Source of the DNA: Methylomonas sp. EFPC3
GTDB taxonomy: Bacteria > Pseudomonadota > Gammaproteobacteria > Methylococcales > Methylomonadaceae
NCBI RefSeq assembly: GCF_029643245.1
Contig: NZ_CP116398.1
Coordinates: 4,274,372-4,338,371, forward strand
DNA: 64,000 nt
Direction of reading: 5' to 3'
The notes beneath the pieces were generated by a model, which saw nothing but the letters and a program-made list of their open reading frames with translations, did no database searches and was not told where the DNA came from. Both the position numbers and the translations under genes were made by a program. Positions 1 through 64,000 of the stretch are shown piece by piece. The number at the start of each line of letters is the position of its first letter. Positions within the stretch are counted from its first letter, which is position 1.

Positions 1-681
1 GCCGACCAGGCCTTGTTGGCCTTGCAAGGCCCGGAAGCGGCTGCGGTAATCGCAAAATTTTCGCCTGACGCCACGGCGCTGCAGTTCATGCAAGTCTGCG
101 ACACCCGCATCGCCGGTGTAGCTTGCAGCGTCAGCCGCAGCGGCTACACCGGCGAGGACGGCTTTGAAATCTCGTTGCCGGCTGCGGAGGCCGAACGAGT
201 CGCCAAAGTGTTGCTGGCCGAGGACGGCGTCGAGCCGATAGGTTTGGGTGCCCGCGACACTCTGAGGCTGGAAGCCGGACTTTGCCTGTACGGCCATGAA
301 TTGAACGAAACCATTACACCGATCGAGGCCGGCCTGGGCTGGATTTTCAAGAAAGGCCACACCGATTTTCCCGGCGCTGAAACCATTCTGGCGCAGCGGC
401 AAAACGCGGTCGGCCGCCGACGCGTCGGCTTGCTGGTGGACGGGAAAATTCCGGTTCGGGATGGCGCTGTCTTGCTGGGTAACGCTGATAGCGAAGTTGG
501 CATCGTCAGCAGCGGCAGCTTTTCGCCGAGTTTGAACCGGCCGATCGCGATGGCCTTGGTCGATCAACGCGTCGCCACAACCGGCACCCGCCTCAAAGCC
601 CTGGTGCGGAACTCGGCAATCGATTTGACAGTCTGCCGGCTACCTTTCGTGCCGCATCGGTACCACAAACCTGGGAGATAA
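1..681 (+). CDS. gcvT: Glycine cleavage system aminomethyltransferase (T protein), 3' part
   Basis: This is the C-terminal 226 residues of the T protein; the reading frame is open from base 1, so the start lies outside the window. The T protein takes the aminomethyl group from lipoylated H protein, releases ammonia and passes the C1 unit to tetrahydrofolate. The stretch [13 protein letters not shown] and the later [17 protein letters not shown] block are typical of the folate-binding half of this family, followed by the C-terminal beta-barrel domain ([30 protein letters not shown]). gcvP begins 4 bases after its stop, so the two are almost certainly one operon; gcvH would be expected upstream, outside the window. 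Confidence 0.93.
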
Positions 682-685
682 ACCC

Positions 686-3587
<2,902 letters not shown>

Positions 3588-3604
<17 letters not shown>

Positions 3605-4985
3605 CCAGCCGCTGGCCTTCGTCGACCTGGAAACCACAGGCGCCACCGCCACCAAGGACCGCATCACCGAAATCGGCATCGTCCTGGTCGACGCCGACGG
3701 TGTGCGGGAATGGAATCAATTGGTCAATCCGCAAACCCGGATTCCGTTGTTCATCGAACAAATGACCGGCATCAGCAACGAGATGGTCGCCGAGATGCCG
3801 AGCTTTGCGCAAGTAGCCGGCGAAGTGGCGGAATTGCTGGATGGCCGGCTGTTCATCGCCCACAACGCCCGTTTCGACTATGGGTTTTTGAAGAACGAGT
3901 TCAGTCGGGTGGGCATGAGCTTTCGGCCGCAAGTCTTGTGCACTGTCAAACTGTCGCGGGCCTTGTATCCGCAGTTCCACCGCCATAATCTGGACAGCCT
4001 GATCGAACGCCACGGTTTGCAAGCCAAGGACCGGCACCGGGCTCTGGCCGACGCGCAATTGATTCATCAATTCTGGACTCAGGCTTGCGAGCAATTTTCT
4101 GAGGAAACCGTCGATGCCGCGGTGCAGCGTCTGGTCGGCCGCTCCAGCCTGCCGTCGAATATCGACCCGTTATTGATCCACGATTTGCCGGAAGCCCCCG
4201 GCGTCTACCTGTTTTACGGCGAGAACGACCTGCCGCTTTACATTGGCAAAAGCGTCAACATCCGCAACCGGGTGCTGGCGCATTTCGGCGCCGACCACAA
4301 GAACAGCAAGGAGATGAGCCTGGCCCAGCAATTACGCCGCATCGACTGGATCGAAACCGCCGGCGAGTTGGGCGCGCTGTTGCTGGAAGCCCGCTTGATC
4401 AAGGACAAAACCCCGGTGCACAACCAGCGCCTGCGTCGCAAAAACGCCCTGTGCGCCTGGCAATTGCAACAACAGGGCGAACAGCTCAAGCCGGTATTGA
4501 GCTGGGCCGGCGAGCTGGATTTCGGCGCCCAGGACAATCTCTACGGCCTGTACCACAGCCAACGCGACGCCCAAAAAGCCTTGCGCGGCGTCGCCGAACA
4601 GCACGGTTTGTGCCTGAGCGTGCTGGGCTTGGAGAAAACCGCCGCTGGGAGGCCGTGCTTCGGTTACCAGATCAAAAAATGCCGCGGCGCCTGCGTCGGC
4701 AGCGAAGCGCCGCTGGCCCACGCGGCGCGGGTGCTGATCGCCATGCAAAAACTCAAACTTGCGGTCTGGCCGTATCCGGGCGCGATTGGCGTCCGCGAAG
4801 GCGAGGAACTGCATGTGATCGACCGCTGGTGTTACTTGGGCACCGCCAAAAATGACGCGGAAATCGCGGAGTTGCTGCAGGCCGGTGTTCCGGCGTTTGA
4901 TCGGGATACTTATATGCTGCTTAGTAAGTCGTTGAAGAAGGCTGAGGTTTTGGCGTTGTCGCAGACATTGAGAGTGGTTGGTTAA
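3588..4985 (+). CDS. DEDDh 3'-5' exonuclease fused to a GIY-YIG (UvrC/Cho-like) endonuclease domain
   Basis: A 465-residue two-domain nuclease. The N-terminal DnaQ-like exonuclease shows FVDLETTG (Asp13, Glu15), [10 protein letters not shown] and HRALADA, the DEDDh acidic set plus histidine. The second domain begins near residue 200 with [18 protein letters not shown], the GIY-YIG signature of UvrC and Cho, which cut DNA next to lesions. This architecture is usually named DNA polymerase III epsilon-like or Cho-like nuclease. A repair role is inferred. I place the start at the ATG at 3588, directly before the exonuclease domain and inside the 3' end of gcvP; the longer open frame upstream is antisense-like noise over gcvP. 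It probably shares the gcv transcript. Confidence 0.85.
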
Positions 4986-5250
4986 CATTGCCATTGCGGT
5001 CATGTTGTCGCCGGGGAAATGGATCGCGAGTCCGTGGTGCTTGAATGGCGGATGGCGCTTTGCTTATCCGCCCTACGGCCGGTCGAGGATATGTGTTGAA
5101 CGGAGAGAAGTGCATCGGTCGCGATTGATGCGCCTCCTGCCGTCGGAACATCTTATCTGCGCACGTTATCGAGTTCGCTATCGAGTTGAAGGTGGTTGGT
5201 TGAACGTTACATAGATCCTATTAAGCTTCGCTAATCGGACCTTATGGTTC
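4986..5250. other. Intergenic gap with one REP-like palindrome
   Basis: No convincing gene is seen between the exonuclease gene and the small secreted protein on the other strand. A short open frame at 4978-5214 reads through a REP palindrome and has neither family resemblance nor a ribosome site. The gap holds the REP unit at 5048-5078 and nothing else I can name. Confidence 0.6.
5048..5078 (-). repeat. REP-like palindrome (copy 1)
   Basis: The sequence GGCGGAT...ATCCGCC forms a hairpin and is followed by CCTACG. It is the inverted counterpart of the unit at 6236-6266 (CGTAGGGCGGATAAGCG...ATCCGCC). Units of this form are known substrates of REP-associated tyrosine transposases (RAYTs), and a RAYT remnant lies 1.2 kb away. 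Confidence 0.65.
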
Positions 5251-5529
5251 CTAACATCTAATTGAATTTAGACGACACTCTTCTGATTCTGCTCTGCAAG
5301 AATTTACACAAGGAGAGCTTGCTTTTATACCGCCATCCTGTGCTTCACATCTTTTTGCACACATTTCAAAATTTAAATAACATTGTCGAAGCTTAGTATC
5401 ATTGGGGCAGTTTTGGGCAAGCAATATTGCATCTGATGATTTGTATTTTTCGACTGAAGAATCTTCGGCGCGAACAGATATTGTTGCGGTCGACAACGCG
5501 GTTATAAAAACCAAATAAAAGCCTTTCAT
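5251..5529 (-). CDS. Small secreted cysteine-rich protein of unknown function
   Basis: A 92-residue protein whose first 21 residues (MKGFYLVFITALSTATISVRA) form a clear Sec signal peptide. The mature part holds eight cysteines, including CxxNxC-like and CVNSC spacing, which suggests a disulfide-bonded periplasmic or exported protein. I do not recognise the family. It is AT-rich compared with the gcv genes and follows another small secreted protein on the same strand 51 bases away, so the two may be co-transcribed. Its cell role is not evident. Confidence 0.6.
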   Translation of the reverse strand: MKGFYLVFITALSTATISVRAEDSSVEKYKSSDAILLAQNCPNDTKLRQCYLNFEMCAKRCEAQDGGIKASSPCVNSCRAESEECRLNSIRC

Positions 5530-5580
5530 GTTAACTCCAATAAAATCATAGAATCACGCATGAGAAATTGAATAGACATG

Positions 5581-5889
5581 CTATTCTTCTGCTCTCCAAA
5601 CTAATGCTGTTCTTGCACATACTTCATTGCCATGACGACCGCGAGTTGTGACAATAACGGTTAATCTTGTTTTTGTTACATCATCTACTGTGGCAGATAC
5701 AGAGTCGTATTTGCCAAGATCTGTAGTTACACCATTTAATGTTATTTCAGGTATAGATGTAAAATTGCATTTTTTTAACGATATGACGTATGGCTCTTGA
5801 ACAAGTGCTTGGCATCCTAAATCACCGCCAGATAGTTCTAATGTCCCTTGGCATGCAAGAGAATAACTGGATAATAAATAGCCAGACAC
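5581..5889 (-). CDS. Small secreted protein of unknown function, N-terminus possibly frameshifted
   Basis: The 102-residue frame starts at a GTG (5889) and begins VSGYLLSSYSLAC, which looks like the second half of a signal peptide with no charged N-region. An ATG at 5945 in another frame encodes MFTSNLKITTLNKINSAF and then stops; adding one T to the TTTT run at about 5891-5894 (minus strand) joins the two frames into an ordinary signal peptide. Either the gene is broken by a one-base deletion, or the read has an indel, or the GTG is the true start. The mature part has three more cysteines and no family I recognise. Confidence 0.45.
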   Translation of the reverse strand: MSGYLLSSYSLACQGTLELSGGDLGCQALVQEPYVISLKKCNFTSIPEITLNGVTTDLGKYDSVSATVDDVTKTRLTVIVTTRGRHGNEVCARTALVWRAEE

Positions 5890-5991
5890 TAAAATGCGGA
5901 ATTAATTTTATTAAGAGTAGTTATTTTTAAGTTCGATGTAAACATGATATTTTTTTAAAAAAATCAATTATATTTTCTCAATATATCGTAT

Positions 5992-6126
5992 CTAACAGGT
6001 TGGTGAAAAACTCTTTTTTACAACCAATCGAGCCTATATTTAGTGTTACGAGGTTGGCTTTGACTAAATAAAGGCCTCTTCTAGCTGAATTAGTGGCTAG
6101 AGTATGGTTTTTCACCAACCTGCTAG
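5992..6126. mobile_element. MITE-like element, about 135 bp, with 20-bp terminal inverted repeats
   Basis: The left end 5992-6011 (CTAACAGGTTGGTGAAAAAC) matches the reverse complement of the right end 6107-6126 at 19 of 20 positions. Between them are about 95 AT-rich bases with no open frame, including a shorter inner palindrome around CTAGCTGAATTAGTGGCTAG. Compact size, long terminal inverted repeats and no coding capacity are the marks of a non-autonomous transposable element. CTA occurs at both outer edges and may be part of a target duplication. No parent transposase is visible in the window. Confidence 0.55.
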
Positions 6127-6235
6127 TTCAAAGTGATTAGATAGTAAAAATTCTGCTGTATCATTATCACGAACGCGTGGCTAATGCAATAATAATTTCC
6201 TGGCTCGTAAGGCGGAACGCGCCAGGCTGTAGGAT

Positions 6236-6266
6236 CGTAGGGCGGATAAGCGAAGCGTCATCCGCC
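6236..6266 (+). repeat. REP-like palindrome (copy 2) just upstream of the RAYT remnant
   Basis: CGTAGGGCGGATAAGCGAAG followed by CGTCATCCGCC forms a hairpin (GGCGGAT/ATCCGCC) and carries the GTAG head typical of RAYT-associated REP units. It lies 20 bases before the RAYT start codon, the usual position for a REP flanking its transposase gene. Confidence 0.7.
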
Positions 6267-6286
6267 AAATTGGCTAACCTTTACCA

Positions 6287-6430
6287 ATGCCAAACTATCG
6301 ACGTAACCGCGTCCCTGGCGGAATTTATTTCTTCACGGTGAATTTGCTCGAACGCAAATCCCGGCTGCTGGTCGATCATATCGACAAACTCAGGCATGCG
6401 GTGCGCATTGTTCGGGAAAAACAACCTTTT
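6287..6430 (+). pseudogene. Truncated REP-associated tyrosine transposase (RAYT)
   Basis: The first 48 or so residues (MPNYRRNRVPGGIYFFTVNL and on to RIVREKQPFF) match the N-terminal start of RAYT (IS200/IS605-like Y1) proteins, which normally run to about 150-180 residues and carry the HxH and catalytic tyrosine motifs further on. Those motifs are absent: the coding frame runs into the palindromic TTCCCACGC/GCGTGGGAA repeat at 6431, and nothing downstream resumes the protein. It is therefore a remnant that cannot act alone on the flanking REP units. Confidence 0.7.
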
Positions 6431-6505
6431 TTCTCGTTCCCACGCGCTGCGTGGGAATGTCGGGCTTGGCCGCGTTGCGGCATGCGTGACTGCGGCGCGA
6501 AACAT
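6426..6505. repeat. Direct repeat unit 1 with TTCCCACGC/GCGTGGGAA hairpin
   Basis: A unit of about 80 bases headed by a T-run and the hairpin at 6438-6457, followed by a GTCGG..TTGGCCGCGTTGCGG tail. A second copy about 190 bases on has the same head and tail with a few substitutions. Hairpins of this kind are scattered repeats in Methylomonas-like genomes and give rise to spurious open frames on both strands. Confidence 0.6.
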
Positions 6506-6616
6506 GTGGGTTCCCACGCGACGCGCGCGAACCCACGTAGTAAGCAAGGCCGTAAGGCGCAAACCTGAGGGCATTGCGCCGTATTACACACAGCCTGATA
6601 TGTTACGCACCGCATA

Positions 6617-6697
6617 CCTTTTTCTCTCGTTCCCATGCGCTGCGTGGGAATGTCGGACTGGCCGCGTTGCGGTGTGCGTGACCGCAGCGCGGGCATC
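6617..6697. repeat. Direct repeat unit 2, copy of 6426-6505
   Basis: This copy has the same T-rich head, the TTCCCATGC/GCGTGGGAA hairpin and the GGCCGCGTTGCGG tail as the unit at 6426-6505, with scattered changes. Two copies only, with non-repeating sequence between, so it is not a CRISPR array. Confidence 0.6.
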
Positions 6698-7100
6698 CAG
6701 CGCCATGGACGGTAGCCCCAAGTTCTTCTTGTAGCCTGGATTTCCACGGCGGACCGTGGGAATCGCAAAGGCGCATTTGCCAAAATCCCCCCAACATCTT
6801 TCTATGCGACTAAACCCCCGGGCGACTGGGCTGATTCGTTAAGTCCGGGTTAAGCGCGTTCACCGACATTGGCTACGCGAACGACTACACGCCTGCTTCA
6901 GACCGCCCCCATGCCTCGCGCAAGACCGATTTTCGGCAAGTTGGCAATCCGCTAGCGAAGGACTGTGTCCGTTGCGCGGCAAGCCTGTTTACGGCAGCAG
7001 CGATTCCGCAATCCCAGCGTTTGCCGCATTGGCTTGGTGTACCGAGCCAATGGCGAGAACAAGCTGACCTTTAACTAAACCGCGAAACGGAGATTTGATC
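6698..7100. other. Gene-free stretch after the repeat block
   Basis: I see no convincing gene here. The sequence holds decayed repeat-like segments up to about 6770. The part nearest the lipoprotein gene contains its ribosome site (CGGAG at 7087-7091). Confidence 0.5.
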
Positions 7101-7790
7101 ATGCAGACTAGAATCCTTCACTATGCCGCTCTGGTATGCAGCATCTGCTTGACGGCTTGCAGCGCTAAAGGCTATCGAGGACCCGAGTTACCCGACAATC
7201 AAGTCGCCACGATCGAGCTCAAAGCGCCTGCGCTGTCCAAGGTACCTCTATTCTGGGTGTTTCCGTTGAATATGCTGCTATGGTTTTCCGAACACTGGAA
7301 CGAAACCTCTTGGGGGCCCAATATTTTTGTTGGCCGTATTGAATTGGATGATCCCGACACAGGAACTTGGGATGTAAATGCATCGAATAAAGTCAAGCTG
7401 GACCGATTCAGTAAAGTCTATGTATTACCCGGCCTTCGTAGCGTAAGAACGATGGAGACCGCCATCGTTGAAAAAAAAGTAGCCGGCGATACCACTTCCC
7501 AAACCGGTTCCTGCGAATGTAAGGAACAGGAATTCAATAACCAAAAGCAAAAAGTCTGCGAAAAAAAGACAACCAGTTCAACGCCTTATGTCATTACCGC
7601 GCGAGACACAACCTGCACTTTGTTATTCCATGCTGTCGCCGGGGAGACTTATCAGGCTTTCAACCGGAACGGACGGCTAAAGTTGCAACATCAGGATGGC
7701 AAAATCGATCATGACGTAGTCTGCGAAAGCCAGGACCGAATTAGTCGTGTAAACGAGCCAGGCATCAGCAGTAGCCCGTGTTCTCCTTGA
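7101..7790 (+). CDS. Predicted lipoprotein of unknown function
   Basis: A 229-residue protein starting MQTRILHYAALVCSICLTAC; the LTAC lipobox marks it for lipidation at Cys20, so it is likely anchored in a cell-envelope membrane. The start ATG at 7101 has CGGAG about 9 bases upstream; a TTG two codons earlier is less likely. The mature part has a cysteine-rich middle (GSCECKEQEFNNQKQKVCEKK) and no domain I recognise. It stands alone between repeat-rich gaps, and I cannot suggest a function. Confidence 0.7.
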   Translation: MQTRILHYAALVCSICLTACSAKGYRGPELPDNQVATIELKAPALSKVPLFWVFPLNMLLWFSEHWNETSWGPNIFVGRIELDDPDTGTWDVNASNKVKLDRFSKVYVLPGLRSVRTMETAIVEKKVAGDTTSQTGSCECKEQEFNNQKQKVCEKKTTSSTPYVITARDTTCTLLFHAVAGETYQAFNRNGRLKLQHQDGKIDHDVVCESQDRISRVNEPGISSSPCSP

Positions 7791-8193
7791 AAAATCAAGT
7801 AGTCGGAAACGATAGGGTTCGCGCAATTACAATCGGCCACTTTGGCAACGGTTCCGTTTTGCGGGTTCCCATGTTTTGGCGTAACAAGTCGTAGCCGTTT
7901 TCAATGCGGGGTGGGTTCCCGCGGAGGACCGCTCGCCGTTATACACATCTCTGTTTGATAACCGTCATTCCGGCAGGGATTGCCGGAATCCAGGCTGCAA
8001 GGATCGCTTGAAGTTGCCGTCCATGGCACTGGATGCCCGCGTCCCGCGGGCATGACGGCACTTGCTGTATAACGATGAGCGGAGAGCCGTGGGAACCGGA
8101 AGAAATGCCTGCCGGATATTAATCGCGGCAGGCGCTAAGGGGTCGCCTGCGGGAGTGGGAAACCGCAGGACGGGGTATGGGGATTGCTTTGGA
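7791..8193. repeat. Intergenic gap with composite palindromic repeats
   Basis: No gene is seen. A hairpin with perfect 9-base arms lies at 7967-7989 (ATTCCGGCA/TGCCGGAAT). A second lies at 8033-8053 (ATGCCCGCG/CGCGGGCAT), inside outer arms TGCCGTC/GACGGCA at 8015-8060. These are scattered chromosomal repeats of the type that follow bacterial genes; GCAGGCG/CGCCTGC near 8130-8155 could help end transcription of the next gene on the minus strand. Confidence 0.6.
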
Positions 8194-9639
8194 TTAAGCT
8201 TTACGGCGGCGCAAGCCGATCATGCCGGCGATTGCCGAACCGAACAACCATACCGCGCCCGGAACCGGCACCGCAGCCGGTGCCGCAGTTAGCATGATGG
8301 TCCGGTCGATACCGTCGGCCGGATGTTGCACGTTGATGTAGGCTTTGTTCGGGTTGAATTTATCGAAATACAAACCGGTGCTTTCGGCGCCGGCAGTAGT
8401 CAAGCTGATCCATTTACCGATCGACTCGGCGACACCGTCGCGGTTTTCGTCTTTAGCGAACCAAACGTCTTCCACACCGCCGTCTTGATCTTCGATGATG
8501 TAGATGTTGCCTTCGGCGTCGATCGCCAAGTTGTCGGCATTTTTAAATTCGCCGCCAGCCGCCAAGCCTGTCGCCATATCGATCGTGTTGCTGTCGGCAA
8601 ACAGTTTGACTTCACTGGTACCCAAATCGATCGAATAAACACGGCTACGGCCATTAGCGGTGTTACCGTCGTTATCGGAGTCGGTGGTAGTGAAATACAA
8701 GAATTGGTTACCGTTGTCCAGATTCTGGATTTCCATGTCTTCCGGGCGGTTGAAGCCGGTGCCTTTCACGGCAGCGTTATCTGCGCTGACTCGGCCATCG
8801 ATTGTGCCATCGGCCAACTGGCTAGAAATCCCGGCCAATACGCCGCCGTTAACATCGGTGATCGCTTCCCAAGTCGAGGCGCCGGTGATCGCCGGCGCGT
8901 TGTTGCCTTCGAATTGGCCGCCGGCGCCAACTTTCAAAGCGAAGGTTTGACCAGCGGCAAAAAAGTCGTTGCCATTGGTGGTCAACGGATTGGCCGAAAC
9001 ATATTTGTAGACGGAACCACCGTTCAACTCATCAACGAAATACAGGTTGTTGTTCTTGTCGAACGCCAATCCCTCGTGAGAAACGCGGGGCAGAATCGAA
9101 CGTTGGATGAAGGTACCGCCGTTCGCGGCCGCGGTGGTGGGATTGGTTACCTCGAACAAACGGCCTTTAGAGCTGCCGGCGCCCCAGGATTCTTCCGCAG
9201 TCAGATAACCGCCCCATGGTGTCCACAACGATGCATCGCCGGATACGAAACCTTGGGTGCCTGGAGCGACGATGGTAGTGGTGCGGGTGTTGTAGTTGTT
9301 ATCCCACAAATCGATACGTTGCACACCGCCGGTGCCGGTTTCGAATGGCATGAACAAATAGCGGCCGGCGTTAGGGCCGGTTTCGTTGGCGGCGATCATG
9401 TCCCAACTGCCTGAGTTAGAACCTGGAACCAAGGTATTTTGGGTTTTACGGTCAGCGATGGTTTGTTGGCTAAAGTTAGGCGAAGACAATTTGTACGGCG
9501 TGGCGGAGCCAGGATTCAGCGGCGTGGTGTTGCCGGTCATCGGCGTGAAATTGTCGAACTCGGTGGCAGCCGCGTGAGCGGTAGGTGCGATCAGGGTCGC
9601 TACAGCGGCCGAGATCAGAGTCAGTCTAAAAGCGTTCAT
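8194..9639 (-). CDS. PhoX-like (DUF839) exported protein with VPLPA-type sorting signal
   Basis: A 481-residue exported protein: signal peptide MNAFRLTLISAAVATLIAPTAHA, then a beta-propeller-like body with PhoX/DUF839 features (WDMIAANETG, GYLTAEESWG, SHEGLAF, RPEDMEI, DNLAIDAEGNIYIIED). Members of this family include calcium-dependent alkaline phosphatases, but activity here is not shown. The C-terminus (VPVPGAVWLFGSAIAGMIGL plus RRRKA) is a VPLPA/PEP-CTERM sorting signal, predicting processing by an exosortase-type system and surface display. AAGGA precedes the ATG at 9639. A weak Pho-box-like sequence lies upstream at 9751-9770 (minus strand). Confidence 0.8.
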   Translation of the reverse strand: MNAFRLTLISAAVATLIAPTAHAAATEFDNFTPMTGNTTPLNPGSATPYKLSSPNFSQQTIADRKTQNTLVPGSNSGSWDMIAANETGPNAGRYLFMPFETGTGGVQRIDLWDNNYNTRTTTIVAPGTQGFVSGDASLWTPWGGYLTAEESWGAGSSKGRLFEVTNPTTAAANGGTFIQRSILPRVSHEGLAFDKNNNLYFVDELNGGSVYKYVSANPLTTNGNDFFAAGQTFALKVGAGGQFEGNNAPAITGASTWEAITDVNGGVLAGISSQLADGTIDGRVSADNAAVKGTGFNRPEDMEIQNLDNGNQFLYFTTTDSDNDGNTANGRSRVYSIDLGTSEVKLFADSNTIDMATGLAAGGEFKNADNLAIDAEGNIYIIEDQDGGVEDVWFAKDENRDGVAESIGKWISLTTAGAESTGLYFDKFNPNKAYINVQHPADGIDRTIMLTAAPAAVPVPGAVWLFGSAIAGMIGLRRRKA

Positions 9640-9957
9640 GATTGGTATATCCTTGGGGTTACTGAATTATGTTGTGTTTGGCTAAGAACTGCGTCGCAGA
9701 ACTCGCAACACAAATGTTAACCAGCTCAAAAGAAAACTAAGTTTCAGTTCTGTTAAGGTTTGGTGACATGTAATACGCGGCTGAAGGACTGAGCGTTGCC
9801 AGGTCGGCGGCACGGCGTCGGCCGAGCGTGTTTGGCTGGAATCTCAATCCGCTGCATCGAAAAATTGGCCGGGGCCGCGAACCGGCATAGCGGCGCCGAG
9901 TTCTGGAGGAAGCCCCCAAAGGTTGCAGAGCTGTCGACGCCGCGTTTTACCTTGGAT
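9640..9957. other. Intergenic region carrying the PhoX-like gene promoter area
   Basis: No gene is supported. On the minus strand 9770-9751 reads CATGTCACCAAACCTTAACA, which keeps the first half of a Pho box (TGTCAC plus A-rich spacer) but a poor second half. The rest shows nothing I can name. Confidence 0.4.
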
Positions 9958-10158
9958 TCAGCAGGGAAACAGGTTTTGCAGGTGGCGTTTGTAAAACCGG
10001 TTTTTCGAACGCGCTTTCAGAAAGTCGCTGAACAGTTGCTCCGGAACGTGGCAGAATTCCTGGGCTGGACGGTCTTTGAAGGCAACCCGCATTTTGTGGG
10101 TATCTTTGTCGTAACCGACCACCTCTATCGTGCTGGATTTGACGGCTTGCATTTGCAT
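9958..10158 (-). CDS. KTSC domain protein
   Basis: A 66-residue protein that is almost entirely one KTSC domain: VKSSTIEVVGYDKDTHKMRV, the aromatic/VPEQLFSDFL middle and the SKNRFYKRHL end. The family is named for the Lys-Thr-Ser-Cys-type residues of some members and is often found alone or attached to nucleic-acid enzymes; its role is unclear. I choose the ATG at 10158 because GGAGG lies 5 bases upstream (plus strand CCTCC at 10164-10168); an upstream frame to 10257 lacks such a site. Confidence 0.75.
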   Translation of the reverse strand: MQMQAVKSSTIEVVGYDKDTHKMRVAFKDRPAQEFCHVPEQLFSDFLKARSKNRFYKRHLQNLFPC

Positions 10159-10325
10159 AATGGCCTCCGCTGGATTCAGGGTTTCGATGTGGCGGTCAGG
10201 CATGCGGAAAAGCGAATAGTTCCGGGCATATTCCGATTTTGCCGCCAGGTATTTCAATTATTTGCGCCAGCGGCGATCCGGCCGCTGGCGCCCTTTGTTT
10301 CAATCGACTTTTTGGAGCTTACACG

Positions 10326-11021
10326 ATGCAAACTGTACTGATCACCGGCGCCAACCGCGGCTTGGGTCTGGAATTTTGCCGGCAATATGCGGCAGCCGGC
10401 TGCGAGGTGATTGCGGCTTGCCGCCGGCCGGAACAGGCGGCGCAACTGCGGGCCTTGGCCGGCCAATATTCGAATATCGAAATATCAGCGCTCGACGTTG
10501 CCGACCTGGCTCAAATCGAAGCCTTGGCCGCTAGTCTGGCCGGGCGCAAAATCGACGTGTTGATCAATAACGCGGGGGTCTACGGCGATCAATCCGGACG
10601 CGGTTTCGGCAAACTGGATTACCAAACCTGGGCGTCGACCTTGGCGATCAATGTGATGGCGCCGGTGAAGCTGGCCGAGTGTTTTCTGCCGCATTTGCAG
10701 CGTAGCGAAAAACCGTTGATCGCCTCGTTGAGCAGTCTGATGGGCAGCATGGCCGATAACACCAGCGGCGGCAGCATTTTGTACCGTTCCAGCAAGGCCG
10801 GTTTGAATGCGGCGATGAAAAGCCTGGCGATCGATTTGCGTTCCAGCGGTGTCGGCGTGCTGATTTTGCATCCGGGCTGGGTCAGGACCGATATGGGCGG
10901 GCCGAATGGCTTGATCGATGTCGAGGAAAGCGTCAGCGGCATGCGCCGGCTGATTGCCGGATTCGAATTGGCCGATAGCGGTCGCTTCGTCAAATACGAC
11001 GGTTCTGCGCTGCCTTGGTAG
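10326..11021 (+). CDS. Short-chain dehydrogenase/reductase
   Basis: A 231-residue classical SDR. It shows the nucleotide-binding TGANRGLG motif at the N-terminus, NNAGVYG near residue 80, and the active-site pair YRSSK with an upstream serine. The PGWVRTDMGG segment is typical of C-factor/CsgA-like SDRs. It would reduce or oxidise a carbonyl or hydroxyl with NAD(P)H; the substrate is unknown. GGAG lies 10 bases before the ATG at 10326. It is a single gene between the KTSC gene (opposite strand) and a TonB receptor. Confidence 0.85.
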   Translation: MQTVLITGANRGLGLEFCRQYAAAGCEVIAACRRPEQAAQLRALAGQYSNIEISALDVADLAQIEALAASLAGRKIDVLINNAGVYGDQSGRGFGKLDYQTWASTLAINVMAPVKLAECFLPHLQRSEKPLIASLSSLMGSMADNTSGGSILYRSSKAGLNAAMKSLAIDLRSSGVGVLILHPGWVRTDMGGPNGLIDVEESVSGMRRLIAGFELADSGRFVKYDGSALPW

Positions 11022-11313
11022 GCTCGCTGGTTATCCGATCCCCGCATTAAATTGATCGCTGGTGTTCGGTTTGGGCCGCGCGTGTCCCTGGCTCAAGCAA
11101 TAACTGCAAACGATATTCGAGGTCGGGGTTGATTGCCGGCACGGCCACCGGAAAATGCGCTACCGACGCATCGGATGTTGCAAAAACGGCTATGCTTCAA
11201 GTTTGAAGGGCTTCCCATTTTTACGGCCGAAACTGAGGTTGTGTCGACCGGCGGCGGCCGAATTTGGAATAGCCGGAATTGGTTTGTTGACAGAGCGACT
11301 GCATTAATCTCAG
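11022..11313. other. Leader region of the first TonB-dependent receptor
   Basis: No gene and no known riboswitch signature could be recognised (no cobalamin-type or TPP-type core by eye). A TTGACA hexamer at about 11286-11291 lies too close to the ATG to be placed confidently as a promoter. Confidence 0.4.
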
Positions 11314-13374
11314 ATGATTCACAAAGCCTATTTGGCCGTTGTTTTTGCCGGTTTCAGCGTGTTGGTCCCAACCGGCGCCGACGCAGCGGACGTCGAACGG
11401 CAACCCGTGACCGAGATGGATACGGCGGATCTGTTGAACATTCAGGTCATTTCCACCCGCAAGAAATCGCAGGTGACCTCGGTTTCGAAAAAGGCCGGTT
11501 ATGTCTCGAACGCACCGTCGGCGGTCTATGTAATCAGTAACGAGGACATCAAACGCGCCGGCGTTACCAGTGTGCCGGAAGCTCTGCGCCTGGCGCCCGG
11601 CGTCGACGTGGCACGGGTCAATTCCAGCAAGTGGGCGGTCAGCATCCGCGGCTTTAACGGCATCTTTGCCAACAAACTGCTGGTCATGATCGACGGTCGT
11701 AGCGTGTACAACCCCGGCTTTTCCGGTGTGTATTGGGATGCTCAGGACGTGATGCTGGAAGATGTCGAACGCATCGAAGTGATCCGCGGGCCGGCGGCGA
11801 CGCTGTGGGGCGCGAATGCGGTCAACGGCGTGATCAATATCATTTCCAAGCGGGCCGAGGATACCGGCGGCGGTTTAGTTACCGGTGGCGGCGGTACGCT
11901 GGAGACCGGTTTCGGCGCCTTGCGTTACGGCAAGCAATTGGGCGACAACAGCTTCGGCCGGGTTTACGTCAAGGGCTTCCAGCGCGACGGCCTGGAGCAG
12001 GTTGAGGGCTTTGCGCCCAGTGCCGACCGCTGGGATAAGCAGCAAGGCGGATTTAGAATCGATTCCCACCTGTCCGACCGCGACGAATGGACCTTGCAAG
12101 GCGACCTTTACCGCAGCGGCTTGAGCCAAAACGCGCTATTGCCGGTGCTGAGTTCGCCGTTTCAGCAGGGACTGATCGAGAATTTTTCGACCTCGGGCGC
12201 GAATATTCTGTCGCGTTTGCGGCACACCTTTTCCACTACCGCCGAATACAGCCTGCAGTTTTATTACGACCATTCCGAACGTGGCAACCACACGTTTGCC
12301 AAACAGTCGCTGGATACACTGGATCTGGATTTTCAAAACAGTTTCGCCATCGGCGAACGGCAGAACGCGATCTGGGGTGTCGGTTACCGGGCAAATCTGG
12401 ACGAATTTTCGGACAGTCCGTTGATTCAGCCCACACGTTTGCAGCGGGATACTCACTTGTTTACTGCATTCGTGCAGGACGAGATCATGTTGGTGGACGA
12501 CAAGCTATGGCTTACGCTGGGGTCCAAGTTCGAACACAATTCCTATTCCGGGTTCGAAGGCCAGCCCACGGCGCGATTGATGTGGGCACCGACTTTGGAA
12601 CAACGAATCTGGGCGGCTTTCTCCCGCGCCGTGCGGACACCGTCCCGGGCCGATCACGATATTCGTTTTCTCAACGGTGTGCTTCCCACGGAGGTTCCGG
12701 GATTGGGGGCCTTGCCGACTGAAGTCGTGCTGAACGGCAACCGGAGTTTTCGGGCCGAAGACGTGCTGTCCTACGAATTGGGCTACCGCTTCGCCTGGGC
12801 CAGCCAGGCTTCGCTGGACTTGACTGCGTTTTACAACGACTACGATAACCTGACCGCTTATCAGATGGGGACGCCGTCATTGTTGGCTGCGCCGGTATTG
12901 CACCTGCTACAACCGGTCAGCGTTACCAATCTGGGCAAGGCCGATACCTACGGTTTCGAAGCGGCAGCCGTCTGGCAAATGGCGGACTGGTGGCGCTGGG
13001 ATGCCAATTACAGCCTGCTGAAAACCGAGTTCGGCACTCTCGTCGGCTTGGCGCAACAGGCCAGCCCGCAGCATAACCTGTCGCTGCGCGCGGCAATCAA
13101 CCCGACCGATCGGATTTCGCTGGATTTCTGGTTGCGTTACACCGGGCCGCGTAGTGTGGTCGGCAACGGAGCCGGCAACCAGTTGCGGCAACTTAATGGC
13201 CGCGCCAGCTTCGATACCCGCCTGGCTTGGAAAGTCCTGCCCGGCCTGGAATTGTCCTTGGTTGGCCAAAACCTGTTGGACGACGGGCGGCTGGAATACA
13301 TCGACGAGTCCGGCATCATCCAACCGGGCGGGGTTTCCCGCGGTGTTTACGGTAAGCTGGCGCTCGAATTTTAG
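11314..13374 (+). CDS. TonB-dependent outer-membrane receptor
   Basis: A 686-residue receptor with signal peptide (MIHKAYLAVVFAGFSVLVPT..ADA) and a plug domain from about residue 60 to 190: PSAVYVISNEDIKRAG, SIRGFNGIFANKLLVMIDGR, VERIEVIRGPAATLWGANAV, NGVINIISK. The rest is a 22-strand-type beta-barrel ending in a terminal phenylalanine (KLALEF). These proteins import siderophores, cobalamin, sugars or other ligands with energy from TonB-ExbBD; the ligand cannot be read from sequence. No clear ribosome site is visible before the ATG. It stands alone, convergent with a LysR gene. Confidence 0.9.
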   Translation: MIHKAYLAVVFAGFSVLVPTGADAADVERQPVTEMDTADLLNIQVISTRKKSQVTSVSKKAGYVSNAPSAVYVISNEDIKRAGVTSVPEALRLAPGVDVARVNSSKWAVSIRGFNGIFANKLLVMIDGRSVYNPGFSGVYWDAQDVMLEDVERIEVIRGPAATLWGANAVNGVINIISKRAEDTGGGLVTGGGGTLETGFGALRYGKQLGDNSFGRVYVKGFQRDGLEQVEGFAPSADRWDKQQGGFRIDSHLSDRDEWTLQGDLYRSGLSQNALLPVLSSPFQQGLIENFSTSGANILSRLRHTFSTTAEYSLQFYYDHSERGNHTFAKQSLDTLDLDFQNSFAIGERQNAIWGVGYRANLDEFSDSPLIQPTRLQRDTHLFTAFVQDEIMLVDDKLWLTLGSKFEHNSYSGFEGQPTARLMWAPTLEQRIWAAFSRAVRTPSRADHDIRFLNGVLPTEVPGLGALPTEVVLNGNRSFRAEDVLSYELGYRFAWASQASLDLTAFYNDYDNLTAYQMGTPSLLAAPVLHLLQPVSVTNLGKADTYGFEAAAVWQMADWWRWDANYSLLKTEFGTLVGLAQQASPQHNLSLRAAINPTDRISLDFWLRYTGPRSVVGNGAGNQLRQLNGRASFDTRLAWKVLPGLELSLVGQNLLDDGRLEYIDESGIIQPGGVSRGVYGKLALEF

Positions 13375-13418
13375 CCGGTTGCGTCGCACTCAAGGCAGGA
13401 GGCGCCGTCGGTGCGGTT

Positions 13419-14318
13419 CTATGCCGGCGCTTGCTGGCTTGCGATCAAAAAATCGATAAACGCACGGGTTTTGCCGGGCATCAGCTTTCGGCCGGGAAAC
13501 ACCAGCCAGGCCGTGGTTTGCGGTAAGCACCACCCCGGCAGCACACGTTGTAATTCCCCACTTTTTAAATAGGCTGCCGCATAGGAAACCGGAGCGGCAA
13601 CGATGCCGCGGCCGCGGCAGGCCAGCTTGACCAGCAACTCCGGCGAATTCGCCAAAATCCGGGCCGGCGGCAAGCCCTGCCAACTTAGATTGCCGCAGTC
13701 GAGCTGCCACAGCGGTTGCTCGCGGTAGCGGCCGGGCAAAGTCAAGGCATGATAGCGGCTCAAGTCTTCCGGCTGTTGCGGTTGCCCGTGCCGTTCCAAA
13801 TACTCCGGCGACGCATACAAGCCCCAATCTTGTTGGCTCAATCGTTTGGCGGTCAAGCTGGCGTCGTCCGGCAGTTCACCCATCCGAATCGCCAGATCGA
13901 AATTTTCGCCGACCAGATCGACACGGCGGGCGGATAAATCGATTTCCAAGGCAATTGCCGGGTAGCGCTGGTTGAAGTCGGCCAACACCGGCACCAGGAA
14001 TAAAGTGGCAAAGTCGTTCGGTAGCGAAATGCGTAAGCGGCCGCTCGGTTCGGTTTGCCGGTGTTCCGCCCAGGCTAGCGCGGCGTCGATTTCCTCGCCG
14101 ATCTGGCGGCCGTGCTGCAGCAGGCGCAAACCGAACTCGGTCAGATGTAACTGGCGGGTGGTACGCTGCAATAGCCGCTCACCCAATTGTTTTTCCAGAT
14201 GGCTGATACGCCGCGACAGGGTCGATTTCGGCAAGCCCAGCAATTCGCCGGCCTTGGAAAAACTGCCGGCATCGGCAATTTTGGCGAACAGCCACAGATC
14301 GTTGGCTTCGATGCTCAT
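13419..14318 (-). CDS. LysR-family transcriptional regulator
   Basis: A 299-residue LysR regulator: N-terminal winged helix-turn-helix (LWLFAKIADAGSFSKAGELLGLPKSTLSRRISHLE) and a CrgA-like effector domain. It is divergent from azoR and the pirin gene, 102 bases apart, so those are its likely targets. I place the start at the ATG at 14318, with AGGAGG 8 bases upstream; an 11-codon longer frame has no such site. A perfect 8-base palindrome (14321-14342) covers the ribosome site. By family precedent it may respond to quinones or electrophiles; that is inference. Confidence 0.88.
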   Translation of the reverse strand: MSIEANDLWLFAKIADAGSFSKAGELLGLPKSTLSRRISHLEKQLGERLLQRTTRQLHLTEFGLRLLQHGRQIGEEIDAALAWAEHRQTEPSGRLRISLPNDFATLFLVPVLADFNQRYPAIALEIDLSARRVDLVGENFDLAIRMGELPDDASLTAKRLSQQDWGLYASPEYLERHGQPQQPEDLSRYHALTLPGRYREQPLWQLDCGNLSWQGLPPARILANSPELLVKLACRGRGIVAAPVSYAAAYLKSGELQRVLPGWCLPQTTAWLVFPGRKLMPGKTRAFIDFLIASQQAPA

Positions 14319-14320
14319 CA

Positions 14321-14342
14321 ATTGTTCCTCCTGTGGAACAAT
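14321..14342. promoter_or_regulatory. Perfect inverted repeat over the LysR gene's ribosome site
   Basis: ATTGTTCC-tcctgt-GGAACAAT has perfect 8-base arms and includes the AGGAGG of the LysR gene on the minus strand. It could be the operator for the regulator in the divergent promoter region or an mRNA hairpin limiting its translation. Confidence 0.5.
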
Positions 14343-14420
14343 GTTATCCATTTTTCGGTCTTCTGCCCATTATCGCCGCAGCGTATAGTCATCCCGACTT
14401 CAACATTTTGGGAGACCGAC

Positions 14421-15020
14421 ATGAACATCCTGCAAATCAATTCCAGCATTCAAGCCGAAAATGCCTATTCCAGCCGGTTGGCCGACAGTTTGTCCGCCGA
14501 ACTGCGCCGGCAATTTCCGCAGGCGCAATTGGTGGTACGCGATTTGGCAAAAACGCCGCATCCCTGGCTGGACCAGGCCGCGTTGATTGCATTCAACACC
14601 CCGGCCGAGCAGCGTACCTCCGAGCAGGCGCAGCGGGTGGCCTTGGACGATACCTTGATCGAAGAGATTCAAAGAGCCGATCGGATCGTGATTGCCGCAC
14701 CGATGTACAACTTCGGCATACCGGTGCAATTGAAAGCCTGGATCGATGCGATAGCCAAGGCCAGAGTCACGTTTCGCTACACCGAACAAGGCGTGGAGGG
14801 TTTGTTAAAGGGTAAAAAGGTGTACGTGATCCAAACCGCCGGCGGTATCCATCGCGGTACCGCAGCCGACAGCCAAAGCGCATACTTGCGCACGGTATTG
14901 GGATTTTTGGGCATGACCGACGTCGAGTTCGTTTACGCCGAAGGCCTGGCGCTGGGCCAGGATGCGGAACAAACTGCGCTTAGGTCCGCTGAAGATCGAA
15001 TCGTGGCTTTGGCCGCTTAA
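14421..15020 (+). CDS. azoR: FMN-dependent NADH-azoreductase / quinone reductase
   Basis: A 199-residue flavodoxin-fold reductase of the AzoR family (usual length about 200). Seen features: MNILQINSSIQAENAYSSRL phosphate-binding start, PMYNFGIPVQLKAWIDAI flavin loop, and the YVIQTAGGIH segment. AzoR enzymes reduce azo compounds and quinones by two electrons using NADH. GGGAGA precedes the ATG at 14421. A pirin gene starts 24 bases after its stop, and a LysR gene is divergent, a common arrangement for electrophile or quinone response. Confidence 0.92.
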   Translation: MNILQINSSIQAENAYSSRLADSLSAELRRQFPQAQLVVRDLAKTPHPWLDQAALIAFNTPAEQRTSEQAQRVALDDTLIEEIQRADRIVIAAPMYNFGIPVQLKAWIDAIAKARVTFRYTEQGVEGLLKGKKVYVIQTAGGIHRGTAADSQSAYLRTVLGFLGMTDVEFVYAEGLALGQDAEQTALRSAEDRIVALAA

Positions 15021-15044
15021 ATTTCCAGCGAGAGGGGATTAGTC

Positions 15045-15914
15045 ATGACTACACAAATCGAACAAAGCCAGACCGTGTTGCAGTCGCGGCATATCGAACG
15101 GCTGGTGGAGGGCAGGGCGACCTCCGACGGCGCCGGCGTCAAATTGACCCGGTTGTTGGCTCAGGATCTGCAGCGACGCTTGGACCCGTTTTTGATGCTG
15201 GACGCGTTTGCCAGCGAGTCGGCCGACGATTACATTGCCGGTTTCCCGGACCATCCGCACCGCGGCTTCGAGACCTTGACCTACCTGGGGGCCGGGCGGA
15301 TGCGCCATAGAGATAACGCCGGCCACGAAGGCTTGCTGGAAACCGGCGGCATGCAATGGATGACGGCCGGCCGCGGCATCGTCCACTCGGAAATGCCGGA
15401 ACAGAAAGATGGATTGTTGGCCGGGTTTCAATTGTGGATCAATCTGCCGGCCGCCGCCAAGATGATTCCGGCCGGCTACCGGGACGTGCAAAGCCCGGAG
15501 ATTCCCCAATTCACCGTGGCTGGCGTGCAGGTGCGGGTGCTGGCCGGCGCCAGCCACGGCGTCATCGGCGCAATTCAACGGCCGACTACCGAACCTTTGG
15601 TGCTGGATCTGGCCCTGCCGGCCGGAACCCGATTCGAGCAGCCGTTGCCGGCCGGACATAACGCGTTTTTCTACGTTTATGCCGGCGAAATCGAGGTGGC
15701 CGGACGGAATGCCGGTTTACGGCGGATGGCGGTGTTAAGCAACTCCGGTGAGGCCGACGGCGTGGTAATCCGCGCGCTGCAGGACAGCCGGGTCTTGCTG
15801 GTCGCCGGTGCGCCGCTGGGCGAACCCATCGTTCAGCACGGGCCGTTTGTCATGAATAGCCGGGAGCAGATCGAACAGGCTATATTCGACTATCAAAACG
15901 GCCGGTTTGCCTAG
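15045..15914 (+). CDS. Pirin family protein
   Basis: A 289-residue bicupin of the pirin family. The N-terminal cupin shows the metal-binding set: FPDHPHRGFETLTYLGAGRM..HRDNAGHEG and MTAGRGIVHSEMPE. Some bacterial pirins oxidise quercetin, others regulate enzymes; the role here is unknown. It lies 24 bases behind azoR in the same direction and is probably in the same operon under the divergent LysR regulator. AGAGGGG lies before the ATG. Confidence 0.9.
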   Translation: MTTQIEQSQTVLQSRHIERLVEGRATSDGAGVKLTRLLAQDLQRRLDPFLMLDAFASESADDYIAGFPDHPHRGFETLTYLGAGRMRHRDNAGHEGLLETGGMQWMTAGRGIVHSEMPEQKDGLLAGFQLWINLPAAAKMIPAGYRDVQSPEIPQFTVAGVQVRVLAGASHGVIGAIQRPTTEPLVLDLALPAGTRFEQPLPAGHNAFFYVYAGEIEVAGRNAGLRRMAVLSNSGEADGVVIRALQDSRVLLVAGAPLGEPIVQHGPFVMNSREQIEQAIFDYQNGRFA

Positions 15915-16299
15915 CGCGATACCGATCGGGGGATGGAATCAAGTCTGCCTGCATTTCCGTGGGCAGGCGGTTGGTCAAGGCCCGTCCGGGGTGAGAACCG
16001 AGAAACGGGCGGCGCCACGCATTTCCGGTCGTGCCGGTTGCGCGGAATCGGTCCAACGCCGGTGGCCGGAAACCGTTCCGGGTTTCGGCTTGCCCTGCTT
16101 TTTGCCAGACGGAGGTTATTAATAGTTCGTGGTACCGCATCAATCGGTGTACAGTACCCGCCATCACTGGCCTTGTGACTTAATCGTCGTGCGGTATCGA
16201 GGAACGATGCCGAGAGGGGGAGTATGGCAAAACGCAGAAACGATTTATCCATTTGGCATTCGTGTTCGATTGGCTAAGCTTATGCAGCTCTAATGCTTT
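15915..16299. other. Long leader before the second TonB receptor
   Basis: No gene is supported here. The sequence is GC-rich and contains several possible stems, for example CTGCCTGC...GGGCAGG near 15946-15968. I checked by eye for cobalamin, TPP and molybdenum-cofactor riboswitch cores and could not fit one. The 385-base length before a receptor operon leaves room for regulatory sites. Confidence 0.4.
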
Positions 16300-18312
16300 G
16301 TGCCTAACTTGAATCGAATCCCCATCGCCATGCCTTGTTTGACCGGAAATTGCCGAGTTGCGTTACTCGTTTGCCTGTCGCTGAGCGCCCCTGCGCTCAG
16401 CGCCGAGGCCGCCGCCGCAGCGGAAACCGAAGACGAACAGGCGGTATTGTTCGGCGAGTTACCCTCGGTATTCAGTGCCTCGCGCCACGAGCAGCCGATC
16501 ACCAAAGCTCCCGCCGCAGTCGATGTCATCACTTCCGAACAGATCAAACATTACGGCTGGCGTACCGTTGCCGCCATGTTGGGCAGTCTGCCCGGCTTTT
16601 TAAGCGCCTACGATCGCGCTTACCAACGCGTCGGCGTGCGCGGCTTTGCGCCGCCGGGCGATTACAACACCCGCATTCTGGTGTTGATCGACGGCCACAG
16701 GGTCAACGAGAGCTTGCAGGACTATGCCGGCTTGGGCCGGGATTTTTTGGTAGACGTCGAAAACATCGAGCGGGTTGAAGTGGTGCGCGGACCGGCGTCG
16801 TCTCTGTACGGCAGCAGCGCGGTATTTGCGGTGGTCAACGTCATCACCCAGCGCGGCCGCGATCTGCAAGGCGTGCGGCTGGGCGGCGAAGTCGCCAGCT
16901 ACGACAGTGAACAAGGCCAGGTCAGCTATGGGCAGAAGTTCGCCAACGGTATGGAAGGCCTGCTGTCGGCCAGTTATTACCATAGCGACGGTCACCATTC
17001 TTTGGACTACGGTAATTTGGGTTCTGCCAATGGGTTGGACCAAGAGCAAGTCGAACGCTTGTTCGGCAAGTTGGCTTGGGGCGACTTTACGTTGAGCGGC
17101 GGTTACATGCAGCGTAAAAAATACCTGCCGGCCGGCAGCGCCGGCGCCGATTTCGGCGTGCCGGATAGCCACTACGACGACCGCCGGGCCTATGCCGATT
17201 TGAATTACCGGCATACCTTCAGCGGCGATTGGGAGGTTACCGGCCGCTTGTTTTGGGACGGCTACGAATTCGAGGACGACTTGAACAGTCGCCCGGCCCC
17301 GCAACCACTGCTCACCAACCAGGATTCCTGGCAGGGCAACTGGTTGGGCGGTGAAGTTTTGTTGAGTCACACCTTTTTCGACAAGCACCGCGTGACCTTG
17401 GGGAGCGAATACCGCCGCAATTACGTTCAGCGCATGGCCAATTACGACGTGCAGAGCGGTTTTCAATGGGCGGACAACCGTTTGAACAGCAGCATTGCCG
17501 GCGTATACCTGCAAGACGAGTGGGAGATCCTAGACAATTTGAGTTTGCACGCCGGTGCCCGTTACGACCATTACGACAACTTCGGCGGTACCGCCAACCC
17601 GCGTTTGGGCCTGATTTACCAGCCTTTCGCCGATACCACGCTCAAGCTGCTTTACGGCACTGCATTCCGTGCGCCGAACGCCTTCGAAACCTACTACACC
17701 TGTTGTTCCGGCAGTTGGATCGGCAATCCGGATTTGAAGCCGGAGCGGATAGAATCCTACGAAATTGTCCTGGAACAACGCATCAACGAGTATTTCAACC
17801 TTCGCTTCAGTCCTTACTACAACAAGCTGAGCAATCTGATCAATCAGGTCGATGCCGGCGGCGTCAGGCAATTCCGTAACCAGGGCAATGCCGAGGCGCA
17901 CGGCCTGGAAACCCAGTTGCAGGGCCGTTACCGCAGCTTCGAAGGCCGCCTGAGTTATACCTACCAACAGACCCGGATCGCCGGGCTGGAACAGGCGCCC
18001 AATTCGCCGACGCACATGGTCAAGCTCAATGTCAGCGCACCGTTGTGGCAGGATAAATTGTTTGCCAGCTGGGAGCTGCAATACGTCAGCCAGCGGGCCA
18101 ATCCGGGCTATGTCCAGACCGGCGATTACACCGTTAGCAACTTGGTGCTGTTTTCGCGCAAGTGGCTGCCGGGGGTTGAATTGACCGGCGGCGTTTACAA
18201 CCTGTTCGACGAAAATTACACCGATCCGCGGATTCCGCCCAATGCCAATCTACCCGATCAGATTCCTCAGGATGGTCGCAATCTGCGTCTGAGGTTGGCC
18301 CTTGAATTTTAA
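16300..18312 (+). CDS. TonB-dependent outer-membrane receptor of a three-gene unit
   Basis: A 670-residue receptor. It has a signal peptide (VALLVCLSLSAPALSA), a plug (APAAVDVITSEQIKHYGW, GVRGFAPPGDYNTRILVLIDG, IERVEVVRGPASSLYGSSAV) and a beta-barrel ending LRLALEF. Start is uncertain: GTG at 16300 or ATG at 16330, neither with a clear ribosome site; both leave the signal peptide intact. The next gene overlaps its end by 11 bases and the third overlaps that by 4, so receptor, periplasmic binding protein and c-di-GMP enzyme are translated as one unit. The ligand is not known. Confidence 0.9.
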   Translation: MPNLNRIPIAMPCLTGNCRVALLVCLSLSAPALSAEAAAAAETEDEQAVLFGELPSVFSASRHEQPITKAPAAVDVITSEQIKHYGWRTVAAMLGSLPGFLSAYDRAYQRVGVRGFAPPGDYNTRILVLIDGHRVNESLQDYAGLGRDFLVDVENIERVEVVRGPASSLYGSSAVFAVVNVITQRGRDLQGVRLGGEVASYDSEQGQVSYGQKFANGMEGLLSASYYHSDGHHSLDYGNLGSANGLDQEQVERLFGKLAWGDFTLSGGYMQRKKYLPAGSAGADFGVPDSHYDDRRAYADLNYRHTFSGDWEVTGRLFWDGYEFEDDLNSRPAPQPLLTNQDSWQGNWLGGEVLLSHTFFDKHRVTLGSEYRRNYVQRMANYDVQSGFQWADNRLNSSIAGVYLQDEWEILDNLSLHAGARYDHYDNFGGTANPRLGLIYQPFADTTLKLLYGTAFRAPNAFETYYTCCSGSWIGNPDLKPERIESYEIVLEQRINEYFNLRFSPYYNKLSNLINQVDAGGVRQFRNQGNAEAHGLETQLQGRYRSFEGRLSYTYQQTRIAGLEQAPNSPTHMVKLNVSAPLWQDKLFASWELQYVSQRANPGYVQTGDYTVSNLVLFSRKWLPGVELTGGVYNLFDENYTDPRIPPNANLPDQIPQDGRNLRLRLALEF

Positions 18313-19315
18313 ATCCGCCGTAGCGTTACGACCCCGGCTCGCTATAGGCGGATGGCAGTGGCTGCTGTTGCTGTGGTTGCGGGCCAAGCCACAATTGAGC
18401 AGGAGTTGCGCCCGGATCTGTTTGGGCGTCGCTGCCTTATGCCCCTTCGGTAAAACACTCGCGACCGACATCCTGATATTGCAAAGCCACGATTCCGCAC
18501 CGTATCGACAGGCAGTGCAGGGCTTCAGCGATGCGTTGGCGCAACACGGGGTGCACGCCCACATCGAAACCCGAACCGTCGGCGACGAACCGGCTCCGGT
18601 GGTAGCCGAACGTCTGCGTGCGGAAACGCCGCACTTGCTGTTGGCTCTGGGTACCCCGGCCACGCGCGCTACCTTGGCCTCCGGCCAATCGGTGCCGATT
18701 GTGGCCGGCTTGTTACTGGATAGCGAAGAGCTTCTCGGCCAACCGCGTTTGACCGGCGTCGGCCTGGAGTTTTCACCGGCGTTGCACTGGCGATGGTTGC
18801 GCCGGCTGTTGCCCGACGTTCGCCACATCGCGGTGATTTTCGATCCGCGGCGGGGGGAGCCGACATTTCATGATCTGCAGCAATTGGCTAAGGCCGACGG
18901 CGTGGAGTTGGTGCCGGCCCCGGCGGCAGCGCCGGAAGAACTGCCCCAGTTACTGAAACAATTGCCGGCCCAGCTCGACGCGTTGTGGGCGGTCGACGGT
19001 GTGGCGGCTTTCAACGCGGTGGCGGTACGCGAATTGCTGTTGTACTCGTTCCGCAACCGCACGCCGTTGATCGGTTTGTCGGAACAATGGGTCAGGGCCG
19101 GGGCGATATACGCCTTGGATTGGGATTACGCCGATCTCGGCGCTCAGGCGGCCGATCTGGCCTGGCGCATCCTCGCCAATGGCGCCGCGCCGTCCAGTCT
19201 GCCGCCGCAGTCGCCGCGCAAAGTCAGGGTCATATACAACGGTCGTACCCTGGAGCACATGAAATTGAGCTTTCCGGAACGGTGGCTGGGAGAAATCAGC
19301 GAGGTGTCGCCATGA
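18302..19315 (+). CDS. Periplasmic ABC-type substrate-binding protein (PF04392-like) without transporter genes
   Basis: A 337-residue protein with a hydrophobic N-terminus (about residues 17-50, rather long for a signal peptide) and a two-lobed binding-protein body: ILILQSHDSAPYRQAVQGF, TPHLLLALGTPATRAT, IAVIFDPRRGEPT, PLIGLSEQWVRAGAIYALDWDYADLGAQAADLAWRIL. These match the ABC_sub_bind family. No permease or ATPase gene is nearby; instead it sits between a TonB receptor (11-base overlap) and a GGDEF/EAL protein (4-base ATGA overlap). It may present a ligand to the sensor domain of the latter instead of serving transport. Confidence 0.8.
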   Translation: MNFKSAVALRPRLAIGGWQWLLLLWLRAKPQLSRSCARICLGVAALCPFGKTLATDILILQSHDSAPYRQAVQGFSDALAQHGVHAHIETRTVGDEPAPVVAERLRAETPHLLLALGTPATRATLASGQSVPIVAGLLLDSEELLGQPRLTGVGLEFSPALHWRWLRRLLPDVRHIAVIFDPRRGEPTFHDLQQLAKADGVELVPAPAAAPEELPQLLKQLPAQLDALWAVDGVAAFNAVAVRELLLYSFRNRTPLIGLSEQWVRAGAIYALDWDYADLGAQAADLAWRILANGAAPSSLPPQSPRKVRVIYNGRTLEHMKLSFPERWLGEISEVSP

Positions 19316-21477
19316 GCCGGAGCTCGATCAAGATGGCGACCCGCTTCAATCTGCTGAACGTTGCGTTGGTGTTGGTGACTGCGCTCAGCGTCGGCTTTAT
19401 TGCCACCTACACTCAATTGACCCGTCAGTTCGAAGCCCGCCAGCAGCACAGCCTGGCTTTGGCGATGATGCTGGCCGAGACCAGCGAATACGCGGTGTTC
19501 ACCGGCCAGGGCAAATTGCTGGAACGGCAACTGGAACGGCTGCGCAAGGTGCCGGGCTTGGCCTATGCGGTGATTGTCGACGCTCAGGGCCGCGAATTGG
19601 CGCGGATGTCGGTCGACACCCAATACGATTCCCGGCCGCTGCCGCAGTCGGGTAAAGGTCCGGAGAGTTTCTGGGATTGGTGGCAGGCTTCGCACCGCCA
19701 CGGTTTGCTGGAGATTGTGCGGCCGATCACCAGCGGCGGCTTTCAGAACGAAGACGCGCTGTTTCTGCAAACGCCCAGCAGCACGGTGATCGGTGAAGTG
19801 CGGCTGGTAATGAATCTGGACGATTTCGTCGCGGTGGTGCGCCACGCCGTGCGTTGGGGCTTGCTGGTGGTCGCGGTGATTTTGCTGATCGGCTTGGCGG
19901 TGTCGTTAACCATGACCGCCCGGATTGCGTCGCCGTTGAAGCGATTGGCCGATGCCGCCCATCAATTGACAGACGGCCGCATGCAGCCGGTGGAACTGGA
20001 CAGCGGCGGCCCGGAAGTGCGCGAGTTGGGGCGGGCCTTCAATCTAATGGTGTCGTGGTTGGCCGATTACCGCACCGAAGTGCAAAGTTATCAGAGCATG
20101 TTGGAACGCCAGGCTTTTTACGATGAGCTGACCGGGCTGGCCAACCGGAATTTGTTGAAGGACCACTTGCAACTGGCGTTAAGCCAGACCCATCGTCGGC
20201 GCAGCTCGATGGCCTTGCTGTTTCTGGATCTGGATCGCTTCAAATACGTCAACGATACGCTGGGCCACTCCTTCGGCGACCAATTGTTGCAGGAAGTGTC
20301 GGATAGGCTGCGGCATGCGGTCAGAGCCGGCGATACGGTCGGGCGTATGGGCGGCGACGAATTTGTAGTCATTCTCGACGGTTTGAGCCGCGAATTGGCC
20401 GAGGCCCGTCGCGATGCCGCACGCTTGGCCGAGCAGATCGGCCACACGTTGCACAAGCCGTTTACGATCCGCGGTCACGACATCAGTACCAGCTTCAGTA
20501 TCGGTATCGCACTCTGCCCGCATGACGGCGACGACAGCGAAGCCTTGATTCGCTATGCCGACTGCGCCATGTACGACGCCAAAACCCAGGGCCGCAATAC
20601 CTACCGCTTTTACGAGCCGGCCTTGCAACAACGCGGTGCACGGCGCTTGAATCTGGAAAGCGGTCTAAAACGCGCCCGCGAGCTGGGCGAACTGATGCTG
20701 TATTTTCAACCCAAATACGATAGTGCCCGCGGCCGCCTGATCGGCGCCGAAGCCTTGCTGCGTTGGCAGTACAAACACGAGATGATCTCGCCGACCGAGT
20801 TTATTCCGCTGGCGGAAGAAACCGGTCTGATTCTGCCTATCGGCGAATGGGTACTCGAGACCGCTTTAAATACGCTGGCGGAGTGGCGGCGGTTGAACTT
20901 GGTCGATGCCGAATTCCATATCGGCGTCAACGTGTCTCCCGCCCAATTCTGGCATTCGCAGTTCGCCCCTCGCACCTTGGCAATCTTGCAGCGTTGCCTG
21001 CCCGAAGGCCAGGGCGCGCTGGAATTGGAATTGACCGAAAGCTGCCTGCTCAGGCCCTCCGAGGAAAGCCAGCGGACCTTTAATGCCCTGCGTCAGGCCG
21101 GCGTGCGGTTTGCCGTCGACGACTTCGGCACCGGCTATTCCAATCTCGGCTATTTGAAACAGTTCCCGCTCGACGTGTTGAAGATCGACCAATCTTTCGT
21201 CCGCGACTGCATCGATGATATCAGCGATGCTACCATTATCCGCGCCATCATCGCCATGGCCCGCGGTTTGGGTCTGGCCGTGATTGCCGAAGGTGTCGAG
21301 ACCGCCGAGCATGCCGAGTTTCTGAAAAGCGAGGGCTGCGACTTGCTGCAAGGTTACCTGCTGGCCAAGCCGATGCCGGCCGACCAATTCGCCGAATTTT
21401 GCCGGCAATTGGCTTTTCATCCCTACTTGGGTAACGCTGCGGCAAGCCATTCCGCCGACGCCAAATTGCTGCGTTAG
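19312..21477 (+). CDS. Membrane-bound GGDEF-EAL cyclic-di-GMP enzyme with HAMP domain
   Basis: A 721-residue inner-membrane signalling enzyme. Order: first membrane helix (about 14-35), periplasmic segment, second helix (about 182-202), HAMP, GGDEF domain (intact GGDEF at 347-351), EAL domain (EAL at 480-482; later DDFGTGYSNL and KIDQSFV, intact). It could make or break c-di-GMP; both catalytic signatures look intact. The ATG at 19312 overlaps the binding protein's TGA. Context suggests its periplasmic part senses the neighbouring binding protein. A much longer open frame upstream is an artefact over the binding-protein gene. Confidence 0.92.
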   Translation: MSRSSIKMATRFNLLNVALVLVTALSVGFIATYTQLTRQFEARQQHSLALAMMLAETSEYAVFTGQGKLLERQLERLRKVPGLAYAVIVDAQGRELARMSVDTQYDSRPLPQSGKGPESFWDWWQASHRHGLLEIVRPITSGGFQNEDALFLQTPSSTVIGEVRLVMNLDDFVAVVRHAVRWGLLVVAVILLIGLAVSLTMTARIASPLKRLADAAHQLTDGRMQPVELDSGGPEVRELGRAFNLMVSWLADYRTEVQSYQSMLERQAFYDELTGLANRNLLKDHLQLALSQTHRRRSSMALLFLDLDRFKYVNDTLGHSFGDQLLQEVSDRLRHAVRAGDTVGRMGGDEFVVILDGLSRELAEARRDAARLAEQIGHTLHKPFTIRGHDISTSFSIGIALCPHDGDDSEALIRYADCAMYDAKTQGRNTYRFYEPALQQRGARRLNLESGLKRARELGELMLYFQPKYDSARGRLIGAEALLRWQYKHEMISPTEFIPLAEETGLILPIGEWVLETALNTLAEWRRLNLVDAEFHIGVNVSPAQFWHSQFAPRTLAILQRCLPEGQGALELELTESCLLRPSEESQRTFNALRQAGVRFAVDDFGTGYSNLGYLKQFPLDVLKIDQSFVRDCIDDISDATIIRAIIAMARGLGLAVIAEGVETAEHAEFLKSEGCDLLQGYLLAKPMPADQFAEFCRQLAFHPYLGNAAASHSADAKLLR

Positions 21478-21579
21478 CCGGTTCGATGTTGGCAAAACTG
21501 TCGGCCTGCAAATATTTCGAGCGCGCTCCGCAAGCATATTAGATACTCAACAGCATTGACCCTACTGCCGGAGGCCGCC

Positions 21580-22542
21580 ATGTCCGATTGCCGCTTAGCC
21601 AAATCTGCCCGCCGTACCGCGATCGCTTGCGGTTTGTTGTTACTGGTATCCGCTGCGGCCGGCCATGCCGCCGACTGCGACATGGCGCAAGCCTTCAAAC
21701 AGCCGGACGGCAATGCCAAAACCGGCTTCACCCCGGTCTGGTCGGATCGCGAGGCCAAGGCGCTGTTTTTCATCGAAGGGTTGAACGTCAATACCGACGG
21801 CACTCGTCGCTCGTACAGCGTCGACGATTTTTGGGGTGAGGAAACAGCCTTGAACAACCTGTGCAACGCCATGAGCGACGCCTGCGCCGGACTGAGTAAG
21901 GACGGGCTGCGCAGCCGGCGGTTGCTCACCCAAAAAGCCTTTGCAAACGGATGGCCGGCCGAGCTATTGGCTCAAACCAAAATCGCGTCGGCGATCATTC
22001 CGTTCAAGGGCGGTAAACCCTGTCCGCCGGTGGACGGATTTTTGGTGTCCGCCACCGCCTTGCACAAACCCAATGTGGCCGACGTCTGCGACATCGGCAA
22101 CTATGCCGATGCCTTGGTCACGCCAGCGCTGGTGCTGCCGAAAAATCCCACTAAGAACACCTTGTCGGAATTTGCCAAACGCCATGCCAAGGTCGGCGAT
22201 TTGGCCGTGGCGCTGGTGCCGGGTAGTTCCGCACCGGTATTTGCCGTGGTCGGCGATACCGGGCCGGCGAAGGAATTGGGCGAAGGCTCGGTTGCCTTGA
22301 ACGGCAAATTGCTCGGCAAAAGCGCGGCGCCGGCCAACTACCAGGAGGTGCGCGGCAAGGGCGCATTCAAAGGCAAGGCCTGGACAGTACCGCAAGCGCT
22401 GGTGCTGATCTTCCCGGCCAGCGGCGACAGCGCCGATCCCTACCTGACGCCGGAACGCATCGACGCGGCGGCGCAAAAACTGTTCGAAGATTGGGGCGGC
22501 GTGGCACGGCTCAATGCCTGCGCCGCCGATTACGGCAGGTAG
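21580..22542 (+). CDS. Secreted protein resembling glycoside hydrolase family 75 (chitosanase fold)
   Basis: A 320-residue protein with a signal peptide ending near GHAADC. Its C-terminal half has AVALVPGSSAPVFAVVGDTG, then AKELGEGSVALNGKLLG, a pattern I associate with GH75-type chitosanases and related bacterial proteins; the match is by eye and tentative. GGAGG lies before the ATG at 21580. Its 3' end overlaps the convergent PNPOx-like gene by 13 bases. If the fold is right, substrates could be chitosan-like or envelope polymers; otherwise it is an unknown secreted protein. Confidence 0.5.
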   Translation: MSDCRLAKSARRTAIACGLLLLVSAAAGHAADCDMAQAFKQPDGNAKTGFTPVWSDREAKALFFIEGLNVNTDGTRRSYSVDDFWGEETALNNLCNAMSDACAGLSKDGLRSRRLLTQKAFANGWPAELLAQTKIASAIIPFKGGKPCPPVDGFLVSATALHKPNVADVCDIGNYADALVTPALVLPKNPTKNTLSEFAKRHAKVGDLAVALVPGSSAPVFAVVGDTGPAKELGEGSVALNGKLLGKSAAPANYQEVRGKGAFKGKAWTVPQALVLIFPASGDSADPYLTPERIDAAAQKLFEDWGGVARLNACAADYGR

Positions 22543-23159
22543 CGGCGTTCGACAGCTTGCAGAGCGTCGCGCAGCCGCCGGTTTTCGGCTTGCAAGCGTT
22601 CGATTTCCGCTTGTAGACCGGTCAGGCGCGGTTGAATCTGCGCTTCGGTAAAGCGCGGCGTGATGTGCTTCGGACAATTCCAGTCGTAAGCCTTAACCGC
22701 AATCACGATGGCCCGCTCGACGCCGGCTTCGACCGGCAGCACCGTCGGCCAGTCCGCCGCGCCCAACTCGACGATGCGAGCCACGCCCCAAATTTTCAGC
22801 CGGCGCCGTGCGGCGTAGTCCATCAGGATCATCGCCACCCGGCCGTCGGCGTCCAGATTGCCGACGCTGATGTATTGGCGGTTGCCGCGCTGGTCGGCAT
22901 AAGCCAGCGTGCGCGGGTCCAACACTTTCAAGAAGCCGGCGCTGCCCCCGCGAAACTGCACGTAGGGCCAGCCGGTTTCGCCTACGCTGGCTTGGTAAAA
23001 GCCGTCGCGCTCGGCGACGAAGGCTTGCTCGGTCTCGCCCAGCTCGGCGCGGGGATCGGCGGCGGTTTCGAAACCGAGATTGCCCTCCCGGCTGCCGTAG
23101 CGGCGCTGTGCGGCGCGCACCGAATCGGTAAAACAAAGGTCGGCAAAGGCTCTGGACAT
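22530..23159 (-). CDS. Pyridoxamine 5'-phosphate oxidase-like flavin-binding protein
   Basis: A 209-residue split-barrel flavin protein: FVAERDGFYQASVGETGWPYVQFRGG, YADQRGNRQYISVGNL, VAMILMDYAARRRLKIWG are typical of the PNPOx-like family that binds FMN or F420. The last 35 residues form a likely coiled coil (LQAEIERLQAENRRLRDAL). Together with the GST gene upstream and a LysR gene it resembles a small detoxification cluster. Substrate unknown. The 3' end overlaps the convergent secreted protein gene by 13 bases. Confidence 0.85.
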   Translation of the reverse strand: MSRAFADLCFTDSVRAAQRRYGSREGNLGFETAADPRAELGETEQAFVAERDGFYQASVGETGWPYVQFRGGSAGFLKVLDPRTLAYADQRGNRQYISVGNLDADGRVAMILMDYAARRRLKIWGVARIVELGAADWPTVLPVEAGVERAIVIAVKAYDWNCPKHITPRFTEAQIQPRLTGLQAEIERLQAENRRLRDALQAVERRYLP

Positions 23160-23200
23160 GGCGGTTTACCTCGATTACGGAATGGTGAAAATTGTTCTGT

Positions 23201-23234
23201 ACCCTGGATTCCCGCGAAAGCGGGAATCCAGGGT
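23201..23234. repeat. Perfect 15-base-arm hairpin repeat between GST and PNPOx-like genes
   Basis: ACCCTGGATTCCCGC, loop GAAA, then the exact reverse complement. This is the common GGATTCCCGC..GCGGGAATCC intergenic repeat of proteobacteria. Being strongly structured and between two minus-strand genes, it may reduce read-through or stabilise upstream mRNA. Confidence 0.75.
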
Positions 23235-23305
23235 CACGGACGGCAGGTCTCGAGCCGTCCGCGGTGCTGGTTTTCGGCTTACTCAGTTAGCATGGCCAAA
23301 TGGCA

Positions 23306-23923
23306 TCAAGCCGACGCGCTCGGCCGTTGCCCGACCCGCTCCCGCCAACTGAGCAGATTTTTGCAGGCGTCCGGAACGCCGATTTGCATAAAGTCGATCA
23401 ACTTCAGCCCGGCAAACAGCGTGATGTCCGGCATCGTCAAGTGCTCGCCCAACAGGTAGCGCTGGCCGCGCAGCACGCCGTCGAAATAATGCATGCCCTT
23501 GATCGCCACCTGGCGTTGGTACTCGCCCCATTCCTTGATCTGAATCGGCTCCAATTTGCCCAGACCGGCGGTGGCGTGGTGAAAATAATCACCGGCGGCA
23601 TCCAGCACCAAGGCCTCGGCGCGGCGTTGCAACATGTGGATTTGTGCACGCTGTTTGGCGGTTTCGCCGGTCAAAACCGGCGTGCCGGCGCAATGGTCCA
23701 GATACTCGGTAATCGCGGTACACTCGGCAATCGCGGTGCCGTCGTCCAGCACCAGCACCGGTACTTTGCCGACCGGATTGAGTTGTAAAAACTCCGGTAG
23801 CTTGTGTTCGCCGTTCGGCACATTCACCTGCACAAACTCGATGCGGTCAGTCAAACCTTTTTCGGCGGCGGCCATTCGAGCGCGCAGCGGATTCGGGAAA
23901 GCGCGGAATTCGTAAATTTTCAT
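23306..23923 (-). CDS. Glutathione S-transferase family protein
   Basis: A 205-residue GST: N-terminal thioredoxin-like domain (MKIYEFRAFPNPLRARMAAAEKGL, LPEFLQLNPVGKVPVLVLDDGTAIAECTAITEYLD) and alpha-helical C-terminal domain ending with the DITLFAGLKLIDFMQI segment. The VPVLVLDDG and E-C-T-A-I pattern match the glutathione-binding site. It is divergent from a LysR gene 195 bases away, which is its likely regulator, and upstream of the PNPOx-like gene in the same direction. Confidence 0.92.
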   Translation of the reverse strand: MKIYEFRAFPNPLRARMAAAEKGLTDRIEFVQVNVPNGEHKLPEFLQLNPVGKVPVLVLDDGTAIAECTAITEYLDHCAGTPVLTGETAKQRAQIHMLQRRAEALVLDAAGDYFHHATAGLGKLEPIQIKEWGEYQRQVAIKGMHYFDGVLRGQRYLLGEHLTMPDITLFAGLKLIDFMQIGVPDACKNLLSWRERVGQRPSASA

Positions 23924-24118
23924 AAAAACCTCGGTAATGTTCGGATTGATGGATCGGTATTGCGGCCGGCTTTTGCCAACCGCGGGGACAGTGTATTGAT
24001 TACGCCTAATAAACAGAATACAGATAAATTACAATTGACTATTCCGAAAATAGGAATAAAACTGGCGCGTGGCGACCGTTAAAGCGGCGATAGCTCAACG
24101 CACTCCAGGAGGCAAAAT

Positions 24119-25018
24119 ATGGACAAACTGCAAGCAATGACGGTGTTCGTTACGGTCGCCGAAGCGCAAAGCTTCGCCGGCGCCGCGCGGCGGCTGGCGA
24201 TGTCGCCGCCGGCGGTGACGCGGGCGATTACCGGATTGGAAGAACGCTTGCAGGTCAAACTGTTGCAACGCACCACCCGGCTGGTGCGGGTGACCGACGC
24301 CGGCCAGCGCTATCTGGAAGATGCCAAGCGGATACTGGCCGACGTGGACGCAGCCGACGAAGCCGCCGCCGGCATCAACGCGGAGCCGGCCGGCCAGTTG
24401 GCCGTCACCGCGCCGGCGCAGTTCGGCAAGCTGTACGTGATGCCCGGCATCGTTGACTACCTGCAACGCTATCCGGCCATGCAGGTCACGGCCTTATTCG
24501 TCGACCGGGTGGTAAATCTATTGGAAGAAGGCATGGACGTGGGCATCCGCATCGGCGAATTGCCAGACTCCAGCCTGCGGGCGGTGCGGGTCGGCCAAGT
24601 GCGGCCGGTGGTATGCGCGGCACCGGATTATCTGCAACGCCACGGCGCGCCGAACGACCCCAGCGAACTGGCCAAACACACCCTGATCGCCGCCGGCGGC
24701 CTCGGCGCCGGCCCGGACTGGCGCTTCGGCAGCGGCGCCGACGCGCACAGCGTACGCATCCAACCCCGATTAGTCACATCCACGATAGACGCCGCGATCG
24801 AAGCCGCCGTGCAAGGCCTGGGCCTGACCCGCCTGCTGTCCTACCAAATCGCCCCCTACCTGGCCAGCGGCCAGTTGCAAACCGTGTTAAACCGCCACGA
24901 ACCGCCGCCGATCCCGACCCACGTCCTGCACCGCGAAGGCCGCTACGCCTCGGCCAAGGTTAGAAGTTTCGTCGATTTGATTGCCGAGCGTTTGAAACGG
25001 GAGGCGAGGTGGTTGTGA
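24119..25018 (+). CDS. LysR-family transcriptional regulator
   Basis: A 299-residue LysR regulator: helix-turn-helix AMTVFVTVAEAQSFAGAARRLAMSPPAVTRAITGLE and an effector domain of the CrgA type (DVGIRIGELPDSSLRAVRVGQVRPVVCAAPDYL). An AGGAGG-like sequence (CCAGGAGGC) precedes the ATG. It is divergent from the GST gene. A damaged copy of its last 60 bases, still readable as VRSFVDLI..RLKREASWL, lies at 26770-26836 beyond mtdB, so this region has been rearranged. Confidence 0.9.
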   Translation: MDKLQAMTVFVTVAEAQSFAGAARRLAMSPPAVTRAITGLEERLQVKLLQRTTRLVRVTDAGQRYLEDAKRILADVDAADEAAAGINAEPAGQLAVTAPAQFGKLYVMPGIVDYLQRYPAMQVTALFVDRVVNLLEEGMDVGIRIGELPDSSLRAVRVGQVRPVVCAAPDYLQRHGAPNDPSELAKHTLIAAGGLGAGPDWRFGSGADAHSVRIQPRLVTSTIDAAIEAAVQGLGLTRLLSYQIAPYLASGQLQTVLNRHEPPPIPTHVLHREGRYASAKVRSFVDLIAERLKREARWL

Positions 25019-25146
25019 GGCGGTTAAGCGCGGCGTTGGCCACGCCGCTGTCTGTAAGACCGCCGGTCGCGGCATCCCCGGCAAGGGTTCGGCGTGATTT
25101 GTTCAGCGGCGGGTTTCAAGACAACCGTCCGGCCGATTCAAGATGA

Positions 25147-25443
25147 TTTTTTAGCGATGCTTTCGTAACTTGCAAGGACAAGAAAACGCACATAAGCTGG
25201 CATTCAAAAATCCAGCTGCGATTTACCCCTCAAGGCATACAAGCTTGCGTAATCGCACATTTCTTGTCCATCCAAAACGCTCATCTGTTTGGCTATCACA
25301 AAATTCCGCTATGCAAGCAGCATCGCGATCCGTTTGATCGGTTGCTGTTGGCAAGTGCTTACCAGGAAAATTTGATTTTGTTGTCCGCGGACAATCATTT
25401 CGCCCTTTACGAACAGTGGGTTCAGGTGTTTTGGTCGCAGTGA
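25147..25443 (+). pseudogene. Remnant of a VapC-type PIN-domain toxin
   Basis: The frame ending at the TGA 25441-25443 reads LSIQNAHLFGYHKIPLC, then KQHRDPFDRLLLASAYQENL, then ILLSADNHFALY. HRDPFDRLL-A and L-S-AD-F are the C-terminal signature of PIN toxins (RNases). The frame is open from 25147 but contains no start codon and lacks a recognisable N-terminal LDTH segment, so the gene is decayed. No intact antitoxin is visible before it. Composition is more AT-rich than the LysR gene. Confidence 0.6.
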
Positions 25444-25571
25444 TGGACGATCTGCGTTCTCGGGTTATTTTCCTGTGCGATAGGATGACTCCGTCAGGCA
25501 CATCGTTTGCGACCGTTGCGCCTCGCCGCTGGCTCGGCGCAACCTATGTGGGGTGCGGGCTTTATTGCGTT

Positions 25572-25616
25572 GCATAAGTTGCTAATGCTGGACCTGCCCC
25601 CGGTCTTTTGCGAACG
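25572..25616 (+). repeat. Direct repeat, left of mtdB
   Basis: About 45 bases sharing AGTTGCT..AATGCT-GACCTG-CCCCGGTCTTT with 26727-26773. The two copies flank mtdB and lie 1.15 kb apart in the same orientation. Confidence 0.6.
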
Positions 25617-25665
25617 GCGAACCTCTGCCGGTCAGGGTAAGCCGCCAAATAATTTAACTGACGAT

Positions 25666-26586
25666 TTAAATCGATTTTTCCGGCTTGGCCGCTTGCTGTT
25701 TTAATACCGATAGCGCAAATTCATACGCTTCGGGGAAATCGATTAAGGCCGCGGTACTGTTTTTTTGGATTTGCTCATATAAACCAAACTGGGTTTTATA
25801 TTTCAAATTACCGATAGCCATCGGGCCTATGCTCAAAAAACGGGTGCCGGATACCTCCGCGACGACACCAAGGTCGTTAAGACCGATGCCGGCCACTCCG
25901 CTAGGTGGCACCGCATTGGTATCGGCTGCCAGGATCAGGTTCTTGGCATGCGCCAAGGAGTTCTCCAAAATGCGCACCCCGGCTCTTACTGCACTAATAA
26001 TGATTTCGGCTTCCCGGACCACGATGTCTTTTTCGTCGTTAGTCTGCGCGGACACCCATTCGACTTGAGCGTTGTAGCGTTCGCAAAAGCGTTGCGCCGA
26101 TCTTTCGTCGTCGTCGGCAACCAGTTGGCACAGTTTTACCTTTGCGCCCTGTTGCGTAGCCAATATAGCTGTGCAAAGACCAACCGGCCCCGTGCCGAAT
26201 ACGGCCACTTTCTTTCCCGACAAGCCTTGGCCGGTCTTGTCGTTCAGAACCTGTTCGATCAAGGCGACAATACTTGCGGACGTGGTATACGCGCCATTCG
26301 GATCGGCGAATACGCCAACCTTGAAAGGTCCGACCATGGCATTTTTGGCATTCTGAAACATGTCGGTCGCCATATGCACATCGCGTCCGCCGATGAAAAT
26401 GCCGGTGTCGTTAAAGCGGTTGGGTGGGCGACAAAAAATGGCGTCTTGAACCATTGCCGATACTTGCTTAGGTTCGACTTTGGTAAACGGCACCACCATA
26501 TCGAAGCCGGCATCAGCAGCAATGGTGACATCGAATGGGCTGATGTTTTCGCTAGGCGTTAAAAAATACAGAATTCTTTTGGTCAT
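25666..26586 (-). CDS. mtdB: NAD(P)-dependent methylene-tetrahydromethanopterin dehydrogenase
   Basis: A 306-residue enzyme that oxidises methylene-H4MPT to methenyl-H4MPT in the formaldehyde oxidation path of methylotrophs. Family features: N-terminal MTKRILYFLTPSENISPFDVTIAADAGFD-type substrate domain, and a Rossmann domain starting KKVAVFGTGPVGLCTAILAT. The IGNLKYKTQFGLYEQI end also fits MtdB/MtdA-type enzymes, and length is normal. It is the strongest pathway marker for the organism. It stands alone, flanked by direct repeats, with no other H4MPT genes within the window, and its upstream DNA carries a fragment of the LysR gene. Confidence 0.88.
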   Translation of the reverse strand: MTKRILYFLTPSENISPFDVTIAADAGFDMVVPFTKVEPKQVSAMVQDAIFCRPPNRFNDTGIFIGGRDVHMATDMFQNAKNAMVGPFKVGVFADPNGAYTTSASIVALIEQVLNDKTGQGLSGKKVAVFGTGPVGLCTAILATQQGAKVKLCQLVADDDERSAQRFCERYNAQVEWVSAQTNDEKDIVVREAEIIISAVRAGVRILENSLAHAKNLILAADTNAVPPSGVAGIGLNDLGVVAEVSGTRFLSIGPMAIGNLKYKTQFGLYEQIQKNSTAALIDFPEAYEFALSVLKQQAAKPEKSI

Positions 26587-26726
26587 GGTCGATTGGTCCG
26601 GGTTAATTTTAAAGGTGGTTTTAATATAGTTGATACCGGACTATTTACTGCGGGCTCTTAAAAAACTTGTGCTTCGGAGCGAGTAAGCCCGGTTGGCACG
26701 GTTTTGTACCCACCCTACGGCTGCTG

Positions 26727-26773
26727 CAGAAGTTGCTCGAATGCTAGACCTGACCCCGGTCTTTCCCGAAGGT
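26727..26773 (+). repeat. Direct repeat, right of mtdB
   Basis: Counterpart of 25572-25616; it runs straight into the LysR 3' fragment at 26770. Confidence 0.6.
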
Positions 26774-26836
26774 CAGAAGCTTCGTCGATTTGATAGTGTA
26801 GCGCTTGAAGCGGGAGGCGAGTTGGTTGTTTCGAGG
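26770..26836 (+). pseudogene. Duplicated 3' fragment of the LysR gene
   Basis: This stretch aligns with 24957-25020, the 3' end of the LysR gene, at about 84 percent. Translation gives VRSFVDLIV, a stop, then RLKREASWLF against VRSFVDLIAERLKREARWL in the intact gene. It has an in-frame TAG and no upstream part, so it is a decayed partial duplication, same orientation as the parent. Confidence 0.65.
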
Positions 26837-26881
26837 TCAACATGCCTCCGATTAGGCTACCGCTAATCGGAGCGATCTATT

Positions 26882-28000
26882 TTAGGAAAATTTTTGAGGT
26901 AGTTCAGCTTGGTAAACACGATAAGCATCCTTAGTAACATTCAGCAAAAGTTTAATGAGGGGATTCCAGTCAGAATCCATTATTTTAAGTTCGTTATTTG
27001 GATAGAGTTGATGAACAAGTTGATTTCGTATTCTGTAAATCTTTATAGCCAATGCTTCGTGAGATTTCTTCTGATCATCGGTGCCATCAAACGACCAGCT
27101 GTTTTCAGCAAAACTAACGCTCTGAATACCACTGGTCTCAATTATTTTCTCATCGATATCTTTGAATATTCTGCATAGCGAATCTTCCTCACGCTTTCGC
27201 CACCCAAGCTCATCGATACAATGTCTTGCTAATTCATAAGCTGGGTTTGAATAAGATAATTTATTTTTTAACATTATGCTGCGCGGCATAACATATAAAA
27301 CCTCAATGCATCGATATAGCTCAATAAATGCATGCTTATAATGCGTTGCGGTTAGCGATAAGAAAATGTTTTCCTTTAGAACTGGGGAGTCCTCCTGCAG
27401 CATGGAAATATAATCACTAATCAGGGGTTGCATCGGTAGCTTAATAAATTCTTGGAATTGAGAGCAAATAAAGTAACCTGTTTCAATGTAATTTCTACCG
27501 CTATAAATGCTATTGGCATCTATTTTAAATATCGCAAAGATCTCGATAAATTTTATTAGATCATAAAAATCATGTCCTTGATAATTTTCATCATATTCAT
27601 CAAAAAATATTTCGTCTAGCTCTCGTAAATCTAATGGTGAAATTCTTTGTAAATTGGCTTCGGTAGCTATTACTAAAAATAGTCCAGCATTAACTTCTTG
27701 CTCAACTATGCCTAAAGACTCTAAGTGTCTCGATATTTCTTCATAACTCGGGTTGGTTTTATTTATTTGGGTTAGTACTAAATATTCGATGTTTTCATAT
27801 AAAAACCTGCCAATTTTTACGTTATGTAAGATGTAGTCTACTTCTAGTCTTGATGCGTTACGAAATATTTTTAACTCCTCGCAAAAAGCTGATTTATTTT
27901 TGTTTTTTAATATTTTCATGTTATCAATATTAGAAACGCTCAAACCATCTGAAAGGAGGTTGAAAATGTTTCTGCTATATTGAATTAGGCCTCTACTCAT
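26882..28000 (-). CDS. HEPN-like protein, second gene of a DGQHR/HEPN module
   Basis: A 372-residue mostly helical protein. Near the C-terminus it reads ALAIKIYRIRNQLVHQLYP; RNQLVH fits the R-x4-H motif (often RNxxxH) of HEPN ribonuclease-type domains, like those in Apea-like and other defence proteins. The first 250 residues match nothing I know. Its ATG at 28000 shares the base A with the TAA of the upstream gene (TAATG), so translation is coupled. The gene is clearly AT-rich compared with mtdB. RNase function is inferred from the motif only; a non-catalytic HEPN fold is also possible. Confidence 0.6.
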   Translation of the reverse strand: MSRGLIQYSRNIFNLLSDGLSVSNIDNMKILKNKNKSAFCEELKIFRNASRLEVDYILHNVKIGRFLYENIEYLVLTQINKTNPSYEEISRHLESLGIVEQEVNAGLFLVIATEANLQRISPLDLRELDEIFFDEYDENYQGHDFYDLIKFIEIFAIFKIDANSIYSGRNYIETGYFICSQFQEFIKLPMQPLISDYISMLQEDSPVLKENIFLSLTATHYKHAFIELYRCIEVLYVMPRSIMLKNKLSYSNPAYELARHCIDELGWRKREEDSLCRIFKDIDEKIIETSGIQSVSFAENSWSFDGTDDQKKSHEALAIKIYRIRNQLVHQLYPNNELKIMDSDWNPLIKLLLNVTKDAYRVYQAELPQKFS

Positions 28001-29181
28001 TATTTAGCCGCCCAACAAGGTTCCATTGATGTAAGTCTGTCTGCGTAAGAAAATAATGTCGAAAAAGCTTTGAAGAAAAAATCTCTTTCAAATTCGCCGA
28101 TTTTACCGCTTCTTCGACTAAGCTTTTCGTTCAAAAAAGACAATTCAAGAAATGAATCAAGTTCAGCTAAATTCTTTTGATTTAGAACATTCACCAAGTT
28201 TTCTATATTAGTAGAAAGTGTATTTGTCTTATTGTCAGCATCGTTGTCATCATAGGAAAACCCTGGAGGCCCAAAAATATAGACTGAAGCAGCCGCAATG
28301 AACCCAATACCCGCAGGTGCGCTAGCAAATATATCCCGACCGGATTCAAATCTTTCACCAATCGAATTTGCTGAGCTTGTGAGTTTGGTGAAAGCTTCAT
28401 CTAGTTTCGCCATGTTTTTTAACGAACTTATAAACCTAGGTAAAAATGATTTGCTTGCTGTCGCCTCGGTGGCATCCATTCTTGCAAAATCCTCGGCTAC
28501 TCGTTCTTTAATGTCAACGTCAGTCTTACGCGACGAAAACGCTAGGAAATATTCGATTAATCGTTCGCTTAAATATTGGCCAGCATCGGTTCGATTTCTA
28601 CGCTCTTTTTCGTCAATAAAAAGGATATTTATGTTCGGAACCTCCTTTTCAATTTCCGTTAGAATTGGTTTGTAGATTGTTTCAAGTTGACGTTTCATAT
28701 CCCAAGGAACCTGCCCAGTATTTAGAACAAGCATTCGATATATGAGCTCATCTATATGACTTGAGAGCCAGATTTCGATTCTGATAGGATGACTGGAAAT
28801 TTGGCCGTCTTTATTAGCCTCCAAAATTGCAGTGGTTCTTTGCATGCCGTCAATGATCGAAAGATCATCCTTATTGACTTTATTGATGAAATCACTCATG
28901 TCTTCATCTGACTGAATATTTTTAGCAGTACTGAATTGACTTTCAGTAAGTACCGCACCTATAACCATTGGAGGGAGAATAGCGCCAACTTTTATGTCGT
29001 TTACCATACGATTTCTTATTCTTATCCCCGTTTTGGTTTTCAGCGGAGCCCTCTGGCCAGCTAGTCCACCTCGGTCTGAATAAACACTTTCAACAAGAGT
29101 CAAATACTCATTAACAGTTGTTGTGTAAATACAAGATAGACAGTTAGTACGCCGGTCTTCCAATAAATAATTTTTACTCAT
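28000..29181 (-). CDS. DGQHR/DndB-like protein, first gene of a two-gene module
   Basis: A 393-residue protein. The core reads NRMVNDIKVGAILPPMVIGAVL, then LSIIDGMQRTTAI, then YRMLVLNTGQVPWDMKRQLETIY. The IIDGMQRT block with a following (L)NTGQ-P segment resembles the DGQHR domain of DndB-type proteins and the DGQQR loop of DUF262/GmrS-type proteins, with Met in place of the first Gln. Such proteins occur with DNA modification or restriction genes; none is next to it here. It is co-translated with a HEPN-like protein. AT-rich DNA suggests transfer. Biochemical role is unknown. Confidence 0.6.
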   Translation of the reverse strand: MSKNYLLEDRRTNCLSCIYTTTVNEYLTLVESVYSDRGGLAGQRAPLKTKTGIRIRNRMVNDIKVGAILPPMVIGAVLTESQFSTAKNIQSDEDMSDFINKVNKDDLSIIDGMQRTTAILEANKDGQISSHPIRIEIWLSSHIDELIYRMLVLNTGQVPWDMKRQLETIYKPILTEIEKEVPNINILFIDEKERRNRTDAGQYLSERLIEYFLAFSSRKTDVDIKERVAEDFARMDATEATASKSFLPRFISSLKNMAKLDEAFTKLTSSANSIGERFESGRDIFASAPAGIGFIAAASVYIFGPPGFSYDDNDADNKTNTLSTNIENLVNVLNQKNLAELDSFLELSFLNEKLSRRSGKIGEFERDFFFKAFSTLFSYADRLTSMEPCWAAK

Positions 29182-29514
29182 AATGTTGATCTCATTTTAT
29201 GTAGCTCAATATATTAACCTCATGGTAGTGTATCTTGCACAGTTTGTGTATGCCGCACATCGGGAACGGAATTTTCCCTGCGACTGCTTTCCAGGATCGA
29301 TCAGCCCTTCAAAATGGGGTATGGTCCGGTAGGGTGGGCACGGTTTTGTGCCCACGCGGATTGAAGCGGTGGGCAAATTTGCCCACCCTATAGCTGCAAT
29401 TGAAGACTGACAGCTCCACATCTCACGCCGATTTGACTGCCCCGTGAGGATTTCGTGATGTTTCCGTTTGCACAATGGCCGCGCCATTTGGCATTCACAT
29501 TCAGGAGAATCACG
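29182..29514. repeat. Gap with GGTGGGCA palindromic repeat
   Basis: The left part (to about 29250) is AT-rich and should hold the promoter of the DGQHR-like gene. At about 29329-29389 lies a repeat TAGGGTGGGCACGGTTTTGT..CCCAC followed by GGTGGGCAAATTTGCCCACC, whose two halves form hairpins. It resembles the fragment at 26692-26720. No gene is seen. The site AGGAG before 29515 serves the next gene. Confidence 0.55.
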
Positions 29515-30342
29515 ATGCAGAAAAACCATGCTTTCGCGCTGTCGGCGCTGTTGTTGGCGGCCGGCGCGGCGCCGTTGAGTTCGGCCGAGGCGGCGCAAGT
29601 TACCTTGAGTTTCAGCAATTTGTCCGCAGCCAACGGGCCGGCCTTGAGTCCGTTCTTTATTGCCTTGCACGACGGTTCGTTCGATGCCTTCGATGTCGGC
29701 ACGACCGCCTCTTCGGCCATCGAAGCGATCGCCGAATTGGGCAACGGCGGCGGCTTGTCCTCGGCGTTCGCGGCCAGCAGCGCGGCGGCGGCCGGCGGCA
29801 CCAGCGCGACGGTGACGGCGTCGGTCAACGCTTTCGGCCCCGGCATCTTCCTGCCCGGCGGCAGCGGCAGCGTTACCTTGAATCTGGATCCAGTAAAAAA
29901 CCGTTATCTGAGCTACTTCGCGATGGTAGTACCGTCCAACGATCGGTTTGTCGGTAACGATTCGCCAACCGAAATCGAATTGTTCGACGCCCAAGGCCAT
30001 TTCACCGGTGGCACCTTCGTCGAGAACGGCAGCAGTATTTGGGATGCCGGCACCGAACTGGACGGCACCACTGGCGCGGCCTTTCTGGTCGGCTCGAACG
30101 CATTAGACAGCCCGGCGCAAAACGGCACGATTCAAGCCAACCACGACTTCTCCGTCTACGCCGGCTTGCCGACCGCGGCCGGTTACAACTTTACCGACCT
30201 GCCCGGCGCCAACACACCGTTGCTGCAAATCACGGCGGTGTCGCAAGTGCCGGTACCGGCGGCAGCGTGGTTGTTCGGCAGCGTGTTGCCGTTGTTCGGT
30301 TGGCTGCGGCGGCGCGCGCCGGCTTCTGCTTTGTCGGCGTGA
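29515..30342 (+). CDS. Spondin_N-like exported protein with VPLPA-type sorting signal
   Basis: A 275-residue exported protein: signal peptide (MQKNHAFALSALLLAAGAAP..AEA), then a Spondin_N-like domain with LSPFFIALHDGSFDAFDVG early and SYFAMVVPSNDRFVGN in the middle, the two segments that define this fold. The C-terminus VPVPAAAWLFGSVLPLFGWL plus RRRA is a VPLPA-CTERM signal for exosortase processing. The ATG at 29515 has AGGAG 10 bases upstream. A surface or extracellular-matrix role is likely by family; no partner gene is adjacent. Confidence 0.8.
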   Translation: MQKNHAFALSALLLAAGAAPLSSAEAAQVTLSFSNLSAANGPALSPFFIALHDGSFDAFDVGTTASSAIEAIAELGNGGGLSSAFAASSAAAAGGTSATVTASVNAFGPGIFLPGGSGSVTLNLDPVKNRYLSYFAMVVPSNDRFVGNDSPTEIELFDAQGHFTGGTFVENGSSIWDAGTELDGTTGAAFLVGSNALDSPAQNGTIQANHDFSVYAGLPTAAGYNFTDLPGANTPLLQITAVSQVPVPAAAWLFGSVLPLFGWLRRRAPASALSA

Positions 30343-30658
30343 GGCGGGCGGTTCGTTTTCTAGCCGCGATGAGGAGCTAAAGATCGGACTGGCCGAGTTG
30401 GCGGCGGGAAAGCGTTTTCCCCCTTCGGTTTTTCGCCGCCAGCTTGGGTTGGCTTGGAGTACAAATCTCGATTTGTACTCCGGTTCGCCCCATTCGCGCT
30501 CGAACCAAGGCAGTTCGCGGTTCGGCGATATGCTGCTGAGGTCGGGCTGACGGACTTGGCGGCGAGGCAACGATCTCCCGGTACGGCTATTTGCTGTCGG
30601 TTGCTTCCGGCTTGGCGTGCAAGTCTGGATTTATACGCCGGCTTGGCGATGCGACGCG
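30343..30658. other. Intergenic gap with a strong hairpin
   Basis: No gene is seen. A hairpin at 30456-30481 has perfect 12-base arms (GGAGTACAAATC, loop TC, GATTTGTACTCC). It lies between the plus-strand Spondin_N-like gene and the 3' end of the minus-strand cupredoxin-like gene and may act as a terminator-like structure, though no T-run follows. Confidence 0.55.
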
Positions 30659-31306
30659 TCAAAACCCATCGCCATAGCCTTGATTTTGCAGGCTGGCCGG
30701 TGGTTTGCCGGTCTGAAAGCGCATTTTCAATTCCAGCGATACACGCAATTCGGCGGACGGCAAGGTCACTACCTGATCGGCCGGCTGTTCGGCGGCGTCC
30801 GGATGCCAGAAGGTCAGGCGGTAGCGGCCGTTCGGCAAGTCCAAGCTCCAGCGGCCGTCGTTATCGGAAACCGCCAGATAATCCGCGTCGCTGACGTAGA
30901 CGTAACCCAGCATCCAATCGTGAATGTTGCAGCCCAGTGCGACGATGCCGGGTTGACCGAATACCACCGGCTCGGGCGGCACGCCGCTGTATAACTTGAT
31001 TTCGAAGCGCTTGGCCGGCGAGAACGAATAGACGTGGTGCTTGATGGCATCGCTGTTCGGAAAATACACCGGCGTGCCGCTACGCACCGCCAACACGTGG
31101 GGGATGAATTCGCGGCTTTTCTGGTCCAGCGCCATCGCTGCCGGCGGCGGCGCGGCCTTGACCCGGCCGGCTTCGTCCAGCGCCTGTGCCGCCACCACCA
31201 GATTGGCCAGTGGCAGGCCGCCGGCTTCGGCTGTGCCGGCCAATTCCGCGGCCGGCGCCACCGAGGCCCACGCCGTTAAAAAAACAGCCGGTAGCCGACT
31301 TGCCAC
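30659..31306 (-). CDS. Cupredoxin-like periplasmic protein ('methylamine utilization' type)
   Basis: A 215-residue exported protein. I place the start at the GTG at 31306, where AGGAGGAG lies 5-12 bases upstream and a signal peptide (ASRLPAVFLTAWASVAPAAEL) follows; it overlaps the porin gene by 31 bases. From residue 60 it resembles a plastocyanin-like fold: PNSDAIKHHVYSFS (His90/91) and GCNIHDWM (Cys126, His129, Met132), a plausible type 1 copper site. The last part is a carboxypeptidase-regulatory-like beta domain (DGRWSLDLPNGRYRLTFWHP). It is the last gene of the regulator-kinase-porin operon. Copper binding is inferred. Confidence 0.75.
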   Translation of the reverse strand: MASRLPAVFLTAWASVAPAAELAGTAEAGGLPLANLVVAAQALDEAGRVKAAPPPAAMALDQKSREFIPHVLAVRSGTPVYFPNSDAIKHHVYSFSPAKRFEIKLYSGVPPEPVVFGQPGIVALGCNIHDWMLGYVYVSDADYLAVSDNDGRWSLDLPNGRYRLTFWHPDAAEQPADQVVTLPSAELRVSLELKMRFQTGKPPASLQNQGYGDGF

Positions 31307-32571
31307 AGCGTCTCCTCCTGATATGCCGCTTCGCCGCGCTCCAATCGGGCCGGAAGGGCGCTGAAAATGCGGCTGAATTCGAGGTTGAATTGATGGCGCT
31401 GAGCGAAGGTCAGGTTGTAATTGACGGTCCAGGCCTGGCCGTGTTCGCCGTTGCGGTCTTGCGGCAGGTAGTCGCGTTCGTCGCTGCCGAAGCGCTCGTA
31501 GCGCACGCTGAAGCGGCCGTCGCCCAAAGGCCGGCTCAGTAGCCAGCTCGCCGACCAAAAGCCGACATCGACCGCGTGCAAGTCGTCGATCAAGTCGCCC
31601 ATGCTGGTACGTCCGCGCATCCCTTGACTGATCAGCGTGATTTCCCACGGCAATTCGGCCTTGGCGCCCAGGCTCCAGAAACGGGTGTGCCAGCCGTATT
31701 GGCCGGCCGACAGCGCCGCCGGGTCGGCGTTGTTGTCGTAATACAAAGCCCGCAGTGTGTAGCGCTGTGGCCGTTCGGCGGCGATGCCGGCGTAAAAGCC
31801 GGGCCGGCCGTCGACTTCGACGAAGGTTTGGCTGGCGTTCGCCTGCTTTGGAAACAAGGCCGGAATGCCGATGCCGTCCGGCAGGCGCAGGCGGCCGGTC
31901 AAGGTCGATTCGAAGTCGTGCAGACTCCAGCCGCGCCAGGCCAGCATCAGGCCGGCGGTGTCGTTGTTGGCCAGCCCGGCGCCGAACACGCCCAGTCTGT
32001 CGCCGGCCTCGGTTTGGTAATCCAGGCGCAGCTCGCCGCCGAAGGCGTGTAATTCCTGGCCGACCCAGGCGTTGATGGTCGACGAACTCAAGGTGTAAGG
32101 GCTGCTCCAGGCAGTGCCGGTGTTCTCCAGCGAAATCGGCGGAAAGAACATGCCCAACCTGCCGGCGAAACGCCAGCCGGCGGCGCCGACCGGCCGGTAG
32201 GCCAAATAGGCCTCGGTCAAATCCAGCGGTGCCGATTGGCGGTCGGCGTATTTGACGGTGGCATTGACCATCCAGTCCCAGTCCAAGCGCACCTGCAAGG
32301 TAGCGGCGGCTTCGTTGACCCGCCAGCGGTCGTGCTCGCCGCCGGCCCGCAATTTGCCCAGGCCGTGTTCCAGCTCGCCGGGCGCGGCGTCGCTGTGCTG
32401 GTAGCGCAGGTCCAGCAGGCCGTGCCAGGTCAATTCCGGAAATTGGCCGTCGTCGGCTTGGCAGATTGGCAAGCCGGTAACAGCGAGTAAGGCCAACGAC
32501 AGTTTCAGCCGCGATGAAACCCCGCTGTTCCAATTGGGCGGCGTTGAGATAATCGAGGACAGCCGGATCAC
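31276..32571 (-). CDS. Predicted outer-membrane porin-like protein
   Basis: A 431-residue beta-rich protein ending YRLFF, the terminal phenylalanine usual for outer-membrane barrels. The hydrophobic signal segment (LKLSLALLAVTGLPICQA) begins near residue 22, so the N-terminus is long. The only start available is GTG at 32571, 16 bases after the kinase stop, with no clear ribosome site; translation is probably coupled. Alternating aromatic strands (TWHGLLDLRYQH, GWRFAGRLGMFF, FSVRYERFGSDE) support a barrel. Solute unknown; it is followed by the cupredoxin-like gene and preceded by a two-component pair. Confidence 0.75.
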   Translation of the reverse strand: MIRLSSIISTPPNWNSGVSSRLKLSLALLAVTGLPICQADDGQFPELTWHGLLDLRYQHSDAAPGELEHGLGKLRAGGEHDRWRVNEAAATLQVRLDWDWMVNATVKYADRQSAPLDLTEAYLAYRPVGAAGWRFAGRLGMFFPPISLENTGTAWSSPYTLSSSTINAWVGQELHAFGGELRLDYQTEAGDRLGVFGAGLANNDTAGLMLAWRGWSLHDFESTLTGRLRLPDGIGIPALFPKQANASQTFVEVDGRPGFYAGIAAERPQRYTLRALYYDNNADPAALSAGQYGWHTRFWSLGAKAELPWEITLISQGMRGRTSMGDLIDDLHAVDVGFWSASWLLSRPLGDGRFSVRYERFGSDERDYLPQDRNGEHGQAWTVNYNLTFAQRHQFNLEFSRIFSALPARLERGEAAYQEETLWQVGYRLFF

Positions 32572-32587
32572 GGAAAACGTCGCCGAT

Positions 32588-34345
32588 TTAGGGTTTGCCG
32601 CCGGCGTCGCGCGCCATATCCGCCAGCGGCAAATCGAAGCGAAATTCGCTGCCGACGCCGAGCGTACTGTCCACGTCCAAGCGGCTGCCGTGCAATTGGG
32701 CGATCTTGCCGACCACGATTAAGCCGAAGCCGCCGCCGTCGGCGCGGGCGCGCCGGGCCAGCGGCGAGTCCCAATCGCACAAGGTCGGCAAGTATTCCGG
32801 GGAAATTCCGATACCGGTATCGGCAACCGAGACGGCGACGCGGCCGTCCGCCGGCCAGGCGTCCAGCCTTACCGCACCACCGGATGGCGTATGGCGCAGC
32901 GCGTTGTCGATCAGATTGGTCAGCAGGCGTTCGATCAGGCCGATGTCGGCGACGACCGCCGGTAGCGCCGGGCGCAATTCGGCCCGTAAGGTCACGCCAC
33001 GCTGCTCGGCCTGCAAGCGGTATTTTTGCGCTACATCTTGCAGCAATTCGGCCAGATTGAACGGCTCCGGATTCAAGCTGGCATCGTCGCATTCCAGCTT
33101 GGCTAGTTCGAACAATTCCTGCGCCAGCCGGCTGACTTTTTCGGTCTGGCGCAACGCGGTGTCCAGGAAATGCCGCTGCTCGTTGGCCGGCAAGATATCG
33201 GCCTTGCGCTGCATCGTTTCCAGAAAGCCGCGCAACGCGGCCAGCGGCGTGCGCAAATCGTGTGACATGGTCGCCACCAGCTCGCGCCGTTCCTGGTCTT
33301 TCTGGCGCAATTCGCCCAATTGGCCGGCCAGTTGCGCGGCGCGCACGAAGGTGTCGGCCAGCCGGCCCAGTTCGTCGCTCCGGCCGGTCAGCGCAGAAGA
33401 CGCGAAGTCGCCGTTGACTACCCGTTCGCCGGCCCCGGCCAAGGCCCGTAGCGGCCGCGACAGATTACGGGCGATCACGACGCTGCCGGCCAGCGTCGCC
33501 AACAGGCCGAGCACCAACACCCCGGCCGCCAGCAACAGCATCCGGCGATAACCGGCGAAAGCGTCGGTGAACTTGATTTGCAGTAAGGCAACGATGCCTT
33601 GCGTCGGGTCGGCGGCCGGCAAGGGCAGGATGCGGCCGAGATAACGGCCCTGAGCGGTATCGACCGTGGCCGCCAGCGTCCGGTCGGCGCCGCTGTTCAG
33701 CAAAGCCAGGGCCGCGTCCGGCGCGGAGCCGGCCAACAAGCGGCCGCCGTCGGCATTCAGCTCGGCCAAGCCGATTTGCAGCGGCAATAGCGAATTCTGC
33801 CGAAACTGGGCGATGCGCGGCTCGTCGACCGCCTGCGCCACCGCCACCCAACCTACCGGCAGCGGCGCCAGCACCGGCACTAATGCCCATTCCTGCAAGC
33901 GGCCGTCCGTGACGGCGAACCACACCGCCGGGTTGTTGCCGTCGGCACGCGCCAAGGCTTGCGGATAGGGAAACGGCCGGCCCTGCCATTGGCCGGCGCT
34001 GTCGGCGACGACGTTGAATTGCGGATCGATGAAAAATCCGCGCCGGGCACGGACGCGCAGCAGCAGGTTTTCCAGCGCCGAGGCGATCGTGGCCGGATCG
34101 CCGCCGGTCACTGTGCTGCGGAAGCCGAAATCGGCGACCAGCAAGCCGGTCTCGCCGGCCACCCGTTCGGCGCGCTCGACCAGCAACTGGCGGAAAGCTT
34201 GTTCGGCGTAGCGCAAATCCTGATCAAGCTGGCGTAGCAGATTGTCCCGCACCGCGACGTAAATGCAGGCCACCGTCAAGGCTTGCACCGCGACGAACAG
34301 AGCGGCAAACAGTAAGGCGATGCGGCTTTGGAAACTGAGCGTCAT
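32588..34345 (-). CDS. Membrane sensor histidine kinase
   Basis: A 585-residue kinase. Helix 1 (about 8-30), a periplasmic sensor region of about 240 residues (Cache-like), helix 2 (about 275-298), HAMP (RPLRALAGAGERVVNGDF), HisKA with VATMSHDLRTPLAALRGFLE (phospho-accepting His), and HATPase with N-box NLIDNALRHTPSGGAV and G-box DTGIGI. Its ATG at 34345 overlaps the TGA of the response regulator gene. It would phosphorylate that regulator in response to a periplasmic signal; the signal is not known. Confidence 0.93.
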   Translation of the reverse strand: MTLSFQSRIALLFAALFVAVQALTVACIYVAVRDNLLRQLDQDLRYAEQAFRQLLVERAERVAGETGLLVADFGFRSTVTGGDPATIASALENLLLRVRARRGFFIDPQFNVVADSAGQWQGRPFPYPQALARADGNNPAVWFAVTDGRLQEWALVPVLAPLPVGWVAVAQAVDEPRIAQFRQNSLLPLQIGLAELNADGGRLLAGSAPDAALALLNSGADRTLAATVDTAQGRYLGRILPLPAADPTQGIVALLQIKFTDAFAGYRRMLLLAAGVLVLGLLATLAGSVVIARNLSRPLRALAGAGERVVNGDFASSALTGRSDELGRLADTFVRAAQLAGQLGELRQKDQERRELVATMSHDLRTPLAALRGFLETMQRKADILPANEQRHFLDTALRQTEKVSRLAQELFELAKLECDDASLNPEPFNLAELLQDVAQKYRLQAEQRGVTLRAELRPALPAVVADIGLIERLLTNLIDNALRHTPSGGAVRLDAWPADGRVAVSVADTGIGISPEYLPTLCDWDSPLARRARADGGGFGLIVVGKIAQLHGSRLDVDSTLGVGSEFRFDLPLADMARDAGGKP

Positions 34346-35064
34346 GCGCCGAGGTCGTCAGGACCGGCGAATTTGTAGCCGACGCCCCATACCGTCAGGA
34401 TTCGCGCCGGTTTGGCCGGATCGGTCTCGATTTTGGCGCGCAGCCGATTGATGTGGGAATTGACGGTATGTTCGTAGCCGTCGTGGCTGTAGCCCCAGAC
34501 CTGATTCAGCAGTTCCAGCCGGGTGAACATCCGGCCGGGATGGCGAGCGAAAAAATGCAGCAAGTCGAATTCGCGGGCGGTCAGCGCCAGCGGCTGGCCG
34601 TCCAATAGCACCGTGCGGCTTTGCGCATCGATCCGCAAGCCGTGGCCGACGATGACGGCATCGGTTTGCTCGGCGGCCGGCCGGCTCAAGGCTTCGACTC
34701 GGCGCAACAGCGCGCGAACTCGGGCGACCACCTCGGCCAAGGCGAACGGCTTGACGATGTAGTCGTCGGCGCCCATTTCCAGGCCGACTACGCGCTGCAC
34801 CTCGCTGGATTTGGAACTGACGATGATGATTGGGGTATACACCGGCTCGGCCCGCACCCGCCGGCAAATTTCCAGGCCATCGACGCCGGGCAGCATCACG
34901 TCCAATAACAACAAGTCGTAAGGCTTGCCGGCGATTGCCGTCAGCGCCGCGTCGCCGTCGGCCGCCAAGTCCACATCGTAGCCTTCGTCGCGCAGATTGG
35001 CGGCCAGCAGCCCGGCGATGTCGGGATCGTCTTCAACCAATAATAGGTGTTTGGTGGGCGGCAT
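34342..35064 (-). CDS. OmpR-family response regulator
   Basis: A 240-residue regulator: receiver domain with DDPD acidic pair, DLLLLDVMLPG phospho-acceptor Asp and KPFALAEV, then an OmpR/PhoB winged helix (LTAREFDLLHFFARHPGRMFTRLELLNQVWGY, HTVNSHINRLRAKIE). It is the first gene of a four-gene minus-strand operon with kinase, porin and cupredoxin-like protein, and is likely to control that operon or other envelope genes. Confidence 0.94.
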   Translation of the reverse strand: MPPTKHLLLVEDDPDIAGLLAANLRDEGYDVDLAADGDAALTAIAGKPYDLLLLDVMLPGVDGLEICRRVRAEPVYTPIIIVSSKSSEVQRVVGLEMGADDYIVKPFALAEVVARVRALLRRVEALSRPAAEQTDAVIVGHGLRIDAQSRTVLLDGQPLALTAREFDLLHFFARHPGRMFTRLELLNQVWGYSHDGYEHTVNSHINRLRAKIETDPAKPARILTVWGVGYKFAGPDDLGA

Positions 35065-35562
35065 CGGCGGTGGCTTGGTTCAAAATAACGCCGATTATCG
35101 GCCAAGCGCCGTGTTAGCGCCATTCACGAAAGTTTCGCGGCGGCGTGATAACTCCGTGAGATTTGGTCGATTAGGTCCAGGCTGGGCTTGGCCGTTGCCC
35201 GGTCGTTATCGGCGATCGCGTCTGCCAGCGGTAAATACCGCAATTTCGGCGGGCGGGCGCTGCAGAAAATCGGGCGCTTGGCGGCGGTCGGCTGATCACA
35301 AAAACGTCAAATTCATTCGGGACAATGACTGTGTGCCGAACCGGTGTTAGGTTAGACGGGTGCTTGCTGCTTGACGGACATATCTGAAATCGTTTTTTTA
35401 AAAGGCTCCGGTTATCGCTGGTATTCCGTTGGTACCTTCTGCGGCATAAAGCCTGAGCCTGCCGCAGCCTTATGCGATGTTGCTTTTCGGTCGCCCTAGC
35501 CAATGGCATAAAGGCGAACCGGTATATAAGGGCCTTTTAAATTGTGATTTTGGAGAACTGCA
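35065..35562. other. Intergenic region between two divergent transcription units
   Basis: About 500 bases without a convincing gene. It should hold the promoter of the response-regulator operon (left) and of the HAD-type gene (right). A GCATAAAGCCTGAGCCTGC..GCAGCCTTATGC partial inverted repeat lies near 35441-35475. I recognise no riboswitch or RNA gene. Confidence 0.4.
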
Positions 35563-36327
35563 ATGCCGATGAACCGCCGCGAATTTCTGACTGTTTCCGG
35601 TAGCGTTGCCGCCGGCCTGATGTTGCCGAACCCGGTCCGGGCCGAAGCGGCGACCGGGATTAAAGCCGTCGCCTTCGACGGCTTTACCGTGTTCGATCCG
35701 CGGCCGATCGCGGTCTTGGCCGAAAGCCTGTTTCCCGGCCAAGGTCAGGCCCTGGCGCAAACCTGGCGTACCCGCCAGTTCGAATACACGTGGCTACGGA
35801 CCCTGATGGGGAATTACGCCGATTTTTGGCAAGTCACCGCGGAAGCCTTGGACTTTGCGGTCCGCCAACATCATCTGGATGTAAGCGGCGAAAAACGCGA
35901 CCGCTTGTTGCAAAGCTTTCTGAGGTTGGAACCTTGGCCGGATGCGAAAGAGGCCTTGCTGCAAATGAAGGCCGCCGGCCTGCGGCTGGCGTTTTTATCC
36001 AATTTCACGGCAGCGATGCTGGACGCCTGCGTCAAGCATGCCGGCCTGGAGGGGATTTTCGAAGCGCATCTGAGCACCGACCGGGTCCGCGCCTTCAAAC
36101 CGGACCCGCGCGCCTATCAAATGGGAGTAGACGCCTTCGAACTGCCGCGCGCACAAATCGCCTTCGCCGCGTTCGGCGGCTGGGATGCGGCCGGGGCCAA
36201 AGCCTTCGGTTATCCGACTTTCTGGGTGAATCGGGTACAGGCGCCGCTGGAAAATCTGGGCGCGGCCGCCGACGCCACCGGGATCACTCTGCACGAGCTG
36301 GCTGTTTTCGTTAAACATTCGGCTTGA
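35563..36327 (+). CDS. Exported haloacid dehalogenase-like (HAD type II) protein with Tat-like signal
   Basis: A 254-residue HAD protein. The N-terminus NRREFLTVSGSVAAGLML is a twin-arginine-type signal (RR then F-L), suggesting folded export, which is unusual for this family. HAD motifs: FDGFTVFD with the likely nucleophile Asp39, LSNFT (motif 2) and KPDPRAYQ with the lysine (motif 3). In the last motif the usual VSSNAWD reads AAFGGWD, so the serine and asparagine of true L-2-haloacid dehalogenases are missing while Asp is kept. It may hydrolyse another substrate or be inactive as a dehalogenase. GGAG precedes the ATG. Confidence 0.8.
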   Translation: MPMNRREFLTVSGSVAAGLMLPNPVRAEAATGIKAVAFDGFTVFDPRPIAVLAESLFPGQGQALAQTWRTRQFEYTWLRTLMGNYADFWQVTAEALDFAVRQHHLDVSGEKRDRLLQSFLRLEPWPDAKEALLQMKAAGLRLAFLSNFTAAMLDACVKHAGLEGIFEAHLSTDRVRAFKPDPRAYQMGVDAFELPRAQIAFAAFGGWDAAGAKAFGYPTFWVNRVQAPLENLGAAADATGITLHELAVFVKHSA

Positions 36328-36442
36328 GTCGGTAGTCCCCGTCAGCCGGTTCATAGCCAACCAATATCGTTATCGCAACCCCGAGTTTCCGGATTAGTTT
36401 ATAAAAATCAATTGGATGGCGCTTGGCGTGTGTCCGGTTGAT

Positions 36443-36473
36443 ATTTTGAGGCAAACATTGTTTGCCTCAAAAT
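36443..36473. repeat. Perfect 14-base-arm hairpin between HAD and CLC genes
   Basis: ATTTTGAGGCAAAC, loop ATT, then the exact reverse complement. It lies about 115 bases after the HAD gene stop. With its A/T-rich stem base it could end transcription in either direction or act in the leader of the channel gene. Confidence 0.6.
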
Positions 36474-36516
36474 TAGCGGGTTCGTTAGAATCGGCCGGCA
36501 TGTCAATCGACTTAAA

Positions 36517-37833
36517 TTGGGAGGGCGTATCGAACATTCAAACCGACAAACGATCGGTGTGGCCGATGCGCATCGACACCGCATGCTGCCGCAGGCCCTG
36601 GCGGTGGGGGTAGGCGCCGGTTTCATTGCGGTCTGTTTTCGCTTGTCTCTGGATGGCGGTGAAGCCTACCGTCAGCAATTCCTGGCCCACGTTGCAGGCC
36701 GGCACGAGTTGGGTATCGTCGTTCTGTTCGGTATCGCTTTGGCCGCAATCGCCGTTGCCGCCGGCACGGTAAGTTTGCTGGCGCCGGAAACGGCCGGCAG
36801 CGGCGTCCCCCAATTGAAAGCGGATTTGGCAGCTAACCGGCGGCTGCGTTGGGTTCGTATTCTATTTGTCAAATTCTTCAGTACCTGGCTGGGCAACAGC
36901 GCCGGCCTGATTTTGGGGAGAGGCGGCCCCAGCGTGCAGATGGGGGCGGCAATAGGGCAGGGCTTGTCCCAACTTGGGTCGGGGAGAAGCCCGCGGGACT
37001 CCGCCATTTTGTTGGCAGCCGGCGGCGGCGCCGGTTTGGCAGCCGCTTTCAATGCGCCGTTATCCGGTCTGACCTTCGTTTTGGAAGAATTGGACAGGCG
37101 TTGTTCTACGTTGGAATTTTTCGTGGCGGCCGTGGCTTGTTTGTCCGCCGATATGGTATGCCGAGCGTTGTTGGGCCAGGACGCGACGTTCCAGATTCCG
37201 TTCACCCCCGCACCGGCCTTAACCCAACTCAGTGCATTTTTGCCGCTGGGCGTTTGCGCCGGGCTGTTCGGCGCATTATTCAATTACCTGATGCTGCGCG
37301 GCCGCTCGCTGGCCGATCTGCGCGGTTGGCGGCGCTGGCTGTGGTGGGCCATGCTGGCCGGGCTGGTGACGTTCACGGCGTTCCGTAGTCCTTTGCTGCT
37401 GGGCGGCGGCCAGGCCTTGATCGACCAACTGCTGAACCGGGACGGGTTTGCCTTGCAGATTGTCCTGGCCTATTGGTCGATTCGTTTCGGTTTGACCGTA
37501 GCCAGCGCAAACTCCGGCGCCGCCGGCGGCATCTTCATGCCGGTATTGGCGCTGGGGGCCTTGCTGGGCTGGGCTTTCAGTTTGCTTATCGGTCCATTGT
37601 TGGACAACCCGGTCGATCCGCGCCTGTTTGCAACGGTCGGTATGGCCGCGTTTTTTACCGGCGTGGTGCAGGCGCCGCTGACGGCGATTGTGCTGATTAT
37701 TGAATTGACCGGCAATTATGCGCTGATCCTGCCCTTGTTCGTCGCTTGTTTCATGGCGCTGCTGATTGCCGGCTGGTTGAAAACCTCGCCGATATACGAT
37801 GCACTGATGAAGAGCGCCGGCGGCCGGCGTTGA
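36517..37833 (+). CDS. CLC-family chloride channel/transporter lacking the gating glutamate
   Basis: A 438-residue CLC protein with about 10-12 membrane helices. Ion-path motifs: GSGVP, NAPLSGLTFVLEEL (internal glutamates kept), GGIFMPVLALGALLG, and SPIYDAL near the end (tyrosine kept). The second selectivity motif, GREGP in ordinary CLC proteins, reads GRGGP: the external gating glutamate is Gly136. Human CLC-K channels also lack it, and mutants of this residue lose proton coupling. So this protein may be a channel instead of a Cl-/H+ exchanger. Start is uncertain: TTG 36517, GTG 36559 or ATG 36583; the first membrane helix begins right after the last. Confidence 0.88.
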   Translation: MGGRIEHSNRQTIGVADAHRHRMLPQALAVGVGAGFIAVCFRLSLDGGEAYRQQFLAHVAGRHELGIVVLFGIALAAIAVAAGTVSLLAPETAGSGVPQLKADLAANRRLRWVRILFVKFFSTWLGNSAGLILGRGGPSVQMGAAIGQGLSQLGSGRSPRDSAILLAAGGGAGLAAAFNAPLSGLTFVLEELDRRCSTLEFFVAAVACLSADMVCRALLGQDATFQIPFTPAPALTQLSAFLPLGVCAGLFGALFNYLMLRGRSLADLRGWRRWLWWAMLAGLVTFTAFRSPLLLGGGQALIDQLLNRDGFALQIVLAYWSIRFGLTVASANSGAAGGIFMPVLALGALLGWAFSLLIGPLLDNPVDPRLFATVGMAAFFTGVVQAPLTAIVLIIELTGNYALILPLFVACFMALLIAGWLKTSPIYDALMKSAGGRR

Positions 37834-38006
37834 TTCAGCGTTGGTAGCTTCATTTTCACGAAGGGGAGCGTGGAATCTTAGCGGATCGATTGATTCGCTA
37901 TTGGCCGGCCTATCTCGTCGGTTGCCGGAGGTGGTTGCTGAGTTGCCGGCGGAAACGATCGAAGGCGATACCCCTTCGCTCTGACCGGGTCGGTGCGGCC
38001 CGTAAA

Positions 38007-40403
38007 CTATTTGCCGTCGCCTTTGCTGCCGAACTCTTTGATCGTATTGGTGAATTGCTTTAATTGGGCGTCGATGCGGCCGTTGAACGAGTCGGGCGGA
38101 TAGGCGCCGCTGGCGTCGGCGGTGCCGACTTCGATGCCGCTCAACAATTCCATCGCTTCGTCGACCGTCGTGACCGGATAGATATGAAATTGCCCGGCCT
38201 GGGCGGCGTGGACCACGTCCCAGCGCAGCATCAGATGCGGCACGTTACTGGCCGGAATGATCACGCCCTGGCTGCCGCTCAGACCGCGGGCGGCGCAGAT
38301 GTCGAAAAAGCCTTCGATTTTTTCGTTGACGCCGCCAATCGGTTGCACCTGGCCGAGTTGGTTGACGGAACCGGTCATCCCCAGATCCTGGCGCAGCGGC
38401 ACTTGCGCCAAAGACGACAGGATCGCGCACAACTCCGCCAGCGACGCGCTGTCGCCTTCGACGTGGCCGTAGGACTGCTCGAACACCAGGCTGGCCGATA
38501 GCGAGAACGGGCTGTTACGGGCGTAACGGGCGGCGATGAAGCTGGACAATATCAGCACGCCCTTGGAATGGATCGCGCCGCCCAATTCGGTTTCGCGTTC
38601 GATGTCGACCACCTTGCCGCTGCCCATCCGCGTCGTCGCCGTGATCCGCGACGGCTGGCCGAAGCTGAACTCGCCCAGTTGCAACACCGATAGGCCGTTG
38701 ATCTGGCCGGCGACGCGGCCTTCGGTGGCGATCATGATCGTGCCGCGGCGGATGGTTTCGTACAGCCGCTCGCGCAATTGGTCCAGCCGGTGGTTTTTCT
38801 GGTCGATGGCTTGCTGCACGTCGCTGTTGGCGATCGCGGTATGGCCGTTTTCGGCGGCCCAATAGTCGGCCTCGGCCAACAGGTCGCGGATGCTGCGCAG
38901 ATGAGTCAGCAGCTTTTCCGAGTCGTCGGCCAGCCGCGCGCTGTGTTCGATGATGCGCGCCACGGCCGACCGGCTCAACGGCCGCAGTTTTTCGCGGCGG
39001 GCGATGGTGGCCAGCAGGCGGGCGTATTCCAGTGTGTTGTGTTCGCGGTCGATATGGCTGGCAAAGTCGGCGGCAACCTTGAAATAATCGGCGAATTCCG
39101 GATCGTAGAAATTCAGCAGGTAATACAGCATCGGCTCGCCCAGCAGCAAAACCTTGACATCTAGCGGAATCGGCTCCGGTTCCAACGAGGTGGTGCTGAT
39201 CAGGCTCAGTGCCCGCTCCAGCGATTCGATGCGGATCTCGCCGGCTTGCAGCGTGCGTTTCAGGGTTTCCCAGGCGTAGGGTTGCAACAGCAACTTGCGG
39301 GCGTCCAGGATCAGATAGCCGCCGTTGGCCTTGTGAAACGCGCCGGGCTTGATCATCGTGAAGTCGGTGACCAGCGAGCCCATTTGCGCCTGATGGTCGA
39401 TGCGGCCGAGCAGGTTGGCGTAATTGGGCAAATCTTCGCACACCACCGGCGCGCAGCGTTTGTGGTTCAGGCTCACCATCAGGTTGACCCGGTAGCGCTT
39501 GAACGGCGCCGGTTCCTGCGGCAATTCCATGAATGAAAGCACCTTCTCGCTATGCGGCATGAAGTCGCGGACATGGTCGATGATGTCCTGCTGCACCGCG
39601 CTCAGATAGTCCTGCACCGCCTGGTTTTTGGCGTATTTTTGCTTCAATTCGTCGATGGAATGGTGCACGGCCAATTCGGCGACTTCCCGGTTCAAGGCCT
39701 GGATCTTGCGTTTGGTTTGCTTGCGCCATTGCGGAAATTTCTTCAGCGCATCCTGCACCTTTTCCTGCAAATCCAACACCGTGTCGTGAAATTGATGCTG
39801 GCGCTCCTTGTCCAGCTTGTTGAATTGGTCAGGGGTGTAGGGTTCGTTGTTGTCGTCGGCCGGCAGGAAGGCGTAGCCGTTCGGGGCCTCGGTGAAAATG
39901 ATGTGGGCTTGTTCGGCTTCCTCGCGCAACTGGTTGATGGCTTCCTGCTCGCGTTGGCGCGATTCGTTTTCCAGCTCGCCGGCGCGCGAGCGGTACTCGT
40001 CGCCGTCGAAGGCGGCCGGGATGCCGACGCTGAGTTCGTCGATCAACTCGGCCATATCGTCCTGAAAGCCCTTGCCCTCGCCGGGCTCCAGCCGGATCGC
40101 CTTCGGCTTGGCCGGCTGGCTGAAGTTATGCACGTAACACCAATCCGCCGGCGGCGGTTGCCGGCAGGCCTCGTGCTCGGCCAGTTGTTTGATCGTGGTC
40201 ATTTTACCGGTGCCGTCCGGCGCCAGCGCGAAGATGTTGTAACCGCTCTTGTCGATGCGCGGGCCGAACTTGATCGCGGCCACGGCCCGGTCCTGCCCCA
40301 GCAGCGTATCGACATCGTCCAGTTCGTCGGTGGTGGTAAAGCTGAACTGCTCCAGCTGGCACGGTTTATAGAGTTGCGACGGCTCTAGCGGTTTGATGGT
40401 CAT
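38007..40403 (-). CDS. LonB-like ATP-dependent protease (AAA+ with Lon protease domain)
   Basis: A 798-residue protease of the LonB/'Lon-related' family. Walker A is ALAPDGTGKMT (near 60-69), a long helical insertion follows (about 135-260, coiled-coil-like), then FHKANGGYLILDARKLL near the Walker B region, and a C-terminal Lon protease domain with EGDSAS (catalytic Ser652) and GGVNEKIEGFF (Lys695), the Ser-Lys dyad. There is no LonA N-terminal domain. It degrades damaged or regulatory proteins by family; targets unknown. I choose the ATG at 40403 behind GGGGAA; a 31-codon longer frame lacks support. Confidence 0.9.
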   Translation of the reverse strand: MTIKPLEPSQLYKPCQLEQFSFTTTDELDDVDTLLGQDRAVAAIKFGPRIDKSGYNIFALAPDGTGKMTTIKQLAEHEACRQPPPADWCYVHNFSQPAKPKAIRLEPGEGKGFQDDMAELIDELSVGIPAAFDGDEYRSRAGELENESRQREQEAINQLREEAEQAHIIFTEAPNGYAFLPADDNNEPYTPDQFNKLDKERQHQFHDTVLDLQEKVQDALKKFPQWRKQTKRKIQALNREVAELAVHHSIDELKQKYAKNQAVQDYLSAVQQDIIDHVRDFMPHSEKVLSFMELPQEPAPFKRYRVNLMVSLNHKRCAPVVCEDLPNYANLLGRIDHQAQMGSLVTDFTMIKPGAFHKANGGYLILDARKLLLQPYAWETLKRTLQAGEIRIESLERALSLISTTSLEPEPIPLDVKVLLLGEPMLYYLLNFYDPEFADYFKVAADFASHIDREHNTLEYARLLATIARREKLRPLSRSAVARIIEHSARLADDSEKLLTHLRSIRDLLAEADYWAAENGHTAIANSDVQQAIDQKNHRLDQLRERLYETIRRGTIMIATEGRVAGQINGLSVLQLGEFSFGQPSRITATTRMGSGKVVDIERETELGGAIHSKGVLILSSFIAARYARNSPFSLSASLVFEQSYGHVEGDSASLAELCAILSSLAQVPLRQDLGMTGSVNQLGQVQPIGGVNEKIEGFFDICAARGLSGSQGVIIPASNVPHLMLRWDVVHAAQAGQFHIYPVTTVDEAMELLSGIEVGTADASGAYPPDSFNGRIDAQLKQFTNTIKEFGSKGDGK

Positions 40404-40606
40404 GGCCTGTGTTCCCCATCCGGTCTTGGCGCGGCGTTGGTCTGTGGATTCGAGTTCCGGTCCGGCAGAATAGTGTAGCGATCTGGGCCGGAGCATGTTG
40501 CAGGATAAGCGGATTCAGGTCAAACGGAATGGCTGTGGGGTGTGGGGTTTTCCAGCGTGGTTTATGGCGATTTGGGTTTGTAGTTTGAAGGTTAGGTGGA
40601 TGGGTT

Positions 40607-40740
40607 AAATTTGGTGTCGCTGTCGCGATGGTTTTTTGATGCCGGTTCGCGGACCGGCAGCCGCGATACTTTTCTTTGCTTGTCCAAAGAAAAGTATCCA
40701 AAAGAAAAGACACCCGGATGCCGCTTGTTTCCTGCGCGCC
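40607..40740 (+). repeat. Large intergenic repeat unit A
   Basis: Starts AATTTGGTGTCGCTGTCGCG, contains GGTTCGCGGACCGGCAGCCG, then CGCGATACTTTTCTTTGCTT and CCAAAGAAAAGTATCCAAAA, and ends CCTGCGCG. The TTTTCTTTG/CAAAGAAAA part folds into a hairpin. The same sequence lies inverted at 44717-44855 with a different tail. Repeats with a TTTCTTTGG..CCAAAGAAA core are common between genes in proteobacteria. Confidence 0.7.
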
Positions 40741-40924
40741 GTAGCTTTTATCGAGGGTCGGCAGAAGGGGCTTCCCAGCCCCTCCGCCGACGCACCGCAT
40801 CCATGCGGTGCCCCTTCGGGCTGATCTCGATAAAAGCTCCGGTGCTCGGCGCGGCATACGGGAGAAAACCCCGCCGCTATATTCGAATCCGGCTAATATT
40901 TGTGCAGTTTTGTAGGGCAATGGG

Positions 40925-40937
40925 ATGGACTCCTCCC
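40925..40937 (+). repeat. Left inverted repeat of the IS1111-type element
   Basis: ATGGACTCCTCCC, exactly complementary to 42306-42318. A second GGAGGAGTCC copy at about 40991-41001, just before the transposase start, could pair with it. Confidence 0.8.
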
Positions 40938-41004
40938 TCCTAGCGGCATCGGGTGCCAGAGGGATAGACTAAAGCTATCCGACAAGCGGAAGGAGGAGTC
41001 CGAG

Positions 41005-42051
41005 ATGAATGTTAAACGTATAGGAATTGATTTGGCAAAACAGGTGTTTCAAGTGCATGGGGTCGATAGCCACGAACAGACCGTGCTGAAGAAAAAACTT
41101 AAACGCGAGCAAATGCTGCCGTTTTTTCGGGACTTGCCGGCGTGTTTGATTGGCCTGGAAGCCTGCAGCAGTGCCCACCACTGGGGACGAGAACTCGAAA
41201 AACTGGGTCATACCGTCAAATTGATTGCGCCGCAATTCGTCAAACCCTATGTCAAGGCGAACAAAAACGACGCCAATGATGCGGAAGCGATCTGCGAAGC
41301 GGTCTCGCGACCAACGATGCGTTTCGTAGCCATCAAGACGGTGGCTCAGCAAGACCTACAGGCCACGCATCGCATACGCAGTCAATTGGTCAGTCAGCGC
41401 ACCGAGAAGGCCAATCAAATTCGCGGCTTGCTGGCCGAATACGGCATCGTCGTCGGACAACGCCTGGAAACCTTACGCAAAGCGCTACCGGGCTTATTGG
41501 AAGATGGTGACAACCACCTGACCAGCCACTTCCGAAGTTTGCTCAACGGTTTAAAAGACGATTTGATCGGCCTGGATGAGCGCGTCAAAGATCTGGATAA
41601 ACGCATTCAACGCCAAGCCGATACCGATCCGGGCGCCAAACGTCTGCAGCAAATTCCGGGCATCGGCCCGATTACCGCCACAGCCCTGGTCAGCGGCGTG
41701 GGTGACGGCAAGCAATTCAAGCGTGGACGGGACATGGCGGCTTGGCTGGGCTTGACGCCAGGTCAACATAGCAGTGGCGGCAAGGAACGGCTGTTGGGCA
41801 TCAGCAAGCGCGGCGATGCCTACTTGAGGACCTTGTTGATTCACGGCGCACGGGCCGTGCTCAAAGTCGCCGGGCAAAAAGACGATCCGCGCAGCCGTTG
41901 GCTGCAAACCCTCAGCGAGCGGCGTAACAAAAACATCGCCGCCGTCGCCTTGGCCAATAAAAACGCTCGAATTGCTTGGGCGTTATTGAGCAAGAACATC
42001 GACTACCAACCGGACCGAGACCGGCCGGCTGGGGAATCGGCTTGGGCCTGA
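41005..42051 (+). CDS. IS110/IS1111-family transposase
   Basis: A 348-residue DEDD transposase. The N-terminal RuvC-like domain shows GIDLAKQVFQVHG (Asp), LIGLEAC (Glu) and KNDANDAEAI (two Asp). The C-terminal Transposase_20 domain shows LQQIPGIGPITATALVSGVGD, FKRGRDMAAWLGLTPGQHSSGGKERLLGISKRGDAYLRTLLIHGA with the conserved serine region. Length and all motifs are intact, so the enzyme is probably active. AGGAGGAG lies about 10 bases before the ATG. Members of this family recombine DNA with an RNA guide encoded in the element. Confidence 0.93.
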   Translation: MNVKRIGIDLAKQVFQVHGVDSHEQTVLKKKLKREQMLPFFRDLPACLIGLEACSSAHHWGRELEKLGHTVKLIAPQFVKPYVKANKNDANDAEAICEAVSRPTMRFVAIKTVAQQDLQATHRIRSQLVSQRTEKANQIRGLLAEYGIVVGQRLETLRKALPGLLEDGDNHLTSHFRSLLNGLKDDLIGLDERVKDLDKRIQRQADTDPGAKRLQQIPGIGPITATALVSGVGDGKQFKRGRDMAAWLGLTPGQHSSGGKERLLGISKRGDAYLRTLLIHGARAVLKVAGQKDDPRSRWLQTLSERRNKNIAAVALANKNARIAWALLSKNIDYQPDRDRPAGESAWA

Positions 42052-42305
42052 CAGTAAACTGTCACGCCCAAACCGATTGAGATAAAAGAGCAATCCACTC
42101 GATTGCGAAGCATCACCCTGATGGCAACCGGACGAACCGGCGCTGGTAAAACCTGACTATTGAGTTGTGCCCAAGAGCACGTTAGGGCGATAAGGAACCA
42201 GCGCGCGAATAGCCCATTATGGCCAGAGCCTATGATGCTCAAGTAAGGCCGGATATACGTGTGCAGTCGTACCTTTTACCAACAGAAGTGATTTGCTTGC
42301 AAAAC
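42052..42305 (+). ncRNA. Candidate guide RNA (seekRNA/bridge RNA) region of the IS
   Basis: A 254-base segment without an open gene between transposase stop and right inverted repeat, the place where IS1111-type elements encode their guide RNA. It can form several stems. The 8-mers ATATACGT (42253-42260) and TGTGCAGT (42260-42267), side by side here, also occur in the right flank (42317-42324) and left flank (40901-40908). That may be a guide match or chance. Exact RNA ends are unknown. Confidence 0.5.
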
Positions 42306-42318
42306 GGGAGGAGTCCAT
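42306..42318 (-). repeat. Right inverted repeat of the IS1111-type element
   Basis: GGGAGGAGTCCAT, exact complement of 40925-40937. Confidence 0.8.
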
Positions 42319-42459
42319 ATACGTATTAGCGATAGCGTAATGCGCCGAATGCTTTAAGGCCGACATGAGGCGCAATACGGCTACGTTTATTGAACGCCCT
42401 ACGAAAATTGCACGTTGCGGCCTTAAATTGTATCTTTGAAAAACCATTTAAAAACAAAC
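42319..42459. other. IS right flank with REP-like palindrome
   Basis: TACGTATTAGCGATAGCGTAATGCGCC just after the IS, and ACGCCCTACGAAAATTGCAC further on, look like REP-type repeat parts; the latter is the inverse of GTGCAGTTTTGTAGGGC left of the IS. The IS therefore seems to have split a repeat block. The rest leads into the DUF429 gene. Confidence 0.5.
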
Positions 42460-43401
42460 ATGCTACCTAAAGTAATCGTTCACTCAGATTGGAGTATCAG
42501 CCCGAACAAGCGTTGGATGTGCCAAGCGGTCCTTGATGGCAATACTTATCGTTTGTCAGCACCTGTGCAAGTGAACAGCCCCGATAAATTGGTGAAGAAT
42601 CAACTTTATCAAGCCAAAGATGGTGGAGTTATATTGGGATTTGATTTTCCGATTGGTTTCCCGAAATCCTATGCAGGTCGTGCTGGTATTGATAAATTTA
42701 TCGATGTGCTGCCGGAATTGGGAAGTGGTCAATGGCGAGATTTTTTTAAACTGGCTGAACGATCTGAGGAAATATCAATATACAGGCCATTTTATCCATT
42801 TCGTTCTGGTGGAACTAAGCGCAGTCAACTTGTTGAAGGGTTAAAAGTAGAAAGTTTTACGGAGCTGTTGAGGCGTTGCGAATTAGGCAGCGAGAAGCGG
42901 AACGATGCATGCTCATTGTTTTGGACATTAGGCGGAAATCAAGTCGGCCGGGCCGCAATTTCTGGATGGCGTGAAATTCTGATTCCTTCGTTAAGAACCA
43001 TGAAAACTGATATAGCCATTTGGCCTTTTGATGTACAAATGGATCAATTAACTGAATTCAATTCCGCCGTTATAGTTGAAACTTATCCTGGAGATGCGTG
43101 CGTACAAATTGGATTAGGAGCGGCGGGGCGTGGTTGGTCAAAGCGGAACAGGGAGCATCGCATTAGTAAAGCGCAGGCCATAAAAAAAATAGCAAGCGAG
43201 TTGGGGCTTGATATTAAACCTATTGAGTCCGCTATTGATGATGGTTTTGGTAATTCTGATGTTGGAGAGGACCAATTTGATGCATTAATTGGCTTACTTG
43301 GCATGTTATCAGTTGTTCTGGGAATACGGGATGACGGGTTACCGGAAGATGAGTCTGTAACAACGGTTGAAGGTTGGATATTTGGACAAAAAGTAAATTA
43401 A
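42460..43401 (+). CDS. DUF429 family protein
   Basis: A 313-residue protein with the DUF429 pattern: VIVHSDWSISPNKRWMC start, VILGFDFPIGFPKSYA, AVIVETYPGDACVQIG and the late GEDQFDALIGLLGMLSV block. The acidic residues (SDW, FDFP, EDQFDA) resemble an RNase H-like arrangement, so a nuclease activity has been proposed for the family; nothing shows it here. AT-rich, just downstream of the IS. A TTG eight codons earlier is possible, but the ATG at 42460 is favoured. Followed 21 bases later by a 92-residue gene that is probably its partner. Confidence 0.75.
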   Translation: MLPKVIVHSDWSISPNKRWMCQAVLDGNTYRLSAPVQVNSPDKLVKNQLYQAKDGGVILGFDFPIGFPKSYAGRAGIDKFIDVLPELGSGQWRDFFKLAERSEEISIYRPFYPFRSGGTKRSQLVEGLKVESFTELLRRCELGSEKRNDACSLFWTLGGNQVGRAAISGWREILIPSLRTMKTDIAIWPFDVQMDQLTEFNSAVIVETYPGDACVQIGLGAAGRGWSKRNREHRISKAQAIKKIASELGLDIKPIESAIDDGFGNSDVGEDQFDALIGLLGMLSVVLGIRDDGLPEDESVTTVEGWIFGQKVN

Positions 43402-43422
43402 TATTTATTAGGGCTTACTGTA

Positions 43423-43701
43423 ATGAATTCGGAATATTATTCGTTAGATTTAATCGTTGAAAAATTAAATAAGCACAAACAGCGAGCGACATATGGAGCT
43501 GTTGCAGGTGTTTTGCGAAAACTACCTATAAGCCTGATGAAGGGATATGAAAAATGTCCTCGCTATTCTTGGATTGTCTCCGAAAAAACAGATCGCCCTA
43601 CAGATTACACTGTAGAGCAACTTCATCCTGAATTGGATTCAAAAACATTCACGATTAAAACATCGAAAAATCTAATCGAATGGCTTATGAAAAACCCATA
43701 G
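43423..43701 (+). CDS. Small protein of unknown function paired with DUF429
   Basis: A 92-residue protein: MNSEYYSLDLIVEKLNKHKQ, a basic middle (GAVAGVLRKLPISLMKGYEKCPRYSWIVS) and an IKTSKNLIEWLMKNP end. The RATYGAVAGVL and YSWIVS..RPTDY pattern recalls small proteins found beside DUF429-like genes, possibly a winged-helix-type fold. No function is known to me. It starts 21 bases after the DUF429 stop, AT-rich like it. Confidence 0.6.
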   Translation: MNSEYYSLDLIVEKLNKHKQRATYGAVAGVLRKLPISLMKGYEKCPRYSWIVSEKTDRPTDYTVEQLHPELDSKTFTIKTSKNLIEWLMKNP

Positions 43702-43853
43702 TTTGATGGGCAAAAAGGTTTTCCACTTATGCTTCTGCCCTGCATGTGGTGGAGTAGCTTGGTTTTGATTAAGAAATGCATGATTATGTAGTCACCTCGG
43801 ATCACTCTTTTTCGGGATTTCTAGGAAATTTTTTAAAATAGGTTTGATTGATA
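43702..43853. other. Short AT-rich spacer
   Basis: No gene is seen. An AGG stretch at about 43839-43842 may serve the next gene. Confidence 0.4.
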
Positions 43854-44585
43854 ATGAAAATCGAAGATTCTTATCTTAGATCACTAGAGATAATACACAT
43901 TCACTTTGAATATAGTCTTAGACAAAACCAACAAGCGGCAAAGCTTGTATGGAGGTTATATCAATCCGATCCTAATTTGTTGCTTGATGTATATGCTAAT
44001 ATTTTTCGCCAATTTCGGGCAGATAGTCCCAAGCTTTTGACTGATGACACTCAGGCTAAAATCCTTTCGCTATTAGATAGGCCTTTATCTTCTTCTGAGT
44101 CAGAAAGTGCGATACTAGAGAAAGTTTACTCGTCAATAAACTATGAGTATGCTCTTGCTAGACACCTTCTAGCGCGCATGCCAAAATTGGACTTCTTAGG
44201 GCTGCTTGAGCTGCATGAATCCAGAAGACTAAGTCATCCAGTATTAGGAGAGTATAAGCTGCTTGTTTCAATAGGGACAGCCTTGTTTGCCCTTTGGAAT
44301 AAATCTGAAATAGAATTGTTAGGAGATGTCCAGATAAGACTTCCTTACGATCATATTCCAGGGGAATGGCAAAACGCATTTTGGATTATTATATTTGGTT
44401 TTTCCTTGTTGGCTGGGATATATTTCTTTGTAATTTACTCTCATAAACAAAGGATTCACAAATCAGTAAAAAATATATTTGAGGCAGGGAGAATAATTTC
44501 AGAATCCGAGAAAAGATTGAAACAGAAAACAATTTACAAACGTCTTCCTTGCTTTTCTCATTCTGGTAGTCTGCGTAGGCGATAA
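43854..44585 (+). CDS. Predicted membrane protein of unknown function, C-terminus in repeat DNA
   Basis: A 243-residue protein, helical in the first 130 residues, with one clear membrane helix at about 180-200 (AFWIIIFGFSLLAGIYFFVIYS) and a weaker hydrophobic segment before it (LLVSIGTALFALW). A basic tail (SHKQRIHKSVKNIFEAG) suggests the C-terminus is inside the cell. The last 15 or so codons (KRLPCFSHSGSLRRR) run into the intergenic repeat region starting near 44575, so the original C-terminus may have been replaced. Family unknown; AT-rich. Confidence 0.55.
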   Translation: MKIEDSYLRSLEIIHIHFEYSLRQNQQAAKLVWRLYQSDPNLLLDVYANIFRQFRADSPKLLTDDTQAKILSLLDRPLSSSESESAILEKVYSSINYEYALARHLLARMPKLDFLGLLELHESRRLSHPVLGEYKLLVSIGTALFALWNKSEIELLGDVQIRLPYDHIPGEWQNAFWIIIFGFSLLAGIYFFVIYSHKQRIHKSVKNIFEAGRIISESEKRLKQKTIYKRLPCFSHSGSLRRR

Positions 44586-44882
44586 AAGCTTCTTCGTTCG
44601 TTGAAAATCTTCACTTCGCTAGCGCTCCGTTTCCAAGATTTTCAGCGGCTGCAGGGATACCGCTCGTTTTCGGGAGGCCAGGGATGGCCCTTCCGAAAAC
44701 CCTCGGCAAAAGCGAGAAGCGCAGGAAATTGGCGGAATGTCGGGTGGCCTTTTCTTTGGATACTTTCTTTTGGCCACGCAAAAGAAAGTATCGCGGTTGT
44801 CGGTCCGCGAACCGACGTTAGAATAAACCGTCGCGTTAGCGACACAAAATTACATCCAGTCTACGCTCGGATTTACCCAATT
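44586..44882. other. Gap occupied by repeat tail and repeat unit B
   Basis: Holds the tail stems (GATAAAAGCTTC; GAAAATCTTCACTTCGCTAG with its complement AAGATTTTCA at about 44633; GTTTTCGGGAGG..CCTTCCGAAAAC) and unit B (44717-44855). No gene is seen. Confidence 0.6.
44717..44855 (-). repeat. Large intergenic repeat unit B (inverted copy of unit A)
   Basis: Read on the minus strand it gives TTGTGTCGCTAACGCGACGG, GGTTCGCGGACCGACAACCG, CGCGATACTTTCTTTTGCGT, CCAAAAGAAAGTATCCAAAG, closely matching 40607-40740. Units A and B bound a 4-kb block with the IS and three AT-rich genes. Confidence 0.7.
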
Positions 44883-45464
44883 CTAACCAAGTCTCCGCCG
44901 AATCCCACCAAAACTCACAACCAACCCACTAACAAACATAACCAAAGCCCCCGGCAACGGCACGGCGGTAATATCAAAGCTACGGCTGGCATTAATTCCA
45001 ACCGGACCTTGGTTCAAAAAGATCAGACCTTGATTGAAGTCGGATAAATCGGATGCGATCGCCAACGTCACTTGGCCGGCCGCCAGCGCTTTGAAATGCA
45101 AAGTCGCCAGATTGAACGTCGATGCGGTCGAGGGGTTACTGCCGATGCCGGGAAACGCCGAGCCGGCGGCGTGCAGATTGACCAGCAAGCTGTCGTCGGA
45201 GAACAGCGGATTGATCGTGCTGCCTTGAAATTCCACCAGGCCCGAGATCGAGCTGGCGGCGTTCAAGCCGAAAGCCAACAGTTCGTCACTGCTATCGGCC
45301 GCGAACAGATCATGCGCGACCAGATCGATAGCGAATACATCGCCGACGCGGATTGAATTGCCGGCGGTTTCCAGGCTGAAGGAGAGAGTGGCTGCCTGGC
45401 AATGGGCCGTGGTCAGCAACAGGCTGGCGCCGCATAGCGCCAGAATACGAAGCAAGTTTTGCAT
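44883..45464 (-). CDS. Cohesin-like exported protein with VPLPA-type sorting signal
   Basis: A 193-residue exported protein: signal peptide (MQNLLRILALCGASLLLTTAHCQA), then one domain of about 135 residues that follows the cohesin pattern (LSFSLETAGNSIRVGDVFAIDLVAHDL, LLAFGLNAAS, FNLATLHFKALAAGQVTLAI). The C-terminus VPLPGALVMFVSGLVVSFGG plus IRRR is a VPLPA-CTERM signal. It lies 61 bases downstream of the nuclease gene, same strand, whose protein ends in a dockerin-like module. A surface anchor for the nuclease is a tempting inference. Domain call is by eye. Confidence 0.65.
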   Translation of the reverse strand: MQNLLRILALCGASLLLTTAHCQAATLSFSLETAGNSIRVGDVFAIDLVAHDLFAADSSDELLAFGLNAASSISGLVEFQGSTINPLFSDDSLLVNLHAAGSAFPGIGSNPSTASTFNLATLHFKALAAGQVTLAIASDLSDFNQGLIFLNQGPVGINASRSFDITAVPLPGALVMFVSGLVVSFGGIRRRLG

Positions 45465-45525
45465 ATTGTGATCCTAAAAATTAATCAAGGCCGCCGGCAA
45501 ACGGTTTGCCGGCGGCCAGCCGGAG

Positions 45526-48048
<2,523 letters not shown>

Positions 48049-48282
48049 GGTCGGATAGTCTCTGTATGGCAATAACAGCGAACAGGCTTGGCGCCTGGCC
48101 GACTCGCAGAAAATCCCGCCGCTGGTTCAAGGGGGTAGCGCCGAGGCGGGACCGGATGTAACAACCGATTCTGCAAGCCCGGTCGCATTTTGCGGGATAA
48201 GCCGGAGCCGCAGGTTAAGATACGGTGACGGTTTGCGGAAGTTTTGGTGAAACGTATTACACCGGGGCGGGTGGGGCGATGC

Positions 48283-49077
48283 CTAGCCGGCGTGGGGCAG
48301 GCCAGGTTCCGCGTGCGCTTCCGGGTTCGGTTTTTCCTGTTTCAACCAGTTCACCAGTTCCAGGCGGCCGTCCGCGTGTTCGACGATGGCGGTGCAGCTT
48401 TCGACGAAGTCGCCGGTGTTGACGTAGGTGAAACCTTCGATTTCCTTGATTTCGGCGTGGTGGATGTGGCCGCAGATCACGCCGTCCAAGCCTTGGTTTT
48501 TAAGGGTGCGGACGATGCTTTCCTCATAATCGGAGATGAATTGCACCGCGTTTTTGACCTTGAATTTGACGAAGGCGGCCAACGAAAAATGCGATCGGTA
48601 GCCGATCAGTTTTTGGCAGATGCGCAGGAAGCGGTTGATTTCGATCAGCCAGTCGTAACCGACGCTGCCGATCTTGGCCAGCCAGCGGTGGTGTCTGGCG
48701 ATGGTGTCGTATTCGTCGCCGTGCACGATCAGGAAGCGTTTGCCGGCGGCGGTGGTGTGGATGTCGGAGCGCTTGACCACGATGTCGCCGAATACGTAAT
48801 CGTCGTATTCGCGCACGTTTTCGTCATGGTTGCCCGGGACGTAGATGATCTGGGTGCCGTGGCGGGCTTTGCGCAGAATTTTCTGGATGATGGTGTTGTG
48901 CTCGCGCGGCCAGTACATCTTTTTGGATAAGGCCCAAAAGTCGATGATGTCGCCGACCAGATACAGTTTTTCGCTGTCGTTGTGTTTCAGAAAATCCAGC
49001 AGCGCTTCGGCGTGGCATTGGGTGGAGCCGATGTGCAAATCGGAAATCCAGATGGTTCGGTATGTAGAGGCAGTCAT
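48283..49077 (-). CDS. LpxH-like metallophosphoesterase (UDP-2,3-diacylglucosamine diphosphatase family)
   Basis: A 264-residue phosphoesterase. All metal-binding blocks are seen: SDLHIGS, GDIIDFWAL, PGNHDENV, VHGDEYD, GHIHHAEI, and the NTGDFVESC end. This matches UDP-2,3-diacylglucosamine diphosphatase-like proteins, related to LpxH of lipid A synthesis but longer, so the substrate could differ. Divergent from the phoU gene over 254 bases containing Pho boxes, so phosphate control is possible but unproven. Confidence 0.82.
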   Translation of the reverse strand: MTASTYRTIWISDLHIGSTQCHAEALLDFLKHNDSEKLYLVGDIIDFWALSKKMYWPREHNTIIQKILRKARHGTQIIYVPGNHDENVREYDDYVFGDIVVKRSDIHTTAAGKRFLIVHGDEYDTIARHHRWLAKIGSVGYDWLIEINRFLRICQKLIGYRSHFSLAAFVKFKVKNAVQFISDYEESIVRTLKNQGLDGVICGHIHHAEIKEIEGFTYVNTGDFVESCTAIVEHADGRLELVNWLKQEKPNPEAHAEPGLPHAG

Positions 49078-49191
49078 AAATACGCCGGGTATGGATAGCG
49101 GATGGGCGTATTTTTCTGGCTGTTTATGACAGCAGTATGACGACTTGCCGAGCTAGGGTTGCCGGTGGTTGATTTTGCCGGTATTGTCCGC

Positions 49192-49209
49192 TTGTCACAA
49201 TTCCGTCAT
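49192..49209 (+). promoter_or_regulatory. Upstream Pho box
   Basis: TTGTCACAATTCCGTCAT: TGTCA at 49193 and CGTCA at 49204, an 11-base period as in PhoB sites, with one mismatch in the second half. A better copy lies 63 bases on. Confidence 0.55.
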
Positions 49210-49254
49210 CCGTGCCAGGCCTGTACCTGGCTAAGCCACGCCAGTCGGGCGTTG

Positions 49255-49272
49255 GTGTCACATTCTTGTCAT
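49255..49272 (+). promoter_or_regulatory. Pho box upstream of phoU
   Basis: GTGTCACATTCTTGTCAT: TGTCA at 49256 and again at 49267, 11 bases apart with an AT-rich spacer, close to the PhoB consensus (CTGTCAT, A/T-rich four, CTGTCAC). It lies about 60 bases before the phoU start, and TTAAAC at 49282-49287 could be the -10 element. Confidence 0.7.
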
Positions 49273-49331
49273 TTTGGCCGGTTAAACTTCGGGGTGTAAA
49301 AACTGCGCGTTAACCCGATAGAGGCTTGGCC

Positions 49332-50069
49332 ATGACGACTCCGACCGACACCAGCGGCAATCCGCATACCTTGCACGAATACGACAACGACCTGAATCAT
49401 TTGTACGGTCTGTTGCTTGAAGTGACCGACTTGCTGATCTACCAGTTGGAGCAAGCGATGCAGGCCATGGATTACGGCGATGCCGAACTGGCGCAAAAAG
49501 TCATTTCCCGCCAAAAAAAGCTGAAACATTTCGAAAGCAAGATCGACGATGGCGTATTGAGCGTGATTGCCCGGCATTGCCCGGTGGCCAACGATTTGCG
49601 TCTGGTGTTGTCGGTATCGAAGATCTCGGCGGAGTTTTCCAAAATCGGCGACGAAATCGGCGAATTTGCCAGACTGATCACGGTGTTGTTCGATCCGAAT
49701 ACCAGCGATCCGAACGAAAAATTGCTGGCCGACATTGTCAAGATGGGCGGCTTGGTCAAGTTGATTCTGGACAAGTTGATGGTGGTGTTCGAAAACCGCG
49801 ACTCCAAGCAAGCCTACGCGCTGTTGCAATGCGACCAGCTCTGCGAAAACGAGTTGCAGGAAGGGATCAAACACCAATTGGCTTATGTGCTGCACGACGC
49901 CCGCATGATCCGCCGGGCGCTGGACATCATGCAAATGATGAAAATTTTGGAGCGGTGCGCCGAGCATTGCCGCGTCATTGCCGAACATGCCGTGTTTATG
50001 CTGGACGGCGTCGATATCCGCCACGGCGGCCTGCTGCGCCAGCAAGCGCCTAGTCAAGGCGACGCTTGA
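49332..50069 (+). CDS. phoU: PhoU-family phosphate signalling protein
   Basis: A 245-residue PhoU with two three-helix bundles: the metal-binding E/DxxxD patterns fall in VISRQKKLKHFESKIDDGVLSVIARHCPVANDLRLVLSVSKISAEFSKIGDEIGEFARL and in DARMIRRALDIMQMMKILERCAEHCRVIAEHAVFM. PhoU restrains the PhoR/PhoB system and Pst uptake. No pst genes are adjacent here. It lies behind two Pho-box-like sites, fitting control by PhoB. The ATG at 49332 is favoured over a TTG two codons earlier. Confidence 0.9.
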   Translation: MTTPTDTSGNPHTLHEYDNDLNHLYGLLLEVTDLLIYQLEQAMQAMDYGDAELAQKVISRQKKLKHFESKIDDGVLSVIARHCPVANDLRLVLSVSKISAEFSKIGDEIGEFARLITVLFDPNTSDPNEKLLADIVKMGGLVKLILDKLMVVFENRDSKQAYALLQCDQLCENELQEGIKHQLAYVLHDARMIRRALDIMQMMKILERCAEHCRVIAEHAVFMLDGVDIRHGGLLRQQAPSQGDA

Positions 50070-50104
50070 CCGGCGGTTGGATCAGTACTATCCGGAGTTT
50101 AACC

Positions 50105-50461
50105 ATGAGTCTGACATTGCCGTTTCCGTTTTACGGGTTTGCCGATTATTGCAACGAGCTCAGAGCCTTGGGTATCGATCCCGGTTATGTGATGTACACG
50201 GACCGTCATGCCAACAACGACCAGCCGTGCGCCAGACTGGTGCCCGCCGCGCATTTGCCGGCGGCGCTGGCCTATATCGAAGCGCCCAGCGATGCGGCGT
50301 TCGTCAGCCTGGTCCAGGCCGGGGTGCTCTTGGATACCGAATGGGAGCGGCGTACCGGCGGCTGGCTGGTGGTGTCGTTTACTGGCTGGGAAGTTCTGCA
50401 CAAAGCGTTCAGCCGCTTGAATGCGAAGCTGGACAATTCGGTGTTGGATATGGCGGGTTGA
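50105..50461 (+). CDS. Small protein of unknown function downstream of phoU
   Basis: A 118-residue cytosolic-looking protein (MSLTLPFPFYGFADYCNELR start, WLVVSFTGWEVLHKAFSRLN end), 35 bases after phoU and probably co-transcribed. I see no signal peptide, membrane helix or known domain. Codon use is like its neighbours, so it looks native. If co-transcribed it would be phosphate-controlled too. Confidence 0.65.
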   Translation: MSLTLPFPFYGFADYCNELRALGIDPGYVMYTDRHANNDQPCARLVPAAHLPAALAYIEAPSDAAFVSLVQAGVLLDTEWERRTGGWLVVSFTGWEVLHKAFSRLNAKLDNSVLDMAG

Positions 50462-50507
50462 GGGGCTTTGCCGCATCTGCGGCAACGTCGGCGACGGTGG
50501 CCGCGAA

Positions 50508-51434
50508 TCAAAATACGGTGACGCGGTTTCTGCCCCGGTGTTTGGATTCGTAAAGGGCATGATCGGCGCGGTTAGTCGCATCTTCGACGCTATCGCCGTC
50601 GGAGCTCAATTCGGTAATGCCTACGCTTACGGTGACCTTGCCTTGGGGTAAGCCGCCCATCGCATCGTCATGGATGTCTTGGCGGATTTGTTCGAACAGT
50701 TCTTTGGCCTGCGAGATTCCGGCCTGCGGCAGGATCACCAGGAATTCTTCGCCGCCGTAGCGAAAGGCCAAGTCCGAGTTTCTAAGGCGGTTGCACAATC
50801 GCCGGGCGATTGCGGTCAACACGGTGTCGCCCATCGAATGCCCGTACTCGTCGTTAATCGCTTTGAAATGGTCGAGATCGAGCATGACCAAGCTACAGGG
50901 CGACTGGTAGCGGATCAGGTAGGCGAACTGTTTCTCGATGAAATCGAACAGCATCACCCGATTGTAGAGCCCCGTCAGTGGGTCGTGCGTCGACAGTTCT
51001 TTGAGTTGCTGATTCTTTCGATCCAGTTCGGCGTAAAGCGCTGTCAGCTCCAATTCCCGTCGACGTAAGCGCAAGTGTGTCTTGACCCGGGCAATCAGCA
51101 CTAAGGGATTCACCGGTTTGGTAATGAAATCCACCGCGCCCATTTCCAGCGCATTGGCTTCCACTTGAAAATTGGTTTCCGCCGTCACGAAAATGGTCGG
51201 GATGTCTTGCGTGTCCTTGTGCGATTTCAGGGCCTTGATCACCTCTTGGCCCGAGAAATCGGGCATGACCATGTCCAGCAAAATCAAATCCGGTTGTTGG
51301 GCAATAGCCATGGCCACGCCGTCTTTCCCGCTTTTGGTGCCGCGCACGGTGCAAATCGAAGCGAGTATCCGCTCCATGATCCTGTGGGTCAGGGGATCGT
51401 CGTCGATGACCAGGACTATCGGCTTAGTTCGCAT
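50508..51434 (-). CDS. Response regulator with GGDEF domain (diguanylate cyclase)
   Basis: A 308-residue protein: receiver domain (IDDDPLTHRIME acidic pair, LILLDMVMPDFSG phospho-acceptor, FITKPVNPL), a short coiled linker and a GGDEF domain with the active-site form YGGEEFLV, so it should make c-di-GMP. Its first 11 bases overlap the end of the large hybrid kinase gene, so it is the likely output of that kinase (REC-type regulation). Confidence 0.93.
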   Translation of the reverse strand: MRTKPIVLVIDDDPLTHRIMERILASICTVRGTKSGKDGVAMAIAQQPDLILLDMVMPDFSGQEVIKALKSHKDTQDIPTIFVTAETNFQVEANALEMGAVDFITKPVNPLVLIARVKTHLRLRRRELELTALYAELDRKNQQLKELSTHDPLTGLYNRVMLFDFIEKQFAYLIRYQSPCSLVMLDLDHFKAINDEYGHSMGDTVLTAIARRLCNRLRNSDLAFRYGGEEFLVILPQAGISQAKELFEQIRQDIHDDAMGGLPQGKVTVSVGITELSSDGDSVEDATNRADHALYESKHRGRNRVTVF

Positions 51435-54400
51435 GGTTGCCTGCTTGAATCCGGGCGTTGGTTTTTAGCCAGCCGGTGATGGCGGCCAATAGACGGTCGT
51501 TTTCCGCTATCAATTGCGCATAGGCTTCCTCGGTGCCGGGCGAGTTTGCTTTTAAAGCCGCTTCCAGTGCCGCGGCCTTGGCGACGGCATCGCTGGCGCC
51601 GAGGTTGGCTATTTGGCCTTTGAGTCGGTGCGCAACCTGTCTGGCCTCAGTCCAATCCCGGTTGGCGAAATGTCTTTTCAAACCGGCGATCACTTCGTTA
51701 TTTTCGCCGGCGTAGAGCGCCAGTAACTCGATAAAAAGCTCCCGGTCGCCGAATAAATTGAGTTGAGAACGAGCGGAGTCTATGCCGGGAATGCTCGGCC
51801 ATTCGGCCTCTGGCGTCGGGGTGGAGGACGCGGTTGTGGTATCCGGCGACAACGGTTTCGCTGCGTCGGCACCCGCATTTTCCGGAATTTGGGCGACGGC
51901 CGATGGCCGCTGCGCCGGATTCGGCCGCCGAATCCAACGGCTGAGTACGGCGATCATCTGCTCGGGATCCAGTGGTTTGGGCAGGAAGTCGGTCATGCCG
52001 ATCTGCAGACAGTTTTCGCGTTCGGTTTCGGTAACGCCGGCCGTCAGCGCGATGATCGGCAGTTCGACGTACTTGGGATTTGCCCTGATCCTGCCGGTAG
52101 CCTCGGCACCGCCCATGCCGGGCATGTGGACGTCCATCAGAATGGCGTCGAACTCTTGGCGCTCCAGCCATTCCAGCGCCTCGGCGCCGTTGTTGGCAAT
52201 GACGACCTCAACGTTTGCGAGTTTGAGGAATTCCGTCACCACTTTCTGATTGATCTTGTTGTCCTCAGCGACCAAAACCCGGGCGCCGGCCAGTGCTAGA
52301 CCTTTTTGCCGCAGATCTTGACTCAATGCGCCGGCACTGCGCCGTTCGGAACGGCGGTCGATGACGTGAGGCGAGGGCGCTGAAGCCAAAACGGTGGGCA
52401 GCACGAAGTGGAAGATGGAGCCTTGTCCCGGCGTACTGTCGATTTTCAGCTGGCTGCCCATCAGCTCGAGCAGTTGTTTGGTGATGGCCAGACCGAGGCC
52501 GGTACCGCCGAAGCGGCGAGTGGCGGAACCGTCCACTTGACTGAAGGGCTGAAACAGCCGGCTTTGGTCTTCCTCGGTAATGCCGATGCCGCTGTCGGCC
52601 ACAGCGAAACTTAGCCGGGCCGACGAGCCTTCTTGCGCTAAAGGTTTGATGTGGATGCCGATCCGTCCGCGCTCGGTGAACTTGATAGCGTTGCCGATCA
52701 GGTTGGCGAGGATTTGCTGCAGGCGCAACGCATCGCCGATCAGGTCGGCGGGTGTGTCTTCAGCGATATCGATGGTCAAGGCCAGCGCCTTTTCGGCGGC
52801 ACGGTGCGAGAACAGGCTGTACAGGTTATCGAGCAAGGTTTTAAGGTTAAAGTGTTGTTGGTCGATTGTGAGCTTTCCGGCCTCGAGTTTGGAGAAATCG
52901 AGAATGTCGTTCAGGATACCCAACAGGCTCTCTGACGACGCGTTGATCTTTTCCAGGTAGTCTCTGACTTCGACAGGCAACTCTTTGTCCAGCGCCAGTT
53001 TGGATAAGCCGATGATGCCGTTCATCGGTGTGCGGATCTCGTGCGACATGTTGGCGAGGAATTCGGATTTGGTTTTGGCCAGGCCTTCGGCAACTTGTTT
53101 GGCGTCTTCGAGCGATACCAGATATTGTTTCTGTTCGGTAATGTCGCGCATGATGGTGGACAGCATTTGCGGATTGCCGGCTTCGTCGCGGTGCAGAAGC
53201 AGGATTTGGGAGACCGGAATTTCTCGGCCGTCCTGGTTCAGAATAGCGGTTTCATTTTTCCAGTAACCGTGTTTCAGAACGGCCGGAACGCCTTCTTCCA
53301 GAATTTTCTGCGCAGCCCATTCCGGGTGCATGTCCTGGATCTTGCGGTTGGAAAGGTCGGCGTTGTCGTCCAGCCCCACCATTCGCCGCGCCATGAGGTT
53401 ATGGAACAGCAAATTCCCCGACATGTCCGCGGTACCGATATAGTCAGGGCTTTCGTTGATGATGCGGAGCAGCTGCTTTAACTCCTGTTCCTGCTGCTTT
53501 CTTTCGGTGATGTCGGTATGGGTGCCGATCACCCGCAACGGGTTGCCTTGGGCATCTCTGCTGACTACCATGCCGCGCCCCAGAATCCATTTGTAATGGC
53601 CGTCGCCGCAGATAACCCGGTGCTCGCAGCTGAAATTGGGCGACTCGCCTCTAAAGTGGGTTTGCAACGCCGCCTCGGCTATCGCCAGGTCGTTTGGGTG
53701 GACAAGTTGCCGCCAGGTGTCGATATCGGGCTTCATCGACCCTTCTTCGAAACCCTGAATTTCGTACCAGCGTTTTGAATAGACGATCAGGCCGGCGCCG
53801 ATATTCCAGTCCCAGACGCCATCGCCGGCGCCCTCGAGCGCAAACTGCCAGCGTTGCTCGCTTTCTCTGGCTTTGTCCAAGGCCAGGATGTTTTCGGTCA
53901 TATCGAAGCAACTGCCGATATAGCCCAGAAAATTTCCCAGGGCGTCGAAACGGGGAACGCCGTTATCCTGGAGCCAGCGGTACTCGCCGTCATGACGCCG
54001 CAAGCGGTATTCCATGTGGAAGGAGGTTCTCCGGTCGAAGTGGCCGGTATAAATTTCGAGACAGTGATCGATGTCGTCCGGATGCACCCCGGCCGTCCAA
54101 CCCTGGCCCAATTCCTGTTCCATGGTCCGCCCGGTGAAATCCAGCCATACCTTGTTGAACCAATTGCAGCGCCCGTCGGCACCGGCAACCCAAATCAGTA
54201 CCGGTGCGGCATTGGAAACCGACTGAAAGCGGCTTTCGGATTCTTTGAGTAACAGCTGGTTGGCTTTTAAGCGTTCGGTTTGTTCCCGTAAATCGTCGGT
54301 GAGGTTGCGAGCGATCTTGTGGGCGCGAATCCGCGTATTTGCAGACAGCCAAAACAGTCCCAATGTCAAAAAAGCGATGGACACCAGGCCGAAATACTCG

Positions 54401-55368
54401 GGCCACGGCTTAGCGACGTGGTTGATGGTTGCGTAACCGGGCAGGGCCGTAAAATGTAAGATCCAAGTGTGTCCGCCGACTTCGAGATTGACGTCATGCG
54501 TCGATAGCGGATTGGCTGCGGTATACCCGTCCGCTGTCATGTCGGGCGCGCTATTGAACAAGGAATTTTCAGTGGTTTTTTCGCCATCGAAAATTTGTAA
54601 ATCCAACGCGGACAGTTCGCCCTCGACGATGGGTTTGATGAGATCGTTCATGCGGTAAGGGCTATACACCCAGCCGATCAGCGACGCGCGTCTCTGGTCT
54701 AAAGTTTGGGTGATAGCACCGTTCTTGAAAACCGGCAAATAAGCCAATACTCCCGCTTGGACGTCGGTTTTGGTTTCCTGCACCAGTTTTACCTTGCCGG
54801 AGAATGCAATGTCCCCAATATCTCGCGCCCGCAGCATCGCCTCGTTTCTGGTGGGCTCGGATAGCATGTCGTAGCCGAACGCCCTTAGATTTCTGCCGGA
54901 AAAAGGTTCCAGAAAAATAATGCTGGAATACTGCTCTCTATCGCCGGGCGGATTGACCACATATTCGGGAAAGCCCTGGTTGCGGACCTGGGCGATATGG
55001 GCTGGCAAGTCTGCTCGGGAAATCAATTCGGAAAATCCGACCCCTTGAATGCCCCGGTAAGTTTGATCGAGGTCGAGCTTTTCGACGAAATTTTTCCATT
55101 CGGCTCTTTCGACGCTGTTGGACGCCGCAAACAGGCCGGCGCCGGCTTTCAATAGCTGGGCATAGGCGTTCAAACGCTCGTTGATTTTTGTGGAAATGCG
55201 CTGGGAATCCTCGCGCAGAGCCTTATCCAGGCTTTGCTGTTGGCGGAGGTGGAGATTGAAACCGATAGAGGCCAGAAAAATAATCACAATACCGAATGCC
55301 ACAGCGTATAACACTCTGTGGGACTCGATAGTTAACACATTACGCTTATCTGCGGTGCGTTGCCTCAT
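51424..55368 (-). CDS. Hybrid sensor histidine kinase (CHASE, three PAS, HisKA, HATPase, REC, Hpt)
   Basis: About 1314 residues. Order: membrane helix, periplasmic CHASE domain (LDLDQTYRGIQGVGFSELI, EPFSGRNLRAFGYDM), second helix (YFGLVSIAFLTLGLFWLSA), three PAS domains (starting at ESRFQSVSNAAPVLIWV, EQRWQFALEGAGDGVWDW and IINESPDYIGTADMSG), HisKA (FLANMSHEIRTPMNGIIGL), HATPase, a receiver domain (VLVAEDNKINQKVV, ILMDVHMPGMGG, KPLDPEQM) and Hpt (AHRLKGQIANLGA). A full phosphorelay that likely signals to the overlapping REC-GGDEF protein. Start is uncertain: ATG at 55368 or TTG at 55449, neither with a strong ribosome site. Confidence 0.93.
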   Translation of the reverse strand: MRQRTADKRNVLTIESHRVLYAVAFGIVIIFLASIGFNLHLRQQQSLDKALREDSQRISTKINERLNAYAQLLKAGAGLFAASNSVERAEWKNFVEKLDLDQTYRGIQGVGFSELISRADLPAHIAQVRNQGFPEYVVNPPGDREQYSSIIFLEPFSGRNLRAFGYDMLSEPTRNEAMLRARDIGDIAFSGKVKLVQETKTDVQAGVLAYLPVFKNGAITQTLDQRRASLIGWVYSPYRMNDLIKPIVEGELSALDLQIFDGEKTTENSLFNSAPDMTADGYTAANPLSTHDVNLEVGGHTWILHFTALPGYATINHVAKPWPEYFGLVSIAFLTLGLFWLSANTRIRAHKIARNLTDDLREQTERLKANQLLLKESESRFQSVSNAAPVLIWVAGADGRCNWFNKVWLDFTGRTMEQELGQGWTAGVHPDDIDHCLEIYTGHFDRRTSFHMEYRLRRHDGEYRWLQDNGVPRFDALGNFLGYIGSCFDMTENILALDKARESEQRWQFALEGAGDGVWDWNIGAGLIVYSKRWYEIQGFEEGSMKPDIDTWRQLVHPNDLAIAEAALQTHFRGESPNFSCEHRVICGDGHYKWILGRGMVVSRDAQGNPLRVIGTHTDITERKQQEQELKQLLRIINESPDYIGTADMSGNLLFHNLMARRMVGLDDNADLSNRKIQDMHPEWAAQKILEEGVPAVLKHGYWKNETAILNQDGREIPVSQILLLHRDEAGNPQMLSTIMRDITEQKQYLVSLEDAKQVAEGLAKTKSEFLANMSHEIRTPMNGIIGLSKLALDKELPVEVRDYLEKINASSESLLGILNDILDFSKLEAGKLTIDQQHFNLKTLLDNLYSLFSHRAAEKALALTIDIAEDTPADLIGDALRLQQILANLIGNAIKFTERGRIGIHIKPLAQEGSSARLSFAVADSGIGITEEDQSRLFQPFSQVDGSATRRFGGTGLGLAITKQLLELMGSQLKIDSTPGQGSIFHFVLPTVLASAPSPHVIDRRSERRSAGALSQDLRQKGLALAGARVLVAEDNKINQKVVTEFLKLANVEVVIANNGAEALEWLERQEFDAILMDVHMPGMGGAEATGRIRANPKYVELPIIALTAGVTETERENCLQIGMTDFLPKPLDPEQMIAVLSRWIRRPNPAQRPSAVAQIPENAGADAAKPLSPDTTTASSTPTPEAEWPSIPGIDSARSQLNLFGDRELFIELLALYAGENNEVIAGLKRHFANRDWTEARQVAHRLKGQIANLGASDAVAKAAALEAALKANSPGTEEAYAQLIAENDRLLAAITGWLKTNARIQAGNHAN

Positions 55369-55615
55369 AGGACGGGATGACCGATGTGAGTGTAAGCCAA
55401 GTCCGATTTGACGATTAATCGATCGGCGCCAAATCGGTGCGTCGATCAAGTGATATTCAGTTTATCAGAATCGTGAAGCTTGTTTGGTCGACGGTCGCTG
55501 GCCGTATCGAAACGGATCGGAGGGATGGCTCAATTGCTTTGGGCGTAACGGACAACAGCGCCTAAAAAAGCCAGGCTGGGCCTGGCCTTGTAGGTTTTAT
55601 GGCGCGCGGGATGGG
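55369..55615. other. Kinase upstream region
   Basis: It holds the kinase promoter area (minus strand) and a terminator for the ParA-type gene. No other gene is seen. Confidence 0.4.
55564..55588 (-). terminator. Rho-independent terminator after the ParA-family gene
   Basis: On the minus strand GCCAGGC, loop CCA, GCCTGGC, followed by TTTTTT. It lies about 30 bases after the stop of the ParA-like gene in the same direction. Confidence 0.8.
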
Positions 55616-56389
55616 CTATTGGTGAATTTCCAAATGCAAGGCGCGGTATTCTTCGGTCAGTTTGTGTGACGGGGCGTAGTGGACCAGCGGTTGGGCATCG
55701 CTGTGCGACTCGCGGACTTTAACCGAGGTGGAGATTTTGGTTTCCAGCACCGGCAGGCCTTCCGCGATCAGGTCTTCGACCAGTTGTCGCGGCAGGTTGG
55801 CTTGTTTTTGGTATTGGTTGACGACGACGCCCTCTACCTCCAGATGCGGGTTGTGGTCGGCTTTGACTTCGGTGATCGCGCGCATCAGCGTGTAAAGTGC
55901 TTCGCGGGCGAAGGTGTCGCAGTCGAACGGGATCAGACATCTTTCGGCTGCGATCAGCGCAGACAGGCTGTAGAAGTTCAGAATCGGCGGCGTGTCGATA
56001 TAGATGTGCTCGAAGCCTTCCAGTCGTTCCAACGCTTCGCGCAGTTTGTAGATTTTATGCCGCGACTCCAGCCGGCTTTGCAGGCCTTCCAGGTCGGAAT
56101 GCGACGGCAGCACGTACAGGTTGGGGAAGGGCGTTTCGTGGATCAGGCCGTCCAGGCCTTCCTTGCCGCCGCCGAACAGGCCCAAACCGAGGCTGTCCTT
56201 GAAAAAGTGGGCAATGGTTTTATCGGAATCCGCCACCTTGCTGCCCAGCAGGTATTGCGTCGAGTTGCCTTGGACGTCGAGGTCGATTACCAGGGTTTTT
56301 TTGCCTTCGACAGCACTGATCGCCGCCAAATTGCAGGTAATGGTGGATTTACCGACGCCGCCTTTCTGATTGAAAATCACCCTGCGCAT
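55616..56389 (-). CDS. ParA/Soj-family ATPase
   Basis: A 257-residue deviant-Walker ATPase: QKGGVGKSTITCNLA (P-loop with signature lysine), VIDLDVQGNSTQYL and HIYIDTPPILNFYSLSAL. These proteins position or segregate chromosomes, plasmids or protein complexes on DNA or membranes. No parB or chemotaxis partner is adjacent, so cargo is unknown; an orphan ParA for a protein complex is likely. A terminator follows and a zinc-ribbon gene precedes it 58 bases upstream. Confidence 0.9.
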   Translation of the reverse strand: MRRVIFNQKGGVGKSTITCNLAAISAVEGKKTLVIDLDVQGNSTQYLLGSKVADSDKTIAHFFKDSLGLGLFGGGKEGLDGLIHETPFPNLYVLPSHSDLEGLQSRLESRHKIYKLREALERLEGFEHIYIDTPPILNFYSLSALIAAERCLIPFDCDTFAREALYTLMRAITEVKADHNPHLEVEGVVVNQYQKQANLPRQLVEDLIAEGLPVLETKISTSVKVRESHSDAQPLVHYAPSHKLTEEYRALHLEIHQ

Positions 56390-56447
56390 AATCGCCCTCG
56401 ATCAAGGAAAAAATAAAGCCCGCATTATAAGGTTTGAGCCCGCAATA

Positions 56448-56936
56448 TCAACAACGGCTGAAACTGCTGCCTTTGCATTCGGGGCAGGCCGGGATGATGC
56501 TGGTGGATTTGAAGGCGATTTGCTTGCCGCAAGCATCGCAAGTGAAGGTGCCGGGGCCGGCCACTTCGCCGCTTTGGTAGGGGTGGTACAGTTTGGCTTC
56601 CATTTCCAGCGCCGCCAGCTTGACCCGGGTCTTGTCGGCAATGTCGAGAAAGGCTTCCAGCGCGAAGTTCTCGATCAGTTCGATGTCGAATTTCAGCCAC
56701 TCGGACAGCGAGTCGTTTTCTTCCTTCAGGCTTGGCGACGTGGCGACGTGTTCGACGTCGCGCATCACATAGTCGGCGATTTTGTTGATTTCTTCCTGGG
56801 TATGGCCGCCCAGCGCGGCGGTTTTTTTCTTGGCGATTTCCAGCGCGTCGGCTACCGAATGCAGCGTGTCGTCCATCGCTTCGTACAGATGGCCCATCAA
56901 GTCGTCGTATGCGTCGATCAGTTTGTTTTCGCCCAT
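56448..56936 (-). CDS. Zinc-ribbon-containing protein (DUF1451 type)
   Basis: A 162-residue protein: helical N-terminal two thirds (MGENKLIDAYDDLMGHLYEA..., SLSEWLKFDIELIENFALEAFLDIADKTRVKLAALE) and a C-terminal zinc ribbon with two cysteine pairs (CDACGK and CPECKG). This is the DUF1451/zinc-ribbon family found in gammaproteobacteria; its job is not known. Upstream of the ParA-like gene, divergent from leuS over 91 bases. Confidence 0.82.
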   Translation of the reverse strand: MGENKLIDAYDDLMGHLYEAMDDTLHSVADALEIAKKKTAALGGHTQEEINKIADYVMRDVEHVATSPSLKEENDSLSEWLKFDIELIENFALEAFLDIADKTRVKLAALEMEAKLYHPYQSGEVAGPGTFTCDACGKQIAFKSTSIIPACPECKGSSFSRC

Positions 56937-57027
56937 GCTTACTCCCGCTTTTATTATAGTATTCGCGCTTTAGATTTAAGCGCCTGTAAGGTATTCTAGC
57001 GCCTTTTTACAGCAAAAGACGAACAGG

Positions 57028-59616
57028 ATGGAAGAGCATTACAACCCCGCGGCGATCGAAGAAAAAGTCCAAGCCGATTGGGAAAAATCAGGCGTGTTTA
57101 CCGCAACCGAGGATACCGGCAAGGAAAAATACTACTGCTTGTCGATGTTCCCCTATCCGAGCGGCAAGCTGCATATGGGCCACGTCCGCAACTATACGAT
57201 CGGTGACGTGATCAGCCGCTTCCAACGCATGCAAGGCAAACACGTGTTGCAGCCGATGGGCTGGGACGCTTTCGGCCTGCCGGCGGAAAACGCCGCAATG
57301 CAAAACAAGGTGCATCCGGCCGATTGGACCTATTCCAATATCGATTACATGCGCGACCAGCTCAAACGTCTGGGCTTCGGCTACGACTGGAGCCGCGAGC
57401 TGGCGACTTGTGATCCGGAATACTACCGCTGGGAACAATGGTTCTTCATCCGCCTGCTGGAAAAAGGCTTGGTCTATAAAAAAACGGCGCCGGTCAACTG
57501 GTGCCCGCACGACCAGACTGTGTTGGCCAACGAGCAGGTTATCGATGGCTGCTGCTGGCGTTGCGACACCCAGGTCGAGAAAAAAGAAATCTCGCAGTGG
57601 TTTTTGAAAATTACTGCTTATGCCCAGGAGTTGCTCGACGATCTGCAAAAACTGCCGGGTTGGCCGGAACAGGTCAGAACCATGCAGGCCAACTGGATCG
57701 GCCGCTCCGAAGGCGTGGAGATGGATTTTGCCGTCGACGGTTTCGAGTCGCCGATCCGCATCTACACCACCCGTCCCGACACCGTGATGGGCGTGACTTA
57801 TGTTGCGGTCGCCGCCGAACACCCGGTCGCCAAAAAAGCCGCCGAAACCAATGCCGAGATTGCCGAATTTATCGAATCCTGCAAGCAGATGGAAACCTCG
57901 GAAGCGGCGATGGAAACCATGGAAAAACGCGGCATTGCCTCCGGTTACAGCGCGATTCATCCTTTGACCGGCGAGTCGGTGCCGGTCTGGATCGCCAATT
58001 TCGTGTTGATGAGCTACGGCACCGGTGCGGTGATGTCGGTCCCGGCTCACGACCAGCGCGATTACGAATTTGCCAAACGCTACGGCATCGCGATTAAAGA
58101 AGTGATTGCGTCGGCCGACGGTAGCGACGATAGCGTTACTGAAAAGGCCTTCACCGATAAAGGGGTGTTGCTTAACTCCGGCGAATTCGACGGTCTGGAT
58201 TTCAAACAAGCCTTCGACGCCATCGCCGCCAAATTGGCCGGTCTCGGCAAAGGCGAGCGCAAAACCAATTTCAGATTGCGCGACTGGGGCGTATCGCGGC
58301 AACGTTATTGGGGGGCGCCGATTCCGGTGGTTTATTGCGACGATTGCGGTACCGTGCCTGTTCCCGACGAGCAATTGCCGGTGACCCTGCCGCGCGACGT
58401 GGTGCTCGACGGCTCGCAATCGCCATTGGCCGCGCATCCGACCTTCCCGCACACGACCTGCCCGAAATGCGGCAAACCGGCGCGGCGCGAGACCGACACC
58501 TTCGATACCTTCATGGAATCGTCCTGGTACTTCGCCCGCTACGCCAGCAGCGACTGCCACACGGCGATGCTGGACCAGCGCGCCAACTACTGGCTGCCGG
58601 TTGACCATTACATCGGCGGTATCGAGCACGCGATTCTGCACTTGCTGTACTCGCGCTTTTACAACAAATTACTGCGCGACGAAGGCTTGCTGGTTTGCGA
58701 TGAGCCGTTCAAAAATCTGCTGACCCAGGGCATGGTGGTCGCCGAGACTTTTTACCAATTCGACGAACACGGCCATAAAAAGTATTTCAACCTGACCCAG
58801 ATCGAAGTCGAGCGCGACGCCAAGGGCAAGATCGTCGGCGCCAAGTTATTGGAAGACGGTTCGCCGGTCACGGTCGGCGCGATCGAAAAAATGTCGAAGT
58901 CAAAAAACAACGGCGTCGATCCGCAGGTGCTGATCGACAAATACGGCGCCGATACCGTGCGTTTGTATACGATGTTCACCTCGCCGCCGGACCAATCGCT
59001 GGAATGGAACGACGCCGGCGTCGAAGGCGCGTTTCGCTTCCTGAAGCGCTTGTGGCGGCAAGTGTATTTGCACGTTGAAGCCGGTTTGCCGCAAGCGGCG
59101 CTGGATAAAGCGGCCTTGACCGACGATCAAAAAGCCCTGCGCCGCCAGTTGCACCAGGCCTTGCAAAAGGTGACCGACGACATGGCCCGCCGCCACACCT
59201 TCAACACCGCGATTGCTGCCAACATGGAGCTGGTCAACGCCTTGAACAAATTCGAGGACGACAGCGCCAACGGCCGGGCGGTACGCCAGGAAGTGCTGGA
59301 AGCCATCGTGCTGATGTTGGCGCCGATCATTCCGCACGCGGCGCAGCAACTGTGGAGCGACCTGGGCCGCGACAGCGACATTGTTACCGCGGCTTGGCCG
59401 GAACTGGACGAGTCGGCGTTGGTGCAGGACAGCATCGAGATGGTGGTGCAGGTCAACGGCAAATTGCGCGGCAAATTGGCGGTTGCGGTCAGTGCCTCCA
59501 AGGAGCAGATCGAAACCTTGGCCTTGGCCGACGCCAACGTGCAGCGCTTCCTCGAGGGTAAGCCGGTCAAAAAGCTGATCGTCGTGCCGCAAAAACTGGT
59601 GAATATCGTTGTTTAA
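57028..59616 (+). CDS. leuS: Leucyl-tRNA synthetase
   Basis: An 862-residue class I synthetase (usual bacterial length about 860). The HIGH motif is HMGH at 49-52 within [15 protein letters not shown], and the KMSKS motif is at 621-625. The editing domain ([20 protein letters not shown]) and the zinc-type region ([21 protein letters not shown]) are present, and the C-terminal anticodon-binding part ([12 protein letters not shown]) is normal. It charges tRNA-Leu. It leads the conserved leuS-lptE-holA order of gammaproteobacteria. Confidence 0.97.
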
Positions 59617-59635
59617 TTGCGTTGGTAAAAAGCCG

Positions 59636-60133
59636 ATGAAGCGCTTGTTTCGATATCTGGTCCTGGCGGCATTGTTGGCGCAAGCCGGTTGCGGCTACCA
59701 TTTGCGCGGCTCGATCGAGATGCCGGCCGCGCTGAAGAGTCTTTACATTTTCGGCGCTTCCGGACCGTTGCAAAACGAAATGCAGCAAATCATGCGGGCT
59801 TCGAAAGGCAAATTGGCGCCGACGCCGAACGAGGCCGGTGTCGTCATCAAAGTGTTGAGAGAAGACATGCGCAGCCGGGTGCTGTCTATCGGCTCCACCG
59901 GTAAATCCAGCGAATCCGAGCTGGAATATTATCTGCGCTTCCAGTTCTTCGACGATAAGGAGACTGCGATGATGGACGAACAAGTCATCGAATTATCCCG
60001 CGAATTTTTCAACGACCAGACCGCGGTGTTGGCGAAAACCAACGAGGAACAGTTGATCCGCGGCGAGATTTACAAGCAGGCGGCCCGGATGATCCTGGCC
60101 CGCGCCCGGGTGGCGATCGACAACCAGAAGTAA
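59636..60133 (+). CDS. lptE: LPS-assembly lipoprotein LptE
   Basis: A 165-residue lipoprotein: signal MKRLFRYLVLAALLAQAGC with a lipobox cysteine at 19, then GYHLRGSIEMPAALKSLYIFG, the LptE/RlpB hallmark. It forms the outer-membrane plug of the LptD translocon that inserts lipopolysaccharide. It starts 19 bases after leuS and is followed 5 bases later by holA, the usual gammaproteobacterial order. Confidence 0.93.
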   Translation: MKRLFRYLVLAALLAQAGCGYHLRGSIEMPAALKSLYIFGASGPLQNEMQQIMRASKGKLAPTPNEAGVVIKVLREDMRSRVLSIGSTGKSSESELEYYLRFQFFDDKETAMMDEQVIELSREFFNDQTAVLAKTNEEQLIRGEIYKQAARMILARARVAIDNQK

Positions 60134-60138
60134 AAAAC

Positions 60139-61152
60139 GTGCGCTTGAAAGTCGAGCAGTTGGCTGCGGCGTTGCAAAAATCCGTGGCGCCGGTCTATCT
60201 GGTCAGCGGCGACGAACCTTTACAGCTGGGCGAAGCCGCCGACGACATTCGCCAGGCTGCCCGCGCGGCCGGTTACACCACCCGCGAAGTGATTTCGGTC
60301 GAGTCCGGCCACGAGTGGCCGCAACTTAGCCTGGAAGCCGATTCGCTATCCATATTTTCCGACAAAAAATTAATTGATCTGCGCCTGCCTTCGGCGAAGC
60401 CTGGAACGGAAGGCAGCAAGGCTTTGATCGCCTATTGCCAACACCTGCCGGACGATACCGTGCTGCTGGTGACGGCCGGCAAACTGGAGTCGGCGGCGCA
60501 AAAGTCGCAATGGTTTCAAGCGTTGGATGTCGTTGGCGTCATCGTCCAGGTTTGGCCGCTGCAGGGGCAGGAGTGGTTACACTGGTTGCAGCGCCGCGCC
60601 GAACGCAGGGGCATGCGGCTGGAGAACGAGGCTTTGAAAAGCCTGGCCGTTCGTGTCGAGGGGAATTTATTGGCGGCCGCGCAGGAGATCGAAAAGCTTT
60701 ACATCTTGCACGGTGCGGCTTTGGTCAGCAAAGCCATGATTGAGGACGACGTTGCCGACAGCGCCCGTTTCGACGTATTCAAATTGACCGATGCCTTGCT
60801 GGAGGGAAAATTGAACCGGTCTTTGAAAATTCTGAATGGCTTGCGGGCTGAAGGCACCGCCGCTTCTATCGTGTTATGGGCGATTTGCCGGGAAACCCGG
60901 ATGTTGTTGCTGGTCAAAGCCGAGTTCCGGCGTGGCGTTAATCCGGAAGCAGTGTTTAAGAAGTTTCAGATTTGGGATAAACGCAAATCTTTGGTGCAAG
61001 AGGCGTCTCGGCGCTTGCGGGCCGAACAGTTACAGGGGATTTTACGGGCCGGTGCAGAGGTGGACCGTTGCATCAAGGGGCAGGCCGTTGGCAACGAATG
61101 GGAAGGGTTGTTCGGTTTGTGTTTGCGATTCGCGGGAATGCCTGATTTCTGA
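60139..61152 (+). CDS. holA: DNA polymerase III subunit delta
   Basis: A 337-residue clamp-loader subunit that opens the beta sliding clamp. It starts with GTG (MRLKVEQLAAALQ) and shows APVYLVSGDEPLQLGEAADDIRQAARAAG, LRLPSAKPGTEGSKAL and FDVFKLTDALLEGKLNRSLKILNGLRAEGTAASIVLWAICRETRMLL, typical of HolA. It lies 5 bases after lptE, so the genes are co-transcribed. Confidence 0.94.
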   Translation: MRLKVEQLAAALQKSVAPVYLVSGDEPLQLGEAADDIRQAARAAGYTTREVISVESGHEWPQLSLEADSLSIFSDKKLIDLRLPSAKPGTEGSKALIAYCQHLPDDTVLLVTAGKLESAAQKSQWFQALDVVGVIVQVWPLQGQEWLHWLQRRAERRGMRLENEALKSLAVRVEGNLLAAAQEIEKLYILHGAALVSKAMIEDDVADSARFDVFKLTDALLEGKLNRSLKILNGLRAEGTAASIVLWAICRETRMLLLVKAEFRRGVNPEAVFKKFQIWDKRKSLVQEASRRLRAEQLQGILRAGAEVDRCIKGQAVGNEWEGLFGLCLRFAGMPDF

Positions 61153-61173
61153 TGTTGCGAGTCGGCCGGAATC

Positions 61174-61203
61174 TGCTGCCCCGATTGAAGTGCCGGGGCA
61201 GCA
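61174..61203. terminator. Hairpin between convergent holA and VPLPA gene
   Basis: TGCTGCCCCG and CGGGGCAGCA form perfect 10-base arms around a 10-base loop, between two convergent genes. There is no T-run on either side, so termination is only likely from position. Confidence 0.45.
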
Positions 61204-61230
61204 AAGCCGCGAAGTCCTAACCGGAGTGGT

Positions 61231-62064
61231 TTAGGCGACGGTTTTTTTTCGTTGTCCCGCGCCCAACAGGCCGACCAAGCCTGCGCCGAACATCCATGCC
61301 GCCGCCGGCAGCGGCACTGCGGTCAGGTTGATGGAGCCGTCGACGGCTGCCAAGGCGCCTTCGCTTTTATTGTGACCTTGCACACTATTGATACCGGGTA
61401 GCAAAGTCGAGTTATTCAAGTCGATCGAAAACAAAGCGCTGCCGCCGCCAATTGGCGCGCTGTAAACGCTGGAATTGGAACTGCCGAGAATCCCGGAAAA
61501 ACTCAGATCCAGCTGCTCGATGCCTTTGCCGGAAGATAGTGAGATAAATCCGCTACCGCCGGTCAGCGTGCCGGATAAAATCGCAGTGCCATCGTTAAAG
61601 CCGCTATCGGCGCTGAAGCTGAAGTCAGGCGTGGTGTCGAAATACAGGCCAACATTGCCCCCGGTCAGCGAGATGCTTTGCACTCCGCCCGGCAATACGG
61701 AATAGGTGCCGGTAAAATTGGCGACTACGGTTAATTCGAAGCCGCTGCCGCTACCAGACGCACCGCTGACGTTAAGTTGTGGCACGTTGATGCCGCCGGC
61801 ATTGGTCAGAATGTGGTCGTTGACATAGGTCTGGAAATAGCCGCTCAGCGTGCCGTCGTTATTGACTTTAACCAAGCCAACGCCCAAGCCGAAGTCGTAG
61901 GTGTCGAACGGGCCGACGACGGCTTCGTCGCCGGTGGCTCCGGGAGCTGCGGTGTAATTGGCTGTGCCGCTCCATGCCGCTGCCGAAGCGATAGGCGTAG
62001 TGATTGCCAAGCCCAGCAGTAGCAGGCTCTGCTTAAGATGATGCGAGAAAGCGTAGTGTTTCAT
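61231..62064 (-). CDS. Exported protein of unknown function with VPLPA-CTERM sorting signal
   Basis: A 277-residue exported protein: signal peptide (LLLGLAITTPIASAAA), then a Gly/Ser-rich, low-cysteine body with repeated short beta-type stretches and no domain I recognise. It ends VPLPAAAWMFGAGLVGLLGA then GQRKK, the clearest VPLPA-CTERM signal in the window: motif, helix, basic tail. It would be exported by Sec and processed by an exosortase encoded elsewhere. Convergent with holA. Confidence 0.82.
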   Translation of the reverse strand: MKHYAFSHHLKQSLLLLGLAITTPIASAAAWSGTANYTAAPGATGDEAVVGPFDTYDFGLGVGLVKVNNDGTLSGYFQTYVNDHILTNAGGINVPQLNVSGASGSGSGFELTVVANFTGTYSVLPGGVQSISLTGGNVGLYFDTTPDFSFSADSGFNDGTAILSGTLTGGSGFISLSSGKGIEQLDLSFSGILGSSNSSVYSAPIGGGSALFSIDLNNSTLLPGINSVQGHNKSEGALAAVDGSINLTAVPLPAAAWMFGAGLVGLLGAGQRKKTVA

Positions 62065-62329
62065 GTTAATCCCTCAAAAAAGTGAAAAATATCGATCCCC
62101 CTCGGTGGGCGTTTATACCCGTTTCCGGTCAAGAATTCAAATTACAATTCAATTACCTAGCACTCAGGTCAGGGCTCCCGCGAAAATGGCGCGTCAGAGC
62201 CGATTTGTTAGGGGTTCGAACGGAAAGCCAGGTGGTCGATTCCTTCCAATATTCGTGGTTTTTTGGTGGGCGAGCATAAGCTACAATTTCGCCCGTTTAT
62301 TAAACGTTGTTACAACCGAGGATTAAGCA

Positions 62330-62500
62330 ATGGCAGAGTTCAGAAAGTACAAATGCAAAACCTGTGGCCACATTTACGACGAGGAGTTGGGCGATCCGCG
62401 TAACGGCGTAGCGCCGGGCACGCGTTGGGAAGATGTGCCGGAAGACTGGGGTTGCCCGAAGTGCGGTGCGGTCAAGGCGATGTTTACTTTGATGCGCTGA
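62330..62500 (+). CDS. Rubredoxin
   Basis: A 56-residue rubredoxin: [20 protein letters not shown], then [19 protein letters not shown]. The two CxxC pairs (CKTC, CPKC) bind one iron, and the [10 protein letters not shown] motif is diagnostic. It carries single electrons in the cytosol, for example for hydroxylases or oxygen detoxification. GAGG lies 9 bases before the ATG. A strong terminator follows within 20 bases, so it is probably transcribed alone. Confidence 0.95.
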
Positions 62501-62520
62501 AGCGGTTCGGTCGGGTAAGA

Positions 62521-62549
62521 AAAAGGGCGCCATTTGGCGCCCTTTTTTT
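62521..62549. terminator. Bidirectional Rho-independent terminator between rubredoxin and proS
   Basis: AAAAGGGCGCC, loop ATTT, GGCGCCCTTTTTTT. The stem GGGCGCC/GGCGCCC has a T-run on the plus side and, read on the minus strand, a T-run too, so it can serve both convergent genes. Confidence 0.9.
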
Positions 62550-62566
62550 GTGCGATAGGGTCGGCT

Positions 62567-64000
62567 TTATGCCAGTTTGGCTTTGATAAACCCGACCAGC
62601 TCGGAGAAAGGAACTTCCTGACTTTCCGGGTCGGTACGGCCCTGGTATTCGACGGTGCCGCTGTCCAGGCCCCGGTCGCCGATGACGATGCGGTGCGGGA
62701 TGCCGATCAGTTCCATGTCGGAGAACATGAAGCCGGCGCGGACCTTGCGGTCGTCGAGCAAGACTTCGATGCCGGCGTCCTGCAGTTCCTGGTAGATCTT
62801 TTCCACGGTATCGACCAGGCGGTCGGATTTGTACATGTTCATCGGGCAGATGGCGACCTGGAACGGCGCCAGTTCGTTGGGCCAGATGATGCCGCGCTCG
62901 TCGTGGCCTTGCTCGATGGCGGCCGCGACGACGCGGGAAATGCCGATGCCGTAGCAGCCCATGATCATGGTTTGGTTTTTGCCTGCTTCGTTGACGATGG
63001 CGGCGTTCATGGATTCGCTGTACTTGGTGCCCAGTTGGAAAATGTGGCCGACTTCGATGCCGCGGGCGATAGTCAAGCTGCCGTGGCCGTCCGGGCTAGG
63101 GTCGCCGTCCACGACTTGGCGGATGTCGTGCAGCCACTCGTTCATCAATTTCCGATCTCTATTCCAGTTGACGCCGGTGTAGTGGATGCCTTCTTCGTTG
63201 GCGCCGCAGACGAAGTCGTTCATATTTTCGACGGCGTAATCGGCAATGATATGGCAGGGAGTTGTCTCGTTGGTAATTGGGCCTATGTAGCCAGGGCGGC
63301 AATGCATGAGGCTTTCAATCTCTTCGTCTTTGGCAAAGTCGAAGTTACCGATAATTTTACTCAATTTGATTTCGTTCAGTTCATGGTCGCCGCGCAGTAG
63401 AATCATGTAATAAACGTTGCGGTCTTGCGGATTGGCCGGGCGCTGTACCAGAATCAGGGTTTTCAGCACTTTGTCGGCGGTGGTGCCTAAAAATTCGCAG
63501 ACTTCGGCGATGGTTTTTTTACCCGGAGTTTTGGTCTTTTCCAGATTTCGGCTGGGCTCGGGCCGATTTAACGGTGGGCGGCGGACTTCGGCTTTTTCGA
63601 CGTTGGCCGCGTAATCGCTGGCGTCGGAAAACGCGATGGCGTCTTCGCCGGAGTCGGCCAGTACGTGAAACTCGTGCGACACCGCGCCGCCGATTGCGCC
63701 GGAATCGGCCATCACCGCGCGGAACTTCAAGCCGAAGCGGTTGAAGATGTTGGTATAAGTTTGATACATCACGTCATAGGTTTGCTGCAGCGATTCCTGG
63801 TCCAGATGGAAGGAGTAGGCGTCCTTCATGATAAATTCGCGCGAGCGCATCACGCCGAAGCGCGGGCGAATTTCGTCGCGGAATTTGGTCTGAATTTGGT
63901 AGTAGGTGACCGGCAACTGTTTGTAGCTTCTCAGTTCGTGGCGGGCCAGGTCGGTGATGATTTCCTCGTGGGTCGGGCCCAGGCAGAAATCGCGGTCGTG
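62567..64000 (-). CDS. proS: Prolyl-tRNA synthetase, C-terminal part
   Basis: The 477 C-terminal residues of a bacterial-type ProRS; the frame is open to the window edge and begins HDRDFCLGPTHEEIITDLARHEL, part of the class II motif 2 region, with motif 3 at GCYGIGISRVVAAAIEQ. The inserted editing (YbaK-like) domain is present between (SAIGGAVSHEFHVLADSGEDAI onward). It charges tRNA-Pro. The start codon and motif 1 lie outside the window. It shares a bidirectional terminator with rubredoxin. Confidence 0.96.
   Translation of the reverse strand, partial: HDRDFCLGPTHEEIITDLARHELRSYKQLPVTYYQIQTKFRDEIRPRFGVMRSREFIMKDAYSFHLDQESLQQTYDVMYQTYTNIFNRFGLKFRAVMADSGAIGGAVSHEFHVLADSGEDAIAFSDASDYAANVEKAEVRRPPLNRPEPSRNLEKTKTPGKKTIAEVCEFLGTTADKVLKTLILVQRPANPQDRNVYYMILLRGDHELNEIKLSKIIGNFDFAKDEEIESLMHCRPGYIGPITNETTPCHIIADYAVENMNDFVCGANEEGIHYTGVNWNRDRKLMNEWLHDIRQVVDGDPSPDGHGSLTIARGIEVGHIFQLGTKYSESMNAAIVNEAGKNQTMIMGCYGIGISRVVAAAIEQGHDERGIIWPNELAPFQVAICPMNMYKSDRLVDTVEKIYQELQDAGIEVLLDDRKVRAGFMFSDMELIGIPHRIVIGDRGLDSGTVEYQGRTDPESQEVPFSELVGFIKAKLA

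Follow-up and report, generated by a model that had tools for sequence, protein, structure and literature searches.

A probable divergent Dazbog pair with a HEPN-type candidate effector in Methylomonas sp. EFPC3

Within the window, a 64 000-nt stretch of the Methylomonas sp. EFPC3 genome, two minus-strand ORFs at 28000-29181 (gene 1, 393 aa) and 26882-28000 (gene 2, 372 aa) are joined through a TAATG overlap. The GC content of this module was 0.362, compared with 0.573 across the remaining window, and none of 571 sliding windows of 2300 nt (100-nt steps, none touching the module) reached its AT-richness. Third-position GC was 0.33 in gene 1 and 0.31 in gene 2, and ranged from 0.58 to 0.81 in the ORFs at 24119-25018, 25666-26586, 29455-30342, 30659-32533, and 32588-34345. 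ORF positions and base composition confirm the AT-rich, overlapping minus-strand pair described in an earlier sequence-only reading of this DNA, and the three peptide stretches quoted there (IIDGMQRTTAI, NTGQVPW, and RNQLVH) were all found as given. That reading also placed the pair among repeats and a decayed toxin: the repeats stood, as a 23-nt repeat flanks the module, and no toxin was identified, the short neighboring ORF at 25223-25501 having no PADLOC or Pfam match at E ≤ 0.01.

Gene 1 is a dzbA homologue, matching the PADLOC DzbA model PDLC03835 at 2.6e-56 over residues 7-391 of 393 and PHROG 27603 at 2.3e-161, with a further Pfam match to GmrSD_N at 2.3e-4, under the curated cut-off. 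Scoring of the 7993 candidates with the most shared words yielded at least 2270 homologues at E ≤ 0.001, its own protein included, of which the best 120 are listed. Its IIDGMQRTT loop (residues 109-117; 28831-28857, minus strand) corresponds to the (I/V)DGQQR nucleotide loop; D111, G112, Q114, and R115 are invariant across 50 sequences, and DGMQR, and with it the (I/V)DGxQR loop, is kept in 23/23 DzbA-DzbB pairs. The top three Foldseek chains for the AF2 model (pLDDT 85.3) were SspE, SspE, and BrxU, all of them weak matches, and the match to the ParB fold was likewise weak. Judged by these features, gene 1 is classed as a probable DUF262/GmrS (putatively ParB/Srx-like) protein with a predicted nucleotide loop, and is a putative sensor/NTPase. 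Of the two affinities suggested earlier, the DUF262-type nucleotide loop thus holds, given GmrSD_N and the weak SspE/BrxU folds, and DndB falls away: PF14072 is absent from the Pfam families listed for the module up to E = 1, and gene 1 was rejected as a DndB protein on that basis.

The product of gene 2, the dzbB homologue, is predicted to comprise an N-terminal alpha/beta domain and a C-terminal HEPN-like helical domain. Its match to the PADLOC DzbB model PDLC03836 is weak (5e-5, residues 135-331 of 372), and its homologues at E ≤ 0.001 number 21, its own protein included; the profile of a first gene-2 alignment (A1) matches 26 proteins, and in the alignment A2, 23 of the 27 members match PADLOC DzbB at E ≤ 0.01. 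Five of seven partner proteins also matched DzbB (3.7e-9 to 0.0012), those of loci L004 and L008 being without a match. Given the homologue matches of both genes, this is not a chance ORF pair.

RNQLVH (residues 325-330; 27011-27028, minus strand) corresponds to the HEPN R-N-x3-H motif. Helices are predicted in the AF2 model (pLDDT 91.3) at residues 221-248, 254-265, 271-281, 312-329, and 342-362, with R325-H330 at the end of helix 312-329. R-[N/H]-x3-H is present in all 23 pairs, the arginine and the final histidine in 23/23 and the second position as N in 20/23 or H in 3/23; the definition given alongside the HEPN families in excerpts of PMC3710099 is R-polar-x3-H, and the same excerpts tie the motif to metal-independent RNases. 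Among the 27 family members, 14 have a HEPN_Apea (Pfam PF18739) match at E ≤ 1 (best 6.5e-5), but the window's own gene 2 has none at that threshold, and the fold and profile resemblance of DzbB to known HEPN proteins is weak. From the motif in 23/23 pairs and these Pfam matches, the HEPN assignment proposed for gene 2 in the sequence-only reading is most likely right, and DzbB is probably an RNA-cutting enzyme, a putative RNase effector. A structure model with neither expected fold, the outcome named there as counting against the proposal, was not obtained for gene 1 and is unlikely for gene 2. Three DzbB relatives (L032, L034, and L035) carry R-H-x3-H for R-N-x3-H together with a histidine in place of E271, and perhaps form a sub-branch. 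Directly past the end of dzbB, a ten-pair stem with a T-rich tail lies on the plus strand at 26846-26872.

Dazbog (DzbA-DzbB) is reportedly a system of Millman et al. 2022. The two genes have its composition, a DzbA homologue with an adjacent, same-strand DzbB homologue, the latter match being weak. DzbA relatives were collected at 23 loci outside the window (3 genome contigs, 4 plasmids, and 16 viral contigs, duplicates dropped), and at 22 of them a same-strand match to the gene-2 profile lies directly downstream (E 3.3e-7 to 7.6e-133); at the remaining locus (L040) the contig end falls inside DzbA. Three loci (L002, L003, and L004) match this profile by construction because they belong to A2, the start of L038 is identical to that of an A2 member, and L012/L014 and L045/L046 are near-identical. 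A further locus found via gene 2 (L050) opens within the last 49 DzbA residues, with a gene-2 relative adjoining, and weak gene-1 matches on five plasmids (H6-H10) and in genome G170 lie outside the partner count. Across 23 pairs (the 22 loci and the window), pairwise distances of DzbA and DzbB were correlated (Mantel r 0.893, 0/2000 permutations as high), so that the two proteins diverge together; identity to the window copy was 34–56% for DzbA and only 12–35% for DzbB. Adjacency is therefore not limited to one genome, which was the test set by the sequence-only reading. Its remark that it knew of no described system of exactly this pair is overtaken: PADLOC DzbA and DzbB matches and a review identify the pair as Dazbog, and as Dazbog is already in a defense database, no new system is discovered with this locus.

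The host genome (4.44 Mb, single contig) has one DzbA. It holds three copies of the 23-nt repeat (≤ 2 mismatches), of which two flank the module, at the left insert edge (26691-26713) and near the right insert edge (29333-29355). A same-species draft genome (G408) shares the flanks, its alignment breaking at 26697 on the left (98% identity) and resuming at 29411 on the right (90% identity), and carries 3.15 kb of different content in the space between (L025, 1467-4617), which encodes an MCP-domain protein and includes an ORF of 185 aa that has no Pfam match. The pair is an AT-rich insert at a variable site, and its exchange may have proceeded through recombination at the repeats. Dazbog pairs are also found on four plasmids, and both genes were matched on a fifth (H4 and H13); on a Yersinia aldovae contig, also listed as viral, the pair directly follows an ORF labeled integrase-like by eye, and further pairs occur on other predicted viral contigs. 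On small plasmids of Roseobacter and Sulfitobacter (L012 and L014), a convergently oriented gene for a cytosine DNA methyltransferase lies next to the pair, together with an unknown gene. Elsewhere in the window, three AT-rich ORFs at 42436-44585 (third-position GC 0.30–0.35; no PADLOC, Pfam, or NCBIfam match at E ≤ 0.01) lie beside an IS110-type transposase (40900-42051), and are perhaps another acquired insert.

Excerpts of a 2023 review (PMC10952713) report DUF262 in Dazbog, PD-T4-2, and Menshen, state that resistance was lost when the DUF262 gene was mutated or deleted, and consider methylated DNA the likely target of recognition; its domain table, as excerpted, enters HEPN for PD-T4-2, PD-T4-5, PD-T7-3, and ApeA and not for Dazbog, with PD-T4-2 under both DUF262 and HEPN. 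According to passages of other sources, methylases can activate Dazbog by an unclear mechanism (PMC12409349), Dam activates Dazbog, which is marked “Unknown” in mechanism and called largely uncharacterized (PMC12926258), and Dazbog ranks among abortive infection systems (PMC11680222) and appears in lists (PMC10286901, PMC13340146, PMC10121019). A PD-T4-2 deletion and HEPN-like similarity in 6/21 systems are covered in an excerpt of PMC9519451. Among the excerpts found, none joins HEPN to Dazbog, and PMC10952713, a review, is the only one of the papers searched to contain both words; Millman 2022 and Stokar-Avihail 2023 may name HEPN.

The analysis shows that both genes are homologous to those of Dazbog, stand next to each other, diverge together, and encode conserved motifs and predicted folds, and we consider the pair very likely to be a divergent, intact-looking Dazbog anti-phage system with a HEPN-type DzbB. 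Under an alternative that we regard as unlikely, it would be a toxin-antitoxin module whose toxin is DzbB, acting as a HEPN RNase, and in which DzbA serves mainly to neutralize DzbB; addiction would keep the pair, with defense secondary. Overlapping genes with the putative neutralizer first, the HEPN motif, joint divergence, and the plasmid-borne copies would all suit such a module, but DzbA is large and has an invariant nucleotide loop, and most antitoxins are unlike it. The loss of resistance without the DUF262 gene, as excerpted from PMC10952713, may suggest that the partner can be carried alone. Less probable still is modification-dependent restriction, in which both proteins would cut modified DNA as GmrSD and BrxU do and DzbB would be a DNA nuclease: DzbA shows a weak resemblance to BrxU and SspE in their DUF262 part, yet no DUF1524 or HNH domain is among the Pfam families listed for DzbA or DzbB up to E = 1, and the DzbB motif is the one tied to metal-independent RNases (PMC3710099, in excerpt). 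Decay into an inactive remnant, as may be suspected from a same-genus genome (G514; L008 and L010) where DzbA is split into two parts separated by an IS1380 transposase ORF, is likewise improbable for the window's pair, as neither ORF is truncated and the residues of the motifs are retained in both. The G514 partner ORF (282 aa) has RNRFFH and no PADLOC DzbB match.

In the most likely mechanism, DzbA, with its predicted DUF262/GmrS fold and DGMQR loop, would sense some sign that a phage has infected the cell, probably phage DNA that is modified (methylated); on binding a nucleotide or hydrolyzing it, DzbA would release the HEPN domain of DzbB, and the freed DzbB would cut RNA, stopping phage growth via growth arrest or cell death. 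The requirement for the DUF262 gene and the triggering by phage methylases are carried over by analogy from excerpted reviews of other Dazbog copies, and we infer that DzbB may act as an RNase under the control of DzbA. The DUF262-type loop and HEPN motif would fit the sensor-plus-RNase defense pair first proposed from sequence. With a little less than an even chance in our view, as for the full chain from trigger to RNase, Dazbog may be a split GmrSD relative in which DUF1524 was replaced by a separate HEPN ribonuclease, wiring a DNA-modification reader to RNA cleavage. If true, phages evading restriction by methylating their DNA would trigger an RNA-level shut-down. What the analysis adds is evidence for the HEPN assignment of the effector, Dazbog itself being already known: a motif held by 23/23 pairs offers a concrete, testable effector that would link the DUF262 family of DNA-modification sensors to an RNase, and an RNA-cutting DzbB would help explain how Dazbog stops phages.

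Among known systems, PD-T4-2 (Vassallo et al. 2022) is similar in combining DUF262 and HEPN according to the excerpted review (PMC10952713), although the window proteins have no PADLOC match under that name, which PADLOC may not include; the likeness is one of description. ApeA-type HEPN proteins (PF18739) share with DzbB the R-N-x3-H motif and a weak Pfam match in 14/27 members at E ≤ 1, whereas DzbB is paired with DzbA at the loci seen and the window's own protein lacks the match. GmrSD, BrxU, and SspE, type IV and phosphorothioate-sensing effectors, resemble DzbA in DUF262, nucleotide loop, and a weak fold match, but the window's pair has a separate HEPN-like protein in place of a listed DUF1524/HNH nuclease. 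From Dazbog the pair differs in a DzbB far from the PADLOC model (5e-5), while sharing both genes, their order and adjacency, and the DUF262 domain of DzbA.
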